Shown piece by piece: positions 1 through 37,683 of a stretch of DNA of 37,683 bases (position 1 is the first letter of the stretch; each line of letters begins with the position of its first letter). This DNA comes from an uncultured Elusimicrobiales bacterium (GTDB lineage Bacteria; Elusimicrobiota; Elusimicrobia; Elusimicrobiales; Elusimicrobiaceae): assembly GCA_944324685.1 (NCBI GenBank), contig CALUXG010000010.1, positions 1 to 37,683 of the forward strand. The letters are read 5' to 3'. The notes under the pieces were generated by a model that was not told where the DNA came from, ran no database searches, and was given only the letters and a program-made list of their open reading frames with translations. A program made the position numbers and the translations under genes.

Positions 1-9
1 GAACCTCAT
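1..9 (-). CDS. Possible first codons of a gene running off the left edge
   Basis: On the minus strand an ATG at 9-7 (encoding M-R-F before the window ends) is preceded by AGGGAGG at 14-20, four bases upstream, which is a plausible ribosome binding site. A good promoter lies about 95 bases further upstream (108-135). Only three codons are visible, so nothing can be said about the product. The spacing between the Shine-Dalgarno and the ATG is slightly short, so the real start could lie outside the window. Confidence 0.3.
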
Positions 10-107
10 GCAACCTCCCTAGACTTACATATATGTTTAACGGCCTATTTTGACCGCTGACAAACAAACTCGGGAAAAGGGTCTTAAAACCCCTCCTCCA
101 CTCGGAA

Positions 108-135
108 AATGTAGCAAAAAAAAAAAATAAGTCAA
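108..135 (-). promoter_or_regulatory. Sigma70-type promoter with a T12 spacer
   Basis: Read on the minus strand: TTGACT at 135-130, a 16-base spacer at 129-114 that contains an uninterrupted run of twelve T (127-116), and TACATT at 113-108. Both hexamers are close to consensus. The homopolymer inside the spacer means that slippage by one or two bases would directly change the -35/-10 distance. Confidence 0.5.
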
Positions 136-202
136 GCTCCGTGCATTTTATAAACCCCTGCCAAATAAAAACTTATATGAAGAAGTATGCCGTGAGCGTA
201 TT

Positions 203-338
203 TTGCAAGCAAGAAAGCAAGAAAGTGAGCAAATAAGTAAGCAATAGGAAGGAAGGAAGGAAGGAAGGAAGGAAGGAAGGAAGGAAAAAATAAAATAAAT
301 AAATAACAGGAAGGAAGTAAACACATAAGCAAGCAAAG
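203..338. repeat. Tetranucleotide repeat tract with (GGAA)10 core
   Basis: The core at 247-286 is ten perfect copies of GGAA. It is flanked on the left by degenerate AAGC/AAGT-type units (203-246) and on the right by AAAT units, two more GGAA-like units and AAGC units (287-338). Frames across it give only repetitive Pro-Ser-Phe-Leu peptides and no plausible gene. It lies between the terminator of the PAS gene and the promoter at 108-135. Confidence 0.85.
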
Positions 339-365
339 GCCGCTTTTTCTGCCCACTGCCCCGTA

Positions 366-401
366 AAAAGAAAAAACGCGGAGCGGAAATTCCGCCCCGC
401 G
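366..401 (-). terminator. Intrinsic terminator of the PAS-repeat gene
   Basis: A GC-rich stem (377-386 paired with 392-401) has its only non-Watson-Crick pair at 382/396, which is a U-G wobble in the minus-strand RNA. It is followed on that strand by U6, one C and U5 (376-365). It sits 20 bases after the stop codon at 421. Confidence 0.85.
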
Positions 402-420
402 CACATTATACGTCGGCAAA

Positions 421-3400
421 TTATTTCTTTTTCCGTACGCCAATCAGTCCGTATCCCTCCACGGCGCCTTTAATGTCTTTCATCAAAAACACATCCCACG
501 CCGTGGGAATGAACTTGCCGTGTTCATCGGCAACGTCCAACGTAACTTGGAAAGCGTTGCCGGAAGCGTTCTTGGCGCTGACGGCAAACATATCGCGGCT
601 GCTGTCTGCGCGGCGGATAAACTCGTCAAAAAACTCCCGTTTATCCACCGTTTGAATGCGACGGCCGGTAAAAGCCAAAAACACATTATTGGCATAGCGG
701 ACGCGGTATTGCAAATCCAGCACCACGGCCGGCAAGTCCACATATTCCAGCGTGTGAATAAAACTCTGAGAAGTCTCCCCCAGCGTTTTACTGGCTTCGC
801 GCAGTTCAATGCGCAAACTCAAAATACGCGACATAATGCCTATTAATTCTTCCGCGCCTTCTTCAAAGTGGGCTTTAGGTGCGCGCGCGGCAAAACACAA
901 AGCGCCCGCCACCTTGCCGCCGACATAAAGCGGCGCGGCAATCAGCGAGCCGAAGTTTTTCTCTTTGTGAATACAGCGCTTGCAGTTTGTATTGCCTAAA
1001 TCGGCAAACACCACCACATTATCGTCGCGCACGTCAAAGAGGCATTCCTCCACGGGAAACACCATATATCGTTCAATGGTAAACGGATTGGGAGTGGTGT
1101 AAATGACCGTCATTTCATCCGGATTGCTCTCGCGGAAACGCATGACAATGCCTACATCGGAATGGAAGACCTGTTTGCCAAACTCTAAGATTTTATCCAC
1201 CTGTTCAGTGATGGTGGATTTATTTTCATTGCTGATGTCGTAAAGCTGACGTATATGCTGTTCGTGTACGCGCCGATCGGTAACGTCGCGCAGCCAAAGC
1301 ACCAGTTCTTCCTGTCCGTTTATCGGCGTACAAACCGCATCAAAATAATGACGCTTGCCTCCGTATTCCCAATCAAATTCAAAGGTTGTATTGATACCCA
1401 CGCTGGAGGCTTCTTTAAGCGCAAAAATTATTTTGGATGCAGCGTCTTCCGGCCAGTATTGTGCCGGTTTTTTATCCAAGAACAACGCTTGCGCCTGCTC
1501 CTGCCCCAAGTATGAAAGATTGGAATTCACTTCCAGTACCCTGCCGTCTATATCCGTCTTCAAATACAATCCGGGCAGAGACTGGCGCACGCTGCGCAGC
1601 TCCAGCGCTTCGCGTGAAGTGTGCGACAGCCGTTCCAAAAGCGCCGACAAATCCGTTATTAACACCAACACCGTATTTTTTCCCGGGATATCCAGCTCGG
1701 TTAACGTAACGGAAGTTTCTATACGCCGGCCGTCTTTGGTAAATAAAGGCGCCCCGAAAGAAGTGCGGTTTTTTTCCGCCAAAACGTGGGCGGCATGCTG
1801 CAAAAGCTGTTGTATTTCTTCTCGGTTTTTACCGTCGGCAGAAATAAACAGATTTTCAAAAGGCATGGCGCCAAGCTCATTATGGCTGTAGCCGATCAGC
1901 TGGCTTAAAAATTTATTGCTTTGCTCCACACGGCCGAAACGTCCATCCTCATAATGGACCGACAAAACGGCCCCGTCCGTTACTTCCATTAAGGCGTTTA
2001 ACTGTGCGGAACGTTCCTGCAATATCTGCATAATCTGTTTTTGCAAAGCCATATTGCGGAAGATAAACACATAGTTGCCGTTCATCATGCGCATGGCGCT
2101 CACGCGCACGGGAGAAGTTTCCAGCCCGCTGGCCAAATAAATACTGTATTCGCGGTTTTCCAGCTCTCCCCGTTTGGACAAGGTTTTCAAGTCCTCCTCC
2201 ACCAAGGCCGTGCTGTCGGGACTGAAAAGACTTAACAGCCCCTGCCCGCGCAATTCATCAGGCTTATGCTGGCATAAAGAGCAGAACATTTCATTGCAAG
2301 AAGCTATTTTGAATTTGGGAGAACAAATGACATACGGCTCCGTATTGGGCAGCAATACCGTGGCCGGAGAAGGAGGCAGAGGCTTTTTGGACTCGGCCGC
2401 CGGCGCTGACGGCGGTTTGGGAGCGGAGGAACCGCCCCGCTCGCGGCGGTCAAGGGTTACCAAATAGTCTGCTTCCACCGTGCCGTCTTGGCGGTCACGC
2501 CGGTTAAAAGGTTCCAAAGAGACAAACAGACGTATTTTCCCTTTCCCGTGAATGCGCCCGGGGAATTTGGCCGCCGCTTTGGCAAAATCAAATACATATT
2601 CCATACGCGCGCTTTCGCCGCGGCGCAATTTGCGGCGCACGTCCAACGTCAAGGCGGGGCGAATATACACGTTGCGGTAAAAATTGCGGTCATGTTCTTC
2701 AAAATGAAACAATTCCCGCGCCGCTTTGTTCATCACGTTGATATATCCTTTGTGGTTAAGAATGAAAGCGGGCAGCAAGCCGCGTTCAAATACGTTTTTG
2801 AATTTCTCCCGCTCGCCGCGCACTTCCCGCATGGTTTTGTTAACCGCGGTAACGTCCCGCAGGAAAACGATGACAATGCGCCGGCCCAAATATTTGGAAG
2901 CCATCGCCGCAAATTCCACTTCGGCCTGTACGCCTGATTTTTTGACCAAATGCAGCTGCACCGGATCGGAAGCCCCTTCCAAACCGTTAATGACGCTTTC
3001 GTACTTGTCGCGCGCAAAAATTTGATGGTCCGCCGCCACAAAATCCAACAACGGACGGCGCATGATTTCTTCCGCCGCGTCGTATCCCAGCACTTTGCTG
3101 GCTGCTCGGTTGGCGTAAATGATTTTGTAATCCTCCAAAATCAAAATGCCTTCCCGTGCATTCTCCACCAGCAGAGAGTTCTTTTCTCCCGCTTCGCGGA
3201 TTTGTTTTTCCATTTTGGTCTTGGCGGTAATGTCTTCGGATACGTTCAACAAATAATCCGGTGTGCCGTCCGGTTTATACAGCGGCGTTTTGACTGTATG
3301 CATGATCTTGACGCCGTCGTTGGGCGTGGAAATCAGCTCCTGAGGAATATTCAATTCACGCCGGCTCTCAAACACTTTTTGATCCGATTCGCGCACAAAC

Positions 3401-5796
3401 TCGGCCTGTTCTTTCGTGATATCCGTACGGTAATTTTCTTTACCGATGACGTCCCGCGCCGCCACGCCGAACAAATCTTCACTGCGTTTATTCCAGACGA
3501 CATATTCCCCGCTGTAACGTTTTACCGACAAAGCAATGGGCAAATTGTCTACCACGTTTTGCAGGAAATTTTTGGAATCGCGTATTTCGTTTTCCTGTTG
3601 TTTACGCTGGGTAATGTCTTCGGCTATCGTCAACACCATCAGAGGCTGGCCGGCGGCGTCAAACACCGGCGCCTTGACCAAATGCAGCAGCACTTTGCGT
3701 CCGTCTTGGCGGATGTACTCTTCCTCCGGCACGTCCATGATTTCCCCACGTTTGAAAATTTCTTCCTCACGCAAATTATAGCCGCTGGTATCGTTTGGCA
3801 TGGTTAATTCGCCGGGGAACATTCTGTCGGCCGCTTTATTGTAAAAGCAGACTTGATGTTTCACGTCATAGGCATAGATTGCGACGGGCGCATTGTCCAA
3901 AATGCTTTGCTGCAGATTTTGAGCCTCCGCCAGCTTGCGCGCTTGTTCCCGCTTGTCAGTAATGTCTTCAGCAATGGAAAGCATCATGGCGGGGTTGCCT
4001 TCTTTGTCATAGACAGGCACTTTGATCAAATGAAGCAGCACCGTTTTTCCGTCGCGGCGCAAGTATTGTTCTTCCGGAATGTCCACAATATTGCCATTGC
4101 GGAACATTTCTCTTTCGCGGTCTCCGTAAAAGTCGTTTTCTTCTTTATAAATGCTTTCGTTGGGGAACAACTCAAGCGCTTTTTTATTAACGAAGGAAAT
4201 GGCCATATCCACGCCGCGCGCGTAAATGGCCAGCGGTGCATTGTCCAAAATGGCTTGCTGGAAGTTTTTGGCCTCTACCAATTTGCGTTCCTGCTCTTTT
4301 TTCTCCGTAACGTCTTCCACCATGGTAATGACGAACTCCGGATTACCCTCCACGTCCGATACGGGGATTTTAATCATATGCAGCAAACGTTTATTGCCCG
4401 TCGCCGTTACATAAGCTTCTTCGGCTATATCCAACGGTTTGCCCGACTCAAGCACTTGCGTTTCTCTGTCCAAATAACCGCTAACTTGTTCTTTTGTTTC
4501 ATGCGGCAGAGAGCCTTGCTCGTCAAAGCTGGCGTCTTCCGCTCCAAAAATTTCTTCGCACTTTTTGTTGCGCAGCAACATTTTGCCGTTTTTGGTGCGC
4601 GCATATAGACCGATAGGCGCATTGTCCACAATGGCGCTTAAAAAACTGTTGGCCGTAACGATTTCCCTTTCCTGTTCGCGTTTTTTGGTAACGTCTTCCA
4701 CAATGCTCAGCACCAAAGGCTCCGGACCGGCATGGCGCAGAGGCACTTTAATCATGTGGATTATTTTTTCACGTCCCTCTCTGTCCACATAAATCTCATC
4801 GGGATAATCCCGCATTTTTCCTTCTTCTAAAATTTTTCTTTCCCGCTCCGCGTATCCGCGCACGGTGGCGGCATCCTGCTTGGGATGGGGAGCGTTGACG
4901 CACTTTGGTTCCGTTTCGGACAGCACTTCTTGGCTTTGCTTGTTAAAAAAAGTCATGACCCCGTCTATCGTACGCGTGTAAATACCCAGAGGCACATTGT
5001 CCAGAATAGCCTGCAGCAAATTGCGCGTCTGCAGCAAATCTTCCTCCTGTGCGCGCCGGACGGTAATATCTTCGTACACAGTCAATATGGTTTGCAGCTC
5101 TCCGGCGGCGTCAAAGGCAGGCACTTTTGTTACGGACAGCGTAACTTCGCGGCCGCGGTGATTTTTGAAACTCATCTGGCTGCCGCCGCGGTTTTGCTTT
5201 TTTTCTTTGACTTCTTTGTCTAAGATTTCCAAAGCGCCGCTCAACTGCTGCGGCAGAGACTGCAGCAGCTTATGTCCGACGGCCTGCGCACTCTGTACGC
5301 CAAAAAGTTTTTCCGCCCTTTCATTCCATACCAAACACTTGCCTCGTCGGTCCTGTACGGTAAGCGCAAAAGGATAATTGTCCACAATAGACTTAAAGAA
5401 AACTTTCTCTTTGACGGCCTGCAAATATTGCGGGGCCGCGTCAAAGCTCAGCAGCGTATAAGGCGTATCCGGCAAACGCGACGCTCCGACGCTCATAAAA
5501 ACGGTTTCCACCTCTTTGGTTACCATTTCTTTGAGCAAACCGTTGCCCTGTCCTTGCTGCAGCAATTGGTTTACGTCTTGGATGGTCAGGCCGTATTTGG
5601 AAATATTGCTCCCTTTCAGCTCATCTGCGGAAAAACCGGACACGGACGCCGTACGGGTATTGGCAAACAAAATATCTCCGTTTTCATCTATCAGACAGGC
5701 CGCACTGGGCAGCAGCTCAAGCAAAGCTTGCAATTGGGTAAAAAAATCCGGCGTATTATTATTTTTAGAGAAGAAAGAAAGAATTTTATTGGCCAT
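421..5796 (-). CDS. Giant multi-PAS/GAF sensor protein without an output domain
   Basis: A 1791-residue protein built from about thirteen PAS units plus one GAF domain (about 1515-1665). PAS units begin near residues 20, 133, 258, 384, 511, 628, 744, 873, 998, 1150, 1262, 1397 and 1675. Most have the typical N-cap (LDNAP, VDNLP) and end in EDIT/EDVT plus a charged helix, the usual PAS-PAC linker. Units 3 to 6 resemble each other closely, suggesting internal duplication. A Pro-rich linker spans about 1118-1148. No histidine kinase, GGDEF, EAL, HD-GYP, methyl-accepting or DNA-binding domain follows; the protein ends seven residues after a PAS strand. No membrane segment or signal peptide is visible, so it is probably cytoplasmic. 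The ATG at 5796 is chosen because GAGGA lies four bases upstream; an in-frame extension to 5931 has no such site. The role as a sensory or scaffold protein is inferred from the domains. Confidence 0.9.
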   Translation of the reverse strand: MANKILSFFSKNNNTPDFFTQLQALLELLPSAACLIDENGDILFANTRTASVSGFSADELKGSNISKYGLTIQDVNQLLQQGQGNGLLKEMVTKEVETVFMSVGASRLPDTPYTLLSFDAAPQYLQAVKEKVFFKSIVDNYPFALTVQDRRGKCLVWNERAEKLFGVQSAQAVGHKLLQSLPQQLSGALEILDKEVKEKKQNRGGSQMSFKNHRGREVTLSVTKVPAFDAAGELQTILTVYEDITVRRAQEEDLLQTRNLLQAILDNVPLGIYTRTIDGVMTFFNKQSQEVLSETEPKCVNAPHPKQDAATVRGYAERERKILEEGKMRDYPDEIYVDREGREKIIHMIKVPLRHAGPEPLVLSIVEDVTKKREQEREIVTANSFLSAIVDNAPIGLYARTKNGKMLLRNKKCEEIFGAEDASFDEQGSLPHETKEQVSGYLDRETQVLESGKPLDIAEEAYVTATGNKRLLHMIKIPVSDVEGNPEFVITMVEDVTEKKEQERKLVEAKNFQQAILDNAPLAIYARGVDMAISFVNKKALELFPNESIYKEENDFYGDREREMFRNGNIVDIPEEQYLRRDGKTVLLHLIKVPVYDKEGNPAMMLSIAEDITDKREQARKLAEAQNLQQSILDNAPVAIYAYDVKHQVCFYNKAADRMFPGELTMPNDTSGYNLREEEIFKRGEIMDVPEEEYIRQDGRKVLLHLVKAPVFDAAGQPLMVLTIAEDITQRKQQENEIRDSKNFLQNVVDNLPIALSVKRYSGEYVVWNKRSEDLFGVAARDVIGKENYRTDITKEQAEFVRESDQKVFESRRELNIPQELISTPNDGVKIMHTVKTPLYKPDGTPDYLLNVSEDITAKTKMEKQIREAGEKNSLLVENAREGILILEDYKIIYANRAASKVLGYDAAEEIMRRPLLDFVAADHQIFARDKYESVINGLEGASDPVQLHLVKKSGVQAEVEFAAMASKYLGRRIVIVFLRDVTAVNKTMREVRGEREKFKNVFERGLLPAFILNHKGYINVMNKAARELFHFEEHDRNFYRNVYIRPALTLDVRRKLRRGESARMEYVFDFAKAAAKFPGRIHGKGKIRLFVSLEPFNRRDRQDGTVEADYLVTLDRRERGGSSAPKPPSAPAAESKKPLPPSPATVLLPNTEPYVICSPKFKIASCNEMFCSLCQHKPDELRGQGLLSLFSPDSTALVEEDLKTLSKRGELENREYSIYLASGLETSPVRVSAMRMMNGNYVFIFRNMALQKQIMQILQERSAQLNALMEVTDGAVLSVHYEDGRFGRVEQSNKFLSQLIGYSHNELGAMPFENLFISADGKNREEIQQLLQHAAHVLAEKNRTSFGAPLFTKDGRRIETSVTLTELDIPGKNTVLVLITDLSALLERLSHTSREALELRSVRQSLPGLYLKTDIDGRVLEVNSNLSYLGQEQAQALFLDKKPAQYWPEDAASKIIFALKEASSVGINTTFEFDWEYGGKRHYFDAVCTPINGQEELVLWLRDVTDRRVHEQHIRQLYDISNENKSTITEQVDKILEFGKQVFHSDVGIVMRFRESNPDEMTVIYTTPNPFTIERYMVFPVEECLFDVRDDNVVVFADLGNTNCKRCIHKEKNFGSLIAAPLYVGGKVAGALCFAARAPKAHFEEGAEELIGIMSRILSLRIELREASKTLGETSQSFIHTLEYVDLPAVVLDLQYRVRYANNVFLAFTGRRIQTVDKREFFDEFIRRADSSRDMFAVSAKNASGNAFQVTLDVADEHGKFIPTAWDVFLMKDIKGAVEGYGLIGVRKKK

Positions 5797-5818
5797 ATTG
5801 TCCTCGCGCACGCGTAAT

Positions 5819-5836
5819 CGGCCCGCTATAGGGCCG
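5819..5836 (-). other. Hairpin in the PAS-gene leader
   Basis: A perfect six-base-pair stem (CGGCCC/GGGCCG) with a six-base loop lies 22 bases upstream of the ATG at 5796. There is no U-run, so it is not a terminator. It may stabilise the leader or be incidental. Confidence 0.35.
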
Positions 5837-5909
5837 TACTGTTTATATGCTAATAAATTCCCGCCGCTCTTGCAAGGGAGAAAAAAGAGTTTGCGCGGCA
5901 GGCAGGAGC

Positions 5910-6488
5910 TCAGCGCACAGCATGACGGCAAGTGATTTGAGATCCCACGAAAAACCGCTGATTGCGTTTATACACGCAAGACACCAGCGTAGAGCTATGT
6001 TCAGCGTCCGCGGCAGGCAAATAACAATCTATGCGCTTGCAGTCATACGTTTCTCGGCATTGGGGAAAAGAGGATGAAGGAAAGTCGACCAAATACCAAG
6101 AAAATTCCAAATTATAATTTAACGCTTTCAGAAAAGAAGCACAATCGGGCGGCATATTGGCCGGACATTGAGGTTGGGGGCTGACGTTTTGGCGTTCCAC
6201 CCGCTGCTGCAGCAGAGTATATTCCTGCGTATTGGCTGGGCGGCCCTGCACCATATACACGTCAAAACAGGAAAAGCCATCCTCCTCTTTGCGTTTGCAT
6301 TGGTATTGGGTCATGATGTCTCCGTCAGGGCAGGTATCTTTAACCTGTTCCGCCTCCGTGCTTAAATAATAAGGCGTTTCCCGCTCGGTGCGGACGCGGT
6401 AACGGGGCGGTTTGCCGGCCGTCTGTTCTACGGACGCACAACCGAAAAACAACAAACAAAACAGGCAAAAAATGGGACGAATTTTCAT
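5910..6488 (-). CDS. Cys-rich lipoprotein of unknown function
   Basis: A 192-residue protein that starts with a classical lipoprotein signal: a basic N-terminus, a hydrophobic stretch and the lipobox LFFGC, with C17 as the lipidated residue. The mature part is polar and holds ten further cysteines, including C53, C64, C74, C108, C116 and a cluster at 144-155, which suggests disulfides in an exported protein. The ATG at 6488 is chosen because it places the lipobox correctly; an in-frame start at 6587 would overlap the end of the pilin gene and bury the signal. No good ribosome binding site is seen. It lies 77 bases after the pilin-like gene on the same strand and is probably co-transcribed with it. 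I do not recognise the family. The gap to the PAS gene downstream is 113 bases. Confidence 0.75.
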   Translation of the reverse strand: MKIRPIFCLFCLLFFGCASVEQTAGKPPRYRVRTERETPYYLSTEAEQVKDTCPDGDIMTQYQCKRKEEDGFSCFDVYMVQGRPANTQEYTLLQQRVERQNVSPQPQCPANMPPDCASFLKALNYNLEFSWYLVDFPSSSFPQCRETYDCKRIDCYLPAADAEHSSTLVSCVYKRNQRFFVGSQITCRHAVR

Positions 6489-6565
6489 GTTTACAGCATA
6501 GCAGAAGAAACAGCTGCCCGTCAAACAAAACCATTCATTAAAATTTCCAAAGATCAGCCTAAGCC

Positions 6566-7132
6566 TTACAAGTTTACGCGGTAGCATTCGCGTTTGTCAT
6601 GTTGGCATTGAACCGGTTGGCGGGAAGAAGCGATGCTTAAACAAAAACTGCGGTCTTTATCCGTCATAGAAGGATCGTCCGATGTACAAAAAAAATCGCC
6701 TGTTTTTTCATCAGGCGTATAGCCGCGGCCAAAAGTTACCAAAGACAAGCGGAAATTATATCCCATTTTTTTATATTGATAAAATGCATGGCCCATACTT
6801 TGAATAATTGTATCTTCTTCATTAACAAACAAAGTGCCGTCGCACCAACTGTCTCTGTTTGAGCAAGAACCATAACCTTCTCCAGAACAATAAAAACGAT
6901 ATTCGCGCGTTCCGTAAGCCTGCAAGTAACTGCTTAAATCCATGCATTTGGTATTGCCTGTATTCATAACATAAATCTCCCGTCCCTCTTTAATTTGCTT
7001 AAACACGGGAAGGAGGCGCATAATACGCGCTTTTGTTACGGCTTTTTGATACTGAGGCAGCGCAATGGCCGCCAAAATGCCAATAATAAGCACCACTACT
7101 AACAATTCTACAAGCGTAAAACCTTTTCTCAT
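6566..7132 (-). CDS. Type IV pilin-like / pseudopilin protein
   Basis: A 188-residue protein beginning with a class III signal peptide: a short MRKG leader followed by FTLVELLVVVLIIGILAAIA, the invariant Glu at position +5 of the mature chain and a hydrophobic helix about 20 residues long. Prepilin peptidase would cut after the Gly. The C-terminal part (about residues 30-188) is the globular head, rich in Cys (CxxH/CYR near the end), which may form disulfide loops. The ATG at 7132 is supported by AGGAAG six bases upstream; an in-frame upstream extension to 7282 would bury the leader and is rejected. No pilus assembly gene is nearby, so this is an orphan pilin gene. Whether it forms a pilus, a type II secretion pseudopilus or a DNA-uptake fibre cannot be told from sequence alone. 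Confidence 0.92.
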   Translation of the reverse strand: MRKGFTLVELLVVVLIIGILAAIALPQYQKAVTKARIMRLLPVFKQIKEGREIYVMNTGNTKCMDLSSYLQAYGTREYRFYCSGEGYGSCSNRDSWCDGTLFVNEEDTIIQSMGHAFYQYKKMGYNFRLSLVTFGRGYTPDEKTGDFFCTSDDPSMTDKDRSFCLSIASSRQPVQCQHDKRECYRVNL

Positions 7133-7197
7133 TTTTCTTCCTATAATGGCGTTTAATCGTTCAAAAACACGTCTTGGCGACGAGCTGTTCTTCGCCA

Positions 7198-7228
7198 CGT
7201 ATAGGGTATCAAAAAAAAAACGAGTCAA
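7198..7228 (-). promoter_or_regulatory. Candidate pilin promoter with T10 spacer
   Basis: On the minus strand TTGACT (7228-7223) is followed by a spacer containing ten T in a row (7220-7211) and then TATACG (7203-7198), a 19-base spacer. The -35 is good and the -10 and spacing are weak. The arrangement resembles that at 108-135. Confidence 0.35.
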
Positions 7229-7382
7229 GGTTTGGGAGGTTGAAGGCAAAAAAGGCAACAGGACAACGGCAAAATAAGCCAAATTTACGAAATAGTTGGC
7301 AGGACTGAAGCGCCACAGCTGAAACTGCCGTTATGCCGTTGCCGTCCGCAACAACGGAAACTGCCGTTAACCTCTTGCTTAC

Positions 7383-8612
7383 TTACTCATACCGCAAAGC
7401 ATCTATCGGCGTCAGTTTGGAAGCCTTATAGGCCGGATAATACCCAAAAAATATTCCCGTCGCCGCGGAAAATCCAAAAGAAACAACGATGGCCGTCAAA
7501 TTCATCTGAGCGGGGATAGTGGTGCTGTTTGCCGCTACAATGAGCGTCGCCGCTATGCCCAGCACCACCCCCATTAAACCGCCTATGCAGGAAAGGGTTA
7601 CCGCTTCGGCCAAAAACTGCAGACGTATGTCTGAGCTGGTGGCGCCAATGGCCATGCGAATGCCGATTTCGCGCGTACGCTCCGTTACGGACACCAACAT
7701 AATATTCATCACGCCAATACCGCCCACCAACAAAGAAACCGCCCCAATAACGCCTAATAAAATGCCCATGGTTTTTCCTGCGCTTTTGGCTTCTTCTACA
7801 AATGAGGCAAAATCATCTATCTGGAAATCATCCTCTTTTAACGGATGGATTTTATGCGTATTGCGTACGGCATTGGCGATGGCTTCTTTGGTCTGGTCTA
7901 TGGTATTGAAATCCTTAACACGAATAATGACGCGGTCCAATGCGCGCCGGTCGCTGCTGTTCCAGCCTGTATTCATTTTGACTTTTCCCGTTGTATAAGG
8001 GATCAAGGTTCCTTCGTCCATGTCAAACCCCATGCCGCCTTGGCCGCTCTTTTTCATTACACCAACCACGGTAAATGGAATATCGTCAAAAATAACCGTC
8101 TTGCCTAAAGGATCCACGTCATTAAAAATAGTTTCCGCCACCGTGGCCCCCAGCACGGCCACCTGCGCGTAATCGCTGACTTCTTTTTCGGTAAATTCCC
8201 GTCCTTCCGCCAATTCCCAGTCATAAGTCTTAAAAATATCCGTATCGGTGGCCAGCACAGAAATACTGGTGGACGTATATCCATAATCAACATCAAAACT
8301 TGAGCTGATATACGGCGCGGCCGCCTCCACACCCGCCAAACGCCGTATGGCGCGCACATCATCCATCGTTACGTCCTTCGGAGAGGAAATAGTCTCATCC
8401 AAATTCCACGGTTGGCGTAAAAAAAGCACATTCGTACCGAAGCGCGAAAAGCGTTCCTCCATTTCTTTTTGGGTTCCCGAACCGACGGCCAACATGGTAA
8501 TGACGGCCGCCACGCCTATTACAATACCCAAACTGGTCAGCGCCGAACGCATTTTATTGGCAAAAATAGCTTTGATGGAAATGCGAAAAACGGAAATCAA
8601 AGAATCTATCAT
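7383..8612 (-). CDS. MacB-type ABC transporter permease
   Basis: A 409-residue membrane protein of the MacB/LolE/FtsX class. An N-terminal membrane helix (about 18-45, after an amphipathic start) is followed by a long periplasmic MacB_PCD-like domain, and three helices lie in the last third. The segment with GGIGVMNIMLVSVTERTREI is the hallmark motif just after the second helix, contacting the ATPase. In Escherichia coli MacB the ATPase and permease are fused; here they are separate genes, as in many other bacteria. The ATG overlaps the stop of the ATPase gene by four bases (ATGA), so translation is probably coupled. It is the last gene of the tolC-macA-ATPase-permease operon and likely moves a hydrophobic compound, peptide or lipoprotein through the adaptor and outer-membrane channel. 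The substrate is unknown. Confidence 0.93.
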   Translation of the reverse strand: MIDSLISVFRISIKAIFANKMRSALTSLGIVIGVAAVITMLAVGSGTQKEMEERFSRFGTNVLFLRQPWNLDETISSPKDVTMDDVRAIRRLAGVEAAAPYISSSFDVDYGYTSTSISVLATDTDIFKTYDWELAEGREFTEKEVSDYAQVAVLGATVAETIFNDVDPLGKTVIFDDIPFTVVGVMKKSGQGGMGFDMDEGTLIPYTTGKVKMNTGWNSSDRRALDRVIIRVKDFNTIDQTKEAIANAVRNTHKIHPLKEDDFQIDDFASFVEEAKSAGKTMGILLGVIGAVSLLVGGIGVMNIMLVSVTERTREIGIRMAIGATSSDIRLQFLAEAVTLSCIGGLMGVVLGIAATLIVAANSTTIPAQMNLTAIVVSFGFSAATGIFFGYYPAYKASKLTPIDALRYE

Positions 8613-9298
8613 TTATTTTTTACCTCATCGCTTATTTTATGTCCGTCGCGAAATGTAATCAAACGTCCAGCGTATTCGGCAATGTCGGGTTCGTGCGTAA
8701 TCAAGATAATGGTCTTGCCCATTTCTTTATTCAGTCGGGTAAATAAATCCATGACTTCCACACTCATTTTCGTGTCCAAATTACCCGTAGGCTCATCGGC
8801 AAAAATAATGGGAGCGTCGCACACCAGACTGCGCGCAATGGCCACACGTTGTTGCTGCCCTCCGGAAAGCTGGTTAGGCATGTGGTAGGCACGTGATTCA
8901 AGGCCCACGGCTTTTAAGGCTTCCATGGCTTTTTCTTTTCGTAAATGCGAAGGCGTATGATTATATACCATGGGCAGTTCTACATTTTCCAAAGCGGTGG
9001 TGCGGCTGATCAAATTAAACCCTTGAAATACAAAACCAATCTTTCGGTTGCGTACGCCGGCCAATTTGGATAAATTTGTAGAAGTAACGTCAATGCCGTC
9101 CAAAATATATTTGCCTTTGGTCGGTTTGTCCAAACAGCCTAAAATATTCATGAACGTGGATTTGCCACTGCCCGAAGGTCCCATAACCGCTACAAATTCG
9201 CCGCGTTCTATGGACACGCTCACCCCTTGCAGCGCGTGTACTTCCACATCGCCCACGACGTAGGTTTTGTATAAATCCGTGGTTTCAATCAGGCTCAT
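8609..9298 (-). CDS. MacB-type ABC transporter ATP-binding protein
   Basis: A 229-residue ATPase of the LolD/MacB group. Walker A is GPSGSGKST near residue 42, the Q-loop is in FVFQGFNLI, the signature is LSGGQQQRVAIARSL and Walker B is IIFADEPTGNLD, followed by the H-loop (LITHEPD). The ATG at 9298 shares one base with the TAA of the adaptor gene (TAATG), and its own TGA overlaps the permease ATG, so the three genes are tightly coupled. An in-frame upstream extension to 9487 lies inside the adaptor gene and is not credible. It powers the permease encoded next to it. Confidence 0.95.
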   Translation of the reverse strand: MSLIETTDLYKTYVVGDVEVHALQGVSVSIERGEFVAVMGPSGSGKSTFMNILGCLDKPTKGKYILDGIDVTSTNLSKLAGVRNRKIGFVFQGFNLISRTTALENVELPMVYNHTPSHLRKEKAMEALKAVGLESRAYHMPNQLSGGQQQRVAIARSLVCDAPIIFADEPTGNLDTKMSVEVMDLFTRLNKEMGKTIILITHEPDIAEYAGRLITFRDGHKISDEVKNK

Positions 9299-10545
9299 TA
9301 TCTTCTCCGCCCGGGGCCGCGCGGCCGCGTTTGCGTAAATAAAGACGACACTTGTCCTCTTTCCGCCACAATTACCTGCTCCCCTTCTTTCAAATCTCCT
9401 TGGGTAATTTCCGTTACATTTTCGGAAATAATCCCCAGCGTTACATCCACGCGCTTCGGCTCTGCCTCGGGAGAAAACAACACCCACACGCCCGTTTTAT
9501 CGTATTTTTGTTTATTGAAAGACGGCGCAAAGCGCAAAGCCTCGTTGGGAATCAAAAGCACGTCTTTTTTATCCATGGCGGTAATAACAATGGTGGCCGT
9601 CATGCCGGGTTTGAATTTTCCATCCGTATTATCCACGTCTATAATGACCGTGTAGGTGGAAGAATTGGAGGAGGCGGAGGCACTGCTGCTGGAAGCCGAT
9701 GAGGTATAATTCGTACGTACTTGGCGGACCACGCCCTCAAATTTTTCATCGGGATATCCATCCAGCGTAAAATGCGCTTTCTGGCCCTCTTTAATTTTTA
9801 TTACGTCCGCTTCGGATATTTTGGCTTCAATTTGCATTTTGGTCAAATCTTCCGCAAGCGTAAACATTTCCGGAGTGGAATAGCCGGCCGTCAAAGATTG
9901 TCCTTCGCTCACTTTTTTCGTCAGCACTATGCCGTCCACCGGTGAGACGATGCGCGTATTGTCCAAATCTTTCTTGGCGCTGTCCAAACTGGCCTGAGCT
10001 TGAATGACGCGCGCTTCGGCGGAATTTAACGAACTTTTGGCGTTGACAAAAGCCAGCTCATATTGTTCCAAATCCGTCTTGGCCACATATTCCTTGTCAT
10101 ACAAAGACTGATAACGTTTCAGGTTAATTTGCGCGAGATTGTAGGTCATTTTTGCCGATTCCAAATCCTCTTTGGCAGACGAGAGACTGGCCAAGGCTTG
10201 TTCGTAATTGGCTTGAATTTGCGTGGGATCGATAATAGCCATCAGATCGCCTTTTTTGACGGGAGTATTGTAATCTACGTAAATTTCCAGAATTTCTCCG
10301 GACACCAACGCCCCCACTTCGGTCGTATTGACAGGAGCCAAGGGACCGGATGCTTCCACCTCGTCTACAATATCACCTTTTTTAACTGGCCGCGTGGTAT
10401 AAAGAGGCCCTTGATCAACCGGTGCGAACATTTTCCACACGCCAAAAGCCGCACCGCCCAAAATCAGCAAAAGCAGGATTTTTTTGAATTTGGACAAACC
10501 CCAAAACCAACGCCACAAACGGGAAAAAATATTTTTCTTTTTCAT
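9298..10545 (-). CDS. MacA-like periplasmic adaptor (HlyD/RND-MFP family)
   Basis: A 415-residue adaptor with an N-terminal membrane anchor (about 22-37), a lipoyl half-motif (near 75-105), a coiled-coil hairpin (about 110-200), the second lipoyl half (SPVDGIVLTKKVSEG, 201-215) and beta-barrel and membrane-proximal parts. It would bridge the inner-membrane MacB-type transporter to the TolC-like channel. An odd feature is a nearly pure Ser/Ala stretch at 281-298 inside the beta-barrel region, probably a flexible loop. The ATG lies two bases after the stop of the TolC-like gene. The C-terminus is basic (RPRGPGRRR). Confidence 0.93.
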   Translation of the reverse strand: MKKKNIFSRLWRWFWGLSKFKKILLLLILGGAAFGVWKMFAPVDQGPLYTTRPVKKGDIVDEVEASGPLAPVNTTEVGALVSGEILEIYVDYNTPVKKGDLMAIIDPTQIQANYEQALASLSSAKEDLESAKMTYNLAQINLKRYQSLYDKEYVAKTDLEQYELAFVNAKSSLNSAEARVIQAQASLDSAKKDLDNTRIVSPVDGIVLTKKVSEGQSLTAGYSTPEMFTLAEDLTKMQIEAKISEADVIKIKEGQKAHFTLDGYPDEKFEGVVRQVRTNYTSSASSSSASASSNSSTYTVIIDVDNTDGKFKPGMTATIVITAMDKKDVLLIPNEALRFAPSFNKQKYDKTGVWVLFSPEAEPKRVDVTLGIISENVTEITQGDLKEGEQVIVAERGQVSSLFTQTRPRGPGRRR

Positions 10546-10547
10546 AA

Positions 10548-12005
10548 TTATCTCATACCCATTGCTTGTTTAAGTTGTGCCAACGCCACGGCATAATCAT
10601 AGCGGGCGGTCAGCAAATTAAGTTCTGAATCCGTATAAGCCACTTCGGCATCTTTAAGCGCAATCATGTCATCTATTCCTTCATTATAACGGCCTTGCGC
10701 CAATTCTAAATTTTCTTTTGCACGTTCCACCGTGGAAGCAGCCACGGGAATACTCTCCGCCGCTTCATTCAGCGCAATAAACGCATTCTGTACTTCCATA
10801 AACACATCATTGGCCAAACTGCGGTCGCTGTTTTGCGCCGAAGTCAAATTAATACGCGCCTGCTTGACCCCGTTATATACGCGCAAAGCGCTGAATATGG
10901 GAATTTCCACGCCGGCATATAAACGCGTTTGGTCATTGTCCATGCGGAACTCATCGCCGCTTTTGCTAAAAGAAGCCCCCAGCGTAAACGTCGGCCAATA
11001 CGCGGCCTTGGCTTGATTTAAGGCTATTTCGCTGATTTGCAAAGACGTCTTGGAAGAACGCACGTCGGGCCGGTTGGCATACGCCTGCGCCAGCGCTTCT
11101 TCAAAAGTCAGCGTAAACGATTCCGTTTCAATGGAGTCGTCCAAAATCAGCGGTTTATCGCGCGTAACGCCCATGACATTGGCTAAAGAAGCCGTCTGGG
11201 TTTTAACTAAATTTTTAGCGCGGATAAGGCTGAGCGTTTCATTGTTCAAATTCACTTCCGCCGTCGTTACATCCACTTTTGGGCGAAGCCCCTCATCATA
11301 AAAAGCTTTCGTACGGTCGTATTGTTCCTGATACAGGTCGCGCGACTGCGTGCGTATGGCTACCGCACGCTGCGCCGACAATAAAGCGTAATAGGCGTTT
11401 TTGACGCTGGCTATAACAGCGTTCTCCGTATCGCACAAATTCAAGCGAGCCTGCTGAAGCTGCAGCCTTTGCGTTTTAATATTGCGCACCATGTTCGTAA
11501 TGCCGGAAATGGACAAACCGGCGTCAATGGAAGCCGAACCGTTGCCGTGATCCGTACGCGCGGCGGGGGAAATTTTGGAATTGGTATATTCCTGCTGCGC
11601 CGACAAAGAAACCGTCGGCAAAAACGCCGCCTTGGCATTAGAAAGCGTAATGGCTGCCGATTCCACCGCCAAACGGGCGCTGACGACACGCGGGCTGTTG
11701 GCCAAAGCAATACGCACGCAATCGTGTACGCTCAGTTTTTCATCCAAAGAAGGCAAAGGTTCATTTGGATCGGGCAATTGGGCCAAAGCCGCCGCCGCTT
11801 CGGCGCGGGCCTGCTCCAGCAAAGGAGCTTCTTGGCTTTTGTCCACGGAAACATTTTCTTCTTGGCCTCCGGCCGCAGCGGCAGGCGACAATACGGCTTG
11901 CTTATCTGCCGAAGCGGAAGAAAGCGCGGCGTCTTCAGGCTGCGGCATCTGCCCCCAAGAACAGACGGCCGTCAGAAAAATAATGGCTAAAAAGTTTTTT
12001 TTCAT
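10548..12005 (-). CDS. TolC-family outer-membrane efflux channel
   Basis: A 485-residue protein with a signal peptide (MKKNFLAIIFLTAVCSWGQ) and two repeated OEP units of long amphipathic helices, each with the N-P/AxxxSA...A(A)xxAxLPxxxL pattern (ANSPRVVSARL and ANRPDVRSSKT start the two halves). It is the first gene of the efflux operon and supplies the outer-membrane exit duct. The region after the signal peptide (about 20-85) is an Ala/Glu-rich low-complexity segment before the first helix. I chose the ATG at 12005; a TTG two codons upstream is also in frame. No Shine-Dalgarno is visible; instead TATAAT lies seven bases before the ATG (12013-12018), and an extended -10 lies further up (12047-12055). 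Confidence 0.93.
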   Translation of the reverse strand: MKKNFLAIIFLTAVCSWGQMPQPEDAALSSASADKQAVLSPAAAAGGQEENVSVDKSQEAPLLEQARAEAAAALAQLPDPNEPLPSLDEKLSVHDCVRIALANSPRVVSARLAVESAAITLSNAKAAFLPTVSLSAQQEYTNSKISPAARTDHGNGSASIDAGLSISGITNMVRNIKTQRLQLQQARLNLCDTENAVIASVKNAYYALLSAQRAVAIRTQSRDLYQEQYDRTKAFYDEGLRPKVDVTTAEVNLNNETLSLIRAKNLVKTQTASLANVMGVTRDKPLILDDSIETESFTLTFEEALAQAYANRPDVRSSKTSLQISEIALNQAKAAYWPTFTLGASFSKSGDEFRMDNDQTRLYAGVEIPIFSALRVYNGVKQARINLTSAQNSDRSLANDVFMEVQNAFIALNEAAESIPVAASTVERAKENLELAQGRYNEGIDDMIALKDAEVAYTDSELNLLTARYDYAVALAQLKQAMGMR

Positions 12006-12012
12006 TTTCAAT

Positions 12013-12055
12013 ATTATATAAATAAAATAACTTTCTTCGTATTTTTAATATACCA
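12013..12055 (-). promoter_or_regulatory. Candidate promoter(s) of the efflux operon
   Basis: Two -10 candidates are present on the minus strand. One is TGGTATATT (12055-12047), an extended -10 that would give a leader of about 35 bases. The other is TATAAT (12018-12013), which would place the transcription start at or next to the ATG. No convincing -35 was found for either. Confidence 0.4.
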
Positions 12056-12134
12056 TTGTAAACAGAACACGCGACTCGGTTTTTTTATTGCATTTTTTGC
12101 GTAAAAGGAGTAAACGCAAGCCATTCGTATTATA

Positions 12135-12140
12135 TATAAT
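12135..12140 (+). promoter_or_regulatory. -10 box immediately upstream of the DMT-family gene
   Basis: A perfect TATAAT lies six bases before the ATG at 12147. Transcription from it would start at about the first base of the coding region. No good -35 is seen. Confidence 0.4.
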
Positions 12141-12146
12141 AAAGGT

Positions 12147-12479
12147 ATGTGGAAACCTATCGTATTATTGCTTTGTTCCAATTTATTTATGACGGCGGCA
12201 TGGTATGGCCACTTAAAATTCAAAAGCACAGCCATATGGACCGTCATTGTAGTCAGCTGGTGCATTGCCTTTTTTGAATACTGTCTGCAAGTGCCGGCCA
12301 ACCGTATGGGCAGCGGATATTTTACGGTAACACAGCTGAAAGTTATGCAGGAAGTCATTACGCTGGCGGTATTTGCCATTTTTTCCATGTTCTATTTTCA
12401 CGAACATTTCCGCTGGAACCATTTGGCGGCATTTTGCCTATTGGTAGGAGCGGTTTTTTTAACTTTCAAACAATGGTAG
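12147..12479 (+). CDS. DUF486 / DMT-superfamily small membrane protein
   Basis: A 110-residue protein with four membrane helices, matching the DUF486 family in length and in the pattern LCSNLFMTAAWYGHLKFK near the start and CLQVPANRMGSG and QEVITLAVF in the middle. The family belongs to the drug/metabolite transporter superfamily and probably works as a dimer, as other four-helix members do; its substrate is not known. The start is the one expected for the family. It is divergent from the efflux operon and is followed seven bases later by the deaminase gene, so the two are probably one operon. Confidence 0.88.
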   Translation: MWKPIVLLLCSNLFMTAAWYGHLKFKSTAIWTVIVVSWCIAFFEYCLQVPANRMGSGYFTVTQLKVMQEVITLAVFAIFSMFYFHEHFRWNHLAAFCLLVGAVFLTFKQW

Positions 12480-12486
12480 GGGCCTT

Positions 12487-12993
12487 ATGAAAAACAAACA
12501 CAAACTTTTCACCCAAATGGCGGAGTTGGTGGCGGGGCAGTCCACCTGCTGCCGTATGCAAGTGGGCGCCGTATTGGTCAAAGACAGCCGCGTAATCAGC
12601 ATAGGCTTTAACGGCGCGCCGTCCGGACAGGAACACTGTGAAGATCATTTTGCCCAACTCTACGAAACGGCCTTCAAAAACCAATTTCCCACCTATGAAG
12701 AATTCCGCGCCAGCCGTACCTTTTATGATGCCCACGGCAAATGGTCCATTGAAAACGAACTGCACGCAGAGCAAAACGCCATACTGTTTGCAGCCAAAAA
12801 CGGCATTGCCACTTCGGGCAGTACCTTGTACGTTACCTATTCCCCATGCGTGCATTGCGCCAAAGTCATTATTACGGCGGGTATCGTACGGGTGTTTTTC
12901 AAAAACTTGTATGACCGCAGTCAGGACGGCCTAATACTGCTCCATAAAAATGGTATAGAATGCCGCCAACTGACGGAACAAGAACTGGCGTAA
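12487..12993 (+). CDS. dCMP deaminase-like cytidine/deoxycytidylate deaminase family protein
   Basis: A 168-residue zinc enzyme of the cytidine deaminase superfamily. The catalytic HAE is at 93-95, and the zinc-binding PCVHC at 120-124. Between the first strand and HAE is an insert (about 50-90) with extra His and Cys (EHCEDH), as in dCMP deaminases (ComEB type), which bind a second zinc there. The likely reaction is dCMP to dUMP, feeding thymidylate synthesis; this substrate is inferred from the family. AGGGG lies five bases before the ATG. A strong hairpin follows the stop codon. Confidence 0.88.
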   Translation: MKNKHKLFTQMAELVAGQSTCCRMQVGAVLVKDSRVISIGFNGAPSGQEHCEDHFAQLYETAFKNQFPTYEEFRASRTFYDAHGKWSIENELHAEQNAILFAAKNGIATSGSTLYVTYSPCVHCAKVIITAGIVRVFFKNLYDRSQDGLILLHKNGIECRQLTEQELA

Positions 12994-13006
12994 ATATTTC
13001 CCGTGT

Positions 13007-13038
13007 CAAAGAACCCCGCCTTTCGGCGGGGTTCTTTG
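13007..13038. terminator. Bidirectional terminator between deaminase and PfkB genes
   Basis: A 14-base-pair stem (13007-13020 with 13025-13038) with GC-rich core and a four-base loop sits between two convergent genes. The lower part is CAAA/TTTG, giving short U-rich ends in both directions. Confidence 0.85.
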
Positions 13039-13051
13039 AGAAATAACAAAA

Positions 13052-13957
13052 CTAAATAATGCGCGCTTTTTGCAAGCAGTCCAGCACTTCATCGCTAAGC
13101 GGGGCCAAAGTATCCGGTTCGCAGCATACGCAGCAAGCGGCGCGGTTGGCTTCCTCATTCACCGTCTGCAAATCCACCCCGTTTAACAGCCCCAAACACA
13201 GCACCGCGCAAAAAGCTTCCCCGCAGCCGGAGCTGTTGGCAAACTGATCCGCATAAAAACCGCCGCATTCATAAATACGCCCCCGCTCAAAAAGTAAACT
13301 GCCTTCATCGGCGCGGGTCAGAGCCAAACAACGCAACGATTCATAGCGCTCCAACAAAGTTTTTGCCACATATTCTGCGTTTGCACCGCTTATACCCAGC
13401 CAGCGTGCGACGACGGGTAATTCCGAAAGCGTAATTTTCGCCGCGGTAGCATGACGAAAAGATTCGTCCAACACTTCGGAAGAATAATAAGGATAACGCA
13501 AATGCAAATCCAACAAACGTACGGCATTAGACGGCATGCGTTCCAAAAATTCATATATCACCTGCCGAGACTGCGCCCCGCGCTGCGCCAGCGTGCCGAA
13601 AATGACGCCGTCGGCCTTAGCCGCCAGCCTAGACAATTCCTCATCCATATATAAATGATCCCACGCTACGTCTTCCAAAAAATGATAGCAGGCTCTGCCG
13701 TTTTCATCATAATGTACACGGGCTTCTCCAGTAGACATGCCTACGCATCGGCGCACATATTCCACCGCCAAATGCCGCTGCTGCAGCTCCCGCTGTACGC
13801 GGAGCCCATGCTTGTCCGCCCCTACTGCGGAAACCAGCCATCCCTGCGCGCCCATTTCGCCGCAATACCAAGCCGCGGCAGCCGGCGCACCGCCCAAACG
13901 CACTCCCATGGGCAGCAAGTCCAATAATACCTCTCCCAAAGCTACAATTTGCCACAT
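13052..13957 (-). CDS. PfkB-family sugar kinase with altered catalytic motif
   Basis: A 301-residue ribokinase/fructokinase-like protein. The N-terminal motif GEVLLDLLP and the di-Gly motif GGAPAAAAW match the family, and the length is usual. The second signature, normally DTxGAGDAF, reads NSSGCGEAF at 241-249; the codon for residue 247 is GAA (13219-13217), so the catalytic Asp is replaced by Glu. Other motifs are also drifted: LDLHLR replaces the usual D-x-N-x-R, and LTRADEGS replaces the nucleotide-site LTxGxxG. The fold is clear, but activity and substrate are uncertain. It could be a divergent carbohydrate kinase or a non-catalytic family member. The ATG at 13957 has no good ribosome binding site. 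It is divergent from the TPR gene. Confidence 0.88.
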   Translation of the reverse strand: MWQIVALGEVLLDLLPMGVRLGGAPAAAAWYCGEMGAQGWLVSAVGADKHGLRVQRELQQRHLAVEYVRRCVGMSTGEARVHYDENGRACYHFLEDVAWDHLYMDEELSRLAAKADGVIFGTLAQRGAQSRQVIYEFLERMPSNAVRLLDLHLRYPYYSSEVLDESFRHATAAKITLSELPVVARWLGISGANAEYVAKTLLERYESLRCLALTRADEGSLLFERGRIYECGGFYADQFANSSGCGEAFCAVLCLGLLNGVDLQTVNEEANRAACCVCCEPDTLAPLSDEVLDCLQKARII

Positions 13958-14005
13958 ATCAATAATTCTTTTTATCCCCTTAAATATTTAACCGATAAAC
14001 GGCAA

Positions 14006-14035
14006 TTTACAAAAGCCGGATTTTTTTACTATAAT
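14006..14035 (+). promoter_or_regulatory. Promoter of the TPR gene
   Basis: TTTACA (14006-14011), an 18-base spacer and a perfect TATAAT (14030-14035). The ATG at 14042 is six bases past the -10, so the transcript would have no leader or only a very short one. Confidence 0.6.
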
Positions 14036-14041
14036 AATATT

Positions 14042-14689
14042 ATGCAAAATACAAACACAAACCAAGAGTCCTTATCTTTAATTATTTCCAAAACCATAGA
14101 CGCATGCAAAGCCCACAAAAAACCCTTGCTTTTGACGCTTATAGCCGTCATACTGCTGGCGGGGGGAACGGCTTGGTATGCCTCCCATAGAGAAAAAACC
14201 TTGCAGAATTCATGGGCTATGCTTTACGATGCCCAGCTGACGCTGCTGTCTCAAGGGCAGCAGGCCGGTTTTGCCGCATTGGAAAACCTAAATGCAGCAT
14301 ACCCCAATACGGACGCTGCCTACTATGGTAAACTTATGCAGGCGGATTTGCTGTTTACAGATGAAAACTACGCCCAGTCGGTAGACGTATACCAAAGCTT
14401 GCTTACGGCCAAAAACCCTCATATACGCGCTATTGCCGCCGTATCTTTAGGAAACGCCCAACAAGCCGTACAGGATTATGCGGCGTCCATAGCCACGCTG
14501 CAAAATTTTATCAAAGAAAATCCTGCCAGTTTTGCACTGCCTCAGGCTTATTTTTCGCTGGCGTTAAGTCAAGAGCTCTCCGGAGACAAAAACGCCGCTT
14601 TGGAAACTTATCAACGCCTGCTGGAAGATTACACGCAAACTTACTTCGGCGTATTCGCCAAAGATAAAATCAATGAACTGAGTAAATAG
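14042..14689 (+). CDS. Membrane-anchored TPR protein (YfgM/TPR_21-like)
   Basis: A 215-residue protein with a short cytoplasmic start, one membrane helix (about 27-46, PLLLTLIAVILLAGGTAWYA) and a soluble domain of tetratricopeptide-like helices (about 55-213), with pairs such as ALENLNAAYPNTDAAYYGKL and AYFSLALSQELSGDKNAALE. The layout, one N-terminal anchor followed by TPR, is that of YfgM/TPR_21 proteins, which hold periplasmic chaperone contacts near the Sec translocon; that role here is inference. The start is chosen at the ATG behind the TATAAT box; an in-frame upstream extension into 13949 overlaps the kinase start and is not supported. Confidence 0.82.
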   Translation: MQNTNTNQESLSLIISKTIDACKAHKKPLLLTLIAVILLAGGTAWYASHREKTLQNSWAMLYDAQLTLLSQGQQAGFAALENLNAAYPNTDAAYYGKLMQADLLFTDENYAQSVDVYQSLLTAKNPHIRAIAAVSLGNAQQAVQDYAASIATLQNFIKENPASFALPQAYFSLALSQELSGDKNAALETYQRLLEDYTQTYFGVFAKDKINELSK

Positions 14690-14694
14690 TTTTT

Positions 14695-14730
14695 ATCCCT
14701 TTCCTCAAAAACGGAAAGGGATAATTATTT
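14695..14730 (+). terminator. Terminator after the TPR gene
   Basis: A ten-base-pair stem, ATCCCTTTCC/GGAAAGGGAT (14695-14704 with 14713-14722), has an eight-base loop and is followed by a U-rich end (AATTATTT). It lies between the TPR stop and the FadL-type gene and could partly separate their expression. Confidence 0.7.
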
Positions 14731-14761
14731 ATAAGGAATATCACATAAACAAGGAATTCCC

Positions 14762-16006
14762 ATGCAAAAAACATTAAAGACGCTTGCCGTAGTGTTGTTG
14801 CCTTTACTGTTCTGCGCCGACGTACAGGGCGCGGGATTTGCGCTGTATGAATACAGCGCCCGCACCACCGCCATGGGCGGTGCGACCATGACCAACGGGG
14901 CCGAACCAGCTTCTTTGGCCACCAACCCCGCTTTGATTACCGAACTGGAAGGAACGCAGGCCCAAATCGGTATGGCGATTGTTACCGCCGACGCCACAAC
15001 GACGGTGGCCAATCAGTCCCGCTCTCTTAAAAATGACGTTTGGTATTTGCCTAACTTTTACATTACGCACAAATGGAGCGATCAGGTATCTTTTGGTTTA
15101 GGCGGTTTTTCCCGTTATGGTTTGGGAGGGGAATATGAAGACCCCGTAAATTCATGGATAGGCAGCAATTTGGCCTATAAAGTAAAACTGGAAACCTTCT
15201 CTTTTACGCCGACCATCGCCGTCAAAGCCAATGATGAATTGTCCGTGGCTATGGGCTTGGAAGCCATGGTCATCGGCTTTACGCAGAATTCTTTCTTTAA
15301 TTTGGGAGCCCAACCGGGTCCTTATGAAATCAGCGGAAGCGGCGTAAGCTGGGGGGGAAATTTCTCTTTGGTTTACAAGCCCCTGTGGGCCGAAAAATGG
15401 GCCTTTGGCGCAATGTACCGCTCCAAAGTAAAACAAAACTTAAACGGCCGCATTGATGCCGGAAACAATCAGTACACCAACTTGAACATTAAAAGCGGCG
15501 ATGCGGAAGGCTCCATCTCTCTGCCGGACAGCATTTCCGCCGGTATCTCTTTCCGACCGACGGATAAATGGGTATTGGAAGCCGGTATTGTGGGCACTTT
15601 CTGGAGCGCCTACGACCAAATCTTAATCCAGTATAAAGACAACAGCAACAACCCCTTTGTATATAACAACAAAAATTACAAAGACGTCTACCGCATTAAT
15701 TTCGGCACGCAATACCAGCTCAACCAAAACTGGGCTTTGCGGGCGGGATATGTGTTTGACAAATCCCCCATCAACCGCCATGAAATGGACACGCTGGTGC
15801 CGGTGGACGACCGCCATATTGCCAGTGTGGGCGTGGGCTATGCGCAGGATAATTGGACGTTGGACTTTGCCTATGCGCACGTATTCGGCAAAGACTTAAG
15901 TGGCATTTCCAGTCAGATGAGCAAAGCCACGGGTATGCCTGTTTCCATCAAATACACCGACGGAAAGAGCGATATGTTTGCGCTGACCTTCGGATACAAA
16001 TTCTAA
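14762..16006 (+). CDS. OmpP1/FadL-family outer-membrane transport protein
   Basis: A 414-residue outer-membrane beta-barrel protein. A signal peptide (about 1-23, cut after VQG) is followed by AGFALYEYSARTTAMGGA, the typical FadL start in which the mature N-terminus plugs the barrel; SLATNPAL follows and is likewise conserved. The rest alternates short polar and aromatic strands, and the protein ends in F, the usual barrel C-terminal residue. FadL proteins take up long-chain fatty acids or other hydrophobic molecules; the ligand here is unknown. AAGGA lies six bases before the ATG. A strong terminator follows. Confidence 0.93.
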   Translation: MQKTLKTLAVVLLPLLFCADVQGAGFALYEYSARTTAMGGATMTNGAEPASLATNPALITELEGTQAQIGMAIVTADATTTVANQSRSLKNDVWYLPNFYITHKWSDQVSFGLGGFSRYGLGGEYEDPVNSWIGSNLAYKVKLETFSFTPTIAVKANDELSVAMGLEAMVIGFTQNSFFNLGAQPGPYEISGSGVSWGGNFSLVYKPLWAEKWAFGAMYRSKVKQNLNGRIDAGNNQYTNLNIKSGDAEGSISLPDSISAGISFRPTDKWVLEAGIVGTFWSAYDQILIQYKDNSNNPFVYNNKNYKDVYRINFGTQYQLNQNWALRAGYVFDKSPINRHEMDTLVPVDDRHIASVGVGYAQDNWTLDFAYAHVFGKDLSGISSQMSKATGMPVSIKYTDGKSDMFALTFGYKF

Positions 16007-16020
16007 AACAAACCCAAACG

Positions 16021-16048
16021 AAACCCCCGCCGAAAGGCGGGGGTTTTT
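16021..16048 (+). terminator. Terminator of the FadL-type gene
   Basis: An eleven-base-pair stem (16021-16031 with 16036-16046) with a GAAA loop, followed by T's ending at 16048. It lies between convergent genes and may also stop the mutY transcript. Confidence 0.9.
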
Positions 16049-16062
16049 ATGCGGTTTTGGCG

Positions 16063-17091
16063 CTAAATCCGCTCCAAAATTTTTTGCACCAGACGCGGCA
16101 AAGCATATTTCTTTACGTCTTTTTCCGCCACGCGGATAAAACCCTCAGGTGGACGGGCAGAAAGGGGAACCTTTACTGTATAAAACCACGCGTAAATAAT
16201 GCGGTGGGACAGTACGTGTTTAATGGGGCCGGCGTGCAGGCGGGGGGATTTACGGCTGAAATATTTACAGCAAAAAGCGGTTTTTTCAAGTTCTTTCTCC
16301 ATTAGAGGAGCAGTGCTTTCCAGAAGAGGAGGCTCATACAGTCCGCGCCAAATATCCCGCCCTTCACGGCGGTGCAGCCAAGTATAGACTCCTTGCCTTA
16401 CATATATATAGGAAAAGAAACGTTTGGACGGCGGAATTTTTGCCGCACGCACGGGAAACTGTTCCACCCGCCCAGTTTTATAGGCCGCACAACAACGACG
16501 AAAGGGACAAACGCCGCAATCCGGAGAGAACGGCACGCATTGCAGCGCTCCAAAGTCCATTATGGCCTGATTATAATCGTCGGGACGGTTTCTGTCCAAA
16601 AGTTTTTGCGCCAGCTCCGCCAACTGTTTTTTGCCTGCCGTGCCGTCCGCCGGCGTTTCTATGCCAAAAATCCGCGCCAACACGCGCTGCACATTGCCGT
16701 CCACTGCGGCATAGGGCATTTTGTAGGCAAAAGAACATATGGCCGCCGCCGTATAGTCTCCCACGCCTTTGAGTGCGCGCACCCCTTCATAAGTGGAGGG
16801 GAAAACCCCGTTCATGCTCTGCGCCGCTTCATGTAGATTGCGCGCACGGGTGTAATAGCCAAGACCTTCCCAGTATTTGAGCACCTCGTCCTGTGAGGCC
16901 GCGGCTAAAGACCGCACATCCGGAAAACGCCTGATAAAACGCAAAAAATAATTATATCCTTGGGCGACGCGGGTTTGCTGCAGGATGATTTCAGAAATCC
17001 ATATTTTATAGGGGTCTTGGGTATCCCGCCAAGGCAAATGGCGTTTATGCAAGCTGTACCAAGATAAAAGCGTGGCAGAAAAAGATTTCAT
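16063..17091 (-). CDS. mutY: A/G-specific adenine glycosylase MutY
   Basis: A 342-residue DNA repair enzyme that removes adenine mispaired with 8-oxoguanine. The catalytic Glu is E34 (SEIILQQTRV), the helix-hairpin-helix is ALKGVGDYTAAAI (106-118) and the catalytic Asp is D131 in VDGNVQRV. The four iron-sulfur ligands are C185, C192, C195 and C201 with the exact C-x6-C-x2-C-x5-C spacing. The C-terminal part (about 225-342) is the NUDIX-like 8-oxoG recognition domain with the conserved HVLSHR at about 285-290. Length is normal. No Shine-Dalgarno is seen before the ATG; TAAAAT lies six bases upstream. Confidence 0.97.
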   Translation of the reverse strand: MKSFSATLLSWYSLHKRHLPWRDTQDPYKIWISEIILQQTRVAQGYNYFLRFIRRFPDVRSLAAASQDEVLKYWEGLGYYTRARNLHEAAQSMNGVFPSTYEGVRALKGVGDYTAAAICSFAYKMPYAAVDGNVQRVLARIFGIETPADGTAGKKQLAELAQKLLDRNRPDDYNQAIMDFGALQCVPFSPDCGVCPFRRCCAAYKTGRVEQFPVRAAKIPPSKRFFSYIYVRQGVYTWLHRREGRDIWRGLYEPPLLESTAPLMEKELEKTAFCCKYFSRKSPRLHAGPIKHVLSHRIIYAWFYTVKVPLSARPPEGFIRVAEKDVKKYALPRLVQKILERI

Positions 17092-17304
17092 GGTTTTATT
17101 TTACTATTTATCACAAATCAAAAACAGACCGCAAATTCACGCATCATTTTGCTATTATTTGTGTGTTTTATTTTTCAGCTCCAACTCATTTTTGCACATC
17201 TTTTTGCTTTTGTTTTTTCAAAAGCAGCGTAAATTTTAACAAAAAAAGTTTTAAGCATTTTTCCTGTTTAATTTTATTGTTCGCAATTTTATGGTCCGAA
17301 ATAT

Positions 17305-17354
17305 TATAAAAGAGGCAATTTTTTCTCACAAAGCCTCTTATAAGGCTTATTTTT
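17305..17354 (+). terminator. Terminator-like hairpin overlapping an alternative stem
   Basis: AAGCCT (17331-17336) can pair with AGGCTT (17343-17348) and is followed by ATTTTT, a small intrinsic terminator on the plus strand. The same left arm can instead pair upstream: AAGAGGC (17310-17316) with GCCTCTT (17333-17339). The two folds exclude each other, as in attenuators. No promoter that would transcribe it was identified with confidence. Confidence 0.4.
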
Positions 17355-17446
17355 GAATTTAGATTAAATTATTTTTTTATTATCAGACTCAAAATTAACA
17401 TTAAAAAACCTTATTTCTCGTCTAAGAAGACACTTTTGAACAACTT

Positions 17447-17512
17447 TTGACATATAAACACATATAATTGACATATATTGACTTATGTCAAAAAATTTTT
17501 TACTATATGTCA
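17447..17512 (+). promoter_or_regulatory. Operator cluster and promoter upstream of the 17565 gene
   Basis: TTGACATATA occurs at 17447-17456 and 17468-17477, the palindrome TTGAC-N4-GTCAA at 17478-17491 and the inverted half-site TATATGTCA at 17504-17512. A sigma70-type promoter is embedded: TTGACT (17478-17483), a 17-base spacer and TACTAT (17501-17506). The palindrome covers the -35, the expected place for repression. The sites are seen directly; their regulator is unknown. Confidence 0.6.
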
Positions 17513-17564
17513 TGCGCCTGTGCAAATCAGTGTGAATAAGCTCTGTACACGGGGAGGGAAACTA

Positions 17565-18218
17565 ATGGAAGATCCTATGGAAAAGAAAGCAAAAATACGC
17601 TTCAAATTTCGCACCGGAGAAGAATTTGAAGCTGAAGGAAATCCCGATTTCATTGAAAAACAGCGAACGGAATTTTTACTTTTAATCAACAAATACTCTT
17701 CCGCCGCCAAGCCCGCTGTACCGCAGCCCGCCGTACCTCCTTTTCGGCATGCCGAAAACGGAAACTCTTTTTCTATTTCTCAGCCTCAGTCCGCATTTTC
17801 TCAAGCTCACGCCGTCCATACGGAAACACGGCCGCCTTTTCCAACGCCCTCCGCTTCCGAAACACGGCTTTGGGAAGAAATCGTAAAAACGGCCGTTCCT
17901 TACGTCATTCTGCGCCGAAAACACCGTCTGCTTACACCGGAAACGGCAGCTTTGCTGCTTATGGCAGCCGCTAAAACGCTGTTAAACATGACAAAGGGAT
18001 ACAGCGCTTTACATTTGGCCAAGTCTTTAAGTAAATCCGGATACGGGGGGGAACGTTTAGACCGCATTTTGGCTTCCGAAATGTTGCAAGGCCGCGTAAA
18101 AGCCTACGGAAGCAAACGTTCGCGCTTCTATATGCTGTCGGACGAAGGTTTTGCCAAAGCTTATGTGCTGGCGGAAAAAATAGCCTCCGAGCGTGGATCG
18201 CTAAACGGCACATATTAA
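17565..18218 (+). CDS. Unrecognised protein with a probable C-terminal winged helix
   Basis: A 217-residue protein I do not assign to a family. Residues 1-45 form a small alpha/beta unit (KIRFKFRTGEEFEAEG, then a helix ending in EFLLLIN). Residues about 46-105 are a Pro/Ser/Gln-rich linker. Residues about 105-217 are helical and finish with a segment that looks like a winged helix (helix, helix, then a basic hairpin RVKAYGSKRSRFYMLSDEG), suggesting nucleic acid binding. The ATG at 17565 is decided by GGAGGG six bases upstream; an in-frame extension to 17478 would run through the promoter. It stands alone between two long non-coding stretches and behind an operator cluster, so autoregulation is a reasonable guess. 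Confidence 0.72.
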   Translation: MEDPMEKKAKIRFKFRTGEEFEAEGNPDFIEKQRTEFLLLINKYSSAAKPAVPQPAVPPFRHAENGNSFSISQPQSAFSQAHAVHTETRPPFPTPSASETRLWEEIVKTAVPYVILRRKHRLLTPETAALLLMAAAKTLLNMTKGYSALHLAKSLSKSGYGGERLDRILASEMLQGRVKAYGSKRSRFYMLSDEGFAKAYVLAEKIASERGSLNGTY

Positions 18219-18306
18219 ATTATTCTCACATCCCCCATTTCCGCCATACTCCAAAACGAATGTCATAATAAGCGGCCAAGAGGACAAAAAAACCTCGGAC
18301 AACCTT

Positions 18307-18399
18307 CTTCCGCCATGGGCTAAATGAGTGCCATCATAAGAGGAATTGCGCAGTCCCCTGCAGAATTTACCTTCTGCCATAGGCTAAAATGAGTGCCAT
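18307..18399. repeat. Direct repeat pair A
   Basis: Two 28-29 base copies (18307-18334 and 18371-18399) share CTTC, GCCAT, GGCTAAA and GAGTGCCAT with few changes. Their starts are 64 bases apart. Confidence 0.8.
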
Positions 18400-18468
18400 A
18401 GTGAATGGGGTACCCATCCATCTTTTGGCAATTTCTCAAAGCTCTAAACATCTCCTGTAAAAAGCCTC

Positions 18469-18493
18469 CATTGAAAGGGGCTTAGATTTTCAA
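18469..18493. terminator. Terminator-like hairpin
   Basis: A seven-base stem (18472-18478 with 18487-18493) with one G-U pair. On the minus strand it is followed by a run of U from the A5 at 18469-18473; on the plus strand by AGATTTT. It could end a transcript from the AT-rich region on either strand. Confidence 0.4.
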
Positions 18494-19265
18494 TTATCAA
18501 CTTCCTATATATAATTTCCTAGACAATTACAAAAATATACTTCATTTTATTATGTTGTTTTCATTTTTTTGAAAATCCAAAAATATGATAATTAGAATTA
18601 GATATTTTAATTTTGAAAATACTAGGCAAGCTAGGAATAGTATTAATTTTTACAAATATTCTTATAAAATAATCTGTAATAAAAACAGAAAAGTCAACAA
18701 AAAGGCCAAAAGGGGGACTATTTGTCTGGCTACAACAACTAACGATAATAAATATTATGTAAAGTAAAACGAAGAAAACAAGAAAAAATATGAGTTAATA
18801 ATCATTATAATAAAATTTTTATTTTTTATTAAATTTCAAATATTTTTCTATATAAAATATCAAGTAATATTATATTTTTATAAGTAGCAAATGAAATATC
18901 TTTTTTTACAAAAAAATACATCTAGGTATTTCTAAAATCCAAGTAATAAAAATCTTAAAATTTACTTTATATTTTCATATGACCTTGTTTATAAAACTAC
19001 AACTATTTTTAATAAAACAAAAATTAGGCTAATTTTGATAAAAACAAAAACAGACATTGTTTTGAAAATGCCTTAAAACAAAAATGGGGTATATAGGATA
19101 TGGGGATTTTCGTTATAGGGCATTTTAAGCAATCAAAATTAATGATAAATTTGCATAAATTATTTTTTGTACACCTTTTTCATCCCTTCTCCGTCCAAAT
19201 TCTGCTTATTGTTACAAAATAACTACGGCTGTATCACTCAAGCTTTCTGACGGCTCCTTTACATT

Positions 19266-19357
19266 GCCTCAGAGAGCGAGATAACGGCCGATTTGGAGAT
19301 TAATAAATACAGACCCTCCTCTCTCTTTATTCTGCCTCAGAAAGCGCTGATAACGCC
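19266..19357. repeat. Direct repeat pair B
   Basis: Two copies (19266-19288 and 19334-19357) share GCCTCAGA, AGCG and GATAACG with single-base changes. Their starts are 68 bases apart, close to the spacing of pair A. Confidence 0.7.
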
Positions 19358-19444
19358 GTTATACCAACAAGTTTTAGATATATAGACCTTTTGCAGTTCT
19401 GCATGCAGCAATAAAAATAAAACCAAAAGTATGTTATAAATACT

Positions 19445-19479
19445 CTGCCGTTTCTGCCGTTTCTGCCGTTTCTGCCGTT
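19445..19479. repeat. Tandem nine-base repeat (CTGCCGTTT)4
   Basis: Four head-to-tail copies of CTGCCGTTT, the last ending in TTA. The core CTGCCGTTA also occurs twice at 7325-7333 and 7361-7369. Confidence 0.85.
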
Positions 19480-19677
19480 ATTATTTTTATACCGTCAATT
19501 AACCAAAAAAAAGGGAGGGGAAAAGATATAAAGATATCCTCCAGAGAAAACAAATTTTACGATTTCCGCCACATAATCATTGGGCGTTGTTCAGAAGGAA
19601 AGTATAAGACGGCAACAAATATGCCCCCCTTTTAAGGATTTTCTATGGGGTATTATGTTAGGGGGAATATTTAATGT

Positions 19678-19707
19678 AAAAAAACCGGCCCCCAAAAAGG
19701 GGGCCGG
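19678..19707 (-). terminator. groEL terminator
   Basis: A perfect nine-base GC stem (CCGGCCCCC/GGGGGCCGG) with an A5 loop, followed on the minus strand by U7 from 19684-19678. It lies 21 bases after the groEL stop. Confidence 0.93.
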
Positions 19708-19727
19708 CTATGAGCGTAACGGCTAAA

Positions 19728-21362
19728 TTACATCATGCCGCCCATTCCCCCCATTCCGCCCATCGCGGGATTGTGGGCCTGCTCCTTTTCCGGAGCATCT
19801 GCAACCAGTGCTTCGGTCAACAGCACCGTGGCAGCAATAGAAGCGGCATTTTCCAAGGCGGTGCGAACCACTTTAGCGGGATCCACCACGCCGGCCTTAA
19901 TCAAATCACCGTATTGGCCTGTTTCAGCGTCAAAGCCATCAGACTGGCCTTTCATGGACAAGACTTTGTCCACCACCACGGCACCGTCCAAACCCGCGTT
20001 AACGGCAATTTGGCGCAGCGGAGCCGTCAAGGCTTTGCGTACGATGGCAATACCGGTCTTCACGTCTTCATTGTCGGCTTTAATGCCGTCCAACGCTTTC
20101 TGGCAGCGGGCCAAAGCCACACCGCCGCCGGCCACAAGACCTTCTTCCACGCCGGCTTTGGTGGCGTTTTTGGCGTCTTCCACTTTGGCTTTTTTGGCCT
20201 TCATTTCCGTTTCGGTCGCCGCACCGACGCTGATGACGGCTACGCCGCCGGAAAGTTTGGCCAAACGTTCCTGTAATTTTTCTTTATCGTAATCGCTGGT
20301 GGAATTTTCAATTTGTTTGCGAATTTGCTCGGCACGCTGGGATATGGCCGTTTTATCTCCTTTTCCGCTGACGATGGTGGTGTTTTCTTTATCCACTACG
20401 ATGCGGTCGGCCTGGCCGAGCATGGCAATTTCGGCTTTGTCCAGTTTCATGCCGCGCTCTTCGCTGATGACTTCGCCGCCCGTCAGGGTCGCGATGTCTT
20501 GCAGCATTTCTTTGCGTCTATCGCCAAAGCCCGGAGCCTTGACCGCACAGCCTTTAAGCGTACCGCGCAATTTATTGACCACCAAAGTAGCCAACGCTTC
20601 ACCGTCAACGTCTTCGGCAATAATGACAAACGGGCGGCCGCTCTGTACGATTTTTTCCAAAATCGGCAGCAGATCATTCATGGAAGAAATCTTTTTGTCG
20701 GTAATAATGAGGTAGGCGTTTTCCAATACGCATTCCATTCTGTCCGGATCCGTTACAAAATACGGCGAAATATAGCCGCGGTCAAACTGCATTCCTTCCA
20801 CCACGTCCAGTTTGGTTTCGGCGCTTTTTCCTTCTTCTACCGTAATGACTCCTTCATGCCCCACCTTTTCCATCGCCTCGGCAATCAGTTCCCCGATGAC
20901 GCGGTCATTGGAAGAAATGGTCGCAATTTGGGCTTTTTCTTCTTTGGTTTTGACGGGTTTTTGCATTTTGGCCAGCTCGCCTTTTACCGTTTCCACGGCC
21001 TGCTCAATGCCTTTTTTTACCAAAGTTGGATTGGCGCCGGCAGTAATATTTTTAATTCCTTCGCGCAAGAGCGCATCGGCCAAGACGGTAGCCGTCGTCG
21101 TACCGTCCCCCGCGACGTCATTGGTTTTGGCGGCCACTTCTCGGATAAGCTGCGCACCCATATTTTCAAATTTATCTTCCAATTCAATATCTTTGGCGAT
21201 GGTAACACCGTCGTCAATAATCAGCGGAGAACCAAATTTTTTCTCCAGCACGACGCTGCGGCCCTTAGGGCCCAAAGTAACTTTGACGGCATTGGCCACT
21301 TTTTCAATGCCGGCTTTCATTTTGGCGCGTGATTCATCACCGAAAACAATTTGTTTTGCCAT
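19728..21362 (-). CDS. groL: Chaperonin GroEL
   Basis: A 544-residue 60-kDa chaperonin of normal length. It begins [20 protein letters not shown], contains the ATP-site segment [12 protein letters not shown], the catalytic-region [13 protein letters not shown] with its Asp, and [20 protein letters not shown], and it ends in the typical GGM repeat tail. With GroES it folds cytosolic proteins in an ATP-driven cage. AAGGAG lies ten bases before the ATG. It is 22 bases after groES in one operon controlled by the promoter and CIRCE at 21730-21783. The C-terminal A-H-N-P-A linker before the GGM tail is unremarkable. Confidence 0.99.
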
Positions 21363-21384
21363 AAAAATTCATCTCCTTAAATAT

Positions 21385-21678
21385 TTACCCTAAAATACCC
21401 AGAATTTCATCTTGGTGAATGATCAAATACGTTTCATCATCCAGTTTGATTTCCGTACCGGAATATTTGCCATAAAGGACTTTGTCTCCTTTTTTGACGT
21501 CCATCGGCATACGATTCCCCTTGTCGTCGAGTTTACCCGGGCCGGCGGCCAACACTTCCCCCTCCATGGGTTTTTCTTTGGCGGTATCGGGAATAATAAT
21601 GCCGCCTTTCATAGTTTCTCGCTCAATGGGTTTAACAATTAATCTGTCGCCCAAGGGCTTAATCTTAACATCGCTCAT
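21385..21678 (-). CDS. groS: Co-chaperonin GroES
   Basis: A 97-residue co-chaperonin of normal length that caps the GroEL cage. The start ([15 protein letters not shown]), the mobile loop region ([18 protein letters not shown]) and the end ([19 protein letters not shown] ... DEILGIL) match the family throughout. AAGGAG lies nine bases before the ATG. It is the first gene of the groESL operon. Confidence 0.99.
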
Positions 21679-21729
21679 AATCAGCCACTCCTTATATAAG
21701 ATTTAGATTTTTTCCGCCGGAATAATAAA

Positions 21730-21756
21730 TTAGCACTCCTGCGGCCTTAATGCTAA
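21730..21756 (-). promoter_or_regulatory. CIRCE-like operator (HrcA site)
   Basis: TTAGCACTC, nine bases, then TAATGCTAA. The left arm matches the CIRCE consensus fully; the right arm differs at two of nine positions from GAGTGCTAA. It overlaps the -10 box of the groESL promoter, the expected position for repression by HrcA. No hrcA gene is in the window. Confidence 0.85.
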
Positions 21757-21783
21757 TTTAGCATAAAAAAAGATAATTGTCAA
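21755..21783 (-). promoter_or_regulatory. groESL promoter
   Basis: On the minus strand TTGACA (21783-21778), a 17-base spacer and TAAATT (21760-21755). The -35 and the spacing are consensus. Confidence 0.8.
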
Positions 21784-21892
21784 TAGTCTACTTTGATTGC
21801 TAAAAAAGAATGTATGGAAAGGACGAGCGGAGAAATATTTTTCTGAGAGAGAAGCACCCGTTTTTCCCCCTCTTTTAGGCGGCAGTATTTAT

Positions 21893-21921
21893 AAAATAAA
21901 AACGGGATTTCTCCCGTTTTT
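21893..21921 (-). terminator. Terminator of the kinase-phosphatase operon
   Basis: A nine-base stem, AAAACGGGA/TCCCGTTTT (21899-21907 with 21912-21920), has a four-base loop and is followed on the minus strand by a T-rich stretch. It overlaps the end of the phosphatase stop codon region. Confidence 0.75.
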
Positions 21922-22747
21922 AAGAAGAACGCGAAAAAAGGTTTCGCACGCGCTGGCCAAAGCTTACTTTTTGGGGCTGCATAATTTTAATGACTACGGC
22001 AGAAATATTATCTTGTCCGTCGCGTTCATTGGAAACACGCACCAAATGTTTGCAAAGTTTGACGATAGGCAAATCTTTTTCTTTGCTTAAAATATCGGCG
22101 ATGGCCTGCTCGGTAAGTCCTTTATACAAGCCGTCTGAACACAGCACCAATACGTCTCCGGCTTTTATGGGGAATTTTAAGAGGTCAAATTCTATATTTT
22201 TCTTAATGCCCATGGCGCGTGTCAGCACATTTTGGATTTTGCTTTTGTCGGCGTCGGCTTTAGACAAAAGCCCCCTGCGCACATGTTCCATGGCCAAAGA
22301 ATGATCCGTAGTAATTTGTATAATTTTACCTTCACGGTATAAATAAATACGCGAATCGCCCACATGTACGGCAATGGCGCAATCCTTATCAAACAATACG
22401 CCTGTCAGCGTCGTACCCATCATTTTATATACATCGGAAGATTGCGCCGTTGAATAAATGGCCGCGTTGGCTAAATTTGCCGCCATCAGCAGCTTACGTT
22501 CCGTCGGGGCCAGTTTGGGCAAAAAAGTTTCCGGTATTTGCATGGAACCGGAATTGATTTTGCGTATGGTTTCAGCCAATACGGAAACTGCTATGCTGCT
22601 GGCAATTTCTCCGGCGCTGTGTCCGCCCATGCCGTCAGCCACGACACCAAGCCCCAAATCGGAGGAAATTAAAACATTATCCTCGTTTTTTTCCCGTATT
22701 TTCCCTATATCCGTAACGGCGGCAAATTCAATATCAAAGGTACTCAT
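21920..22747 (-). CDS. PP2C-family Ser/Thr protein phosphatase
   Basis: A 275-residue metal-dependent phosphatase. Conserved motifs are VTDIGKIREKNEDN (with the N-terminal metal Glu/Asp), VADGMGGHSAG (metal Asp 38), CSDGLYKGL and RDGQDNISAVVI near the end. No membrane segment is seen, so it is cytoplasmic. The C-terminal tail is basic and short. Its ATG overlaps the stop of the kinase gene by four bases (ATGA), so kinase and phosphatase are translated together. AGAGG lies four to five bases before the ATG. It probably removes phosphates placed by that kinase. Confidence 0.95.
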   Translation of the reverse strand: MSTFDIEFAAVTDIGKIREKNEDNVLISSDLGLGVVADGMGGHSAGEIASSIAVSVLAETIRKINSGSMQIPETFLPKLAPTERKLLMAANLANAAIYSTAQSSDVYKMMGTTLTGVLFDKDCAIAVHVGDSRIYLYREGKIIQITTDHSLAMEHVRRGLLSKADADKSKIQNVLTRAMGIKKNIEFDLLKFPIKAGDVLVLCSDGLYKGLTEQAIADILSKEKDLPIVKLCKHLVRVSNERDGQDNISAVVIKIMQPQKVSFGQRVRNLFSRSS

Positions 22748-25053
22748 AAATCCTCTTTAAATAGAATTCCCCCCATACAATTCAAACCCGCCATAAGAAA
22801 CAATACGATAACCAGGAAAGGATAGGCGTTGTTATTGCGGGCGTTACGGTTAAAGTTATATATGGGAAAGCTTATCGCATAATCCCAAGCCCTAAAAGAC
22901 AGGCGGGCCTTGCCGTTCATATAATACACGCTTAACAGTTCTACCAGTATCGGACGCGCGTCTTCAGGTATCAATGCGCCCGCATAGCGGTCAATCCATT
23001 CATTCAGCGTTTTTTGTTTTTCCTCGGGCGACATATAATTGATGGCCTTTGTAGCGGCAAAACCGGACATCATATTGCGCGCGGAAACCGTCAAAAACAT
23101 TTCGTTTTCTAAGGCTTTTTTCTGTTCAGACGTAGGCTCGGGCATAGGAATAACCTCCGCCAGAGTCATCGTGGTGGTATAAAGATTATGGACCATGCCG
23201 GATATGTTATAAAAATAAAAGCATCCTACACTGGCCAGCAGACACACCGTTGGCAAAATCATGCTGTGTTCCGACGTGGAGATTAAGTAGTAAATAGCCA
23301 TAATGGCAAATAATACGGCACAGGCAAGAAGAATTTTGACAAAGGCAGCGTCCAAATTCGGAGGAATGCTCAGCACTGAAGCCTTGTAAGCCAAAACGCC
23401 GCACAGCAAAATCAAAGACGTACCCAAAATACGCTCCGGCCAAGTCCGGTTAAAACGGAATAAAATGGACATCACCCATGCTATGGCCAAGGCCAAATAA
23501 CACAAATAATATTCCGAAGAGAATAAATAAGAGCTTATTTGCTCCGCGCCAAAAGTAACGTCCGGCGTAAACAGCCCCGCCAAATAAGATACGAAAGAAA
23601 ATGCCATCAATAAAATACTATTTTTAGAATACACACGGACAAACGAGATGGCAAAAATGGCAACCAGCGCCACTACGGCCAATAGACTGTACAGCAGCTG
23701 CCCCTGAGCCATTTGACCCGAAATCACAGGCGAAAACAGCGCATACAAGAAACTAGACGTATCCGAAACATATGTGGAGCATATTTTGCCTAACGAAAAG
23801 AATACATACCCGCAGGCCAGCGTAAACGCCAAAAACAGTGGCAACAGCAATATCAGCTGAACCAGTTTTTGAGCTTGGCGGCGCATATTAATGGCAGCTA
23901 AAGCCGAAGAAACGCTGGGAACGGTTGTTTGTTTTACTTCTTTTGGAGGCACCAACTCTTGCGTCGGAGCCAAAGGAGGAGCCGACTTGGGAGGTTTATT
24001 GCCGGAATCGGCGCTTAACTCATCCAGCTGCGGTATTTGAGTAGGGGTCTTAGGCCCCGGTTTTGTAAAACGAGACGATATGGCGCGATAGACGTCCTCC
24101 CCGCGCATTTTCCGAATAGAATCCGTGGAATGTTTTTCCTCTTTGGCTATTTTGAGTGAGCTTTCTATACCCAAGTTAACGGTGGCACGTCCGTGCATCG
24201 TCTGCACGCGCAGCTGTTCCTCGGCGCGCATTTTATTAAAGTAGGTATAAACCTCTTTGGCGGTCTGAAAACGTTCGTCAGGATTTTTGCTCATCAATTT
24301 TTGTATGGCCAAAGACAGCCAGCCGGGCAAATCCGTCCGGAGCTTGGACGGATCGGGTACGGGTTCATTGATGTGTTTTTGAATGATTTCAATGGTATTC
24401 TTGCCATTGTAGGGGAAATGCCCCGTCAGCACGTAATACATACTCGCGCCGACGGAATACAAATCGGAACGCGTGTCAATATCTTTGCCCAATGCTTGTT
24501 CCGGAGCAATAAAATACGCGGTCCCCGCCAATTCGGTGGTTTTGGTGGAACCTTTTTCCTTGTCCACTTTTTTAGCTATACCAAAATCCACGATTTTCGG
24601 CCGGCCTTCCGGCGTAATCAAAATATTGGACGGTTTAATATCGCGGTGTATAATGCCTTTTTCATGGGCGACGGAAAGTCCTTTCAGTACGCCGTCAAAA
24701 AGATCCAGCACGCGCCCGATAGGCAGCACGCGTTCTTTTTTCAGCATGGCGGAAAGCGTTTGCCCTTCCACAAAGGACATGACGATAAAATAGTAACCCT
24801 GTTCTTTGCCTACATTGTATACGTTGACAATATTAGGATGATCCAGCTCCGCAATAGCACGCGCTTCCGTCAAAAAGAGTGTAACGGCTTTTTTGTCATT
24901 GGCCAAAGCGGGGCTTAAAATTTTGACGCAAACGATGCGGTTAAGCGCTTTATGACGCGCTTTGAATACGGCGCCCATTCCTCCTTCCGCCACTTTTGTC
25001 AAAATCTCACAGCCGGAAATTTCTTTACCTATCAGCGATTGACCGTCCAGCAT
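22744..25053 (-). CDS. PknB-type Ser/Thr protein kinase with polytopic C-terminus
   Basis: A 769-residue protein. Residues about 13-275 are a complete Hanks-type kinase: Gly-rich loop VAEGGMGAVF, Lys 44, HRDIKPSN (136-143), DFG (156-158) and APE (183-185), so it should be active. A Lys/Pro-rich linker follows (about 280-390). Residues about 395-620 contain roughly seven hydrophobic helices, then an external helical loop (about 625-740) and a last helix (about 743-762). This differs from the usual PknB plan of one helix plus PASTA repeats. AGGGG lies six bases before the ATG. It forms an operon with the PP2C gene. The signal sensed by the membrane part is unknown. Confidence 0.95.
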   Translation of the reverse strand: MLDGQSLIGKEISGCEILTKVAEGGMGAVFKARHKALNRIVCVKILSPALANDKKAVTLFLTEARAIAELDHPNIVNVYNVGKEQGYYFIVMSFVEGQTLSAMLKKERVLPIGRVLDLFDGVLKGLSVAHEKGIIHRDIKPSNILITPEGRPKIVDFGIAKKVDKEKGSTKTTELAGTAYFIAPEQALGKDIDTRSDLYSVGASMYYVLTGHFPYNGKNTIEIIQKHINEPVPDPSKLRTDLPGWLSLAIQKLMSKNPDERFQTAKEVYTYFNKMRAEEQLRVQTMHGRATVNLGIESSLKIAKEEKHSTDSIRKMRGEDVYRAISSRFTKPGPKTPTQIPQLDELSADSGNKPPKSAPPLAPTQELVPPKEVKQTTVPSVSSALAAINMRRQAQKLVQLILLLPLFLAFTLACGYVFFSLGKICSTYVSDTSSFLYALFSPVISGQMAQGQLLYSLLAVVALVAIFAISFVRVYSKNSILLMAFSFVSYLAGLFTPDVTFGAEQISSYLFSSEYYLCYLALAIAWVMSILFRFNRTWPERILGTSLILLCGVLAYKASVLSIPPNLDAAFVKILLACAVLFAIMAIYYLISTSEHSMILPTVCLLASVGCFYFYNISGMVHNLYTTTMTLAEVIPMPEPTSEQKKALENEMFLTVSARNMMSGFAATKAINYMSPEEKQKTLNEWIDRYAGALIPEDARPILVELLSVYYMNGKARLSFRAWDYAISFPIYNFNRNARNNNAYPFLVIVLFLMAGLNCMGGILFKEDL

Positions 25054-25084
25054 AGCGCACCCCTAAATAAAAAGTGATATATGT

Positions 25085-25090
25085 ATTATA
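25085..25090 (-). promoter_or_regulatory. -10 box of the kinase operon
   Basis: TATAAT on the minus strand, 31 bases upstream of the kinase ATG. No clear -35 was found. Confidence 0.45.
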
Positions 25091-25100
25091 CAAAAACTGC

Positions 25101-25130
25101 TTGCATTTGCCGCGTAGAAACCGTTACAAT
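25101..25130 (+). promoter_or_regulatory. Candidate promoter of the PC4-like gene
   Basis: TTGCAT (25101-25106), an 18-base spacer and TACAAT (25125-25130). It would give a leader of about 55 bases before the ATG at 25194. Confidence 0.4.
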
Positions 25131-25193
25131 AGTATGCGGGCTTTTTTATCATAGCATATTTTTTCTTAGTATACAGCCGCAAAGGAGGAATTT

Positions 25194-25643
25194 ATGGCCG
25201 AAAGCAGTTTTGCGGTGTTAAATTCTATAGGTACACTGCCGGTGGATGAAAGCAGTGAAATTCGTTTTTCCATAGACGCTTACAGAGGCTACCGCTATGC
25301 TTCCATACGCAAATATTTGACAGCCGGCGAATATATTGGCGCCACGCGAGCGGGCATTACCATGACACCTGAAATCGTCAAAGCGGTTGCTCCGCTTTTG
25401 GCGGCCTTGCCGGACGATCCGGCTCAATTGGCGGACGCGGAACTGGGGAAATTTGCCAAAAGACCCGGGCTGTCCATTATTGTGCGGATCAGCAGCTTTA
25501 AGGGGACGAAAGGATTGGACTTCCGCCAATGGCAGGAAGACGAAGCGTATAAAGGGTGGACAAAGAAAGGCATACGACTGCCGGTGGAAAAAATAAAAGA
25601 GATCAAAGAATTGTTTGCCAAAATGGCGGCGGCACTGCAGTAA
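25194..25643 (+). CDS. Tandem PC4-like nucleic-acid-binding protein
   Basis: A 149-residue protein with two copies of the transcriptional coactivator PC4/p15 fold. Copy 1 (about 21-71) has EIRFSIDAYRGYRYASIRKY then TRAGITM and a helix; copy 2 (about 94-147) has IIVRISSFKGTKGLDFRQW then TKKGIRL and a helix. The pattern strand, [Y/F]-[K/R]-G, strand, KKGI, helix is the one seen in single-domain PC4 proteins, which bind single-stranded DNA as dimers. Here one chain could supply both halves. The gene has a perfect AAGGAGG five bases before the ATG. It is divergent from the kinase and followed by its own terminator. Binding is inferred; no partner is evident. Confidence 0.8.
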   Translation: MAESSFAVLNSIGTLPVDESSEIRFSIDAYRGYRYASIRKYLTAGEYIGATRAGITMTPEIVKAVAPLLAALPDDPAQLADAELGKFAKRPGLSIIVRISSFKGTKGLDFRQWQEDEAYKGWTKKGIRLPVEKIKEIKELFAKMAAALQ

Positions 25644-25663
25644 ACAAACCTACAAAATTTCTG

Positions 25664-25697
25664 ATGGTGCGGGGCAAAGGCTCCCCGCACCATTTTT
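25664..25697 (+). terminator. Terminator of the PC4-like gene
   Basis: An eleven-base stem (25664-25674 with 25683-25693), GC-rich, with an eight-base loop and a T5 run. Confidence 0.92.
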
Positions 25698-25731
25698 GTA
25701 TTTCCTAAGCGGATATTTACGCGGCAAACGG

Positions 25732-25761
25732 TTGACTTTGCACCGATACTTAATGTATAGT
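25732..25761 (+). promoter_or_regulatory. Promoter of the secreted-protein gene
   Basis: TTGACT (25732-25737), an 18-base spacer and TATAGT (25756-25761). Confidence 0.6.
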
Positions 25762-25795
25762 GGAAAAATAAGATTTCTCTTAAAAGGAGACATTC

Positions 25796-26431
25796 ATGAG
25801 AGTTTTCGTTTTATTCTGTGCGTTTTTATTCAGCGGCGTTTGCGGCGCGGCGGCGGAAATGCAATTTTTAACTTTGCTTTCCCAGCCGGTGGGAAGCTTT
25901 TCCGCTGTGGACGTGGTAGACCCCGGCGAAACAACGGAAATTTATCATTTGAATTTTTGCAATAATGAGAATTTATCCGGCGGTTCCATCTTCGTAAAAG
26001 GCGTTATAAAAGCCTCACAGTTATATGTTTTAGACGGAAAAGTAATCAGCAAAGGAGGCGCCGGAAACAACGGCACATATTATCCGCTAAAACTTGTTAA
26101 TGTTATCTCTATGTTGGGTGTCGGATCAGATCTTGATGAATTTGTCGGAGGTTCATTAACGGCAACTAGCAGCAATCCAAGATTTCTGTTTCTGACTTTA
26201 GGAGACGGAAACGCCACCCTGAGAGTTACCAGCAATCCGATCATCATTACATCCGAAGCCAATTTCATGAAACTGAATGTAAGCAACACGGCCAAGTTTT
26301 CCTCCGCCGCTTCAACCAAAGCTATGAGACTGGGATGGAGTAAAATTTATGATCCGTCAGATACAAAATATCCCGACGCATATGTACTGACCAATCACAG
26401 CGGTGTCTTCATATCCGATATGGTGAAGTAA
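25796..26431 (+). CDS. Secreted protein of unknown function
   Basis: A 211-residue protein with a clear signal peptide (MRVFVLFCAFLFSGVCGAAA, cut near residue 20). The mature part is rich in Gly, Ser, Thr and Asn with short beta-like stretches such as LRVTSNPIIITSEANFMKLN, suggestive of an all-beta or repeat-like extracellular fold. There is no lipobox, no anchor and no recognised catalytic motif. The ATG is preceded by AAAAGGAGA with a five-base gap and lies behind a good promoter; a terminator follows, so it is a single-gene unit. I do not recognise the family. Confidence 0.75.
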   Translation: MRVFVLFCAFLFSGVCGAAAEMQFLTLLSQPVGSFSAVDVVDPGETTEIYHLNFCNNENLSGGSIFVKGVIKASQLYVLDGKVISKGGAGNNGTYYPLKLVNVISMLGVGSDLDEFVGGSLTATSSNPRFLFLTLGDGNATLRVTSNPIIITSEANFMKLNVSNTAKFSSAASTKAMRLGWSKIYDPSDTKYPDAYVLTNHSGVFISDMVK

Positions 26432-26459
26432 AACGGCCGGCTCTATTTATCATCCCCAT

Positions 26460-26491
26460 GCCCCCGCCTGTATAAAGCGGGGGCTTTTATT
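26460..26491 (+). terminator. Terminator of the secreted-protein gene
   Basis: An eight-base stem, GCCCCCGC/GCGGGGGC (26460-26467 with 26477-26484), followed by TTTTATTT. Confidence 0.88.
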
Positions 26492-26670
26492 TGAAAATAT
26501 ATCCCTGCGGGGAACGGGGACTTTTTATTTGCCATGTGGAATCTTTCATCTCTGCGCTATGCCTTCAACAATTCATGCTGAAGACAATATTGGAAAATAT
26601 GCGTAAAAACCGTATAAACGGCATAGGAAGCGCAAATGTATTTCTTCAGCTTCCCGTTGTTCTTGCAAAT

Positions 26671-26702
26671 AAAAAGCCTCCCACATACAGGGGAGGCTTT
26701 CT
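26671..26702 (-). terminator. Terminator of the asmA-like gene
   Basis: A ten-base stem (26673-26682 with 26691-26700). On the minus strand it is followed by U's and a further U-rich stretch. The gap from 26492 to 26670 shows no supported gene. Confidence 0.85.
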
Positions 26703-26716
26703 TGGAAAAAGAACGT

Positions 26717-28930
26717 CTATTTCTTAAATAAAGAGCCTAAGCCTTTCAAAGCGTTTGCCGCGGCGTTGACTTTGTCCTTTACTTCTTCGGTTTTCTCTTC
26801 CACCGCTTTTTTGGCATTGGCGGCGGCTTGTTCAGCGGCCGCTTTTGTTTGTTCGGCTTTCTGTTTGGCTTGCTGGGCTACGGCTTGCGCACTCTCTTTG
26901 GCGTTTTGAGCGTCCGAAGACATTTGCCCGCTTAAGAAACCTTTTATTAAAGAGGTAGCCGTTCCGGCTACGTCCAATTTGCCGGACGGCTCCGTCAGTG
27001 TTCCGCCAATTTTGAATACAATAGGCGTTGAGGACTGGAGCAAGGTGGCAGATACGCCCATATCCAAAGCTTCGGTCTTAAAATTAATGCTTCCTGAAGC
27101 GTTCACTTTGCTCAAATCCGAATCAAAATGCGTTTCCTGCACGGTCATTAAGCCATTGGTAAAGCGGTAATTGCCGGAACCGGACGCAAATTTGATTTTG
27201 CCTTTATCCTGCGGATCTTGTACGGGAAAGATATCCACGCCTAATTTGTCTCCCACGTTCTTAATCAGGGTTAAAGGCAGCATAATGATTTTGACAATAC
27301 GGTTGCCGCGCACAAATTGATCCAAATCCGTTACCGCCCCTTCTTTCAGATGAAAAGAAACGGAACCGGACGCATTTTTCATGGTGGGACTGGCTTGGCG
27401 CAGATCAGCGTTTAGGCTTATTCCTTTTGTCGTAAAAAACGGCACTGTAATCTCACCCACAGACACATTGGCTTTTACGTTAAACAACATATCCGCACCG
27501 GACGAAGCCAACGACGTACTGCTCTGCGCACTTTCCGTTTGCGCCGAACCGGAGTCAAATGAAGGCAGGGAAGCCAATGTAAATTTTGCCAAGTCAAAAT
27601 TGAACAGAATATCCAATACGCTGCCCAAGTTTTTATAGGCAAAAGAAGAGGTGAATTTTTCATCGTTCAAAAGACCCGTCATATTTTGGCAAGAAATATC
27701 GGCCAAAGATTTAATGACAATGTCTCCCGTCAAATCGGCCATGGTAAGCGGGTCATACTGCACGGTCAATTTGTCCAAAGATATGGTACCGCGGACATCC
27801 TGTCCGTTATTTTTATCCGTAGCCGTCAAACTTCCGGCAATCTTGCCTCCTATGGAATAACCCGCCAGCATTTGCGCCATTTGTGCCACTTGCTGTAAAT
27901 TAATATTTATATTCGCCTGCATGGCATAAGTCGGGGCTTCTTCCCCCCATGCCGCATGGCCGGCAACGGAAAGCGCCGAGTCGGACAAAGAGAGACTGGC
28001 CTGTTTAATAACGGCGGAAGAAGCGGCCAAATCCGCTTCAGCCGAAGCGGCGAAACGGATGTCCGGCAATACAAAAGCGGGCAAATTGGGCAGTATGTCC
28101 GCCAAAGCCGTATTGGATACGCCGGATATTTTGCCGGTCATGTCAATGACGGGCGCATTAAAATTTTTGGCGCTGCCGCTGAGAGAAAAAAGAATATTTT
28201 TGTAATTCAGCGTTAATTTTTCCAGCACGGCCTGCGCTTTATTCATATCCATACCGGCCAAATCCGCCTGCAGTTTCATGTCAAAAGGCACGCTGACGGA
28301 AAGACCGGCCGCGTCTTGATAATCCGTGGTAAACGACAGCGAGAAGTCAAAAGGTTTATCCAAATTGAAATTCGTGATTTCCATATTGACGTTGGTCAAA
28401 GAGGCATCCATGCCGCTTTGTGCGTCTTTATAATAGAAATTGCAGTTTGTGGCATATATGCGCTGGGCCATCAGAGAGAAAGCCGACGGGGAAGATTGCT
28501 CTGGCTGCGCCTGCGGCACCTGCGCTTGCGAAGAAGAAGCGGGGATTAAATCTGCAAAATTAAACACGCCTTCTTCATTTTTGCTTACGTTGATCTCCAA
28601 GCCTTCCAAACCGACCGTGCTGATTTCTATGCGTTTTTTGAAAAGAGGTTTCAAAGCGATTTTAGCCACCGCTTTATCCGCTTTGACAAAAGTACCGTTG
28701 GTAAAATCGGCAGGTTCAGATACGGCAAAATCGTGCAGCGTAATGCCGACAAGGTTAAACGATACGTCGTTAAATGTTACCTCACGGTTTAGCGTCTGTT
28801 TGGCATAACTTTGCGCCATGGCTTTTATTTTTTCCGGAGGGAACATGATCCTCAGCGCAATAAACGCTGCGATCAGCAGTATGACGGCCAAAACCGCCAA
28901 AATGGCTAGGATTTTCAGTAATTTTTTCAT
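26717..28930 (-). CDS. AsmA-family envelope protein
   Basis: A 737-residue protein with an N-terminal membrane helix (about 5-28) and a long periplasmic region of beta-strands typical of AsmA. The start of the periplasmic part (LNREVTFNDVSFNLVGITLHDFAV) and the closing segment (MTVQETHFDSDLSKVNASGSINF ... LDMGVSATL ... FKIGGTLTEPSGKLD) match the family. AsmA-like proteins are thought to form bridges that carry lipids between the two membranes; the role here is inferred. The last 60 residues are an Ala/Lys/Glu-rich helix, likely a coiled coil. No Shine-Dalgarno is present; an extended -10 (TGTTATAAT, 28945-28937) ends six bases before the ATG. Confidence 0.9.
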   Translation of the reverse strand: MKKLLKILAILAVLAVILLIAAFIALRIMFPPEKIKAMAQSYAKQTLNREVTFNDVSFNLVGITLHDFAVSEPADFTNGTFVKADKAVAKIALKPLFKKRIEISTVGLEGLEINVSKNEEGVFNFADLIPASSSQAQVPQAQPEQSSPSAFSLMAQRIYATNCNFYYKDAQSGMDASLTNVNMEITNFNLDKPFDFSLSFTTDYQDAAGLSVSVPFDMKLQADLAGMDMNKAQAVLEKLTLNYKNILFSLSGSAKNFNAPVIDMTGKISGVSNTALADILPNLPAFVLPDIRFAASAEADLAASSAVIKQASLSLSDSALSVAGHAAWGEEAPTYAMQANININLQQVAQMAQMLAGYSIGGKIAGSLTATDKNNGQDVRGTISLDKLTVQYDPLTMADLTGDIVIKSLADISCQNMTGLLNDEKFTSSFAYKNLGSVLDILFNFDLAKFTLASLPSFDSGSAQTESAQSSTSLASSGADMLFNVKANVSVGEITVPFFTTKGISLNADLRQASPTMKNASGSVSFHLKEGAVTDLDQFVRGNRIVKIIMLPLTLIKNVGDKLGVDIFPVQDPQDKGKIKFASGSGNYRFTNGLMTVQETHFDSDLSKVNASGSINFKTEALDMGVSATLLQSSTPIVFKIGGTLTEPSGKLDVAGTATSLIKGFLSGQMSSDAQNAKESAQAVAQQAKQKAEQTKAAAEQAAANAKKAVEEKTEEVKDKVNAAANALKGLGSLFKK

Positions 28931-28936
28931 ATATAA

Positions 28937-28945
28937 ATTATAACA
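28937..28945 (-). promoter_or_regulatory. Extended -10 promoter of the asmA-like gene
   Basis: TGTTATAAT on the minus strand, six bases upstream of the ATG at 28930. It predicts a transcript with little or no leader. Confidence 0.5.
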
Positions 28946-28967
28946 CTTTGACGCTTGCTTAGGATAT

Positions 28968-28992
28968 AAAAAACCGGACCTTGCGGTCCGGT
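28968..28992 (-). terminator. Terminator of the Na/Pi-DUF1232 operon
   Basis: An eight-base perfect stem, ACCGGACC/GGTCCGGT (28973-28980 with 28985-28992), has a four-base loop and is followed on the minus strand by U6. Confidence 0.92.
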
Positions 28993-28996
28993 CAGA

Positions 28997-29284
28997 TTAT
29001 TTTTTGCGTTGCTTAAAATCTCCCGCATCAATCACTTGGTCCGGCGGCGTATTTAAAAAATCCCTGTATTTGCGGAGATCCTGCCGCAACATAGCCAACA
29101 CCAGCAGCATAAACGTGGCATCGTCGGTAATGCCCAAAAGCGGCATAACATCCGGCAAAAAATCCACGGGACTTATCATATACACCACACACAAAAGCGC
29201 CAGAAAGAACGTCTTCCACGGGAAAGGATACTTTCCCCGCAATACAGCCCAAGAAAAAGAGAAAAACGTTCTTATGTCGCGCAT
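28997..29284 (-). CDS. DUF1232 (YkvA-type) small membrane protein
   Basis: A 95-residue protein with the DUF1232 hallmark SPVDFLPDVMPLLGITDDA at about 38-56. Hydrophobic segments lie before and after the motif, so it is probably inner-membrane. The molecular role of the family is not established. It begins seven bases after the Na/Pi cotransporter gene and ends just before a strong terminator, so it is the last gene of that operon. No clear ribosome binding site is visible. Confidence 0.88.
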   Translation of the reverse strand: MRDIRTFFSFSWAVLRGKYPFPWKTFFLALLCVVYMISPVDFLPDVMPLLGITDDATFMLLVLAMLRQDLRKYRDFLNTPPDQVIDAGDFKQRKK

Positions 29285-29291
29285 ATTATAT

Positions 29292-31088
29292 CTAAGCCAA
29301 CGGCTGTTCTTTCGGACCTGACGGCAAGCCGGACAAGGCCTGCAAATCTTCCTTATCCGGAGCTTTCATGCGAAGAACGGTTTCGGTAATGCGCATGGCG
29401 TAGTCGCCCATGCGTTCAAAACTGTTCAGCACGTCTCCGTAAGCGGTAATGGATTCCGGCGTGGCATTTTGTCCTTGGGAAATACGCGTATTGCGCGCAT
29501 TACGCAAAGTTTTGCGCATGGCGTTCATATCGTCTTCATTTTTAACCGCCGTTTTGAATAAAGAGGCTGTTTCCGCCGCCTGCGGATTGGGAAACTGCAA
29601 TACGGCCAAACGGGTATTTTTCACAATGCGTTTGGCTTGCTTGGCCATACTTTCCATATCGCGTAAATCCTGTTTGTTAAAAGCAGGCGGATTGGTTTTG
29701 CGGAATTTTTCCAAAATCTTGGCTATTTTTTCCCCGCAGTCGCCCATACTTTCTATGCTGTTTGTCAGATCAAACAGGGCCACTGTTTGCGCGATGGCAT
29801 GACTGGACAGATTTCCATGCGTCATCTGCGTCAAATACGTATTAATTTTATGTTCCAGAATATCGGTGGTTTTTTCCGCTTCGCGGGCGTCCGAAATTAA
29901 ACGTTCAAACAGTTTATCATCGTCCGTTTTCATGGCGTATAACAGCTTATCGGTCAACTTAGACACAAAGCCCAGCATGCGCGCCACTTCATTGCGCGCG
30001 GCCAAAACCGCCAGCTCCGGCGTTTGATTAAAAGGAGCGTTCAGATAGACCAGCTCCGTATCGTGGTGTTTGTCTTCGCGTTTGGTTTTCGGAATGATCA
30101 GCAAGGTCAGCGCGGCTAATTGTTTCAAAAGCGGAAGCATGATTAAAGTATTAATCACGTTAAAAGTCGTATGAAACGCCGAAATATGATACGGCAGCGT
30201 CGCCGTTAATACAGCGCTGTCCGTCCCGTAAGGCGAGCCGGGAACAATCCAGTCCACCAGCGAAATAAAATGCTTAAAAATCAAGCTGACCCAAATAACG
30301 CCCAGAAAATTAAACAAAAAGTGCCCCACAGCGGCGCGTTTGGCAGTTTTGCTGGCTCCTATGGCGGCCAAATTGGCTGTAATGGTCGTACCGATATTTT
30401 CCCCCAACACCAGCGCGCAGGAAGTTTCAAAATTAATAATGCCGGCCGCCGCACAGGTCAGCGTCATGGCCATGACCGCACTGGACGACTGCAAAATCAT
30501 GGTTAATATCGTACCGGTGGCAATCAGCAAAATCAACGTGAGTGCTGTGTCGGGCGTAAATTTGGACAGCCAGTCCACCACGAACGGGCTTTGGGCAAAG
30601 TCCGCCGGAATGGCATTTTTCATAATATCCAGCCCTAAAAACAAAAGTCCGAACCCCAGCAATCCTTCCGCCGCACGTCGCACGGCCACCCATTTGGCCG
30701 GAAGAAACTGAAAAAAGAACCCTATGGCGATAACGGGAAGGGCAAAGAGGGAAATTTGAATTTTGAAACCGAATACGCTGACGATCCACGCCGTCATGGT
30801 CGTACCGATATTGGCGCCGAAAATTACCCCCAGCGATTGATACAAATTTAGCAATCCCGCGCTGGCAAAGCCCACCACCATCACCGTCGTGGCGCTGGAG
30901 GATTGAATAATAGACGTTACCAACAAGCCCGAAAATGTGGCCGCAAAGCGGTTGGTCGTGGCGATGGAAAGCATTTGGCGCATTTTCACGCCGGCCATCT
31001 TTTGCAGTCCGTCGCTCATAATTTTCATGCCGAAGAGGAATACAGCCAGCCCTCCCAGTATGTTCAATATAATCATTAGCGTATTCAT
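29292..31088 (-). CDS. Na+/phosphate cotransporter with PhoU-like C-terminal domain
   Basis: A 598-residue protein of the NptA/PNaS family. The N-terminal half has two inverted repeats, each with the QSSSA motif (IIQSSSATT near 61 and ILQSSSAVM near 199) and GANIGTT/GENIGTT, which form the sodium and phosphate sites. About ten helices are present to residue 340. The C-terminal part (about 360-580) is a helical PhoU-like domain, common in bacterial members and probably regulatory. AAGGAG lies five bases before the ATG. It is followed by the DUF1232 gene in the same operon. Phosphate uptake is the family function; direction and regulation here are inferred. Confidence 0.95.
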   Translation of the reverse strand: MNTLMIILNILGGLAVFLFGMKIMSDGLQKMAGVKMRQMLSIATTNRFAATFSGLLVTSIIQSSSATTVMVVGFASAGLLNLYQSLGVIFGANIGTTMTAWIVSVFGFKIQISLFALPVIAIGFFFQFLPAKWVAVRRAAEGLLGFGLLFLGLDIMKNAIPADFAQSPFVVDWLSKFTPDTALTLILLIATGTILTMILQSSSAVMAMTLTCAAAGIINFETSCALVLGENIGTTITANLAAIGASKTAKRAAVGHFLFNFLGVIWVSLIFKHFISLVDWIVPGSPYGTDSAVLTATLPYHISAFHTTFNVINTLIMLPLLKQLAALTLLIIPKTKREDKHHDTELVYLNAPFNQTPELAVLAARNEVARMLGFVSKLTDKLLYAMKTDDDKLFERLISDAREAEKTTDILEHKINTYLTQMTHGNLSSHAIAQTVALFDLTNSIESMGDCGEKIAKILEKFRKTNPPAFNKQDLRDMESMAKQAKRIVKNTRLAVLQFPNPQAAETASLFKTAVKNEDDMNAMRKTLRNARNTRISQGQNATPESITAYGDVLNSFERMGDYAMRITETVLRMKAPDKEDLQALSGLPSGPKEQPLA

Positions 31089-31117
31089 TTTTTCTCCTTA
31101 GCGTGTGTCGTCCCAAC

Positions 31118-31149
31118 AAAAAAGGAGCGGCCGCAACGGCGCTCCTTTT
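31118..31149 (-). terminator. Terminator of the membrane-protein pair
   Basis: A long hairpin (AAAAGGAGC and GCCG on one side, CGGC and GCTCCTTTT on the other, with one bulged G) lies just after the stop at 31157 and is followed on the minus strand by U's. It also lies close upstream of the Na/Pi gene. Confidence 0.8.
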
Positions 31150-31156
31150 CAAATCA

Positions 31157-31993
31157 TTATTCCGTCTGTTCCTGCGGTGCTTGGTTTTGATGGCTGCGGT
31201 CCAAATACAGAGCCAGCAAAGGCACTTGCAGCGCCAGCGTGGTAAGACCGGTTACGGGAATCCATAATAAACTGAACAAACCGGCCAAAGAAGGAAGCGC
31301 AAGGGATAAAATAAACGTCAAAATTCCCAGCACTATTCCTCCAAGCATATTGATTGCGAGAGATATTAACATTAAAAGTAAAATCAGACCAAATGTCTGC
31401 CAAAATTTTCCCCAGACCAAACCAAAAGCCAGCCTGAAACAGGCAAACACGGATATATCCGTCAAAATCAGAAAATAAGGCAAGAGGCAAAAATATACAA
31501 AAACGCCGACCAGCAACACCATCACCAATAAACTGAGCAAAATGAACACAACGGAAGAAATGAACGTGTTATCTGCAGTATACCAAGCCCCGCCGAACAT
31601 AAACAAAAACATGCAGCATACAAACAAAAGCATCGCGGCAAAAGAATACAACAGCCCCCCTCCAAGCAAACGTAAAAAGGGCCGTCCCCATGCGGTTAGT
31701 AAGGCGTCAACAGGCGTGTCAGCGCGTTTACAAACAAACAAAATAAACGCCGCCATCGTCCAACAACCCAGCAACGCCGTCAAAACGGTAACGAATAATC
31801 CCAAAAACGGATGTTGCTGCTGCGAAGCATTTTGCGTCAGCGGATTTAAGCCAAAAGCCAAAACCGCCGCCAACCACCCAAATGCCGGCGTAATGCAGGC
31901 CAGCACCATAAACGGGGCAAAACGCCCCTTAATTTCCTGCCAGGAGCGGGAAATAATTTCTCCAACAGTCAATTCTTCGTCGTTCGTATTCAT
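31157..31993 (-). CDS. Polytopic membrane protein of unknown function (small partner)
   Basis: A 278-residue protein with about six membrane helices and short polar ends. The start LTVGEIISRSWQEIKGRFAPFM resembles the N-terminal amphipathic segment of DUF975-like and related six-helix membrane proteins, but I cannot assign it securely. Its ATG overlaps the stop of the upstream gene by four bases (ATGA), so the two proteins are made together and may form one complex. A terminator follows. Confidence 0.8.
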   Translation of the reverse strand: MNTNDEELTVGEIISRSWQEIKGRFAPFMVLACITPAFGWLAAVLAFGLNPLTQNASQQQHPFLGLFVTVLTALLGCWTMAAFILFVCKRADTPVDALLTAWGRPFLRLLGGGLLYSFAAMLLFVCCMFLFMFGGAWYTADNTFISSVVFILLSLLVMVLLVGVFVYFCLLPYFLILTDISVFACFRLAFGLVWGKFWQTFGLILLLMLISLAINMLGGIVLGILTFILSLALPSLAGLFSLLWIPVTGLTTLALQVPLLALYLDRSHQNQAPQEQTE

Positions 31994-33162
31994 AAAGTTT
32001 TATCGGATATTTTTATCGTTTTCGGCTCATTATTTTCTTTGGATTGAGCGGCGGCTTCTTGATTTTGCCGCATTTGTTCTTCATTTTCAGCCAATTGTTT
32101 GGCCATATCTTCATCAAACAAAATGGTGGGCATGCGGTCCTCTTCTTCTTCCAGCACTTGCGCCAGATGTTCTTTGGCGCGGTAGACTTGTTCCAAATGT
32201 CGGGCCGTATCCGGCACTTCTTCAGCGCCCGTCCGTACGGACGCTTGTTTGACCTCAATTTGCGTCATAACGTCCGCCGACGGTCTTTGCGGAACAGAAA
32301 GAGTATCGTCCAAAACACTGCTCTGACGGTTGTCTGTAGCCCGCTGATCATAATCCAAGGTCAAGAACAGACCCGTTAACACCGCGTGAAAAAACAACAT
32401 GACGTATATTCCCAATGCGGCGGAAACGATGCCCAGCAGTATCAGCTGGACTTTAGAAAGCTGCACAAAGAACAAAGGCAGCAATACGGGCATCATAGAC
32501 GTACCGTGAGCGGAAAACAAAGGCGCATAAGCCGGCGGCAAAAACGCTTTCAATATACAGAATGCCGCCAAAACCAGCAGAATAAAAAATAACAGTATGG
32601 CCACAAAAGTCAGCAAAATGCGCATATAGTTTCTTGTGGCTAAATCCCAACTGTACTTCATGGCTGATATGGGCCCTTCATTGCGCAAAATAAGCGCCTG
32701 CAGCGTAAAGCAGAAAGGAAGAAACAACAACCATAAAAGAATGGTGCCGGCGGCCACAGCGGCTGCGGAATGGAGAAAAGACAACAGAAACATGACGGCG
32801 GCGGAAAAAGCCCCCAAGATTAAAGAAGTGATGACAAAATAGACGGTAGGAACGATGGAGCTGCGAAAGCTGTCATAAGCCGTAATCCCCGTCTGTTCAA
32901 AACGCGAAGCGACCAACAGGACGCAGGCCGTATTAAAAACAAGCTGTAAAAAAGTAATAACCAACGGTACCGGCAGCTGCACCACCGCCATACCCAATGG
33001 ACGGTTAAGATATGAAATACCCAAACAAATGCCAAAAAGCAATATGAACAGTCCAATCATCATCAGCAGCAGCGCCAAGGCCGAACCAAAAGCTTGATTG
33101 GCGGTCTTCAGGGATGAAAAAAACAGTTGAAAAATGGAAACGGGTCCGTTTCTGAGTTCCAT
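31990..33162 (-). CDS. Polytopic membrane protein with acidic cytoplasmic tail
   Basis: A 390-residue protein with about six membrane helices (to residue about 270) and a soluble Glu/Gln-rich tail (about 275-390) that is probably a coiled coil. The general plan, with SIFQLFFSSLKTANQAFGSA at the start, is like that of the smaller neighbour, so the pair may be distant paralogues. The ATG at 33162 is chosen over 33180 because GAGAGGA lies nine bases before it, and because the -10 box at 33185-33190 would start transcription at about the upstream ATG. The family is not recognised. Confidence 0.78.
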   Translation of the reverse strand: MELRNGPVSIFQLFFSSLKTANQAFGSALALLLMMIGLFILLFGICLGISYLNRPLGMAVVQLPVPLVITFLQLVFNTACVLLVASRFEQTGITAYDSFRSSIVPTVYFVITSLILGAFSAAVMFLLSFLHSAAAVAAGTILLWLLFLPFCFTLQALILRNEGPISAMKYSWDLATRNYMRILLTFVAILLFFILLVLAAFCILKAFLPPAYAPLFSAHGTSMMPVLLPLFFVQLSKVQLILLGIVSAALGIYVMLFFHAVLTGLFLTLDYDQRATDNRQSSVLDDTLSVPQRPSADVMTQIEVKQASVRTGAEEVPDTARHLEQVYRAKEHLAQVLEEEEDRMPTILFDEDMAKQLAENEEQMRQNQEAAAQSKENNEPKTIKISDKTL

Positions 33163-33184
33163 AAATATTTTCCTCTCCATTTTT

Positions 33185-33193
33185 ATTATATCA
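33185..33193 (-). promoter_or_regulatory. Extended -10 promoter of the membrane-protein pair
   Basis: TGATATAAT on the minus strand. The predicted start lies close to 33178 and leaves a short leader carrying the GAGAGGA site for the ATG at 33162. Confidence 0.5.
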
Positions 33194-33219
33194 AAATCCT
33201 GAAAAGCAAACGGAATTTT

Positions 33220-34404
33220 TTATGAACGTGCGGCCAACGCGGCCGCCGCTGCCTTGGCGCTGGCCCACGCCCAATGCAAATTAAATCCGCCCAAACGTCC
33301 CCCTACGTCCAACGCTTCACCGATAACAAACAGCCCTTTCTGCTGTTTGCATTCCATACTGCGCGCGTCAAACTGTTTAACGTTTAATCCTCCCGCCGTT
33401 ATTTCCGCGCGGCGAAATCCTCCAGTACCGACGGGAATGCACGCAAAGGCATTAAGACGCCGCGCCGCGGCAAGCAACGCGTCTTTTTTGGCGTCAGCGG
33501 CGCGCACGTCCCATTCTCCAAGCCACTCCCTTAGAATTCTTGCGGGCAGGAAAGGAGACAGTATTTTGGAAAACAATTCCGGACGGTTTTTATGACACTG
33601 CAAATAGCCCTGCACCTGCACATCCGGCAAAAAATTCACCAAAATTTTCTCCCCCTCCTGCCAATACAGGGATATCTGCAGCACCGCCGGCCCGCTGATA
33701 CCGTCATGTGTAAATAACAACATATCCCTTTCTTTTTGCTTTGCGCAACGTATTTCGGCCAACAGGCTGTTACCCGCCAAATTGCGGCATATGCGGTTAT
33801 ACGGAGAAGGCAAGGCCAAAGACACCAAAGCCGGACGCGGCGCGGCAGTCTCCAAGCCCAGTTCCTTGGCCGCACGCCAAGCAAAAGCGCTCGCTCCCAA
33901 TTGCGGATAAGAAAGCCCGCCTGATGCGATGACTACATTTTTTCCGCAATAATTTCCACGGGAAGTTTGCACGCAAAACAAACCATGTTCTTTGGTGATG
34001 CGCAGCACTTCACAGCCGCATAAAATTTCCGTATGGTTTTCTTTGGCTCGGCGTATCAAAAAACCCGTAATCTCGGCGGCGTTGCGCGCAAAAAGCTGTC
34101 CCTGTGTTTTTTCGCTGTAGGAAATATGTGCTTTCTCCAGCAAACGGACGAAATCTTGCGGACCAAAAGCCGCCAGCGCGGCGTGGCAAAAATGCTTTTC
34201 TCCGCACACATAGGCTTTGTCTTTCACGTATAAATTGGTAAAATTACATTTTCCTCCGCCGGTTATATTCAATTTCCGTCCCGCTTGTTTATTGTGTTCC
34301 AAAAGCAGTTTGGGCGCCGCATACGAGCCGGCGCAAAACAGACCGGAAGCTCCGCCGCCTATAAGAATACTGTGCCAAATTTGTTTTTCCATTGTATATG
34401 CCAT
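33220..34404 (-). CDS. HI0933/YhiN-family FAD-dependent oxidoreductase
   Basis: A 394-residue flavoprotein. The FAD dinucleotide motif is LIGGGASGLFCA (about 14-25), followed by AGRKLNITGGGKCNFTN, a family signature, and the C-terminal second FAD segment GEALDVGGRLGGFNLHWAWA. Length is normal. Family members are widespread, and their substrates are mostly unknown. It is divergent from the perR-rubrerythrin operon and shares a symmetrical promoter region with it, so a link to peroxide response is possible but unproven. Confidence 0.93.
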   Translation of the reverse strand: MAYTMEKQIWHSILIGGGASGLFCAGSYAAPKLLLEHNKQAGRKLNITGGGKCNFTNLYVKDKAYVCGEKHFCHAALAAFGPQDFVRLLEKAHISYSEKTQGQLFARNAAEITGFLIRRAKENHTEILCGCEVLRITKEHGLFCVQTSRGNYCGKNVVIASGGLSYPQLGASAFAWRAAKELGLETAAPRPALVSLALPSPYNRICRNLAGNSLLAEIRCAKQKERDMLLFTHDGISGPAVLQISLYWQEGEKILVNFLPDVQVQGYLQCHKNRPELFSKILSPFLPARILREWLGEWDVRAADAKKDALLAAARRLNAFACIPVGTGGFRRAEITAGGLNVKQFDARSMECKQQKGLFVIGEALDVGGRLGGFNLHWAWASAKAAAAALAARS

Positions 34405-34415
34405 TTATTGTTTAC

Positions 34416-34464
34416 AGTATAGCAAAAATAATTTCTTGCCCAAGAGAATAATAAATGCTATACT
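34416..34464. promoter_or_regulatory. Mirror-image divergent promoters
   Basis: AGTATAGC (34416-34423) and GCTATACT (34457-34464) form a perfect eight-base inverted repeat; each arm contains the -10 (TATACT) of one direction. Plus strand: TTGCCC (34436-34441), 17 bases, TATACT (34459-34464). Minus strand: TTGGGC (34441-34436), 16 bases, TATACT. Thus both promoters share the central -35 region. Confidence 0.65.
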
Positions 34465-34495
34465 TGGAATAAGAATTTTTCTTAAAAAGATTTTT

Positions 34496-34963
34496 ATGCA
34501 AGAAATTTCAAATACTTCTGCTGCGGAATTAAAAATAAAAACGGAAGCTTTTAAGCAGCTTTGCCGTACGCGTGGTTTGCGCGTAACGGAACAGCGGCTG
34601 GAAATTTTCCGCACCGTTGCCCGCTCCAAAGCGCACCCGAGCGTAGAAACTGTATGTGCCGAAGTACGCAAAAAAATGCCCAATATTTCATTGGATACGG
34701 TATACCGCACGCTGGCCTCTTTGGAAGAAGCCGGCGTCGTATTTCGGGTTGGCAACTGCAGCAAAGCCCGTTTTGACGCCGATTTGACTCCGCACTATCA
34801 TTTTGTGTGCATGAACTGCGCAGAAGTATATGATATCCCCGCCGGAGGTAATACGCCGTCTATACCGGATAATATTGAAGAATTTGGTGAAGTGAAAAAC
34901 GTAAATCTCCAGTTCAGAGGGATTTGCAACCGCTGCCGTAAGGCGGCCGGCAAAATGCAGTAG
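34496..34963 (+). CDS. perR: PerR-like regulator of the Fur family
   Basis: A 155-residue Fur-family repressor. Residues 15-85 hold the winged helix (ISLDTVYRTLASLEEAGVV). The regulatory metal site looks PerR-like: H47, D94 in RFDA, H100, H102 and D113, spaced as in Bacillus subtilis PerR. The structural zinc site is C105/C108 and C144/C147. PerR senses hydrogen peroxide through metal-catalysed oxidation of its His ligands. The choice of PerR over Fur rests on D94 and on the rubrerythrin gene 66 bases downstream. The ATG at 34496 follows a weak ribosome binding site. Confidence 0.88.
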   Translation: MQEISNTSAAELKIKTEAFKQLCRTRGLRVTEQRLEIFRTVARSKAHPSVETVCAEVRKKMPNISLDTVYRTLASLEEAGVVFRVGNCSKARFDADLTPHYHFVCMNCAEVYDIPAGGNTPSIPDNIEEFGEVKNVNLQFRGICNRCRKAAGKMQ

Positions 34964-35029
34964 ACAGGGTTTGCGTTTACGCTCCGCTCCCCGCGGTCGC
35001 TGGACGAAACCTAACTTAGAGGAGAAAAT

Positions 35030-35569
35030 ATGGAATTGAAAGGATCTCAAACTGAAAAAAACTTGTGGACCGCCTTTGCCGGCGAATCCCAAGCCCGCAA
35101 TAAATATACGTATTACGCCTCCAAAGCCAAGAAAGAAGGTTTTGTGCAGATTTCCAAAATTTTTGAAGAAACCGCCAACAACGAAAAAGAACACGCCAAA
35201 CTCTGGTTCAAATATTTGCACGACGGAGACATTCCGGCTACGGCCGCCAATTTGCTGGACGCGGCCCAAGGCGAAAATTATGAATGGACCGACATGTATG
35301 CCGGCTTTGCCAAAACCGCCAAAGAAGAAGGTTTTGACAAATTGGCTTATTTGTTTGAAGCCGTGGGCAAAATTGAAAAAATGCACGAAGAGCGCTACCG
35401 CAAACTGTTGCACAATGTAGAAACGCAGGAAGTATTCAAAAAAGCCGGTATCGTTATGTGGGAATGCTCCAACTGCGGACATATCCACATCGGTGAAGCC
35501 GCTCCCGAAATATGCCCCGTGTGCGCCCATCCGAAAGCCTACTTCATGGTTCATCCGGAAAACTTTTAG
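35030..35569 (+). CDS. rbr: Rubrerythrin
   Basis: A 179-residue non-heme di-iron peroxidase. The N-terminal four-helix ferritin-like domain (1-140) has the metal Glu residues in GES (E19), ANNEKEH (E52 and neighbours), and the region around MHEER. The C-terminal rubredoxin-like iron site has C146, C149, C162 and C165 (CSNCG and CPVC). The protein reduces hydrogen peroxide in anaerobes and microaerophiles. GAGGAG lies five bases before the ATG. It follows the PerR-like gene in one operon and ends in a strong terminator. Confidence 0.98.
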
Positions 35570-35583
35570 TATGGCAAAGTAAG

Positions 35584-35621
35584 CACTAAAAAACCCCGCC
35601 GAAAAGCGGGGTTTTTTAGTG
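35584..35621. terminator. Bidirectional terminator between rubrerythrin and MFS genes
   Basis: A 16-base perfect stem (35584-35599 with 35606-35621). A6 and T6 in the arms give U-rich ends in both directions. Confidence 0.92.
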
Positions 35622-35635
35622 TAGGAACAAAGCGC

Positions 35636-37021
35636 TTAATCTCTTTTGGCGGAAAGTATCCCCCCCGCCACGGAGCAAACCGCGCCAAAAGCCATAGCCG
35701 CCATATATCCGCGAATAAAGGCTTCTTGCGTTTCCATTCCTTGGACAATCGCGTATTTGCGTACCAAAGTAAAAATAGCCACTGACAGAGCTATCCCCAT
35801 AATCATACCCGCATTGCGCGCCAAAGCGTTTACGCTGGCCACCACGCCTAATTTTTCTTTGGGAGCAGCGCTGACGACGGTATTATTATTGGGAACCTGA
35901 AACGTTCCCGACCCCGCCCCCATAACCAGCTGTGCCAGTACGATATAGGAAATGCTGGGCTGTGTGCCGATAAACGCAAACATCAGCGTAGAAATCAGCA
36001 AAAATACAAATCCTGCCGTGGTAATCACCCGCGCAGGCCATTTGGCACACAATGTGCCTGATATGCCCGAAGCCGCCGCCAATGTAATGGGAAAAGGAAG
36101 CATCAGCGCGCCGATTTGTACGGGATCCATATGCATAATGTCCGTCAAATAAAACGGCAGCAGCACCGAGTTGGTAAACAGGGCCATAAACCCCAGCACC
36201 GCCACGATAATCCCATACGAAATAGCCGGAATTTTGAAAATATCCAAACCGATAAACGGCACTTTTGCGTGTTTTTCCCTGTGAAGAAAAAATACAAAAA
36301 ATACCGCCGAAAGCGCAAAACTGGTCAGAATAGGCGCCGACCCCCATCCGCTGGCGGAACCTGTATTTAACGCATACAGAAAGGCGAAGCTCGTCAAACT
36401 GTAGCAGGCCGCGCCATACCAATCCATTTTTACTTTTTTAACGGCCTTAAAACGCGGGATAATGTAAATTCCCCGCCATACGCCAATGATGCAGATGGGA
36501 ACCGACACCCAAAATACGGAAGGCCAGCCCCACAGCTGAATTAAAGCTCCGCCTATGGCCGGACCTGCCAAACCGCCGCAGGCCACCACCGCGCCGATGG
36601 CACCGAAGGCTTTTCCTCGGGATTTGCCGTGAAATATTTGTGCAATAAGTGCCTGAGAAGTGGCCATCATGGCGGAAGAACCTATTCCCTGTACGGCCCG
36701 CGCAAACAGCATCATGGGCAGAGACTGCGCCATCGCCCCCATCAGAGCCCCCACCCCAAAAACGATAAAACCGCCCAAATACATCCATTTACGGCTGTAT
36801 AAATCAGACAATTTGCCGAATACGGGCAGCAAACAGGTCAGCACCAACAAATACATGCTGACCACCAATTGTATGTGATCCAAATCCACCTGAAACTGCA
36901 TAGACATGGTAGGCAGCGCAATATTGACGATACCCGCCGACAGAGTGGACATAAAAGTACCGTTGGCTGTTACCGAAAAGATGGTCCACTTTCTGGACAG
37001 CTTAAACTTTCCAATATTCAT
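35636..37021 (-). CDS. MFS transporter, DHA2 (EmrB/QacA) type
   Basis: A 461-residue protein with about fourteen membrane helices. Motif A appears as GKLSDLYSRKWMYLGG (about 69-84), and the family segments NIALPTM and RAVQGIGSSAMMATSQALI are present. DHA2 exporters expel drugs or other amphipathic compounds using the proton gradient; the substrate here is unknown. The ATG at 37021 has no strong ribosome binding site. A promoter lies about 30 bases upstream. It is a single gene, convergent with the rubrerythrin operon. Confidence 0.93.
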   Translation of the reverse strand: MNIGKFKLSRKWTIFSVTANGTFMSTLSAGIVNIALPTMSMQFQVDLDHIQLVVSMYLLVLTCLLPVFGKLSDLYSRKWMYLGGFIVFGVGALMGAMAQSLPMMLFARAVQGIGSSAMMATSQALIAQIFHGKSRGKAFGAIGAVVACGGLAGPAIGGALIQLWGWPSVFWVSVPICIIGVWRGIYIIPRFKAVKKVKMDWYGAACYSLTSFAFLYALNTGSASGWGSAPILTSFALSAVFFVFFLHREKHAKVPFIGLDIFKIPAISYGIIVAVLGFMALFTNSVLLPFYLTDIMHMDPVQIGALMLPFPITLAAASGISGTLCAKWPARVITTAGFVFLLISTLMFAFIGTQPSISYIVLAQLVMGAGSGTFQVPNNNTVVSAAPKEKLGVVASVNALARNAGMIMGIALSVAIFTLVRKYAIVQGMETQEAFIRGYMAAMAFGAVCSVAGGILSAKRD

Positions 37022-37052
37022 AATAAAAAAGATTTCGTACGGTGCAAGCTTT

Positions 37053-37081
37053 TATATATTATACTTCTTTGATTTTGACAA
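37053..37081 (-). promoter_or_regulatory. Promoter of the MFS gene
   Basis: On the minus strand TTGTCA (37081-37076), a 17-base spacer and TATATA (37058-37053). Confidence 0.5.
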
Positions 37082-37241
37082 TGAAAAATATCCCCCCTTT
37101 ACAAAATATATTTTAAGCTTAAACTTAAATAAGGACATCCAGAAGAAGAAATTGAAATTTTTTGAAAGGTCCTATATTTTTTCTGGGTCCAAATTACCCA
37201 TTTTTACAAGACCTTTTTCCCATGTGTTTTTTAAGAGCAGG

Positions 37242-37250
37242 TGTTATACT
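37242..37250 (+). promoter_or_regulatory. Extended -10 of the right-edge gene
   Basis: TGTTATACT, 36 bases before the ATG at 37287. No clear -35 is seen. Confidence 0.5.
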
Positions 37251-37286
37251 AAAGGAAAGAAATTGTTGTATTGTATTGAGGTGGTT

Positions 37287-37683
37287 ATGACCAAATTTAT
37301 TTCTTTGTTAATTAGTTTTTCTCTACTTTTCACGACGGTAGCGCCGTCTTATGCGCAAGGGATGGAGGGGTTGGCGCGTCAACGGGTGCGGGTGCCGTAT
37401 GCTGCAGTGGAGGGGGAAGGGAGATTAACGGTACAGGGGATAGAGGAGGCCATACGCGAAGCGGTGCAGGCTGGGCGCGGTAGCGATGGGGTATCGTTGG
37501 GGGTACGCAAGATTTTAGAGGTAAAAGCGGCGGAGGCGGAGCGTGCGCGGCGCGTGCAGGCGCATGGGGGTGCGGTGATAGGAGTGGACCAAGGGAGTGA
37601 GACTCGGTACGTAGGGGTATTGAGTCGGTTGGATTTTTTGTACGAAGGTGATGCGGAGGAAGAGGTGGAGTATGGAGGCATTA
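37287..37683 (+). CDS. N-terminal part of a secreted protein, G-rich codon use (partial)
   Basis: An open frame of 132 codons that runs off the right edge. It begins with a signal peptide (MTKFISLLISFSLLFTTVAP, then SYAQG, cut after SYA or SYAQ). The mature part is charged and Ala/Gly/Val-rich, with GIEEAIREAVQAGRG and RKILEVKAAEAERARRVQAHG. GAGGT lies four bases before the ATG. The codons after the signal peptide are strongly biased toward GGG, GAG, GCG, GTG and CGG, unlike other plus-strand genes here, which prefer GGC and GCC. The full length and family are unknown. Confidence 0.75.
   Translation, partial: MTKFISLLISFSLLFTTVAPSYAQGMEGLARQRVRVPYAAVEGEGRLTVQGIEEAIREAVQAGRGSDGVSLGVRKILEVKAAEAERARRVQAHGGAVIGVDQGSETRYVGVLSRLDFLYEGDAEEEVEYGGI

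What the first reader, a model, noticed from the sequence alone, without database searches (positions are those of the whole stretch)
108..338. Promoter with T12 spacer and upstream GGAA repeat: possible phase-variable switch
The minus-strand promoter at 108-135 has a twelve-base homopolymer inside its 16-base spacer, and a ten-copy tetranucleotide tract lies about 110 bases upstream of it. In other bacteria slippage of homopolymers in promoter spacers (Neisseria porA) and of repeats upstream of promoters (nadA) switches surface genes on and off. Both elements point at a gene just outside the window.
Basis: partly seen in the sequence, partly recalled or inferred. Interest (0 to 1): 0.55.

Follow-up and report, generated by a model that had tools for sequence, protein, structure and literature searches.

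The report
Poly-T promoters of many pilin genes
A gut bacterium carries dozens of scattered pilin-like surface genes, nearly all its long runs of T sit inside their promoters, and those runs differ in length between some near-identical copies, which points to a large set of on/off or up/down switches on its cell surface.

Summary
In detail: window 135-108 (minus strand) reads TTGACT-TA-T12-GC-TACATT, and a (GGAA)10 array lies at 246-286. Alone, the promoter match is no better than chance. It is real because it belongs to a family. In the window's genome (same genus as Candidatus Avelusimicrobium excrementipullorum) 53 of 59 listed T>=10 tracts lie upstream of pilin-like genes; five more, this one included, lie at contig ends and one precedes a leader without a pilin start. 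A matching core occurs in 51 of 66 genus genomes and in four genomes of another genus of the family. T12 persists while flanks and -10 change. Tract length does vary: T12 against T11 in a duplicate of this site, T9 against T12 at one locus in two MAGs (the only gap in 4,702 aligned bases), T12 against T10 in tandem paralogues. Best reading: a genome-wide set of slippage-prone promoter spacers tuning pilin-like and other surface genes, like Mycoplasma vlp but with many more loci. Length difference between copies is shown; expression change is not. T12 is also the dominant length (106 of 131 counted), so a fixed promoter design remains a serious rival. The GGAA array is unsupported as a switch.

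The parts
130..135 (-). -35 hexamer TTGACT
   Evidence: read; listed; TTGA begins 39 of 55 own sites
116..127 (-). T12 homopolymer filling the promoter spacer (TA-T12-GC, 16 nt)
   Evidence: modal length in own genome (28 of 55)
108..116 (-). -10 hexamer TACATT (113-108) with extended -10 TGC (116-114)
   Evidence: the GCTACA class also stands in front of pilin genes on contigs C30 and C15
7..19 (-). ribosome-binding site GGGAGG (19-14) and ATG (9-7) of a gene that runs off the contig; probably pilin-like or another surface protein (inferred)
   Evidence: 53 of 59 listed T>=10 tracts precede pilin-like genes
44..171 (-). segment duplicated at contig C40 1-127, identical except T12 here and T11 there; the two diverge at 172
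246..286 (.). (GGAA)10 array in a 4-base-periodic low-complexity stretch (about 200-338); not found in relatives
376..402 (-). terminator-like hairpin closing the upstream PAS/GAF gene
421..5931 (-). neighbouring gene, 1836-aa PAS/GAF protein; in the closest relatives no pilin, tract or GGAA follows it within 1.5 kb
7203..7228 (-). second promoter of the same family in the window: TTGACT-CG-T10-GA-TACCCT (14-nt spacer)
6566..7132 (-). pilin-like gene (188 aa, N_methyl motif) downstream of the 7228-7203 promoter

Best explanation
The element is one of roughly 55 related sigma-70-type promoters in this genome (TTGnnn, mostly TTGA; usually 2 nt, T12, GnTAnnnT with extended -10), most of them in front of separately placed genes for type IV pilin-like proteins and, in relatives, also secreted or outer-membrane proteins. 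The spacer is almost entirely a T homopolymer, so slipped-strand mispairing changes the -35 to -10 distance: T12 to T14 gives 16-18 bp (predicted active), T11 or less gives 15 bp or fewer (predicted weak or silent). Each gene can thus change expression on its own, giving a combinatorial surface-variation system. Shown: the promoter family, its strong association with surface genes, the near-exclusive location of long T tracts in it, and length differences between near-identical copies. Inferred: that length changes alter transcription, that switching is reversible and frequent, and that the gene left of the window belongs to this set.
For: 59 T>=10 tracts listed in the genome; 53 lie within 700 nt upstream, same strand, of a PF07963 gene (52 genes); five of the other six sit at contig ends (this one included) and the sixth (C47:530) precedes a similar leader with no pilin motif in the 526 nt that follow. 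In 785 kb of named related DNA (114 loci chosen for the motif), T runs of 9 or more number 139 at the motif and 6 elsewhere. 75 of 85 motif tracts with 400 nt or more downstream precede a pilin motif, against 7 of 53 other T>=8 tracts (80 of 114 loci); of the other ten, nine precede proteins with apparent signal peptides judged by eye, and in G020 a T11 tract precedes an OMP_b-brl/Opacity protein. Pattern hits in 39 of 61 genus genomes (own included) with the reversed control at 0, and in 51 of 66 with a looser pattern. Length change: window T12 vs C40 T11 with 116 identical flank bases; L220 T9 vs L278 T12, the sole gap in 4,702 aligned bases; tandem paralogues in L245, T12 vs T10, 683 identical flank bases. 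Own spacers range over 10-19 nt with 32 of 55 at 16.
Against: No reads, no transcripts, no strain series. T12 dominates: 106 of 131 rows of 11 genomes listed (recounted), 53 of 62 in G340 (48 of 57; G340 appears to be G053, so the two counts overlap), which suggests stabilising selection rather than free switching. 24 of 76 pilin-like genes have no T>=10 tract within 700 nt; 22 of 61 genus genomes lack the motif and 15 of 66 lack the looser one, though all 66 have pilin genes; several pilin genes in relatives, one conserved type among them, have an interrupted T-rich spacer or no tract. Among 14 pairs of identical-flank copies in G340, 10 have the same length and 4 differ. L278 is a 4.9-kb contig and may be binned with the wrong genome; the comparison then is between two assemblies of one lineage. 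Assembly consensus can misstate homopolymer length by one.
Confidence: 0.6

Rival explanations
1. Fixed promoter architecture. The T12 block is kept because a rigid T-tract spacer of exactly this length, or a regulator or sigma factor that reads it, sets co-ordinated expression of the pilin/surface regulon; length variants are just deleterious slips.
For: T12 is constant while the -35 flank and -10 diverge between species; 106 of 131 listed tracts in 11 relatives and 28 of 55 own sites are T12; two own tracts with 13 T's have lost the following G so that spacing is kept.
Against: Some pilin genes in relatives have interrupted T-rich spacers (that these promoters work is assumed), so purity may not be required; runs that long are rare elsewhere, so purity seems costly; T8-T15 variants persist in front of pilin genes.
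Confidence: 0.3
2. Passenger of a dispersing cassette. Pilin genes spread or are converted with a conserved 5' block (promoter, leader, N-terminus), and T12 is simply copied along.
For: Similar upstream and N-terminal sequence in many copies; tandem genes in L245 sharing promoter and N-terminal half only; no pilin at this place in the closest relatives; 127-base shared ends between contigs that carry pilin promoters.
Against: T12 is shared by promoter classes whose other sequence has diverged (GATACCCT, GATAAATT, GCTACAAT, GGTACACT), so recent copying cannot explain it alone.
Confidence: 0.08
3. The GGAA array is a nadA-like upstream switch.
For: Array of 10 perfect copies about 110 nt upstream of the -35.
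Against: Single in the genome, not found in 29 related loci nor near other members of the promoter family in the loci held; it lies in low-complexity DNA upstream of the duplicated segment.
Confidence: 0.03

Closest known systems
[quoted passage not shown]
   Same: A family of surface-protein genes, each with its own promoter region holding a homopolymer tract (A residues) whose insertions and deletions go with ON/OFF transcription.
   Different: Here many more loci (vlp sets hold a handful, recalled), pilin-like genes scattered over the genome, T instead of A, a strong T12 mode, an unrelated phylum, and no expression data.
Neisseria porA / opc and Bordetella fim promoter-spacer homopolymers (recalled, no call)
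   Same: Homopolymer between -35 and -10 alters spacing and so surface-gene or fimbrial expression.
   Different: Those are G/C tracts at one to a few loci (recalled).
pilE-like genes of Elusimicrobium minutum (genome paper of 2009, recalled; not held in the library)
   Same: Related gut Elusimicrobiaceae with a large set of pilin-like genes of unknown role (recalled).
   Different: Whether E. minutum has the T-tract promoter was not determined here.

Membership tests
Homopolymer promoter-spacer phase variation (vlp/porA type) | Homopolymer lies between -35 and -10 | tested here: met
   by sequence; transcription start not mapped
Homopolymer promoter-spacer phase variation (vlp/porA type) | Drives surface-exposed proteins | tested here: met
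   53 of 59 tracts upstream of PF07963 genes; Opacity-type OMP and secreted proteins in relatives. The gene at this very site is off the contig.
Homopolymer promoter-spacer phase variation (vlp/porA type) | Tract length differs between otherwise near-identical copies or strains | tested here: met
   three cases; 4 of 14 identical-flank pairs in G340, the other 10 equal
Homopolymer promoter-spacer phase variation (vlp/porA type) | Length variation within a clonal population, reversible and frequent | not testable with these tools
   no reads held; assembly ends are only suggestive
Homopolymer promoter-spacer phase variation (vlp/porA type) | Transcription depends on tract length | not testable with these tools
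   no expression data
nadA-like upstream tetranucleotide switch | Array shared by the regulated gene across strains or relatives | tested here: not met

The most novel reading that the evidence does not exclude
Gut Elusimicrobiaceae hold the largest known array of homopolymer-spacer contingency promoters: tens of independently slipping T12 switches per genome on pilin-like and other surface genes, giving each lineage an enormous number of surface states and explaining why these small genomes keep 22 to more than 100 pilin-like genes.
Probability: 0.5. Interest if true: 0.85.

Novelty: new variant of a known kind. Interest (0 to 1): 0.7.

Why it matters
The many pilin-like genes of this group have had no known role (recalled). 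A shared, slip-prone promoter turns that into a testable claim: each gene's tract length should predict its expression, and reads in public archives could show the switching. If true it would be, to my knowledge, the first surface-variation system of this kind in the phylum, and on an unusual scale for a 1.4-Mb genome. Library searches pairing Elusimicrob- names with pilin or phase variation listed four papers each, none on this by title and abstract start.

Tried and rejected
Chance promoter: rejected because the reversed-pattern control gave 0 in all 61 genus genomes and 5 hits in 4 of 340 genomes of the phylum, against up to 97 hits per genus genome (1 to 97 in the 51 of 66 that match). Assembly artefact of one pipeline: the tract family occurs in MAGs whose contig names point to several assemblers. 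GGAA array as part of the system: rejected. The sigma-70 scan alone: uninformative. Naming the gene left of the window: failed; the query window 1-200 matched no contig over 1-43 except C10 itself, and the closest relatives have no pilin at this place. Assembly ends as proof of tract polymorphism: of 49 contig starts and 46 of 49 ends compared, 21 pairs share exactly 127 nt (7 as common prefixes, 14 as overlaps), four pairs share other lengths, and trivial matches of two contigs were left out, so k is probably 127. This contig starts exactly 127 nt before the end of its A12, and C40 starts 127 nt before it diverges from the window, as if an 11-T form of this site were also in the reads. Suggestive only; of the nine tips with such a tract only this one has that spacing, and other graph causes are possible. 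The Markov expectation for long T runs (209 for T>=10) is far above the 59 seen; it overestimates long runs and is not used as a test, and it means that the count of tracts is not an excess, only their placement. In some searches one site (L047, spacer 10) is a pattern artefact. Paper searches used whole-word matching on cut words and could not have found anything.

Full report
What is there. The window is contig C10 of a 1.40-Mb genome in 49 contigs, 95% complete. On its minus strand at 135-108 stands TTGACT-TATTTTTTTTTTTTGC-TACATT, a 16-nt spacer of which 12 bases are T, with an extended -10. About 90 nt downstream a ribosome-binding site and ATG (19-7) open a gene that leaves the contig. 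Upstream lie a (GGAA)10 array (246-286), a terminator-like hairpin (402-376) and a 1836-aa PAS/GAF protein. As an isolated promoter match this is no better than chance (3 found, 3.4 expected).

It is one of a family. Searches with the site found similar stretches on five other contigs, C40, C30, C8, C15 and C33; those on C30 and C15 stand in front of genes with the type IV pilin N-terminus, that on C33 (a broken T9 spacer) in front of an apparent secreted protein. The genome has 76 matches to the pilin methylation motif PF07963, all marked as reaching the curated cut-off. Of 65 pilin genes found by a simple motif in the DNA then fetched, 44 have a T run of 8 or more within 300 nt upstream, mostly in TTGAnTnG-T-GATACCCT, GATAAATTTTG or GCTACA contexts. 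Conversely 59 tracts of T>=10 are listed in the genome; 53 lie within 700 nt upstream of a pilin-like gene on the same strand, for 52 genes. Of the other six, five are at contig ends, where the gene would be off the contig; two of these five are the same DNA as already counted tracts by 127-base contig overlaps. The sixth (C47:530) is a similar promoter and leader with no pilin motif in the 526 nt that follow. The window itself holds a second member: T10 at 7211-7220 in front of the pilin-like gene 6566-7132. In the window the only A/T runs above 8 are these two.

Relatives. With TTGANTNG-T8+-GATA, 39 of 61 genomes of the genus (own included) match, reversed control 0 in all. With a looser form, 62 of 340 genomes of the phylum match: 51 of 66 of the own genus (1 to 97 hits), 4 of 18 of genus g5 in the same family (11 to 29 hits each), and seven others with one hit each; the control gave 5 hits in 4 genomes. 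One genus member is Candidatus Avelusimicrobium excrementipullorum (G001: its stretch of 1,235 bases is identical to the DWVB record; genus description seen as passages of PMC8035907). All 66 genus genomes have pilin-like genes, 22 to at least 105 (105 is the scoring cap).

What it drives. In 80 of the 114 named loci, 101 tracts carry the motif; 85 have 400 nt or more downstream and 75 of them precede a pilin motif within 700 nt, against 7 of 53 other T>=8 tracts. Of the other ten, nine precede proteins with apparent signal peptides, many rich in cysteine (judged by eye), and one (L240) has a dehydrogenase-like frame as its best candidate; L245 has two tandem genes with the same promoter and N-terminal half, different C-terminal halves, and T12 against T10. 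In G020 a T11 tract precedes a protein matching OMP_b-brl and Opacity. Two of the secreted proteins gave no Pfam match.

This site looks like an insertion. The PAS gene is found in 60 of 61 genomes searched. I examined 29 orthologous loci besides the window's own. In the closest eleven (L157-L167) an FKBP-like gene follows (my reading, not searched) and there is no pilin motif, T>=8 tract or GGAA array in about 1.5 kb; one (L168) has its own pilin with TTGACA-CG-T12-GCTACAAT there, one (L169) has a T10 pilin beyond the FKBP-like gene, and all eleven of L173-L183 have a pilin gene right after the PAS gene without a tract in front. None has a tetranucleotide array of four copies.

Does the length vary? 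Among 55 own sites matching TTGnnn-T8+-TAnnnT, after removing one duplicate context, the spacer is 16 nt in 32, 17-18 in 9, 15 or fewer in 13 (one a pattern artefact) and 19 in 1; T lengths run 8 to 15, 28 of 55 being 12; 39 of 55 begin TTGA (mending 56 sites). A T17 tract without a clear TAnnnT (L059) is outside this count. Three near-identical pairs differ in the tract: window T12 against C40 T11 with 116 identical flanking bases; L220 T9 against L278 T12, with 532 + 566 identical flanking bases and the tract as the only gap in 4,702 aligned bases (225 substitutions, nearly all in the far part), while a neighbouring T12 tract 820 bases away is unchanged; and L245 T12 against T10, 683 identical flanking bases. 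In G340, 14 pairs of copies have identical flanks (8 nt before, 50 after); 4 differ in length and 10 do not (57 of 62 rows). Against free variation, T12 is dominant: 106 of 131 rows of 11 genomes listed, own genome and G006 left out, and 48 of 57 in G340, which appears to be G053 of that list.

Mechanism. Spacing of 16-18 bp between -35 and -10 is what sigma-70 polymerase uses (established knowledge), so T12 to T14 should be active and T11 or less progressively weak. By that rule 41 of 55 own promoters are permissive, this one included, and the T10 pilin promoter in the window is not. The simplest account of a slip-prone run kept pure only here, in front of dozens of variable surface genes, is a contingency system of the Mycoplasma vlp type (precedent seen as passages of PMC10502178). 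The chief rival is a fixed design in which T12 matters for promoter shape; the dominance of T12 favours it, the existence of pilin genes with interrupted or no tract (loci chosen by best pilin score, so not a fair sample) and the persistence of variants speak against it. Reads would decide.

GGAA array. It is real and not random but stands alone: exact (GGAA)4 occurs only here in the genome, it is the only tetranucleotide array of four or more perfect copies in the loci held, and it was not found in relatives. It lies outside the duplicated promoter segment (44-171). I find no support for a nadA-like role.

Literature. Searches pairing Elusimicrobium or Elusimicrob- with pilin, type IV pil-, pilE-like, phase variation and pilus listed no paper that describes these promoters, judged from titles and abstract starts; two further searches were badly worded and say nothing. 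Four passages of PMC8809381 discuss pilins in Endomicrobium in connection with DNA uptake. The review PMC11868660 was seen as passages only. The statement that E. minutum has about 60 pilE-like genes of unknown function is recalled from its genome paper, which I did not find in the library.

Noticed in passing
G340 and own-genome class with GATAAATTTTG...CAAAATTTATC (e.g. L072, L079, L081): Right after the T tract many promoters carry a 12-bp palindrome overlapping the -10. In G340 all 9 tracts that are not T12 belong to this class (9 of 41 against 0 of 16; with the five rows left out there, classed by eye, 9 of 44 against 0 of 18, Fisher p 0.049).
   Followed up: partly
L245 (CALUXC010000004.1) about 4,250 and 5,515 on the minus strand: Tandem secreted-protein genes with identical promoter, leader and N-terminal half but different C-terminal halves, T12 and T10.
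   Followed up: partly
L329, L332, L336, L338 and others: Genes with a conserved pilin start (MNNKKGFTLIELL) have a pure T12 spacer in one genome and an interrupted T-rich spacer in others.
   Followed up: no
genomes G011, G004, G059 of the genus: 105 or more pilin-like genes (scoring cap) yet no hit to the poly-T motif; their promoters were not worked out.
   Followed up: no
own genome C33 about 25,195 (L012) and L196, L355: A similar secreted protein start (MK...VLGL...C) has T12 in relatives but a broken T9 spacer in this genome.
   Followed up: no
window 19444-19479: Four perfect copies of a 9-base unit TCTGCCGTT in a stretch with no ORF of 80 aa or more listed.
   Followed up: no
window 200-338: Four-base-periodic low-complexity stretch (GCAA, GAAA, GTAA, GGAA, AAAT units) around the GGAA array.
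   Followed up: partly

What the first reader, a model, noticed from the sequence alone, without database searches (positions are those of the whole stretch)
421..5796. PAS-only giant without an output domain
About thirteen PAS units and one GAF domain make up nearly all 1791 residues, with no kinase, cyclase, phosphodiesterase or DNA-binding part and no membrane anchor. Sensory PAS proteins normally end in an output module. It may be a scaffold or a sensor that acts on a separate partner. The near-identical framework of units 3 to 6 implies recent internal duplication.
Basis: partly seen in the sequence, partly recalled or inferred. Interest (0 to 1): 0.6.

Follow-up and report, generated by a model that had tools for sequence, protein, structure and literature searches.

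The report
Output-less giant PAS sensor array
A gut bacterium (Candidatus Avelusimicrobium) and its close relatives pool nearly all of their standard PAS sensor domains into one 1,800-residue protein that has no signalling enzyme attached, which suggests that it passes its signals to a separate partner, possibly a kinase that has itself lost its sensor.

Summary
The gene is on the minus strand (424-5796) and encodes 1791 aa: 13 PAS units, one GAF domain, no output domain and no membrane segment. It is not a truncated kinase: a strong terminator follows the stop codon, dN/dS is 0.05-0.07, and complete orthologues in four genera all end in the same PAS unit. It is an Elusimicrobiaceae gene: 77 of 295 phylum genomes and 4 of 90 genera carry it, all in this family. 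In nine giant-bearing genomes searched, 69 of 70 S-box PAS hits lie in this protein; two larger-genome sister genera without it spread 26-28 hits over 9-13 proteins. In three of the four giant-bearing genera a soluble 250-aa histidine kinase without a sensor is the syntenic orthologue of a GAF-PAS-kinase in those sisters. My best explanation is a cytoplasmic sensor hub acting in trans on soluble kinases. The naked kinase is the favourite partner, but the genus with a short giant lacks it, so this is inference. "Recent duplication" is only partly right: units 3-6 are 36-50% identical, and the array varies from about 10 to 13 units across the genus.

The parts
424..5796 (-). PAS-GAF giant, 1791 aa; 13 PAS units and one GAF, no output domain, no obvious TM segment (stop codon 421-423)
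5416..5751 (-). PAS unit 1 (residues 16-127), least conserved unit
5035..5415 (-). PAS unit 2 (residues 128-254)
4651..5034 (-). PAS unit 3 (residues 255-382)
4267..4650 (-). PAS unit 4 (residues 383-510)
3931..4266 (-). PAS unit 5 (residues 511-622); units 5-6 are the pair present or absent across the genus
3571..3930 (-). PAS unit 6 (residues 623-742), 50% identical to unit 5
3190..3570 (-). PAS unit 7 (residues 743-869), most conserved unit; W768 invariant in four genera
2815..3189 (-). PAS unit 8 (residues 870-994)
2446..2814 (-). PAS unit 9 (residues 995-1117)
2365..2445 (-). Pro/Ala-rich disordered linker (residues 1118-1144), length varies between species
2011..2364 (-). PAS-fold unit 10 (residues 1145-1262), missing in one species
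1597..2010 (-). PAS unit 11 (residues 1263-1400)
1255..1596 (-). PAS unit 12 (residues 1401-1514)
793..1254 (-). GAF domain (residues 1515-1668) with C1585, C1605, C1608 and H1610 invariant in the genus: candidate metal or redox site
424..792 (-). C-terminal PAS unit 13 (residues 1669-1791); the protein ends on its last strand, with no DIT/helix exit
376..402 (-). Intrinsic terminator-like hairpin (12 pairs, 9 G-C) followed by a T run, about 19 bases after the stop codon
5910..6587 (-). Conserved neighbour c3: Cys-rich protein with signal peptide or lipobox; found beside the giant in nearly all genus loci where that flank could be read (19, more)

Best explanation
The gene encodes a soluble cytoplasmic sensor hub. 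A chain of PAS domains plus one GAF, joined by signalling helices, binds ligands or cofactors and/or dimerises. Having no effector of its own, it passes its state in trans to separately encoded soluble kinases. Shown here: the architecture, the absence of an output domain, family-wide conservation under strong purifying selection, the pooling of almost all of the genome's S-box PAS domains in this one protein, and a conserved 250-aa histidine kinase (HisKA-HATPase_c, almost nothing before HisKA) that is the syntenic orthologue of a GAF-PAS-HisKA-HATPase_c kinase in two sister genera that lack the giant. Inferred: that this naked kinase is a partner (split sensor kinase). Alternative soluble partners are the HisKA_3 kinase of contig C46 and the REC-HisKA kinase of contig C28. 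The signals are unknown; the GAF Cys/His set suggests metal or redox sensing.
For: No output in Pfam, NCBIfam or AF2. Orthologues at 44-85% identity in the genus, 1431-1810 aa, all ending in the same PAS; also in three other genera of the family. dN/dS 0.05-0.07 over the whole gene, lowest in the GAF (0.01 in three of four pairs) and unit 7 (0.02-0.03). 69 of 70 S-box hits in nine giant-bearing genomes lie in this protein, against 26-28 hits over 9-13 proteins in g10 and g11. The naked kinase is found in g1, g9 and g12; its orthologues in g10 and g11 have GAF+PAS before HisKA, next to the same outer-membrane-type gene, and the sensor is absent up to the DVT/HisKA junction. The closest relatives of unit 7 found outside the family lie inside histidine kinases. 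Top structural matches are multi-PAS signalling proteins: DosP, PpsR, bacteriophytochromes.
Against: No partner is encoded beside the giant. Genus g13 keeps a short giant (1196 aa) but has no naked-kinase match (one genome, 92% complete). The giant's GAF shows no detectable similarity to the GAF of the g10/g11 kinases, so a simple fission of that kinase is not supported. Co-occurrence of giant and naked kinase across one family has little statistical power. The C46 HisKA_3 kinase keeps a weak PAS of its own. The naked kinase could instead be controlled by its operon neighbour of 172 aa.
Confidence: 0.5

Rival explanations
1. Scaffold: the PAS array is mainly a multivalent protein-protein platform that gathers envelope or pilus regulators, with little or no ligand sensing.
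For: Unit number varies (about 10 to 13) while the core units 7-9 and GAF-PAS13 stay fixed, as expected if part of the array is spacing. The genus-wide neighbour is a secreted Cys-rich protein, and in other clades secreted proteins with a shared N-terminal motif lie nearby.
Against: Invariant residues in unit 7 (W768, H833, K836) and the Cys/His set of the GAF look like ligand or metal sites rather than spacers. No membrane anchor. Pilin and secreted-protein genes are very common in these loci, so neighbourhood is weak evidence.
Confidence: 0.2
2. The giant controls a non-kinase output in trans (for example the RR-GGDEF protein of contig C5, the PP2C/Ser-Thr kinase pair of this window, or a transcription factor), and the naked kinase is unrelated to it.
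For: An RR-GGDEF protein and a PP2C (275 aa) beside a Ser/Thr kinase (769 aa), none with PAS/GAF in the Pfam scans, exist in this genome. g13 keeps the giant without the naked kinase.
Against: Nothing links these genes to the giant specifically; most PAS proteins in prokaryotes act through histidine kinases (PMC10468136).
Confidence: 0.2
3. Decayed remnant: a former multi-PAS histidine kinase that lost its kinase domain and is being degraded.
For: Closest unit-7 relatives found outside the family are in PAS kinases.
Against: Intact ORF in most of the family with dN/dS 0.05-0.07, terminator directly after the stop, the same C-terminal PAS across four genera. Only 3 of about 65 genus genomes show internal stops, in draft assemblies.
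Confidence: 0.03

Closest known systems
Multi-PAS sensor histidine kinases (for example cyanobacterial HKs with up to 19 PAS; PMC10468136)
   Same: Tandem S-box PAS units joined by DIT/signalling helices, with GAF among them
   Different: Those end in HisKA-HATPase_c (or REC); here no catalytic module is present in any orthologue examined
Effector-less PAS proteins: short LOV proteins (PMC4335406, PMC5314338) and photoactive yellow protein
   Same: PAS sensor without a fused output, presumed to act on partners
   Different: Those are single-domain photoreceptors of about 125-180 aa; this is a 13-PAS array of 1791 aa with no sign of being a light sensor
PpsR, DosP, bacteriophytochromes (top structural matches)
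   Same: PAS or PAS-GAF arrays with helical connectors
   Different: These carry an output module (HTH, EAL, HK or similar) and have far fewer PAS units
NifL and DivL (recalled): PAS proteins that act in trans on a partner regulator or kinase
   Same: A PAS-bearing protein controls a separate regulator
   Different: NifL and DivL keep a kinase-like region; this protein has none

Membership tests
PAS domain superfamily (Pfam CL0183; TIGR00229 S-box) | Profile match above curated cut-off, and PAS fold | tested here: met
   PAS_4 239.5 bits against 23.1; S-box 339.8 bits against 22.9, 12 stretches; AF2 PAS folds
GAF domain (PF01590) | Profile match above cut-off | tested here: met
   30.3 bits against 22.4, residues 1531-1662
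Sensor histidine kinase | HisKA/DHp and HATPase_c domains | tested here: not met
   No HisKA or HATPase_c in the window protein or in six orthologues from four genera; none in the AF2 models
c-di-GMP enzyme or DNA-binding PAS regulator | GGDEF, EAL, HD-GYP or HTH domain | tested here: not met
   None in Pfam or NCBIfam above cut-off; equivalog models of such proteins match only through their PAS parts and score far below cut-off
Chemoreceptor / membrane PAS sensor | TM segment, HAMP or MCP signal domain | tested here: not met
   Maximum 19-residue hydropathy 1.6, within the GAF; no HAMP or MCP match
Split (two-protein) sensor kinase, as a way of working | Separately encoded sensor-less kinase exists in the same genome | tested here: met
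   254-aa HisKA-HATPase_c protein, L062:4686-5447
Split (two-protein) sensor kinase, as a way of working | Sensor and kinase present or absent together | tested here: inconclusive
   Both in g1, g9 and g12; in g10 and g11 no giant and a fused GAF-PAS-kinase; g13 has the giant but no naked kinase
Split (two-protein) sensor kinase, as a way of working | Physical interaction and control of kinase activity | not testable with these tools
   Needs co-folding of the pair or biochemistry

The most novel reading that the evidence does not exclude
During genome reduction in gut Elusimicrobiaceae, sensing was centralised: kinases shed their GAF/PAS sensors while one output-less 11-13 PAS + GAF protein became a shared trans-acting input hub for one or more naked kinases. 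This would be a split many-input sensor kinase, with inputs and catalysis on separate proteins.
Probability: 0.3. Interest if true: 0.75.

Novelty: new variant of a known kind. Interest (0 to 1): 0.55.

Why it matters
PAS proteins are expected to carry or touch an effector, and PAS numbers are expected to follow genome size with the domains spread over many kinases. Here a 1.4-Mb genome keeps nearly all of its S-box PAS domains in one output-less protein, conserved over a family of gut bacteria, while a kinase in the same genomes has lost its sensor. If the two work together, it would be a natural example of inputs and catalysis uncoupled into separate proteins, and a way to ask how long PAS chains integrate signals without a covalently attached output.

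Tried and rejected
Truncated kinase: rejected (terminator at the stop codon, same C-terminus in four genera, low dN/dS). Hidden output domain: rejected by Pfam, NCBIfam and AF2. PYP-like photoreceptor for PAS13 (NCBIfam photo_yellow 4.4e-05, 23.6 bits against a cut-off of 143): rejected as a PAS-fold echo. Nitroreductase and SpoVT_C matches: below cut-off. Direct fission of the g10/g11 GAF-PAS-kinase into giant and naked kinase: not supported, because the giant's GAF profile finds no match there. Apparent 549-aa version of the naked kinase in some species: in the two loci read it is the upstream 295-aa outer-membrane gene separated from the kinase by one stop codon, not a fused sensor. c3 as a universal partner: rejected, because it is beside the giant only in the window's genus and not in the other genera. 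Phage origin of unit 7: no match. Literature searches for PAS-only or output-less PAS arrays found nothing like it in the open-access set. The Elusimicrobium minutum genome paper is not held.

Full report
What is there. The finding's coordinates hold a single ORF on the minus strand, from the ATG at 5796 to the TAA at 421-423, 1791 residues (the given plus-strand frame of the same interval is broken by stops). Pfam and NCBIfam see only PAS families and one GAF; S-box alone scores 339.8 bits over 12 stretches. Reading the S-box and DIT landmarks gives thirteen PAS units and a GAF between units 12 and 13. AlphaFold2 models over two overlapping pieces that cover the whole protein (mean pLDDT 80.5 and 77.4) show PAS folds, one GAF fold, long connecting helices and one disordered linker, and nothing else; the chain ends on the last strand of PAS13. 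Foldseek finds multi-PAS signalling proteins such as DosP, PpsR and bacteriophytochromes. No obvious TM segment is present.

Is it a whole gene? A 12-pair G+C-rich hairpin with a T run lies about 19 bases after the stop codon (376-402). Full-length orthologues from 18 other loci of the genus are 1431-1810 aa and end in the same PAS with a conserved W-[DE]-V...G-Y signature. dN/dS is 0.05-0.07 for four species pairs, lowest in the GAF and unit 7; synonymous sites are saturated in three of these pairs, so the values are approximate. Only three genus genomes show stops inside the match, in draft assemblies.

Who has it? The window is one whole contig of a 1.40-Mb MAG. Matches in genome contigs are Candidatus Avelusimicrobium and uncultured Elusimicrobiales (taxonomy). 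In the family, 85 of 90 genomes match, in four of six genera. In a 295-genome sample of the phylum, 77 match, all in this family. The two genera without it (g10, g11; one genome each) have larger genomes, 2.2-2.3 Mb.

Array history. Units 3-6 are 36-50% identical to each other, against about 20-30% between most other units. That is clear duplication, but old: where the residue is the same, the codon matches only about 37-55% of the time. Unit number differs within the genus: the window's clade has 13 PAS, L037-L043 lack one unit, L044-L046 lack two in the unit 4-6 region, and L047 lacks unit 10 as well. The unit tree puts the window's unit 6 with the unit-5 group, with several unresolved forks. 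So the array grows and shrinks on the scale of species groups.

Conserved parts. Unit 7 is the best conserved (64-97% identity across the genus; W768 is invariant in four genera), followed by the GAF. In the GAF, C1585, C1605, C1608 and H1610 are invariant in the genus and C1585/C1605 also hold in g9 and g12; g13 has lost them. This spacing suggests a metal or redox site; that is inference.

PAS bookkeeping. In the window's genome all nine S-box hits lie in this protein. Over nine giant-bearing genomes in total, 69 of 70 do. In g10 and g11, 28 and 26 hits lie in 9-13 different ORFs; of those scanned here, two are hybrid kinases. Below-threshold PAS exist elsewhere, for example in the C46 HisKA_3 kinase (PAS_4 E 0.005), so the claim is about S-box-level PAS.

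Kinases of the genome. Six histidine kinases were found: a dCache kinase and a REC-HisKA kinase (C28), a Cache-HAMP kinase (C14), a 326-aa kinase with a hydrophobic N-terminus (C25), a 254-aa kinase with no sensor (C5) and a HisKA_3 kinase next to a LuxR-type regulator (C46). In the 254-aa kinase HisKA begins about 16 residues from the start. It is present in g1, g9 and g12. In g10 and g11 its best relatives are 534-539 aa with GAF, a PAS-like segment and a DVT junction before HisKA. They sit next to the same outer-membrane-type gene (own and g10 copies match at 7e-18), and the alignment shows the sensor missing up to that junction. So the lineages with the giant (g13 aside) have a kinase with its GAF-PAS removed, and the lineages without the giant have it fused.

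Interpretation. An output-less sensor array plus a sensor-less kinase in the same cytoplasm, and their reciprocal distribution, make a trans-acting sensor hub the most economical reading. It stays unproven: g13 keeps a short giant without that kinase, the giant's GAF does not resemble the lost GAF, and nothing shows physical contact. The HisKA_3 kinase is a soluble kinase that I could trace in all four giant-bearing genera; its best relatives in g10 and g11 lie in 651- and 821-aa ORFs that also carry S-box PAS, but at 30-31% identity orthology is not established.

Neighbourhood. The upstream gene c3 (5910-6587, minus) is a Cys-rich secreted or lipoprotein-like protein with no Pfam match. It stays beside the giant in the genus although its orientation flips and all other flanks change, which hints at a functional link within the genus only. 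In g9, g12, g13 and some genus members, secreted proteins with an 'SSPYG/YYPxP' type N-terminus lie near the giant. Pilin and secreted-protein genes are abundant in these loci, so I give this little weight.

Verdict. A real and unusual protein family: PAS domains of a known kind in an array with no output, restricted to one bacterial family. The specific partner is the open question.

Noticed in passing
window 5910-6587 (minus) and L014-L048, L079-L081: Cys-rich secreted/lipoprotein-like family c3 stays adjacent or very close to the PAS giant in the genus although its relative orientation flips between clades and all other flanking genes differ; no Pfam match.
   Followed up: partly
L062:4686-5447 (minus), L100:2856-3599 (minus); compare L095:1635-3251, L096:4777-6378: A conserved 250-aa histidine kinase with almost nothing before HisKA is the syntenic orthologue of a GAF-PAS-kinase in two larger-genome sister genera: sensor loss at the DVT/HisKA junction.
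   Followed up: yes
L069-L077 and L044-L046, L080, L081, next to the giant: Secreted proteins sharing an N-terminal motif (ALSSPYG, VTYYPxPxxxY) lie near the giant in four genera; how common the family is in these genomes was not measured.
   Followed up: partly
window 246-286: Tetranucleotide run AGGA x10.2, 100% match, near the contig end, downstream of the giant's terminator; possible assembly break point or phase-variable repeat.
   Followed up: no
L059 (G000 contig C28): Three-gene signalling set: dCache histidine kinase, a REC-HisKA-HATPase kinase of about 380-407 aa, and a NarL-like response regulator; a kinase ORF of that size recurs in the giant-bearing genera checked.
   Followed up: partly
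window 19444-19479: Perfect 9-base tandem repeat TCTGCCGTT x4 just outside the Cpn60-like gene at 19728-21362 (minus).
   Followed up: no
window 17091-19728: Stretch of about 2.6 kb with few long ORFs between the MutY-like and Cpn60-like genes, with short AT-rich tandem repeats at 17270 and 17447.
   Followed up: no
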